Both the position numbers and the translations under genes were made by a program. This document shows, one piece after another, positions 1 through 34,720 of a stretch of 34,720 bases of DNA. This DNA is from Alphaproteobacteria bacterium (GTDB taxonomy: Bacteria; Pseudomonadota; Alphaproteobacteria; Rhizobiales; Xanthobacteraceae). The notes beneath the pieces were generated by a model, which worked only from the letters and a program-made list of their open reading frames with translations, was not told the DNA's origin and did not search any database. The stretch is taken from contig VAZM01000068.1 in assembly GCA_005883135.1 (NCBI GenBank), positions 1 through 34,720 on the forward strand, given 5' to 3'. Positions within the stretch are counted from its first letter, which is position 1; the number at the start of each line of letters is the position of its first letter.

Positions 1-11
1 GGATTGCGCGG

Positions 12-500
12 ATGGCAGCATTTGCGACGCGCACGCTGCTCGGCGCGCTTCTCATCGCCATGATGCTGCTCAACGTTGCGAATGCGGTTTGCCGGTATCT
101 GTTCAGCGTGGTGCTCATTGGAGCCGATGAGCTCCTGGTTTTCGCCATGATCTGGATGGTGATGATCGGGATGATCCTGGTGACAATCAACCGCCAGCAC
201 ATTGCGCTCGATTTTCTCGCGAACCGACTGGCGCAGCGCCCGCGCATTGCGCTCACAATGTTTCACCACCTCGTTATCGCGGTCGGCGCAGCGTATGCGG
301 CCGTTCAGTCCCTGGAGTTCACGCGGCGTGTAGCGGCGGTTGGACAGACCAGCATGGCAATCGGCTTTCCCATGGTATTCGCGCATTCGGCCCTGGTCGT
401 GGGATTTGCGGCGACGGCGCTAGTGGCGGCCGTGCTCGTCGTCAGCGGCGGTATAGAGCTCGTCACCTCGCATGGCGTAACGAAGACTAAGCTAACATGA
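12..500 (+). CDS. dctQ: TRAP transporter small permease, DctQ-like; true start may lie upstream of the window
   Basis: Small 4-TM hydrophobic protein (NVANAVCRYLFSVVLIGADELLVFAMIWMVMIG...INRQHIALDFL) immediately upstream of DctM, with 4-bp overlap. Frame is open to the window edge. Confidence 0.85.
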   Translation: MAAFATRTLLGALLIAMMLLNVANAVCRYLFSVVLIGADELLVFAMIWMVMIGMILVTINRQHIALDFLANRLAQRPRIALTMFHHLVIAVGAAYAAVQSLEFTRRVAAVGQTSMAIGFPMVFAHSALVVGFAATALVAAVLVVSGGIELVTSHGVTKTKLT

Positions 501-1768
501 TCTGGACGCTGGCCGTTCTGCCCATAGCGCTGCTGCTGCTGGGCACGCCCATTTTCGGAATCTTTCTGATCGGGGCGGTTGCGACATTCGTGTTGTTTCT
601 GTCGGTGCCCCCAGTCGCCCTCCACCAGATCATGTTTGGGGGCATGGAGAACTATGTGTTACTTGCTGTCCCGTTCTTCATTTTTGCCGGCGAGTTGATG
701 AGCGGTTCCGGGATTGCGCAACGGCTGATCGTTTGGGTTCTGGCGCTGATCGGTCGCATACCGGGCAGCCTTGGGGTTGCGACCGTCGGCGCCTGCACGC
801 TGATTGGTGCGATTTCCGGCGCGAGCACCGCGACCGTGGCAGTGGTCGGGAAAACGCTTTATCCGGGCCTGATCCGCGACGGCTACAGCGTGCGGTTTGC
901 CTCGGGCCTGCTCAGCTCGTCGGGCTCGATCGACATTGTGATCCCGCCGAGCATTGCCATGATCCTGTTCGGCATGGCGGCGGAGCAATCGATCGCAAAG
1001 TTGTTCGCGGCCGGCGTGCTGCCGGGATTGCTGATCGCCTTCATGATGTCGGCGTACGTCGTGATCATGGCGCTGCGGATGCGGGTTCCGACCCGAGGAA
1101 AATTCGATTTTGCGCGGCTGCGCGCAGCCACGTGGGACGCGGGGCCCGCCCTGCTAATGCCGGTCTTCGTGCTTGCCGGGATTTATCTTGGCTGGTTTTC
1201 TCCGACCGAGGCGGGAGGTTTTGCCTGCCTCTACGCGATCCTGGTGGGGGGCTGTGTCTACCGCGAGATGAGCTGGCGAGACGTGCTCGAGGCCGCCACG
1301 CAGGCGGCCATCATAACCGCCCAAATCCTGATCATCGTCGCGACCGCCGCGCTGTTCTCCTGGATCCTGACCATCAACGGGGTGCCGCAAGCCATTACCG
1401 GCGGGCTCACGGCTCTCAACCTGCCGCCATGGGGCTTCCTCATGGCGGTGAATGCCATCCTCTTGATCGTGGGATGTTTCCTCGATCCGACCTCGGCGAT
1501 CATCGTACTCACGCCGCTATTCATGCCGCTGGTCAGGGCGCTTGGCGTCGATCCGATCCACTTCGGAATTGTGATGACCGTGAATATCGCGATCGGTATG
1601 TTCACGCCGCCGTTCGGATTGAACATCTTTGTCGCACAATCCGTGCTGGGCGTGCCGCTCGACACCATCTATCGCGGCGTGCTTCCATTCGCTGCCGTGC
1701 AGATCGCCGCGCTGTTGATCATTACCTACTGGCCCGGACTTTCACTGTATCTGACGGCCCCGTTCTGA
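497..1768 (+). CDS. dctM: TRAP transporter large permease, DctM-like
   Basis: 423 aa multi-TM protein with typical DctM motifs (GGMENYVLLAVPFFIFAGELM, SGSIDIVIPPSIAMILFG, FTPPFGLNIFVAQ). Confidence 0.93.
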   Translation: MIWTLAVLPIALLLLGTPIFGIFLIGAVATFVLFLSVPPVALHQIMFGGMENYVLLAVPFFIFAGELMSGSGIAQRLIVWVLALIGRIPGSLGVATVGACTLIGAISGASTATVAVVGKTLYPGLIRDGYSVRFASGLLSSSGSIDIVIPPSIAMILFGMAAEQSIAKLFAAGVLPGLLIAFMMSAYVVIMALRMRVPTRGKFDFARLRAATWDAGPALLMPVFVLAGIYLGWFSPTEAGGFACLYAILVGGCVYREMSWRDVLEAATQAAIITAQILIIVATAALFSWILTINGVPQAITGGLTALNLPPWGFLMAVNAILLIVGCFLDPTSAIIVLTPLFMPLVRALGVDPIHFGIVMTVNIAIGMFTPPFGLNIFVAQSVLGVPLDTIYRGVLPFAAVQIAALLIITYWPGLSLYLTAPF

Positions 1769-1785
1769 AGCCTCAGGAGACGCCC

Positions 1786-2799
1786 ATGCCCGTCAACCGA
1801 TTGCTGCGAGCCGCGTTTGCGGCTCTTGCCGTCACGGCCCTAACGCCAGCGCGGCCGGTTGCGGCCCAGACCGTCATGAAGCTCGCCAATGCCACCATCA
1901 ACGACGTGCAGCACGAGTGGCAAAAGCTGTTTGCCGCCGACCTGCAGAAACGCGTCGGCGACAAGGTCAAGACCGAGATCTATCCGGCAAGCCAGCTCGG
2001 CGCCATTCCGCGCATGGTGGACGGCGTGCTGCTTGGGACGATCGAGTCCTTCATCACCCCTACCGCTTTCCTGACGCCAACCGATCCACGCTTCCAGATT
2101 TTCGACGTGCCCGGCCTGTTCGCCTCGCCGGAGCACGTTCATGCGGTCATCCATGACCCCGCCTATCGCGATCACATGGAGACTATGTTTCTCAATCGCG
2201 GCCTTCGCATCATCGGCGCCATCTACAACAGCCCCACTGTGGTGCTCACCAAGCAGCCCGCGCCGACACTTGAGGCGTTGAAGGGCATGAAGGTGCGCAC
2301 ATTTGCGTCGCCCTTGCAGATCGAGCCAATGAAGGCGATCGGTGCGATTCCGGTTCCGCTTGCTCTCACGGAGGTCATTCCGCAACTTCAGTCCGGCGGG
2401 CTCGACGGCATGCTTGCCGGCATGCCGATCCTCACCGCGTTCAAGTATTACGACGTGGCGAAATTCGTGACCGACCTGAACTTCGCGCAGATCATCAGCG
2501 TCGATGTCATCAACGAAGCATGGTTCCAGAAACAGCCCAAGGACGTGCAGGAAGCCATTCGCGCTGCCGGCCGAGCCGCGGAACAGCAGGCATTCCCGTG
2601 GGGCGTCAACAACGTGCAGAAGACAAACGAGCTATGGCTTGCCAACAAAGGCGAAATTCTCAAGCTGCCGCAGCAGGAGCAGGCCTCGATGATGCAGACC
2701 TTCGTTTCTCTCGGCACCAATATCGTTGCGCAAAATCCCGTGGTGAAGGCCGAGATGGAGAAGCTTCAGGCGCTTGTCGAGGCCAAACGGCCGAAGTGA
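1786..2799 (+). CDS. dctP: TRAP transporter solute-binding protein, DctP-like
   Basis: Signal peptide (MPVNRLLRAAFAALAVTALTPARPVAAQ) then DctP fold signatures (FQIFDVPGLFASPEHVHAV, GMKVRTFASPLQIEPMKAIGAIPVPLALTEVIPQLQSGGLDG). Internal start chosen in the 733..2799 ORF. Confidence 0.9.
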   Translation: MPVNRLLRAAFAALAVTALTPARPVAAQTVMKLANATINDVQHEWQKLFAADLQKRVGDKVKTEIYPASQLGAIPRMVDGVLLGTIESFITPTAFLTPTDPRFQIFDVPGLFASPEHVHAVIHDPAYRDHMETMFLNRGLRIIGAIYNSPTVVLTKQPAPTLEALKGMKVRTFASPLQIEPMKAIGAIPVPLALTEVIPQLQSGGLDGMLAGMPILTAFKYYDVAKFVTDLNFAQIISVDVINEAWFQKQPKDVQEAIRAAGRAAEQQAFPWGVNNVQKTNELWLANKGEILKLPQQEQASMMQTFVSLGTNIVAQNPVVKAEMEKLQALVEAKRPK

Positions 2800-2806
2800 C
2801 TTTATC

Positions 2807-2974
2807 CTAGTGCCGCCGATTTGAAATTCCTGCGCCGTGTGCCGCAAGTCCGCCTCAGGAATTTCAAATCGAAAAGCGGCACTAGAATCATAGAGTTGCT
2901 AGTGCCCTTTGGTTTTCGAAGTTCGTGCCCGAGTGTGCCGCGCTGTATCACGAACTTCGAAAACCGGGCACTAG
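2807..2974. repeat. Dual-hairpin intergenic element, copy 1 (168 bp, CTAG...CTAG)
   Basis: Hairpin A 2807-2885 (CTAGTGCCGC-C-GATTTGAAATTCCTG / CAGGAATTTCAAATC-GAAAA-GCGGCACTAG), 13-nt linker AATCATAGAGTTG, hairpin B 2899-2974 (CTAGTGCCC-TTTG-GTTTTCGAAGTTCGTG / CACGAACTTCGAAAAC-C-GGGCACTAG). Differs at 4 of 168 positions from 25617-25784. Confidence 0.95.
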
Positions 2975-3086
2975 CTCGCTGCCGTCGGGACCTGCTTGCT
3001 TAGCCGCCGGCATCGGCAACGCATGAAGCCAGGGCACTCCGCGCCCTGTGCTAACCGAACTTGCATCGCACAGAGGAGCGTCCCCG

Positions 3087-3935
3087 ATGACGATCATCGA
3101 TTCCCAGGTCCACGCCTATGAGGCGAATACTCCCAAGCGACCCTGGCACAGTGTGCCGAACTGGCCCGATCACGTCACCGGTGACGAGATGGTGGCGGCG
3201 ATGGACAAGGTCGGCGTCGACGGCGCGATCTTCATCTCCGCCTTTTCCATGTACCGCTACGACGCGAGCTACGCGGTGGAAGTGCAGCGGGCCCACCCCG
3301 GTCGGTTCGGGATCGTCAAACCAGTCGACCCGGATGATCCAGCCGTTGGCGATGTCATCGCCGACTGGAAACGGACACCGGGCGCCGTCGGCATCCGCAT
3401 CATGCTCACCAAGGAGCCAAACCGCGACCGCGAGCCGACTGACCCCGGCCTCGACCGCATCCTGCGCGCGGCGGTCAAGCACGATTTTCCCGTCAACATG
3501 CTGTGCTGGGGCAACGTGGATGTGGGCACGGCAGTGATCGATCGGCATCCCGATACGCGCTTCATCATTGATCATCTGGCGATCCTTCAGCCGCGCACGC
3601 CGCCGGCTCCGCCGCAGCCATGGGCCGACCTGCCGAAGGTGCTGGACCTTGCCAGGCGCAAGAACGCGGTGATCAAGGTGAGCGGCGCTTGCACACTCTC
3701 CCGGCAACCCTATCCGTTCCCGGACATCTGGGATCCGCTCGCCCGCGTGTTCGATGCCTGGGGTTTGGAGCGCTGCCTGTGGGGCACGGACTGGACGCGC
3801 GCTTATGCCGTGGTCAACTACGAGCAGGCGGTCGAGCCCTTCTTCCAGACCGACCGCCTGAGCGACAGCGAGCGAGCGATGCTCATGGGCGGCGCTTGCG
3901 CCAAAACCTATCGTTGGTCGCCGAAGAAACATTAG
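3087..3935 (+). CDS. Amidohydrolase-2 family (TIM-barrel metal-dependent hydrolase)
   Basis: MTIIDSQVHAYEANTPKRPWHSVP... with D-Q-H metal motif, FIIDHLAI, and C-terminal LERCLWGTDWTRAY. GAGGAG Shine-Dalgarno at about 3073. Confidence 0.88.
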   Translation: MTIIDSQVHAYEANTPKRPWHSVPNWPDHVTGDEMVAAMDKVGVDGAIFISAFSMYRYDASYAVEVQRAHPGRFGIVKPVDPDDPAVGDVIADWKRTPGAVGIRIMLTKEPNRDREPTDPGLDRILRAAVKHDFPVNMLCWGNVDVGTAVIDRHPDTRFIIDHLAILQPRTPPAPPQPWADLPKVLDLARRKNAVIKVSGACTLSRQPYPFPDIWDPLARVFDAWGLERCLWGTDWTRAYAVVNYEQAVEPFFQTDRLSDSERAMLMGGACAKTYRWSPKKH

Positions 3936-3943
3936 GAAACCAA

Positions 3944-4906
3944 ATGCGCGCTTGCGCCGCCGGCGCGATGATCGCGACTGCGCTGCTTGCGGCCAGCGCC
4001 GGCGCAGCGGCGCAGAACTATCCCGAGCGGCCGGTGCGCGTGCTGATCGCGTTTCCCGCCGGCGGCACCATCGACACGCTCGGCCGCATCATTGCGCAGA
4101 AGCTGACCGAGGCGTGGGGGCAGAACGTCGTCATCGAGAACCGCCCCGGCGCCGGCGGCAACATCGGCGCCGCCGCCGCGGCGAAGTCGGCGCCCGACGG
4201 CTACACGCTCCATCTCGGCGCGCAGACGCTCGCGGTCAACGTGACGCTGCAGCCGAGCACGGAATTCGATCCGGTCAAGGACTTCGACCCGATCATGCTC
4301 GTTGCCACCGCGCAGGACGTCCTGCTGGTGCCGCCGAATTCGCCGTTTCGCTCGGTCAAGGAGTTGATCGATTACGCCAAGGCGCATCCCGGTGAACTGA
4401 ACTACGCCTCGCTCGGCACCGGCACGAGCGGCCACCTCGCCACCGTCATGTTCAGCGAGCTTGCCGGCATCAAGCTCCAGCACGTGCCCTATACCTCGGT
4501 GTCGCAGGCGACGACCGACGTCATCTCCGGCCGCATCGCGGTGTTTCTGCCCACCCTCGGCGGGCATCTCGGCAACGTCGCGGCCGGCCGCATGCGCGCG
4601 CTCGCCGTGTCGGGGACGACCCGCGCCGCGCAGCTTCCCGATGTCCCGACCTTCAACGAGCTCGGCGTCAAGTTCGTGGACGAGACGAGTTGGTATGCGC
4701 TGTTCGCGCCCAAGGGCACGCGCAAGGAGATCATCGCCAAGATCAATGCCGAGCTCGAGCGCATCCTGGCTCTGCCTGACGTTCGGGAAAAAGGCGTCAC
4801 GCTCGGCTACCGCTACATCGGCGGCCCGCCGGAAAAGCTCGCGGCGTTTCTCAACAACGAAATCGCCAAATGGGCCGAGGTCGCAAAAAGCGTGGCGCTG
4901 AAGTGA
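3944..4906 (+). CDS. Tripartite tricarboxylate transporter substrate-binding protein (Bug/TctC family)
   Basis: Signal peptide, then QNYPERPVRVLIAFPAGGTIDTLGRIIAQKL...NRPGAGGNIGAAAAAKSAPDGYTL, typical Bug-family motifs. Confidence 0.92.
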   Translation: MRACAAGAMIATALLAASAGAAAQNYPERPVRVLIAFPAGGTIDTLGRIIAQKLTEAWGQNVVIENRPGAGGNIGAAAAAKSAPDGYTLHLGAQTLAVNVTLQPSTEFDPVKDFDPIMLVATAQDVLLVPPNSPFRSVKELIDYAKAHPGELNYASLGTGTSGHLATVMFSELAGIKLQHVPYTSVSQATTDVISGRIAVFLPTLGGHLGNVAAGRMRALAVSGTTRAAQLPDVPTFNELGVKFVDETSWYALFAPKGTRKEIIAKINAELERILALPDVREKGVTLGYRYIGGPPEKLAAFLNNEIAKWAEVAKSVALK

Positions 4907-4983
4907 GTCTACCGATCACGAGCGACGCGTCTCGAACCATACGGCCGCGCACCTAATGCCGGCGACCTCACCTCCTGACCGTC

Positions 4984-5039
4984 ATGCCCGCGCTTGGCGC
5001 GTCGGAAGACGCGCGCGAACGCGCTTATGTCGCGGGCAT
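4984..5039. repeat. Imperfect palindrome (ATGCCCGCG...CGCGGGCAT)
   Basis: 5' arm ATGCCCGCGCTTGGCGCG; reverse complement of the 3' arm ATGCCCGCGACATAAGCGCG. Two stem segments separated by an asymmetric internal loop. Confidence 0.7.
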
Positions 5040-5102
5040 CCTCGTCTTCAGAGTCGCGCGGCACCAAAGACGCCATTCTAGACTACGACCTGAATTTTTG
5101 TC

Positions 5103-5131
5103 TTGACTACATTGCGAAGCAATGCTAAATC
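5103..5131 (+). promoter_or_regulatory. Promoter-like element with a palindrome in the spacer
   Basis: TTGACT, 17-nt spacer, TAAATC. The spacer holds the perfect inverted repeat CATTGC-GAA-GCAATG (5110-5124). Confidence 0.35.
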
Positions 5132-5283
5132 ATTCCCATGCAAAACCCGGGCGCAAAACGCGCCGCGGGAAGGAAGAAACTGGCTGTTTGACAAGTGAAT
5201 AGGGGTGACGAATGCGTCCGAGGCTCGCGTGTCCCGGATGCGATGCAGCGCGCGCGTCAGCGAGTGGTGTGAAACGTGCGGTT

Positions 5284-5467
5284 CGTCCTCATCCTGAGGA
5301 GCGCGCACGCGTGACGGTGCCGCCAACGCGACCAGGCGTGCGCGCGTCTCGAAGGATGAGGACGGGTCATTGGTCGCGCCCTCATGCTTCGAGACGCATC
5401 GCAGCGCGGTTCGGCTGCGGAAGCAATTTCGCTCGCGTCACGCTGCGATGCTCCTCAGCATGAGGGC
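5284..5467. repeat. Second-family dual-hairpin element
   Basis: Hairpin 1 5284-5364 (CGTCCTCATCCT-GAGGA-GCGCGCACGC / GCGTGCGCGC-GTCTCGA-AGGATGAGGACG). Hairpin 2 5378-5467 (GCCCTCATGCT-TCGAGAC-GCATCGCAGCG / CGCTGCGATGC-TCCTC-AGCATGAGGGC). Confidence 0.9.
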
Positions 5468-5673
5468 AAGAGAGGGCGGCGCAGACTCTTCCCTCCGCCA
5501 AGCGAGGGGCGGCCGGGACGACGATTTTCGATCCGAGCAAAGAACCAATCGGTGGTTGTAGGAAACGATGCCTGAAGAGAGCTCCCTGTTTCCGGCCTGT
5601 TCTTTAGGGAGCTGTGCAACTCGCGCGTGTAAGCCGCAAAACGCGCCGGCATCCGCCATTACCGGCGGCGAGC

Positions 5674-7431
5674 TCAATAGCCTGCCGCGAGCGCGCCACG
5701 GGTGCGGTTGTCGGCGGCGCCGACGAACCCCGTCGGCGTCACCAGGATCGAGTTGGCCGACGTGCGCGGCAAACCTTCGACCACGGTCTGGCCGCGCGCC
5801 TTGAGCGCCGCGATCAGATCGGGCGGGAATCCCTGCTCGACCGCGACCTCGTCGGGCAACCACTGATTATGCACGCGCGGCTCGGCGATCGCGTCGGCGA
5901 TCGGCAGCTTGCGGTCGATCACGTTGACCAGCACCTGCAGCACGGTCGTGATGATGCGGCTGCCGCCGGGCGAGCCGGTGACGAGAAACGGCTTGCCGTC
6001 CTTGAGGACGATCGTCGGCGTCATCGACGAGAGCGGGCGTTTGCCCGGTCCGGGCGCATTGGCGTCGCCGCCGACCAGGCCGAAGGCGTTGGGCGCGCCG
6101 GGCTTGGCGGCGAAGTCGTCGAGCTCGTCGTTGAGCAGAACGCCGGTGCCCTCCGCGACGAGACCGACGCCATAGCTCAGGTTGAGCGTGGTGGTGTTGG
6201 CCACCGCGTTGCCCAAGCGGTCGACGACGGAGAAGTGCGTGGTGTTGTCGCCCTCGCGCGCGGGCGTGACGATCGAGCCGAAGCTCGCCGCGGCGGCGGC
6301 GCGGGCCGGATCGATGCGCTCGCGTACCTCGCCGGCGAAGCGCTTCGACGTGAGATAGGGCGGCGGCGTGACGCTCGCGGGATCGCCAAGGAATTTCGCG
6401 CGGTCGAAATAGGCGCGCTTCATCGCTTCGACCATGAGATGCACGCGCGTCGCCGCGTCGACCTTGTCGAGCTTGTAGCCCTCGAGGATGTTCAGCATTT
6501 CGACGAGCACCACGCCGCCGGAGGAGGACGGCGGCATGGAGACGACGCGATAGCCGCGGTAGTTGCCGAAGGCGGGCGTTCGCTCGACGGGCTGGTAGCG
6601 ATGAAGATCCTCCCGCGTCATGAGTCCGCCTGCCGAGCGGATCGCGGCGACGAGCTTGTCGGCGATGGCGCCGCGATAGAACGCGCGCGGTCCCTCGCGC
6701 GCGATTGCGGCGAGCGTGTCGGCGAGATCGCGTTGAACGAGCGTCGCGCCGGGGCCGAGCGGGCGGCCGTCGGGGGTGAAGAAGATCTTCGCCGTGGCCG
6801 GCCAGCGCGCCAGACGCGCTTGCGAGCGGGGCAGCGAATCGGCGACGTCGTTCTCGATCGGAATGCCGTCGCGCGCGAGCGCGATCGCCGGCGCGATCAG
6901 CTCCGCGAGCGTGAATTTTCCCGAGCCGTATTTGGCGTGCGCGAGCGCCAATCCGGCGACCGTGCCGGGAACGCCGATAGCGAGCGCGGAGTCTTGAGAT
7001 TTATACGGATCGGCTTCGCCGCGCTCGTCGAGAAAGATCCCGCGCGTGGTGGCGGCGGGCGCGGTCTCGCGATAATCGATCGCGGTGTCGAGCTTGCGCT
7101 CGGCGAGGTGGATCAGCATGTAGCCGCCGCCGCCGATATTGCCGGCGCGCGGATAGGTGACCGCGAGCGCGAAGCCGGTGGCGACCGCGGCATCGACGGC
7201 ATTGCCGCCTCGCTGGAGCACCTCGACGCCGATGCGCGCCGCGCGACCCTCCTGCGCGACCACCATGCCGTGCGAGGCCGATACCGGCTCGATGCGCGCG
7301 CTGCTCGCCGGTGCGGCCTCGGTCAGCACCGGCGTCTGCGCCGCCAGCGGGCCGAGCAGCGTCAGGCATGCCGCGAGAGCAACCAGCGTGGCGCGGGCGA
7401 TGGCGATCATCGAATTTCCGGAAGTCCGCAT
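5674..7431 (-). CDS. ggt: Gamma-glutamyltransferase
   Basis: 585 aa with signal peptide; GGNAVDAAVATGFALAVTYPRAGNIGGGGYMLIH, the autoprocessing region DNTTHFSVVDRLGNAVANTTTLN, and GSPGGSRIITTVLQVLVNVID. Confidence 0.96.
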   Translation of the reverse strand: MRTSGNSMIAIARATLVALAACLTLLGPLAAQTPVLTEAAPASSARIEPVSASHGMVVAQEGRAARIGVEVLQRGGNAVDAAVATGFALAVTYPRAGNIGGGGYMLIHLAERKLDTAIDYRETAPAATTRGIFLDERGEADPYKSQDSALAIGVPGTVAGLALAHAKYGSGKFTLAELIAPAIALARDGIPIENDVADSLPRSQARLARWPATAKIFFTPDGRPLGPGATLVQRDLADTLAAIAREGPRAFYRGAIADKLVAAIRSAGGLMTREDLHRYQPVERTPAFGNYRGYRVVSMPPSSSGGVVLVEMLNILEGYKLDKVDAATRVHLMVEAMKRAYFDRAKFLGDPASVTPPPYLTSKRFAGEVRERIDPARAAAAASFGSIVTPAREGDNTTHFSVVDRLGNAVANTTTLNLSYGVGLVAEGTGVLLNDELDDFAAKPGAPNAFGLVGGDANAPGPGKRPLSSMTPTIVLKDGKPFLVTGSPGGSRIITTVLQVLVNVIDRKLPIADAIAEPRVHNQWLPDEVAVEQGFPPDLIAALKARGQTVVEGLPRTSANSILVTPTGFVGAADNRTRGALAAGY

Positions 7432-7531
7432 CTTCTAAGTTCGGGCTCTAGCGCATCCTCGGTGGAAGGACGTTAGGGAGAGGGCGGGCAAACAAGGCCA
7501 AGCGTGCCGCAAGACATATGGGTACGCAGTC

Positions 7532-7571
7532 ACGCCCTCCCCACCCCTCCCCTCGCAAGCGGAGGAGGGCG
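7532..7571. terminator. Hairpin downstream of the peroxidase-related gene; possible terminator or small repeat
   Basis: CGCCCTCC ... GGAGGGCG inverted repeat in the intergenic gap between two minus-strand genes; no clear U-tract. Confidence 0.3.
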
Positions 7572-7621
7572 CAGACCGAGCACGATGCCTGCACTGCTGC
7601 CGTTTCACCTAAATTAGGCAC

Positions 7622-8296
7622 TCAGCGCGCCTGGCCGTGATACGCGCTGTTCGGCCGCATGTCGGTGGCGGAGGCGAGCCGATTGGTCATGTTGTAGAAC
7701 GCCGCGACCGAGGCGATATCCCAGATGTCGCGATCGGTGAAGCCCGCGCGGCGCAGCCGCTCGCGGTCCTCCTCTTCGATCTCCCATGGTTGCGCCGTGA
7801 GCTTGACTGCGAAATCCAGCATCGCGCGCTGGCGCTTGTCGAGCCGCGCGGCGCGATAGTTCATCACCAGCATCTCGCCCAGCACCGGGCTGCCGAGTTG
7901 GCGCACTCCATTGCCGTGCGCGGTGATGCAGTAGAAGCAGCGGTTCTGCGCGGAGACGACCGTGGCGATCATTTCGATCTCGAGCTTGGACAAGGTGGCG
8001 GCGTTCTGCACGAGCTCATGCCGATAGTCCACGAACGCCTGGAGCTTGGCGTCGTCGAAGGCGAAGGCCTTGAGAACGTTGGGGACGAAGCCCAGCTTCT
8101 CCTCGCATTTGTTGAAATAAGCGGCCATCTCCGGCGAGAGCTTCCCCGGCGCGAGGCGCAACGCCATGATGTTGATATCGTCGTCGGCGCCGGTCCACGG
8201 CGAGGCCGATGCGTTGCCAGATTTGATGACCGGGGAACGCTTGGTCGGAACCGGTCGCTTTTTTGCCGCGTTCTGCGTGGTCTTTGACACGGGCAT
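7622..8296 (-). CDS. Peroxidase-related protein, AhpD/carboxymuconolactone decarboxylase-like
   Basis: AhpD-type CxxC-containing segment (SAQNRCFYCITAHGNGVRQL) in an about 225-aa protein; C-terminal NRLASATDMRPNSAYHGQAR. Confidence 0.85.
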   Translation of the reverse strand: MPVSKTTQNAAKKRPVPTKRSPVIKSGNASASPWTGADDDINIMALRLAPGKLSPEMAAYFNKCEEKLGFVPNVLKAFAFDDAKLQAFVDYRHELVQNAATLSKLEIEMIATVVSAQNRCFYCITAHGNGVRQLGSPVLGEMLVMNYRAARLDKRQRAMLDFAVKLTAQPWEIEEEDRERLRRAGFTDRDIWDIASVAAFYNMTNRLASATDMRPNSAYHGQAR

Positions 8297-8481
8297 TCTC
8301 CTGATGCGCGAATGCACGATTCTATCGTCTTTGGCCGTGGAGCGATATCGGTTCGCGCGGCACGGACATTTCGCCGCGAGGGAGGCTTGAGGGTCGATCC
8401 CTTGGTGCTTACAACCTTGGCCGATGTGGGACCTGGGCCGCAGGGATTATCCGCCGGGCGCGCGCGCCGAGGGACAACGCC

Positions 8482-11400
8482 ATGGCAGCCGCCGACCTTC
8501 CCGGGAGCGATGAGGAACGTGCCGAAGCGGCGCTGATCGCCGCGGCCGGCAAAATCCTGCGCAGCGACAATCGCGAGGTGCCGGAGGATTTCGTCGCCGC
8601 GCTGTTCGCCCACGCGGTTCCCGAAGATCTGCTGCGGTACGATCCGCGTCAGCTTGCCGAGCTCGCCGCGGACGCCTGGTCGCTGCTCGCGGTGCGCAAG
8701 CCCGGCGTGCCGAAGATTCGGCTCAATGCGCCCGACTCGGCCGGTCACGAGCGGCTGCGCGCGGATTCGGTGTTGGAAGTCGTCAACGACGACATGCCGT
8801 TCCTTGTGGATTCGGTCCTGGCCGAGCTCGCCGAGCGCGGGCTCGATGTGCGTTTCGTCGTGCATCCCGTGCTCACCGTGGTGCGCGATGACGCCGGCCG
8901 GCTGACCGCCTTCAAGGGCACCAAGCCGGCTGCCGGCGCGCTGCGCGAAAGCGTCATCTACGTGCATATCGAGCGCATCGAGGAAGAAGCGCGCCGCGCC
9001 GAGATCGTCGAGGCCATCGAGCGGGTGCTCGCCGACGTGCGCGTCTGCGTTCACGACTGGCGGGCAATGATGGCGCGCGTGGCGGACGTGATTGCCGAGC
9101 TCAAGGCCAATCCGCCGCCCTTGCCCGCGGCCGAAATCGAAGAGGCCCTGGCTTTCCTCGAATGGCTTGTCGACAGCAACTTCACCTTCCTCGGCGTTCG
9201 CGATTATCGCTTCACCGACTCCGAGGAGGCGCTCGAGCCGGTGTTCGAGACTGGACTGGGCATATTGCGTTCGCGCGATTTGCGGGTGCTGCGGCGCTGG
9301 AACGAGCCCCTCGTCATCACGCCGCAGATGCGCGCGCTGCTCCAACAACCGACGCTGCTCATCGTTACCAAGTCGGCGGTGCGCTCGCGCGTGCATCGGC
9401 GCATCTACATGGATTACGTCGGGGTGAAGCGCTTCGACCGGCGCGGCAAGCTGTTCGGCGAGTTCCGCATCGTCGGCCTGTTCACCTCGACCGCGTACAC
9501 GCGCTCGTCGCGCTCGATCCCCTATTTGCGGCGCAAGGTTGACGCGGTGATGCAGCGCGTCGGCTTCGATCCGGATAGCCACTCCGGCAAGGCGCTGGTC
9601 AACGTGCTCGAAAATTATCCGCGCGACGAGCTGTTTCAGCTCGACGAAGACACGCTCTACCAATTCGCGCTGGCGGTGCTGCAGCTCGACGAGCGGCCGC
9701 GGGTGCGAGTGTTGCCGCGGCGCGACCGCTTCGACCGCTTCGTGTCGATCCTCGTCTACGTGCCGCGCGAACGCTACGGCAGCGGCGTGCGCAGGGCGAT
9801 CGGCGATTACCTTGCCGAGGCCTACAAGGGCCGCGTGAGCGCGTTTCATCCGTTCTTCCCCGAGGGGCAGCTGGTTCGGGTGCACTTCATCATCGCGCTT
9901 ACGCCCGGCGAGACGGCGAATCCGGATCGTGCCAGCCTCGAGCGCGCCATCGAGGCGATCGTGCGCACCTGGGTCGACGAGCTCGGCGAGGAACTGGCGC
10001 GCAACTACGATGCGCTGCGGGGGCGCGCGCTGTTCAAGCGTTACCGCGACGCCTTCTCACAGGGCTACCGCGAGAGTTATTCCCCCGTCACCGCGGTCGC
10101 TGATATCCGCGTCATCGAAGGGCTCTCGCCGAGCCGTCCGCTTGGGGTTGATTTTCATCGGCGGGCTTCCGATGCAAAGAGCTGCATCGGCCTGAAGGTC
10201 TGGAGCTTTAACCGGCCGATCCCGCTCTCGGAGCGCGTCCCCGTGCTCGAGAACATGGGGTTCAAGGTCGTTGACGAGCGCACCTATCAGATCGCGTGCC
10301 AAGTCACGCAGGGCGCACAGCAGGACGCGCAAGGCGAGGCGCAAGCCGGAGCCCGCGATGCCGACGTCTGGTTTCACGACATGGTGCTGGAGCGCGCCGA
10401 CGGCCGCGCGGTCGATCTCGGCGCCAACAAGCGCCGTCTCGAGGCGGCTTTCCTGGTGGTGATGCGCGGCGGCGCCGAGAACGATGGCTACAACGCGCTT
10501 GTGCTGGCGGCGGGACTGATGTGGCGCGAGGTGGCGCTCATCCGCACGATCTCGCGCTTTCTCCGGCAAGTTCAGGTGCCGTATTCCCAAGGCTATATGT
10601 GGGCGACGCTGATCAAGCACGCGCCGATTACGGCCGATCTCGTGCACCTGTTCACCGGCCGCTTCGATCCGCGCCTCGACGTCTCGTCCGAGCAGCGCAA
10701 GGCGCGCGAGGGTGAAATCGCGAACCGGATCGAGTCCGCGCTCGCCGCGGTCGAAAGCCTGGACGAGGATCGCATCCTGCGCCGCTTCGTCAATGCGATC
10801 ATCGCGGCGATTCGCACCAACTTTTATCAGATCGACGCCGGCGGACAGCCGAAGCAGCTCATCGCCATCAAATTTGCAAGTCGCGCGCTCGACGCCTTGC
10901 CGCTGCCGCGGCCGCGCTACGAGGTGTTCGTCTATTCGCCCCGCGTCGAAGCCCTGCACTTGCGCTTCGGCAAGGTGGCGCGCGGCGGCATCCGCTGGTC
11001 GGACCGGCCGCAGGATTTCCGCACGGAAATCCTCGGTCTCGCGAAGGCGCAACAGGTCAAGAACGCGGTGATCGTGCCGGTCGGCGCCAAAGGCGGATTC
11101 GTACCGAAGCTGTTGAAGGCAGGCTCGCGCGAGCTGGTGCTGGCCGAGGGCACGGCCGCGTACAAGCTCTTTATTTCGACCCTGCTCGACATCACCGACA
11201 ATCTGCGCGACGGGAAGATCGTTGCGCCCGACAACGTCGTGCGCCACGACGATGACGACCCTTATCTTGTCGTCGCCGCCGACAAGGGCACCGCCACCTT
11301 CTCCGACCTCGCCAATGCCATTTCCCAGGAGCACCGCTTCTGGCTCGACGATGCGTTCGCTTCCGGCGGTTCGGCCGGCTACGACCACAAAAAAATGGGC

Positions 11401-13375
11401 ATCACTGCCCGTGGCGCCTGGGAATCGGTCAAGCGTCACTTCCGCGAGATGGACGTCGACATCGCCAAGACTCCGTTCACGGCGGTCGGCGTCGGCGACA
11501 TGTCGGGCGATGTGTTCGGCAACGCCATGCTGCAGGCGCGCACGATCAGGCTCGTCGCGGCGTTCGACCACCGCGACATTTTCATCGATCCTGCTCCGGA
11601 TCCGCAGGCGAGCTTCGCCGAGCGCCGCCGCTTGTTCGATCTGCCGCGCTCGAGCTGGCAGGATTACAATCGCGCGCTTATTTCCGCCGGCGGCCGCGTG
11701 TTCTCGCGTGCGACCAAGGAGATCGCGCTCTCGCCCGAGGCGCGCGCCGCGCTCGGCCTTGCGACTCCCAAGGCGGCGCCGCACGAGGTGATCCGGGCAA
11801 TTCTCAAGGCGCAGGTCGATCTCCTGTTTTTCGGCGGCATCGGCACCTACGTGCGCGCGGCTTCCGAAGGCGATGATGCGGTCGGCGATCGCAGCAATGA
11901 TGCGGTACGCGTCACCGGCGCCGAGCTCCGCGCCAAAGTGATCGGCGAGGGGGCCAACCTCGGCATGACGCAGCGCGGCCGGATCGAGGCGTCGCTGCGC
12001 GGCATCAGGCTCAACACCGATGCCATCGACAATTCGGCCGGCGTGAACACCTCGGACGTCGAGGTCAACATCAAGATCGCGCTCGCGCAGCCGATGCGCG
12101 ACGGACGACTCTCGCGCGAGGCGCGCGATGCACTTCTGGCGGAGATGACCGAGGACGTCGCGGCGCTCGTGCTGCGCAACAACTATCTGCAGACGCTCGC
12201 GATCTCGCTCGCGGAACGGCGCGGGCTCGAAGACCTCGGATTCGAGCAGCGGTTGATGCAGACATTGGAGCGGGCGGGTGAGCTCGACCGCGCCGTCGAG
12301 TTCCTACCGGACGACATCGAGATCGCCGAACGCCGCCGACGCTCGCAGGCGCTGACGCGGCCCGAGCTTTCGGTGCTGCTCGCCTACGCCAAGCTTTCCC
12401 TCAATCATGAGCTCGTTCAGTCGAGCGTGCCGGACGATCCCTATCTCGGCCGCGAGCTCGGCCGCTATTTTCCTGGCGCCATCGCCGACAAGTTCCCCGA
12501 TGCGATCGAGCAACATCGGCTGCGGCGCGAGATCATCGCTACGCAGCTCGCGAATTCCATGATCAATCGTGGCGGTCCCTCGTTCGTGGTGCGCATCGCC
12601 GATCAGACCGGCGCGTCGGCGGCGCCGATCGCCGCCGCGTTCGCCGCCGTGCGCGACAGCTATGGCATGACCGCGCTCAACTCCGAGATCGACGCGCTCG
12701 ATGCGAAGATTTCCGGCCGGCTGCAGCTCGAGCTCTATCATGCGGTGGAGGATCTGCTGCTCGATCGGGTGGTTTGGTTCTTGCGCAACGTGGAGGTCAC
12801 GCAGAGGCTCGCCGGAATCGTCGCGCACTATCGCCAAGGCATCGCCGCGGTCGTGGCCGCGCTCGATGCCGCGCTGCCGCAAGAGCCTGCTGTCGCACGC
12901 GCTAACCGCGAGGCCGAGTTGCACAGGCAGGGCGTGCCGGACGCGTTGGCGCGCCGCATCGCCGCGCTGCCGGCGCTGGTCGCCGCGCCGGACATCGTCA
13001 TGGTCGCCGACCGCACCGGGCGGCCCATTGCCGACGTCGCGGCGACCTATTTCGCCGCCGCGGCGTTCTTTCGCCTCGACCAGATCACCGGTGCCGCGCG
13101 CGGGATCGTCATTTCCGACTATTTCGATCGCCTCGCGCTCGATCGCGCACTCGATTCGATCGGTGAGGCCGAGCGGCGGCTCACCGCCGCGATGACCGTC
13201 AATGCCGAAGCCGGACATGCGGCGGTAAAGGCGTGGGTTGCGCCTCGCAAGGCCGAGGTCGAGCGCATCGCGATGGCGATCAACGAGATCGCCAATTCGG
13301 GCCTGACTTTATCCAAGCTGTCGGTGGCGGCGAGCCTGCTGGGGGATCTGGCGAAAACGGAAGCGGCGCGCGAGC

Positions 13376-13404
<29 letters not shown>
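8482..13404 (+). CDS. gdhB: NAD-specific glutamate dehydrogenase, large (GDH-180-like) type
   Basis: 1640 aa; [79 protein letters not shown]. Confidence 0.95.
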
Positions 13405-14968
<1,564 letters not shown>

Positions 14969-14974
14969 GTTCGG

Positions 14975-15140
14975 CTAGTGTCCCGATTCCGAAGTTCGCA
15001 TCATTGTGCTGCAGCCTCGTTTGCGAACTTCGGAATCAAAGGGACACTAGCAAACCTATGATTCTAGTGTGGTCTTTGGATTTGAAGTTCCTATGCGAGT
15101 TTGCTGCATATTCGTAGGAACTTCAAATCCACCACACGAG
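14975..15140. repeat. Dual-hairpin intergenic element, copy 3 (diverged, inverted)
   Basis: Hairpin 14975-15050 (CTAGTGTCCCGATTCCGAAGTTCGCA / TGCGAACTTCGGAATCAAAGGGACACTAG), 13-nt linker CAAACCTATGATT (reverse complement AATCATAGGTTTG), hairpin 15064-15140 (CTAGTGTGGTCTTTGGATTTGAAGTTCCTA / TAGGAACTTCAAATCCACCACACGAG). Confidence 0.93.
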
Positions 15141-15174
15141 GCGGTATCCACATTCAAAGTTGAGCGCAAGGTCG

Positions 15175-16950
15175 TCACAACGGCAGCTGCGGTTCGTCGG
15201 CGCGGCCGCGGCGTGCGCCGCCAGTGCCCGAGACGCCGCCGCCTTGCGTCGCATGGGGTGCGAACGTCCAACGCACCCGCGGTACGTTGCGCGCGCGGCC
15301 GTAAATGACGAGCTGTACGGTGCGGCGCGGCCCATCCGGGCCGGCGAGATAGACGCTTTCCTCGACGTCGACGCGGTCGCCATAGGCGCTGAACGTCCAC
15401 ACCTCCTTGTTCGGCATGGCCAGCATGGCGCCGTGTCCGTCGGACAGCCGGTTCGCCTTGACCGAGGGATGCAAGTGGAAGCGGACCGCGAATTGATCGC
15501 GCTCCGCCGGCACCAGTTCGCCGCGTGCGGGCGTGAACGAATCTTCCCCATCGAGCCTGCGTCCATCGGCCGAGAGCATGAGGACGCGCTCGTGCACGAC
15601 ATTGAAGATGTCGGCGTAGCCGTCATGGGAAGCGCGCAGCACGACGCCGTCCTCCAGCTCCTCGCGCGCGACGGCGACATTGCGCGGCCCGGCGAGCATG
15701 GGAGTGCCGTTGAGCATGCGCCTGACGGGACCAGCCTCGATGAAGCGGCATGAGGAGGTATCGTTGAACGTGACGGTGGAGTGGGCGGCCGTTGTGCGCG
15801 CGACCTGCCGCCAGCCTTCGCGGCTCGCCACCGGCAATCCGCAATTGACCACGATCCGGTTCTGCTTGGCCGACAGCTCGAACGAGAGGCAGCCGGCATG
15901 GGCTTCCTGGCTCACCGCCATGGGCGGCGGCCGGCCGGCGTCCATCAGAACGAGCGCGCCGCCGCTCTCCAGGCGCTGGTAGCCGGCATGGGGTGCGTTG
16001 GCGAGGGGCGCGCCGCGGGCGTCGTCGTAAGCGAGAACGGTGGTGATCAAATCGGTCGGGGTCGGCCCCATGCCGTTGAACAGCGCGAAATTGCCATCGC
16101 CGTGGCGGAAGAAGCGCAGCATCGGCATCATTCGATCGATGGCATTGAGGAGAGCGGGCGGCGGCACGAGATTGCGGGCGGTAAATGCGCTGCGCAGCGG
16201 TAGAAGGTCGACCAGCAATTCGATCAACGCGCCGGGGTTGCGGCTGATATGCCCGCCGTCAGGCAGGATCTGCCGCGCCAGTTCCTCCGAGAGGCGCTTG
16301 GTGGCGCCGCGGATGTGGCGCTGCTGGCGTGCCATGCACAGCGCCGCGTAGCTCAACGCCATCGCGGCTTGCAGTCGCGGCACGCCGTCGCGCGCTTGCG
16401 AGGCGGTGTGTCAGAGCTGGCGGACTTGCCGGCTCAGGCTGCGCAGAAACCGGCGATAGAAGTGGACGTCGGCATCATCGAGCACCAGCGGCGCCTGGCT
16501 TAGCCACGACATGACGCGCCGCGCGACCACGTCCGCGCGCCACGCGATGGCGTCATGGGAGCTGTTGAGAGCGATCCATTCATCGACCAGCGCGCGTGCA
16601 TTGGCACGAGTGATGCCGGATTCGGCGGCGCGCAGATGGCGCAGCCAGCCGAAGCCGAAGAGCGCGGCCGCCCAGTCTTCGGACGGCGGCGGAATCTCGA
16701 AGGGCGAGCGCGAATCGCAGGTGACGACCTTGCCCGCAAACGCGAAGCGGCCGGCGTAGATTTCGCTGGCGCGGGTGCCGTCGCTGGTCCGCAGGTCCTG
16801 CGGCGCGATGACGATCCGGTCCGCCTTGCCGAAGGAAAACGGCCAGTTGAGGATTGGATGCGCCGCAACGCGGCTGGTGAGCCTGCCAACGAGGCCACGC
16901 GCCAGGACCACGGACAATTTCGTGCCTTCCGCGACCGAAACGCGCGACAT
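15175..16950 (-). pseudogene. Heparinase II/III family protein split by an in-frame TGA at 16411-16413
   Basis: ORFs 16411..17043 and 15175..16383 share one reading frame. Reading across gives ...FLRSLSRQVRQL-*-HTASQARDGVPRLQAAMALSYAALCMARQQRHIRGATKRLSEELARQILPDGGHISRNPGALIELLVDLLPLR, continuous family-like sequence with TGA where CGA (Arg) would fit. Confidence 0.85.
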
Positions 16951-17039
16951 TGCGGCGCTCACTTCCCTCCGTGCGGGCGATGGCCCGCGCCCGGCAACAT
17001 AGCCAAGGGTGGGGCGGCGGCCAACCGAGGATAAGGCGT

Positions 17040-18377
17040 TCAAATCCTTTGCAGACGGGCCGCGTAGAAGCCGTCGAGGCCCGCCATGCGCGAATCAGGG
17101 TCCGGCAGCTGGCAGGGGAGCGTGCGCAGGTCGCCGTCGGCGGTGATCCATTCGCTGCGGCCGTAAACTTCATCCGCCGAGATCGGCCGCCGGACGAGAC
17201 CGCGGGTGTCATCGAGCAGTTTGCGCACGATTTCGATCCCTTCTTCGGGCTCGAGCGAGCAGCTGCAATAAACCAGAATGCCGCCGGGTTTCGTCAGCTG
17301 GACGGCTTGCGCCGCGAGCCGGTGCTGCAGCGCCGCGAGCGCAGCAATGTCGGCCGGGCGCTTGAGCCAGGGGATGTCGGGATGGCGCCGGATGGTTCCT
17401 GTCGACGAGCAGGGCGCATCGAGAAGGACGGCGTCGAACGGGCCGGCTTGCCACTGCGTCGCGTCGGCGGCGACCGTTTCCGCGCTGAGCCGCAGCCGCG
17501 TGAGGTTTGATCGCAGCCGTTCGAGCCTTTCCGGGGAGCGGTCGACGGCAGTGACGCGGCCGCCGGCAAGGGCGAGCTGGGCGGTCTTGCCGCCTGGCGC
17601 GGCGCATAGATCCGCGACCGCAAGCCCGTGCAGGTCCCCCAAAAGCTTCGCCGGCAGTGCCGCGGCGGTGTCCTGTACCCACCAGCTTCCCTCGGCATAG
17701 CCCGGCAATTGCGATATCGGCCCATGCACGATCGCGCGCACCGATCCGCTCGCAAGCACGCGCCCGCCGAGCGCGTCGGCCCAATAGTCCGGATCGTTCT
17801 TGACCGTCAGATCGAGCGCCGGCTCCTGCGCGTTGGCGGCGGCGATCGCATGCGCCGTCTCTGCTCCATAGGTTTTGTCCCAGCGCACCAACAGCCACTG
17901 CGGGGTGTCGAGCGCGGCCGTGTCGAGGCCGGCGATGAAGTGCCTGCCCTCGCGCGTGACGCGCCGCAGCACCGCGTTGACCAGACCGGCATAGCGCGCC
18001 GCATGGTTCTCGGCCTGGACCAGCCGCACCGCGAGATCGACCGCCGCGTGGTCTGCCACATCGAGCCACAGAATTTGCGCCGTGCCGAGGAGCAACGCCG
18101 TTTCGACGCGCGGTGCGCTCGCAGGAAACTTGACCCATTGGCGCAAGAGATGGCGCAACGTGCCGAGTCTACGCAGCACCATCATCACCAAACTGCGCAC
18201 CAAGGCGCGGTCGCGATGCGCAAGCGCGGCGAAATCGGGCAGTGCCGCCCAACGTTCGAGTTCATTGTCGAGCGGCCGGCGGCGCTGGAGCACGCTCTCG
18301 AGGATCTCGGCAGCGATGCGCCGCGCGGGGAAACCGGGAGCATCGACGGCGAGGTCGCTACGGGCCATGTCCGTCAT
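17040..18377 (-). CDS. rsmB: 16S rRNA m5C967 methyltransferase (RsmB/Sun/Fmu family)
   Basis: NusB-like N-terminus (ARRIAAEILESVLQRRRPLDNELERW), then VADLCAAPGGKTAQLAL, DAVLLDAPCSSTGTIRRHPDI, LVYCSCSLEPEEG. Confidence 0.95.
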   Translation of the reverse strand: MTDMARSDLAVDAPGFPARRIAAEILESVLQRRRPLDNELERWAALPDFAALAHRDRALVRSLVMMVLRRLGTLRHLLRQWVKFPASAPRVETALLLGTAQILWLDVADHAAVDLAVRLVQAENHAARYAGLVNAVLRRVTREGRHFIAGLDTAALDTPQWLLVRWDKTYGAETAHAIAAANAQEPALDLTVKNDPDYWADALGGRVLASGSVRAIVHGPISQLPGYAEGSWWVQDTAAALPAKLLGDLHGLAVADLCAAPGGKTAQLALAGGRVTAVDRSPERLERLRSNLTRLRLSAETVAADATQWQAGPFDAVLLDAPCSSTGTIRRHPDIPWLKRPADIAALAALQHRLAAQAVQLTKPGGILVYCSCSLEPEEGIEIVRKLLDDTRGLVRRPISADEVYGRSEWITADGDLRTLPCQLPDPDSRMAGLDGFYAARLQRI

Positions 18378-18414
18378 TGCCACGAAACGGCAGAATGCGG
18401 CGAGCCTGAGAACC

Positions 18415-19368
18415 TCAACCCCACGGGCCACGCTGCTGTTCGCCCCGGCCAGCCGAATTGCCCCACGGGCCGCCGCTACGCCGAGGATAGCCAGGAGCGC
18501 TCGGCTGCGGGCCGGCGCCCGAACCGATTTTCGCCGCCAAGTGCTGGAGCGCGGCAATGCGGTTCTCGGTCGAAGGGTGCGTCGAGAACAGGTTGTCCAT
18601 TCCTTGGCCGGTCAGCGGATTGACGATGAACAGATGCGCGGTCGCCGGCGTGCGTTCGGCCGTTGGGTTCGGCACGGCCTCGGCGGCGGCGGAAATCTTC
18701 GTGAGCGCCGAGGCAAGCGCGTCGGGGCGTCCGGTGGTGCGGGCGCCGAGTTCGTCGGCGGCGTATTCCCGCGTCCGACTAATCGCCATCTGCACGATCA
18801 TGGCGGCGATCGGCGCGAGGATCACCATGGCCACGGTGCCGACCACGCCGAGTCCGCTGTTGTTGTCGCGCTGGCCGCCGAAGAACAGCCCGAACTGCGC
18901 CAGCATGGAAATGGCGCCGGCAATGGTCGCCGTGATCGTCATGGTCAGCGTGTCGCGATTTTTGACATGAGCGAGCTCGTGCGCGATCACACCGGCCACT
19001 TCCTCGCGCGAGAGCATCTGCAACAGTCCGGTGGTCACCGCCACGGCCGCATGCTCCGGATTGCGCCCGGTCGCAAACGCGTTTGGCTGCGGATTGTCCA
19101 TGACATAGACGCGCGGCACGGATAGGCCGGCGCGGTGCGCGAGTTCCGCTACGAGCTGCACGAGGTCGGGTGCGGTCGTCTCGTCCACCTCACGGGCCTC
19201 GTGCATTGCCAGCACGAGTTTGTCCGCGTTCCAATAGCTGGCGAGGTTCATGCCTGCGGCGATGAGAAGCGCAATCAATGCGCCGCTCCCACCGCCGATT
19301 AAATAACCGACCCCCATGAACAGGGCGGTCAGCCCCGCCAACAGAATGGCGGTACGCAGGTAGTTCAT
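18415..19368 (-). CDS. htpX: Zinc metalloprotease HtpX
   Basis: [26 protein letters not shown], zinc site [28 protein letters not shown]. Confidence 0.97.
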
Positions 19369-19514
19369 GACACTTCCTCGTTGGGCCCGGCGGCCCAGGC
19401 AGCCTCAACATTGTCGCATAAAATGTTGGGTCGGAGCTGCCGCCTTGCCAGGCCTGCTCCGTCATGCCGCGTGGCGGGCCTTGATCCTGGAGCGGCCGGG
19501 AGCACATTCACGCC

Positions 19515-19718
19515 ATGCTCGAGGTGAAGCCGAAGCCCGCGTCGCCGAAAAAGGCGCTGTCGCCAGCGGCGGAGCGTGCACTCGCCGAGGCCGCGGGCCG
19601 CCGCGCCGAGCGCGACCGCGCGGCTGCGCCACGTCCCCCGGAGTCCGGCCACAGCGGCAAGCTCGATCCCGTGCGCTACGGCGATTGGGAGATCAACGGC
19701 ATCGCCACCGATTTTTGA
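19515..19718 (+). CDS. DUF1674 / succinate dehydrogenase assembly factor 4-like small protein
   Basis: 67 aa ending DPVRYGDWEINGIATDF, matching the DUF1674/SDHAF4 C-terminal motif (RYGDWE...SDF). Confidence 0.75.
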   Translation: MLEVKPKPASPKKALSPAAERALAEAAGRRAERDRAAAPRPPESGHSGKLDPVRYGDWEINGIATDF

Positions 19719-19766
19719 TCGCGCGAAACCGCCGCCCCGCTCACTTCCGCGCAGGCGCGCAGCCAG

Positions 19767-21074
19767 TCAGAGGATGAACCGGCTCAAATCCGCGTTCTTG
19801 GCGAGATCGCCGATGTGCTTGTGCACGTAGGCAGCGTCGATCGCCACCGTCTCGCCGGGACGGTCGGGCGCAGCGAACGAAATCTCGTCGAGCACACGCT
19901 CCATTACCGTCTGCAGCCGCCGCGCGCCGATATTCTCGACGCTCGAATTGACCGCGACCGCCATGTCGGCAAGGGCGTCGATCGCGTCGGGAGTGAATTC
20001 GAGCTTCACTCCCTCGGTTCCCATCAGCGCGACGTATTGCTTGATCAGCGACACCTCGGTCTCGGTCAGAATGCGCACGAAATCGTCGCGCGTGAGCGGC
20101 AGCAGCTCCACCCGAATCGGTAGCCGCCCCTGCAGTTCGGGAAGCAGGTCAGACGGTTTCGACAGGTGGAACGCGCCGGAGGCGATGAACAGAATATGGT
20201 CCGTCTTCACCGTGCCGTGCTTGGTGGACACGGTCGTTCCCTCGATCAGCGGCAGCAGGTCGCGCTGGACGCCCTCGCGCGACACGTCGGCGCCGCCGCG
20301 GCCCTCGCGGGCGGTGATCTTGTCGATTTCGTCGAGGAACACGATGCCGTTTTGCTCGACGGTCTTGATCGATTCCAGCACCAGCTGGTCGTTGTCGAGC
20401 AACTTGTCGGATTCCTCGTTGATCAACACGTCGTAGGATTCGGCGACCGTGACCCGGCGAGTCTTGGTGCGGCCGCCGCCAAGCTTGCCGAAGATATCGC
20501 CGATTGAGATTGCGCCCATCTGCGCGCCCGGCATGCCGGGAATTTCGAACAACGGCATGCCGGACGCGGGCGCCTGCACCTCGACCTCGATTTCTTTGTC
20601 GTTGAGCTCGCCGGCGCGCAACCGTTTGCGGAATGCATCCTTGGTCGCGGCGCTGGCGTGCTCGCCGACCAGCGCATTGACGACGCGATCCTCGGCGGCG
20701 AGCTGCGCGCGAGCGCGTACGTCCCTGCGTTTTCGCTCCCGCGTCTGCGTGATTGCCACTTCCACCAGATCGCGCACGATCTGCTCGACATCGCGCCCGA
20801 CATAACCGACCTCGGTGAACTTGGTCGCTTCGACCTTGATGAACGGCGCCCCGGCGAGCCTGGCGAGGCGGCGGGAAATCTCCGTCTTGCCGACGCCGGT
20901 CGGACCGATCATCAAGATGTTCTTGGGCAGGACCTCTTCGCGCATCTTCTCGTCGAGCTGTAGACGGCGCCAGCGGTTGCGCAACGCAATCGCCACCGCC
21001 CGCTTGGCGTCGGCTTGGCCGATGATGAAGCGATCGAGCTCGGAGACGATCTCGCGCGGAGAAAAGTCGGTCAT
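19767..21074 (-). CDS. hslU: ATP-dependent protease ATPase subunit HslU
   Basis: [37 protein letters not shown], Walker [28 protein letters not shown], and C-terminal [10 protein letters not shown]-like tail ([10 protein letters not shown]). Confidence 0.98.
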
Positions 21075-21559
21075 GCGTTGCACACCATTAGAAGGGCGCG
21101 GCCGTCGGGCGTATCCACCATGCGGTCCTTGCGGAAGCCCGCCCTCTCGTAGGCGCGGATGGCGCGCGCATTGGCGGGATGGGGGTCTGTCAGGACGCGC
21201 GGCGTGCCGGCTCTGATCAGGGCGACGAGGAATGCGCGAATGAAGGAAGAGCCGTGGCCGCGACCGGTCATGTCCGGCTCGCCGATGAATTGATCGATGC
21301 CCCGCGTGCCTGATGGATGAATGCCGAGCCCGTTATCCGGCCACGCCGTCTGGTCGTAACACTGAAGATAGGCGAAGGGCCGCCCATCGGTCGTTACGAC
21401 GAACTGGTCCATTGCCGGCTGGTCAAGGTCCTCGCTTACCAGCCCGAATTGCTCGTCGGGATCGCCCCACCACTGGGTGACGCGCGGCGCGGCCAGCCAA
21501 CCACGCACCAACGGCAGGTCGGCGGCCGACATCGGGAGAAACTGATAATGCGCCATCAC
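21071..21559 (-). CDS. GNAT family N-acetyltransferase (AAC(6')-like)
   Basis: [75 protein letters not shown]. Confidence 0.9.
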
Positions 21560-22122
21560 AGCTTTTCGATCGTGACGTTGCGGTTGGTGTAGACGCAGAT
21601 GTCGGCGGCGATGTCCATCGCCTTGCGCACGATCGCCTCCGCGTCGAGCGGTCCGTCGAGCATCGCGCGCGCGGCAGCCAGTGCGTAGTTGCCGCCGGAA
21701 CCGATGCCCATCACGCCGGCCTCGGGCTCGAGCACGTCGCCGGTGCCGGTGATGACCAGCGACGCCTGCGCGTCGGCCACGATCATCATCGCTTCCAACC
21801 GCCGCAGGTAGCGGTCCGTGCGCCAGTCCTTGGCGAGTTCGACCGCGGCGCGGGTGAGCTGTCGCGGATATTGGTCGAGCTTTGCTTCGAGCCGCTCGAA
21901 TAAGGTGAACGCGTCGGCGGTTGCCCCGGCAAAGCCGCCGATCACTTCGCCTTTGCCGAGGCGGCGCACCTTCTTGGCATTGGCCTTGACGATGGTTTGC
22001 CCGATCGAAACCTGCCCATCGCCGCCGATCACGACGCTACCGCCCTTGCGGACGGTGAGGATGGTGGTGCCGTGCCAAAGATCGAGGGAGGTGGGCTGCA
22101 TGCGCGGTTCCGCGTGAATCAT
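21556..22122 (-). CDS. hslV: ATP-dependent protease peptidase subunit HslV
   Basis: [67 protein letters not shown]. Confidence 0.97.
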
Positions 22123-22221
22123 TTAAGCATTCTGGCGAGGGGGCGCAAATCTGCCCGCCGCTGGAGTGGCGAAGACGACCGACCCCTGATAAAAGGCGCG
22201 CGGCTCGGCAGAGAGACGTTC

Positions 22222-22815
22222 ATGCGCAAGGGCTCGGTCAAACGCAGCACCAAGGAGACCAACGTGGAGGTTGAAGTCGACCTCGACGGCGCAGGTCGAG
22301 CGTCGATCTCGACGGGCATCGGCTTTCTCGACCACATGCTGGAGCTTTTGGCGCGCCACGCACGCATCGACCTGACGGTGAGGGCCAAGGGCGATTTGCA
22401 CATCGATCATCACCACACCACCGAGGACGTCGGCATCGCACTCGGGCAAGCGGTAAAGCAGGCGCTCGGCGAGATGAAGGGCATCACGCGGTATGCCGAC
22501 GTCCATGTGCCGATGGATGAGGCGCTCACCCGCGTCGCGCTCGACATTTCCGGCCGGCCGTTCCTGGTGTTCAAGGCCGAGTTCGTGCGCGACAAGGTCG
22601 GCAGCTTCGATACCGAGTTGGTGCAGGAGTGGTTCCAGGCATTTGCGATGAACAGTGGGGTGACGCTGCACGTCGCGACGCTGTACGGCACCAACGACCA
22701 TCATATCGCCGAATCCTGCTTCAAAGGCCTGGCGCGCGCGTTGCGGGCCGCAGTTGCGATCGACGCGCGCGCGGCGAACGAGGTCCCCTCGACCAAGGGC
22801 GCGCTCGGCGGTTGA
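22222..22815 (+). CDS. hisB: Imidazoleglycerol-phosphate dehydratase
   Basis: [46 protein letters not shown]. Confidence 0.97.
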
Positions 22816-22828
22816 GAAGGCAGAGACT

Positions 22829-23341
22829 ATGTCCATCTACACCGTATACGAGCCGCCGCTGAGGGGGCACGAATCTGCGCCCGATCCCGAGCGCTTTGTG
22901 TTCGTGCGCGACGGCTTCTCGATCTGGGCATTCCTGCTGGCACCGTTGTGGATGCTGCGGCATCGGCTGTGGCTGGCGTTCGTGGGCTACGTCATCGTCA
23001 TCGTCATGCTATCACTCGGATTGCGTGCCATAGGCACGTCGGCAACGCTCGCCAACATCGTCACCGTGCTCGTTTCGCTGCTCGTCGGCTTCGAGGCGGC
23101 GACGTTGCGCCGCTTCGGGCTCGCGCGTCGGGGCTGGAGAAATGTGGGGATCGTCGTCGGCGACGATCTCGAATCGGCGGAGCGGCGTTTCTTCGACGCC
23201 TGGGGGAGCAAGTCGCGGCTGGACAACCCGCCGGTCAATGCCGAGCCGCGTGTATCTGCCCCCGTCCCAGGCGTGCCAATGGCGCGGCGGGCGTCATCCG
23301 ACGTGATCGGCCTTTTTCCGCAACCCGGAGCCCCGCGGTGA
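22829..23341 (+). CDS. DUF2628-type small membrane protein
   Basis: [59 protein letters not shown]; stop overlaps the hisH GTG start. Confidence 0.8.
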
Positions 23342-23988
23342 GCGTCGTCATCGTCGATTATGGCTCAGGCAATCTGCATTCGGCGGCGAAGGCATTCGAG
23401 CGCGCCGCGCGCGAGGAAGGATTGGCGCAGGCGATTGTGGTGACGCGCGATCCCGAGGAGGTCGCCCGCGCCGATCGCGTGGTGCTGCCCGGCGTCGGAG
23501 CTTTCGCCGACTGCCGGCGCGGGCTTGATGCGGTCGGCGGCATGGTGGAGGCGCTCAATGAAAGCGTGCGCGGCCGCGGCCGGCCATTCCTCGGCGTTTG
23601 CGTCGGCATGCAGCTTATGGCCGAATGCGGCCGCGAATACGAAGTGACGCAGGGGCTGGGCTGGATCCCGGGAGAGGTCGAACGGATCGCGCCCGCGGAT
23701 CCCGATCTGAAAATCCCGCACATGGGGTGGAATACCCTCGACACGCACCGGCCGCATCCGTTGCTCGACGGCATCCCCGTCGGGCCGGAGGGTCAGCACG
23801 CTTATTTCGTGCACTCGTTCCATCTCAAGCCGACGGCGCCCGCCGATCTCGTCGCCGAGGCGGACTACGGCGGGCCGTTGACGGCGGTGGTGGGCCGCGA
23901 CTCCATGGTCGGCACCCAGTTCCACCCGGAAAAGAGCCAGCGACTGGGCTTGCGGCTGATCGCCAATTTCCTGAAGTGGAAGCCGTGA
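23338..23988 (+). CDS. hisH: Imidazole glycerol phosphate synthase glutaminase subunit (GTG start)
   Basis: [69 protein letters not shown]. Confidence 0.96.
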
Positions 23989-24100
23989 TGCGGCGGCCGG
24001 TTCGGTGCATGCGGGTGGGCGGAACGCAGCCTGCTCCGCACCGGTTGGCCGACCATGCGCGCATGGCAGCGGCGGTAAACCATCGCAAGCGAGTCCTGTG

Positions 24101-24841
24101 GTGATCCTCTACCCAGCCATCGACATCAAGGACGGCGCATGCGTACGGCTCGAGCAAGGCGATATGGGCCGCGCGACGGTGTTTCATGACGATCCGGCAG
24201 CGCAGGCCCGCGCGTTCGCGGCGCTCGGCTTCGAGTATCTGCACGTCGTCGATCTCGACGCGGCCTTTGCCGGCGAGCCGGTTAACGTCGCCGCGGTCGA
24301 GCGCATCATCGCGGCGGCCAAGACGCCCCTGCAACTCGGCGGCGGGATTCGCACCATCGCGTCGATCGAGGGATGGCTCGATCGGGGCGTCAGCCGCGTC
24401 GTCATCGGGACGGCCGCGGTGCGCGAGCCGGCGCTCGTGACCGAGGCAGCGAGGCTTTACCCGGGCCGCGTTGCCGTCGCGCTTGACGCGCGCGAGGGCA
24501 AGGTGGCGGTCGCGGGATGGGCGGAAACGTCGGAGCTCAGCGTCTTTGATGTTGCGCGACGATTCGAAGATGCCGGGATCGCCGCCTTGGTCTACACCGA
24601 TGTCGCCCGTGACGGCATGCTCGCCGGCCTCAATCTCGATGCGGCCATCGCACTCGCCGCGGCAGTGAGCATCCCGGTCATCGTCTCGGGAGGGCTGGCC
24701 TCGATTGCCGACGTTGCTGCGCTATTGGAGCCGCGCGCCAGAAAGCTCGCCGGCGCCATTGCCGGCCGCGCGCTCTATGACGGGCGGCTCGATCCAGCCG
24801 AAGCGCTGCGGCTCATTGGGTCGGCGCGAGCGAGCGCGTGA
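24101..24841 (+). CDS. hisA: ProFAR isomerase (GTG start)
   Basis: [70 protein letters not shown]. Confidence 0.96.
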
Positions 24842-25620
24842 GCATGTTCAAAGTTCGCGTCATTCCCTGTCTCGACGTCAAGGATGGCCGCGTCGTCAAG
24901 GGCGTCAAGTTTCTCGACCTGCGCGACGCCGGCGATCCTGTCGCGGCAGCGATCGCCTATGACGCGGCCGGCGCCGACGAGCTCACGTTTCTCGATATCA
25001 CGGCGAGCCACGAGAATCGCGGGATCATCCTCGATGTGGTGCGGCGCACCGCCGAGGCCTGCTTCATGCCGCTCACCGTGGGGGGCGGGGTGCGCACGGT
25101 CGAAGATATCCGCAACCTGCTCGCGTCCGGCGCCGACAAGGTGTCGATCAACACCGCAGCCGTTGCCCGACGCGCATTCGTAAAGGAGGCAGCGGAAAAA
25201 TTCGGTGACCAATGCATCGTCGTGGCGATCGATGCCAAGCGCGTCTCGAAGTCGGGAGAAAGCGAGCGTTGGGAAATCTTCACCCATGGCGGCCGCAATC
25301 CCACCGGCCTCGATGCCGTCGATTACGCGCGCGAAGTAGTGGCGCTCGGGGCCGGCGAAATCCTGCTGACCTCCATGGATCGCGACGGCACGAAACAGGG
25401 CTTGGACATCGCGCTCACCCGCGCCATTGCTGATGCGGTCCCCGTGCCGGTCATCGCCTCGGGCGGAGTGGGCACGCTGGAGCATCTTGTGGAGGGCATC
25501 CGCGATGGCCACGCTACGGCGGTCCTTGCCGCTTCCATCTTTCACTTCGGCGAGCACAGCATTTCCGAGGCGAAGCGGTACATGGCGCGTGCCGGCTTAC
25601 CGATGCGGCTCGATGCTTAG
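24838..25620 (+). CDS. hisF: Imidazole glycerol phosphate synthase cyclase subunit
   Basis: [77 protein letters not shown]. Confidence 0.98.
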
Positions 25621-25784
25621 TGCCGCCGATTTGAAATTCCTGCACCGTGTGCCGCAAGTCCGCATCAGGAATTTCAAATCGAAAAGCGGCACTAGAATCA
25701 TAGAGGTGCTAGTGCCCTTTGGTTTTCGAAGTTCGTGCCCGAGTGTGCCGCGCTGTATCACGAACTTCGAAAACCGGGCACTAG
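25617..25784. repeat. Dual-hairpin intergenic element, copy 2 (168 bp, TTAG...CTAG)
   Basis: Differs from 2807-2974 at only 4 positions: first base C/T, two loop positions, one linker position. All stem arms are otherwise identical. Confidence 0.95.
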
Positions 25785-26395
25785 CTCTGCTCGGCCGCGG
25801 CGTTCGCCCAACGCAGCGCGGGCTCGAGCCGATCGTTGCCCCAGAACAATTCGCCGTCGGTGGTGGTGAAGCTCGGTGCGCCGAACACGCCGAGCCGCTG
25901 CGCCTCTTCGGTTTGCGCGCGCAACCGCGCCTTGATCGCGTCCGACCGGGCGGCCGCGAGCACCGGCTCGGTGTCGATGTCGAACGTTGCCAGCACGTCT
26001 GCGATAACCGCGGCATCGTCGATGCGGCGTCCGTGGGCGAACTCGGCGCGGAAGAGCGTGCGGCAAAACTCCTCACCCCATGACTGATCGAGGGCGACGA
26101 GCGCCACGCGCGCCGCCAGCAGACTGTTCTGCGGAAACGGATCGGGGCGATGGAAGGGGAGTCCAAGGTCTGCGCATGAGCGCTCGAGGTCGCGCCACAT
26201 GTTGCGTCCCTTGGCCGGATAGAGATTGAACGGCGAAGTGGTCCAACCTTGCGCCTGGAAAATCGCCCCCAGCAGAAACGGGCGGAAACGCACCCGGACG
26301 CTCGCCTTTTCCGCAAGCGGCGTAATCCGCATGGCGGTGAGATAGGAATAGGTCGAGGCAAAATCGAACCAGAAATCGAGAGCGGGCGCGGCCAT
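25781..26395 (-). CDS. 2-hydroxychromene-2-carboxylate isomerase / DsbA-family protein
   Basis: MAAPALDFWFDFASTYSYLTAMRITPLAEKASVRVRFRPFLLGAIF...GVFGAPSFTTTDGELFWGNDRLEPAL. Confidence 0.9.
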   Translation of the reverse strand: MAAPALDFWFDFASTYSYLTAMRITPLAEKASVRVRFRPFLLGAIFQAQGWTTSPFNLYPAKGRNMWRDLERSCADLGLPFHRPDPFPQNSLLAARVALVALDQSWGEEFCRTLFRAEFAHGRRIDDAAVIADVLATFDIDTEPVLAAARSDAIKARLRAQTEEAQRLGVFGAPSFTTTDGELFWGNDRLEPALRWANAAAEQS

Positions 26396-26539
26396 GCGGA
26401 TATGCTAGTCGGCTGCGGATGTTTGTGAAGCGAACCCCCTCCCATTCGCGCCCACCTTGGCGCCGATACGCCCGGCTCGGGCGGTCGGCGCGATTTGCGG
26501 CGGAAGGCGGAGATGCTATGCCAGGGCCGAGCAAAACCG

Positions 26540-26863
26540 ATGTCCAACTTTACCCTCCATGACCTCGAAAAGCGCGTGCAAGAGCGGGCGAAAGCGAGCG
26601 CGGATGCGTCCTACACGCGCAAGCTCCTCGACCAGGGTGTAGTGCATTGCGCCAAGAAGTTGGGCGAAGAGGCGATCGAAACCGTGCTGGCGGCGGTCGA
26701 GGAGGATCGCCCGCGCTTGATCGCCGAAGCTGCCGACCTCATCTACCATCTGCTGGTCGTGCTCGAGGCGCGCGGCGTCACGCTCGCAGACGTCGAGGCA
26801 AAGCTCGCCGAGCGCACGCGCCAGTCGGGCCTGACCGAAAAGGCGTCGCGCGAGCGCGGCTGA
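26540..26863 (+). CDS. hisE: Phosphoribosyl-ATP pyrophosphatase
   Basis: [62 protein letters not shown]. Confidence 0.96.
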
Positions 26864-26871
26864 GCACGGCG

Positions 26872-27825
26872 ATGGAGCAACGTACCGAGGACGGCCTCTC
26901 CCCCTACCGCATCTTCTCGCGGGCGGAATGGGCTGAAAAGCGCGCCGACACACCGATGACGCTGAAGTCGGACGAGATGACGCGGCTGCGCTCGCTGCAC
27001 GACCGCCTCGACATGACCGAGGTCGAGGAAATCTATCTGCCGCTCTCGCGTCTGCTCTCACTCTACGTCGCGGCGACGCAGCGCCTGTTCCTGGCGCAGC
27101 AGAACTTCCTCGGCACCGAGGACGCCAAGGTGCCTTTCATCATCGGCGTGGGTGGTTCCGTGGCGGTCGGCAAGTCCACGACCGCGCGCGTGCTGCAGGC
27201 GCTGCTGGCGCGCTGGCCCAACGTCCCCAAGGTGGATCTCATCACCACCGACGGCTTTCTCTATCCGAACGCCATCCTCGAGCGTGAAGACCTGATGGAG
27301 AAGAAAGGGTTTCCTGAAAGCTACGATCTGCCGGCGCTGTTGCGCTTTCTGTCCGACATCAAGGCCGGACGGCATCCCGTACGTGCGCCGGTCTATTCCC
27401 ACCTCACCTACGACGTCATGCCCAATCAATGGATCGAGATCGACCGGCCCGATATTCTCATCGTCGAGGGCCTTAACGTGCTGCTGGGCGGCACTCCACC
27501 GAAAGGTGGCAAGGCGATCCCGTACGTATCCGACTTCTTCGACTTCTCGATCTATCTCGACGCCGGCGAAGACGTGTTGCAGGGCTGGTACGTGGATCGA
27601 TTCCTGACCTTGCGCGGGACCGCATTCCGCGATCCCAAATCCTACTTTCACCGCTTTGCGACGCTGTCGGACGCCGAGGCGATCGAGACGGCGACGTCGA
27701 TTTGGCGGCGCATCAATCTCGTCAATCTGCGCGAGAACATCTTGCCGACCCGGCAGCGCGCCGACCTCATCTTGACCAAGGTCGAGAGCCACCTGGTCGA
27801 AGAGGTGGCGCTGCGGCGGTTGTGA
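26872..27825 (+). CDS. coaA: Pantothenate kinase, type I
   Basis: [75 protein letters not shown]. Confidence 0.97.
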
Positions 27826-27838
27826 GGGCGTCGCGTCT

Positions 27839-29375
27839 TCACGCCGCGCGGCGAACCTCGTCGACGAGCGCGCGATAGGACAGCGCCTCGGCGAGATGCA
27901 CGCGCGACTTTGTCGGCGCCATCGAGATCGGCGAGCGTGCGCGCCACGCGCAGCACGCGATGATAGCCGCGCGCCGAGAGCCGCATGGCGTCGGCGGCGT
28001 CGCGCAAGAGTGCAAGTCCGTTTGCATCCGGCCGCGACACCTCTTCGAGCAACGGGCCGTGTGCGTGCGCGTTGGTGCGCAGCTGCGGCAGGCCCAGCGT
28101 TGCGAAGCGCTCGGCCTGCATCGCGCGGGCGCGCGCGACCCGCGTTGCCACTTCGCGGCTTCCTTCCGTCGGCGGCGGCAAGATCAGATCGGCGGCGGTC
28201 ACCGCCGGCACCTCGATGTGCAGGTCGATGCGGTCAATGAGCGGGCCTGACAGGCGCCCCTGGTAGTCGGCGGCGCAGCGCGCATTGGCGCCGCGCTTGC
28301 AGGCGAACCCCGGCTCGCTGGCGCGGCCGCAGCGGCACGGATTCATCGCACCGACCAGCATGAAACGTGCGGGATAGGTCACGCGATGGTTCGCCCGGGC
28401 AATCGCGACCTCGCCGATTTCCAGCGGTTGGCGCAGCGAGTCGAGCACCTGCGGTTGGAACTCGGGGAGCTCGTCGAGAAAGAGCACGCCGTGATGCGCG
28501 AGCGAGACTTCGCCGGGTCGCGCGCGCAGTCCGCCGCCGACCAGCGCCGGCATGCTGGCGGAATGATGCGGCGCGCGGAACGGCCGTCGATCGGTGAGCG
28601 CGCCGCCCTCAATCTCGCCGGCAACCGAGGCGATCATTGAGACTTCCAGGAGTTCCGCCGGCGTCAGCGGCGGCAGGATCGTTGGCAGTCGCGCGGCCAA
28701 CATCGACTTCCCGGCGCCTGGCGGCCCCACCATGAGCAGATTGTGGCCGCCGGCGGCGGCGACCTCGAGCGCGCGCTTGGCACTCTCCTGGCCCTTGATG
28801 TCCTTGAGGTCGACGAGCGCGTCGGATGCTTCACGCACCTTCGGCTGCGGGCGGGCGAGCACTTGCGTGCCGCGAAAATGGTTTGCGAGCTGGATCAGCG
28901 AGGCCGCGGCGACGATCTCCATTTCCGGGCTCGCCCAGGCGGCTTCGGCACCGCACGCGCCGGGGCAGATGAGTCCCTCGCCGCGCGCATTGGCGCCGAT
29001 CGCGGCAGGGAGCACGCCGGCCACGGCGGCGATCGAGCCGTCGAGGCCGAGTTCGCCCAGCACGGTAAAGCCGGACAGCGCGTCCGCCGGAATGGCGCCG
29101 ATCGCCGCCATCAGGCCAAGCGCAATCGGCAGGTCGTAGTGGCTGCCTTCCTTCGGCAGGTCGGCGGGAGCGAGGTTGACCGTGATGCGGCGCGCCGGCA
29201 GCGCCAAGCCGGAGGCGACCAGCGCCGCGCGCACCCGCTCGCGGGCCTCTGATACCGCCTTGTCGGGCAGTCCCACCACATTGAAGGCGGGAAGTCCCGG
29301 CGCGACCTGGACCTGGACATCGACGGCGCGAGCCTCGATGCCCTCGAACGCCACGGTAGCGACGCGCTGGACCAT
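27839..29375 (-). pseudogene. comM: YifB/ComM-type Mg-chelatase-like AAA ATPase with apparent frameshift near 27902-27912
   Basis: Core GQESAKRALEVAAAGGHNLLMVGPPGAGKSMLAARLPTILPPL, GAMNPCRCG. The expected C-terminus (RVHLAEALSYRALVDEVRRAA*) is in another frame (ORF 27839..28027); the main ORF instead runs into antisense coaA to 27648. Confidence 0.85.
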
Positions 29376-29506
29376 GTTGCCCCTGCTCGCCCGCAAAAGT
29401 AGCGGAAAATCGCGCCAGCATCAAGAACAATCCGAGAACAAAGCCGCGAATGGGCCTGTGTTACAAGCTGTTCCGCGCGGATGTCAGGCCGCATGGATCG
29501 GAGGGG

Positions 29507-30538
29507 ATGGATGTTGAGGGCTTGGGTAAACTTGCGCGCTGGGATCGGCCTCCTCGCGCTCACGTGGGCAGCGGGGGCTTCGATCCCTGGTTCGTGGGGA
29601 CGAGCTCTGCGCAAGAGGCGAGCCCGGCGCAGCCCATCTGGACCGTTCCGGAAATCGGCGCGCTGCCGAGCAATACCTACGGCCGCCTCGTACGGCGCGG
29701 GCGCGACCTCATCACCGCCACCTACGCCTATATCGGGCCCGAGGTCGCCGATCGCGCGAAACGTTTTGCCGGCAATAATCTCGCCTGCAGCAATTGCCAC
29801 CTTCAGGCCGGAACGAAGAAGTTTGGCATCCCTCTGTTTGGGCTGTTCGGAGCGTTTCCACACTACAGCGCCCGTTCGGGGGCGCAGATCACCATCGAGG
29901 ACCGAATCAATTTCTGCATGACCCGGAGCATGAACGGGCGGCCGTTACCGGCGGGCGTGCCGGAGATGCAAGCGTTAGTGAGCTACATCAAATTTTTGTC
30001 GACGGGGGTTTCGCCGGGGCAACTGCTGCCCGGCATGGGCACCGGCAAAATGCCCGAGCTCGACCGGGCGGCTGATCCCGCTCGTGGCGAGACCGGCTAC
30101 GCCAATGCTTGCGTCGCGTGTCACGGTCCCGATGGCGCCGGCATACGCCGCAGCCTGCCGACGACCGATCTCGGCTACATGATGCCCCCGCTCTGGGGGA
30201 ACGACAGCTTTAACGACGGCGCCGGAATGGCGCGCCTGATTACGGCGGCCAATTTTCTCCACTTCAACATGCCGCATGGGGTGGATTACCTGAACCCGCA
30301 GCTTTCGCCGGAACAGGCCTGGGACATTGCGGCCTATGTCGTCTCCCGGCCGCGGCCGCATAAAGCCGGCCTCGAGAAGGACTTTCCCGACCTTCTGGAA
30401 AAGCCGGTCGATGCGCCCTACGGCCCTTATGCGGACGGCTTCAGCGAGCAGCAGCACAAGTATGGGCCATTCGCGCCGATTCGCGCCGCCATCGCAAAGC
30501 TCAAGGCGGAACAGAAGGGCACGCCTGCGCCGCGCTGA
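29507..30538 (+). CDS. tsdA: Diheme c-type cytochrome, thiosulfate dehydrogenase (TsdA)-like; N-terminal frame apparently disrupted
   Basis: Two CxxCH motifs (CSNCH, CVACH); TsdA-like IEDRINFCMTRSMNGRPLPAGVPEMQALVSYIKFLS and PPLWGNDSFNDGAGMARLITAANFLHFNMP. Confidence 0.75.
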   Translation: MDVEGLGKLARWDRPPRAHVGSGGFDPWFVGTSSAQEASPAQPIWTVPEIGALPSNTYGRLVRRGRDLITATYAYIGPEVADRAKRFAGNNLACSNCHLQAGTKKFGIPLFGLFGAFPHYSARSGAQITIEDRINFCMTRSMNGRPLPAGVPEMQALVSYIKFLSTGVSPGQLLPGMGTGKMPELDRAADPARGETGYANACVACHGPDGAGIRRSLPTTDLGYMMPPLWGNDSFNDGAGMARLITAANFLHFNMPHGVDYLNPQLSPEQAWDIAAYVVSRPRPHKAGLEKDFPDLLEKPVDAPYGPYADGFSEQQHKYGPFAPIRAAIAKLKAEQKGTPAPR

Positions 30539-30567
30539 CGCCGTCAGGCGCATGCCTTATGCAGTAT

Positions 30568-31512
30568 TTACCGCTGCCGCTTGGCCTCGATCTTATCCCA
30601 GATGAGTGCCGCTGCGTCCGGCCCGCCAAGATCCTTCACGGCGCGAATGCCCGTCGGCGAGGTGACGTTGATCTCGGTGAGATAGCCGCCGATCACGTCG
30701 ATGCCCACAAAGAGGAGCCCGCGCTCGCGCAAGGGCTTAGCGATGCGAGCACAGATCTCGCGGTCGCGCGCCGAGAGCTCTGTTTCCTTCGGAATGCCGC
30801 CGCGCACCATGTTGGACCGTAAATCATCCGGCGCGGGCACCCGGTTCACTGCCCCGGCGAACTCACCATCCACCAGGAGGATGCGCTTATCGCCATCTCT
30901 CACCGCGGGCAGGAACTTCTGCACCACCCATTGCTCGCGGAAAGTCACGGCAAAGAGGTCGTAGAGCGATGCAAAGTTGAGATCTTCCTTGGCCAACCGA
31001 AACACCGCCTCGCCGCCCTTGCCGTAGAGCGGTTTCATCACGATGTCGCCGTGCTCCTCGCGGAACGCCTTGATCTCCGCGAGGTCGCGGGTGATCAGCG
31101 TCGGAGGCATGAGATCGGGAAATTCCATCACAAACATTTTTTCCGGCGCATTGCGCACTGCCAGCGGATCGTTGACGACCAGCGTGCCGGGATGGATGCG
31201 CTCGAGCAGATGGGTCGTCGTGATGTAGGCGAGGTCGAAGGGCGGATCCTGGCGCAGCAAGACGACATCGAATTCAGTAAGCTCCGCGCGGCGGGGCTCG
31301 CCCAGCGTGAAATGATCGCCCTGCTGGTCGCGCACCTTCAGCGGCTGCACCGCCGCCATCACCCTTTCGCCCCGCAGCGCCAGCCGGTCCGGCGTGTAAT
31401 AGGCGATGGCATGCCCGCGTTGTTGCGCTTCGAGCAGCAGCGCAAAGGTCGAGTCCCCGCGGATATTGATCCGCTCGATGGGGTCCATCTGAACGGCAAC
31501 CTTGAGCGTCAT
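30568..31512 (-). CDS. gshB: Glutathione synthetase
   Basis: [100 protein letters not shown]. Confidence 0.98.
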
Positions 31513-31559
31513 CGTCGCACCGAAGATCTATGTTGGTAGCACGCGATCGCCCGATTGCA

Positions 31560-31964
31560 TCAGCCGGCGGCCTCGAACGCGGAGGTGATATGCCGTGGAA
31601 TCCGGCCCGGCGCCACCAGGATGGCGTCAAAGCGGATATCGCGGATACGGCTGTCTGCATAGCGGGCCAGCCATGCTTCGGCGGCGGCGGCGATGCGCAA
31701 GCGCTGCCGGTCGGTCACTGACCAGGCCGCATCATCGAATCTTTCGCGCGCCTTGACTTCGACAAACACCAAAAGGCTTCGGCGTCGGGCAATGATATCG
31801 ATTTCCCCGACCGGACTCTTCCAACGCCGAGCGAGAATGCGGAAGCCTTTTGCAACGAGAAACGCTGCCGCGCGGCTTTCGGCGGAAATGCCGGTTCGGA
31901 ATGCGATCTGACGCTCGGGACGCGAAGCTTGGATCGGACTTGCGCGCGGCCGCTCATCCGCCAT
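31560..31964 (-). CDS. yraN: YraN/UPF0102 family nuclease-like protein
   Basis: [49 protein letters not shown]. Confidence 0.93.
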
Positions 31965-32898
31965 GGCCGCGCTCCTTATCGAGTGCGAGAGCACGTTGGT
32001 AGACTTCGCGGCGCGACGCCCCGGTGACGGCGGCGACCTCGGCGACCGCCTCCTTGAGCGAAACACGGCCCAGCGCTTGGCGGAGCAACGAGTCGAGATC
32101 GACCGCGGTCACCTCGGCTTGGGGCTCGGGCGATGCTACGACGATCACCATCTCGCCGCGTGGCTCGCTCGCTTGCGCCGCCTCCCGCGCAAGCGTCGTG
32201 AGATCGCCTCGCCGCACCTCTTCGTGCAGCTTGGTGAGCTCGCGGCAGAGCGCGGCCTCGCGCGCACCGAAGCCGGCGGCGAGGTCGGCGAGGGATCCCG
32301 CGATGCGTGCGCCGGTCTCGAACAGGATGAGCGTTGCCGGGATGCGCTTGAGCTCGGCGATGCGGGCGCGGCGTGCTGTTTCCTTTGCCGGCAAGAAACC
32401 TTCAAAGAAAAAACGGTCGCTGGGCAGCCCGCTCAGCGTGACTGCCGCGAGTACGGCGGAGGCGCCCGGCACCGCGGTCACGCTTGCTCCCGACGCCCGT
32501 GCTTCACGCACGAGCTTATAGCCAGGATCGGACACGAGCGGTGTCCCGGCGTCCGAGACGAGCGCGATGGCAGCGCCTTCGCCCAGGCGAGCGAGGAGCC
32601 TCGGGCGCGCCTGCGCGGCATTGTGCTCGTGATACGAGCTCAGCGGACTGGTGATGCCATAACGGTCGAGAAGCTTGCGGGTGACGCGGGTATCCTCGCA
32701 TGCGATCAGGTCGGCGGCGGCGAGAACCTCGAGCGCGCGCACGGTCACGTCGCGCAAATTGCCGATCGGAGTGGCGACGAGATAAAGCCCGGCGGGCAGC
32801 GGCGGCGCGGCGGTGGGGCGGCCGTTGAGAACGTAATGCGGGCCGGCGGGGTCGTTCACCGGGCGTGGGCCAGGGGCGGCGGGTGCGGTCGTCCTCAT
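31954..32898 (-). CDS. rsmI: 16S rRNA 2'-O-ribose C1402 methyltransferase; start could be further upstream
   Basis: [69 protein letters not shown]. Confidence 0.96.
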
Positions 32899-33049
32899 CT
32901 CGGTTAGTTTAGCGGCGGCACCCCGCCGCGTCATGGTCGGCGTAAAAATCACTATCTTTTTCACTTGGTTAACCATTCACCGACAAAATGCCCGATTGCC
33001 GGCGTGGGCTGGCGTCGACAATGTCGGTCGTCGGCGAGGAGACCCTCCC

Positions 33050-34249
33050 ATGTTCGGAGGACTGCAGGCCTGGCGCTCGCGGCCTGCCCGCGCGTCTTTT
33101 GCGTGGCTTGCCGCGCTCACATCGATCGCCCTGCTGGCGGCCTGCTCGGGCAATCTTCCCGATTTGGCGTCCTCGCCGGGCGCGCCGCAGCAGCCCACGA
33201 CTCTTATCGGCGAAGGCAAGGTCAAGGCTGGTCTGATCCTGCCATTGTCCGCGAGCGGTAACGCCACGGTTGCCGCCCAATCCATGCGCAACGCGGCCGA
33301 GATGGCGCTTGCTGAGTTCAACAATCCCGATCTCCAGCTGCTGGTGAAGGACGACGCCGGCAGTGCCCCCGGCGCGCAGCAGGCGGCGCAAGCGGCCCTC
33401 GACGAGGGGGCGGAGATCATTCTGGGCCCGCTGTTTGCGCTGACCGTTAGTCCGGTCGGACGCGCCGCACGCGCCCGGGGGGTTCCGGTGATCGCATTCT
33501 CGACCGACACCAATGTCGCGGCCCGCGGCGTCTACCTGCTCAGCTTTCTGCCGGAGGCCGATGTCGACCGCATCATCGGCTATGCTGCGAGTCAGGGCCG
33601 TCGATCGTTTGCGGCGCTCGTTCCGGACAATGCCTATGGCAGCGTGGCGGAAGCGGCTTTCAAACAGGCGGTGGGACGCGCCGGCGGCCGTGTGATCGCG
33701 CTTGAACGTTATCCGCTCGATCGGACGCAGATGCAGACACCGGTGCGCAACGTCGCGCAGGCCGCGAGCCAGGCGGACGCCATTTTCGTGCCGGACGGAA
33801 CGGACGCGGTGCCCACGATCGTGCAGACGCTGACGGCGAACGGCATCGACACCAAACGCGTGCAGCTGCTCGGCACCGGTCTATGGGAGGACGCGCAAAT
33901 CTTCTCGAATCCCTTGCTCGACGGCGCCTGGTATGCAGGGCCGGATTCGACCGGCTTTCGCAACTTCTCCGCCCGCTACCGCAGCCGCTACGGAAAGGAT
34001 CCGGTGCGCACCGCCTCGTTGGCCTACGACGCGGTCGCGCTTGTTGCGGCGCTGGTCAAAACCCAAGGCAGGCAGCGCTTCTCCGATGATGTTCTGACCA
34101 ATTCCTCAGGGTTCACCGGCATCGACGGCCTTTTCCGCTTCCGCCCGGATGGGACGAACCAGCGCGGACTTGCGGTGCTGCGGGTGTCGCCAACGGGCGG
34201 ACAGATCATTAGCCCGCCGCCCAAGGGGTTCGGCGGCTCGGCGACCTAA
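33050..34249 (+). CDS. Penicillin-binding protein activator (LpoA/LppC-like) periplasmic-binding-fold lipoprotein
   Basis: Lipobox LLAACSG, then KVKAGLILPLSASGNATVAAQSMRNAAEMALAEF...GAEIILGPLFALTVSPVGRAARARGVPVIAFSTD. Confidence 0.85.
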   Translation: MFGGLQAWRSRPARASFAWLAALTSIALLAACSGNLPDLASSPGAPQQPTTLIGEGKVKAGLILPLSASGNATVAAQSMRNAAEMALAEFNNPDLQLLVKDDAGSAPGAQQAAQAALDEGAEIILGPLFALTVSPVGRAARARGVPVIAFSTDTNVAARGVYLLSFLPEADVDRIIGYAASQGRRSFAALVPDNAYGSVAEAAFKQAVGRAGGRVIALERYPLDRTQMQTPVRNVAQAASQADAIFVPDGTDAVPTIVQTLTANGIDTKRVQLLGTGLWEDAQIFSNPLLDGAWYAGPDSTGFRNFSARYRSRYGKDPVRTASLAYDAVALVAALVKTQGRQRFSDDVLTNSSGFTGIDGLFRFRPDGTNQRGLAVLRVSPTGGQIISPPPKGFGGSAT

Positions 34250-34252
34250 CGC

Positions 34253-34720
34253 TCACGCCGCGAGATCGGCGATCACCGCGTCGAGCAGGGGAAAGCCGGC
34301 GAGCGTCAGGCGCAGTCTATCGTCCGGCGTTCTCTCGAGCGCGCCTTGCTCGCGCAGGAGCGCGACGCGGCGTGGATCGAGCGGCCGGCCGGCGAGCCGC
34401 GCGTAACGCGCGGGATCGATGCCCTCGGCGAGGCGCAATCCCATCAGCAGAAACTCGTCCGCGATTTGCTCTTGGGTCAGCGCCTCGTCGCTGACAATCC
34501 CATGCCCGAGCGACTCCACCCGGCTCAGCCAGTCCTGTGGGCGCTTCTCGGTTGTGGTGGCGCGACGCTCCGCCGCAATATCGAGCCGGCCATGCGCACC
34601 AGGACCGATCCCGGCATATTCCTGCGCGCGCCAATAGACGAGATTGTGCCGGCACTCGCCTCCCGCCCGCGCATGGTTGGAAATTTCATAGGCGGGAAGG
34701 CCTGCGCTCGTGCAGACGCC
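34253..34720 (-). CDS. hemW: HemW (coproporphyrinogen III oxidase-like radical SAM protein), C-terminal part, truncated by window edge
   Basis: Minus-strand translation from the window edge: ...AYEISNHARAGGECRHNLVYWRAQEYAGIGPGAHGRLDIAAERRATTTEKRPQDWLSRVESLGHGIVSDEALTQEQIADEFLLMGLRL. Confidence 0.93.
   Translation of the reverse strand, partial: GVCTSAGLPAYEISNHARAGGECRHNLVYWRAQEYAGIGPGAHGRLDIAAERRATTTEKRPQDWLSRVESLGHGIVSDEALTQEQIADEFLLMGLRLAEGIDPARYARLAGRPLDPRRVALLREQGALERTPDDRLRLTLAGFPLLDAVIADLAA

Follow-up and report, generated by a model that had tools for sequence, protein, structure and literature searches.

The stretch of alphaproteobacterial DNA analysed here, 34,720 nucleotides in all and referred to below as the window, contains three copies of an element built of two hairpins and a linker, 166-168 nt long in this window. 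The copies, and the parts into which the third can be divided, are as follows.

2807..2974, plus strand: copy 1 (type 1), the same two-hairpin element
14975..15140, minus strand: copy 3 (type 2), whole element of 166 nt, running from CTCG to CTAG
15064..15140, minus strand: hairpin A of copy 3, with outer stem GTGTGG/CCACAC, inner stem GATTTGAAGTTCCTA, a 21-nt loop and an AAAG-type bulge on the linker side
15051..15063, minus strand: linker of copy 3, 13 nt, AATCATAGGTTTG, kept in most copies
14975..15050, minus strand: hairpin B of copy 3, with outer stem GTGTCCC/GGGACAC, inner stem GATTCCGAAGTTCGCA, a 21-nt loop and a TTT bulge on the linker side; its terminal arm matches the ends of IS630 elements
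25617..25784, plus strand: copy 2 (type 1), inserted in a TTAG that includes the stop codon of hisF

Copy 3 is located between two co-oriented genes, and the purH start codon lies about 6 nt past its end (14966-14990). Transcribed from the upstream gene, hairpin B would lie over the likely purH ribosome-binding region. The insertion of copy 2 at the TTAG stop (25617-25620) leaves the length of the hisF reading frame unaltered. Another intergenic inverted repeat is found at 5284-5364 (CGTCCTCATCCTGAGGAG.../...CTCGAAGGATGAGGACG); it resembles a CGTC-type REP dimer.

A sequence-only reading of this DNA had placed a diverged third copy on the minus strand at 14975-15140, and these coordinates proved exact. 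The linker, the 21-nt loops, the A-rich and T-rich bulges and the arms quoted for copy 3 are also as it described them. The CTAG boundaries that it reported hold in general, but the outer end of hairpin A in copy 3 is CTCG. Copy 1 is 98% identical to copy 2 and 71% identical to copy 3. At least six inner-stem pairs had been described as replaced on both sides, and six are found by direct reading, two in hairpin A and four in hairpin B. When 47 pairs were scored between copies 1 and 3, nine had changed on both sides, all nine still paired, and a one-sided change occurred in one pair. The earlier proposal that pairing within each hairpin is kept while the sequence changes extends well beyond this locus, since the same behavior is seen across dozens of subfamilies.

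The genome that holds the window as its contig 435 (G000) is a 5.88-Mb draft, 85% complete, with about 26 type-1 copies that are 92-100% identical to copy 1, plus other types. The type-1 copies were also found by BLAST, independently of structure. A recognisable copy is present in 17 of the 61 genomes searched (own genome counted), and at least 116 stretches matched when the pattern was scanned for in a single genome of each species. Loci for 85 pattern matches were read by script, and 57 contained the complete double hairpin; nearly all the others were elements truncated at a contig end or in partial decay, and one match, in Metabacillus, looks like chance. The relatives and the element hits are alphaproteobacterial. 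Hosts include Bradyrhizobium, Brucella, Mesorhizobium, Hyphomicrobium, Methylocystis, Nitrobacter, Rhodoplanes, Pseudolabrys, Phenylobacterium, Sphingobium, Novosphingobium, Acidiphilium, Devosia and Phyllobacterium, and one element is carried on Roseibium plasmids.

All of these elements share an architecture. Each hairpin consists of an outer stem, a bulge of 2-5 nt on the linker side, an inner stem and a loop that is mostly 21-23 nt long, and the second hairpin repeats this plan in inverted orientation after a linker of 12-14 nt close to AATCATAGGTTTG. The stems amount to about 25 pairs in total, and all four stem feet are CTAG, a motif that lies inside the stem. Elements are 163-170 nt long, lack an internal transposase gene and occur as many near-identical dispersed copies. 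GANTC occurs in 153 of the 157 elements and lies in the arms of those read directly, and a GCNGC motif for which no function was found occurs in 234 of 306 loops, compared with a shuffled mean of 37. One genome, G073, has about 58 local copies; four-element tandem arrays with a period of 163 nt, in which neighbours have one CTAG in common, can be seen there at G073:C1:4279122-4279775.

The covariation in this family is real. In a diverse set of 32 copies, all less than 80% identical to each other, 98.1% of cells are paired, a value inflated by the copy detector, which demands paired arms and thereby also lowers the apparent rate of one-sided change. Double changes are found in 35 of the 50 pairs. 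Cells changed on both sides number 260, versus 63 in shuffles and at most 41 in slid structures, and the covariation score is 0.472, versus 0.144 for shuffles and no more than 0.096 for slid partners. A covariation test on a wider alignment had been suggested by the sequence-only reading as a check of its claim. Such a tree-aware test (our own implementation in R-scape style, with a tree-keeping null and 106 copies) found five significant column pairs out of 13,366, and all five are proposed pairs.

What kind of process produces such changes is indicated by the pairs that fail. On the canonical strand the broken pairs comprise 30 G-T and 29 A-C; in the larger set the counts are 19 A-C versus 15 G-T, and there is no strand bias. 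Selection on an RNA made from one strand would favour G-T, so the missing G-T excess is evidence against an RNA fold. Among the 32 copies wobble pairs are almost absent except at one stem-closing pair, and nearly all changes are jumps between Watson-Crick pairs, transversions included. The sequence-only reading had named a folded RNA as one functional form. Such an RNA might have a cellular role as part of a 3' UTR or between genes. In its favour are the strong covariation and the stability of the predicted folds, and copy 3, between its co-oriented genes, would be transcribed. However, copies are scattered over many unrelated loci and both strands, copy 2 is missing at an orthologous locus, and the terminal arms resemble insertion sequence ends. 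A search of Rfam gave nothing at the gathering score; at a permissive threshold there were weak matches below the cut-off, none of them credible. Selection on a folded RNA thus seems extremely improbable, and the covariation points to DNA transposition instead.

A different account of the paired changes is mutational. Template switching during replication can copy one arm of a palindrome onto the other, and if this were the main source of the covariation no selection on the fold would be needed; the element would still be an IS630-type MITE. Homogenisation of inverted-repeat arms in this way has been documented (PMC8604942). The scarcity of wobble intermediates would be expected from it, as would the double changes that keep pairs even in young subfamilies (2, 4, 11 and 6, versus about 0.1 expected in each). 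Against it, the youngest families have more single-sided than double changes (type 1, 30 to 2; G073, 12 to 1), and the asymmetric A/T bulge persists, never having been homogenised away. Inversion of the loop is one by-product of template switching (PMC8604942), yet no inverted loop pairs were found versus 936 loop pairs in the same orientation. Persistence of the bulge and absence of loop inversions argue mildly against pure homogenisation. The sequence-only reading had itself put forward arm homogenisation as what would overturn its claim; the process is still compatible with the data, and the by-product predicted from it is absent. We consider a mainly mutational origin possible, if somewhat doubtful. 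Within subfamilies the inner and terminal arms are equally conserved (about 1-3% changed), and the loops are 5-24% changed. Arm identity is 98.0% within a hairpin versus 67.6% between the arms of A and B.

The sites where the element is inserted have a characteristic sequence. CTAG is found at the right end of 97 of 111 copies and at the left end of 86 of 111. Some left ends are not CTAG (e.g., CGAG, CAAG) and show no clean TA duplication. In one case (C105) a type-3 copy sits inside a type-1 copy, at its CTAG, and the hisF site of copy 2 is empty in G002, where there is a single TTAG. Given the preference for CTAG and TTAG, TAG stop codons are natural targets. With ends of CTAG, a duplication of TA is difficult to distinguish from one of TAG or CTAG, and TA is lacking at some left ends; duplication of CTAG as a 4-bp target is disfavoured because the left and right ends are unlike. 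At other empty sites, searched for as concatenated flanks, most relatives are too diverged at the junction, and the one readable case (L005) is non-discriminating. IS630 elements insert at TA, duplicate it and prefer CTAG, as described in PMC2170065 and in the titles of papers cited there. The idea that half-hairpin hits mark an autonomous version, carrying a gene between hairpins A and B, was also followed and rejected: these hits comprise only solo hairpins, copies that are nested, and one unrelated insertion sequence. The last of these, probably an unrelated insertion at the hairpin A end of a type-4 copy, lies at about 598-2160 of L116 and is flanked by a 9-bp duplication, CTCCACTAG.

No DDE_3 gene was detected in the window's own genome (85% complete), and a partner was therefore sought in relatives. 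There, elements of the IS630 family with DDE_3, about 1.15-1.25 kb long, have CTAG-bounded ends that match the arms of the element. For example, one such element in G022 (L236, the same element as L253) is 1,213 nt long and encodes a 380-aa DDE_3/HTH protein; its ends are CTAGTGTCCTGAACCAGAAGTTCGCAACAT and CTAGTGTCCCGAGTCACAAGTTCGCAATCG. The L253/L254 end CTAGTGTCCCGAGTCATAAGTTCGCAACAT agrees with CTAGTGTCCCGATTCCGAAGTTCGCATCAT, the B arm of types 2 and 3, at 22 of 26 positions after CTAG. Ends of L260/L261 agree with Brucella-type arms at 21 of 26, and those of L257/L276 with Sphingobium/Roseibium-type arms at 21 of 26; the best of 200 shuffles reached 14-17 of 26. Different subfamilies of the element are thus matched by different IS630 lines. 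In G073 the match is between variants in the same genome: IS630 copies there end in CTAGTGTCCTGACTCTCAATTGCC and CTAGTGTTCCGTCTCGCAAATC, the arms of the approximately 58 local elements are CTAGTGTGGCGTCTCGCAATTGCC and CTAGTGTCCTGTCTCC, and both have an unusual GTCTCGCAA / CTC core. The terminal inverted repeats of the element therefore match those of IS630. DDE_3 genes were not found in several copy-rich genomes (G003, G016, G018), and among relatives the presence of DDE_3 does not track that of the element. Palindromic ends were not found in the IS630 elements themselves, which makes the doubled end a feature of the miniature element.

Head-to-head hairpins are also typical of REPIN-like palindrome pairs, which a Y1 (RAYT) transposase would mobilise in single-stranded form; a Y1 transposase is the enzyme named in a check suggested by the sequence-only reading. 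Such a route could accommodate the first base of the left CTAG, which varies more (10/111) than the last base of the right CTAG (3/111), and Y1 genes are present in several copy-rich relatives. There is, however, no Y1 hit in G000 or in copy-rich G016, G025 and G031, the Y1 genes of relatives lie beside other repeats or none, and the element flanks none of the 20 Y1 loci examined. The only match is one hairpin more than 1 kb from a Y1 gene in G003, a genome with many copies, and the arms of the element match the ends of DDE elements. After the search of the window's own and 60 related genomes and inspection of the loci, Y1/RAYT was rejected as the mobiliser; movement of this kind appears very unlikely. 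In G010, REP-like hairpins of the GCCCGGATTGAGCGCAGCGAAATCCGGG kind, unlike the element, occur near two Y1 genes, at the loci L167 (1958-2032) and L178 (1262-1346).

From sequence comparison, the element is very probably a non-autonomous IS630-type MITE with palindromically doubled ends, moved in trans by IS630-family transposases, a reading consistent with the observed architecture, covariation, lack of wobble bias, IS630-like ends, CTAG sites and nesting. End similarity suggests that transposases of this family (Tc1/mariner-type DDE enzymes) would mobilise it, with insertion at the TA within CTAG and, presumably, duplication of that TA. The left terminal arm corresponds to the left inverted repeat of IS630 elements, and the right arm to the right repeat; each is followed by a spacer of about 21 nt and then by its own inverted copy, giving a hairpin at each end, and the conserved linker of 12-14 nt joins the two. 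Covariation would then arise at the DNA level as the terminal arms diversify along with the transposase that reads them. The inner arm would track the terminal arm either because transposition depends on DNA in hairpin or cruciform form, or on a second binding site, or because template switching homogenises the arms of the palindrome.

Several observations fit the MITE model poorly. DDE_3 hits are missing from the window's own genome and from several copy-rich ones, and left ends other than CTAG show no clean TA duplication. The non-palindromic ends of IS630 leave the origin of the inner arm unaccounted for, the 98.0% identity within hairpins (67.6% between A and B arms) exceeds what a shared binding site would by itself demand, and a simple terminal inverted repeat gives no account of the GCNGC loop motif. 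In a more specific proposal, an IS630/Tc1-mariner-type transposase line would read the ends in a folded DNA form, hairpin or cruciform, and would require the bulge and the GCNGC loop. We hold this to be unlikely; if true, base pairing itself, beyond the sequence of the arms, would be a recognition signal of a DDE transposition system. As for the sequence-only reading, its observation is confirmed and its interpretation partly supported.

Several known systems resemble the element. RUP of Streptococcus pneumoniae is an intergenic MITE with ends that match IS630-Spn1, a TA-containing target and about 100 copies that spread recently (PMC2229807). Intergenic location, IS630-matching ends and a TA-containing target are common to both, but RUP measures 107 bp and has a single terminal repeat of 9 bp, whereas the element has 166-168 nt, two long bulged hairpins, loops of about 21 nt and a conserved linker. 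The REP/REPIN sequences that go with RAYT (GTAG and CGTC families) form inverted hairpin pairs with a tetranucleotide tag and occur as dimers and clusters (PMC3733652). In all these respects they are like the element; however, their stems are 5-13 bp with an unpaired GTAG or CGTC tag, in contrast to bulged stems of about 25 bp with CTAG inside, and the element flanks no RAYT. IS630/ISY100 of the Tc1/mariner superfamily has a TA target and imperfect left and right ends (PMC2170065). It is autonomous, with one transposase gene and ends that are not doubled into hairpins, whereas the element is non-autonomous with doubled ends. CIR repeats of Caulobacter and Brucella are alphaproteobacterial and intergenic, and in them a linker connects two long inverted repeats (PMC2229807). 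At about 110 bp, with GANTC at the terminal loop, they differ from an element of 166-168 nt with CTAG at four stem feet and GANTC in the arms; length, and GANTC position where read directly, set the element apart from CIR as published. RIME of Rhizobium and Bru-RS of Brucella are intergenic elements with large palindromes. In a comparison by description, part of the family may already bear the name RIME, Bru-RS or CIR.

With its many copies, many subfamilies and paired arm changes, the family is a natural and very large test of palindrome evolution. It is also a clean example of strong covariation that does not imply RNA, and RNA-discovery pipelines can take such elements for structured RNAs. 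For the alphaproteobacteria, a widespread and apparently unnamed repeat is now tied to a candidate transposase family, which makes its mobility directly testable.
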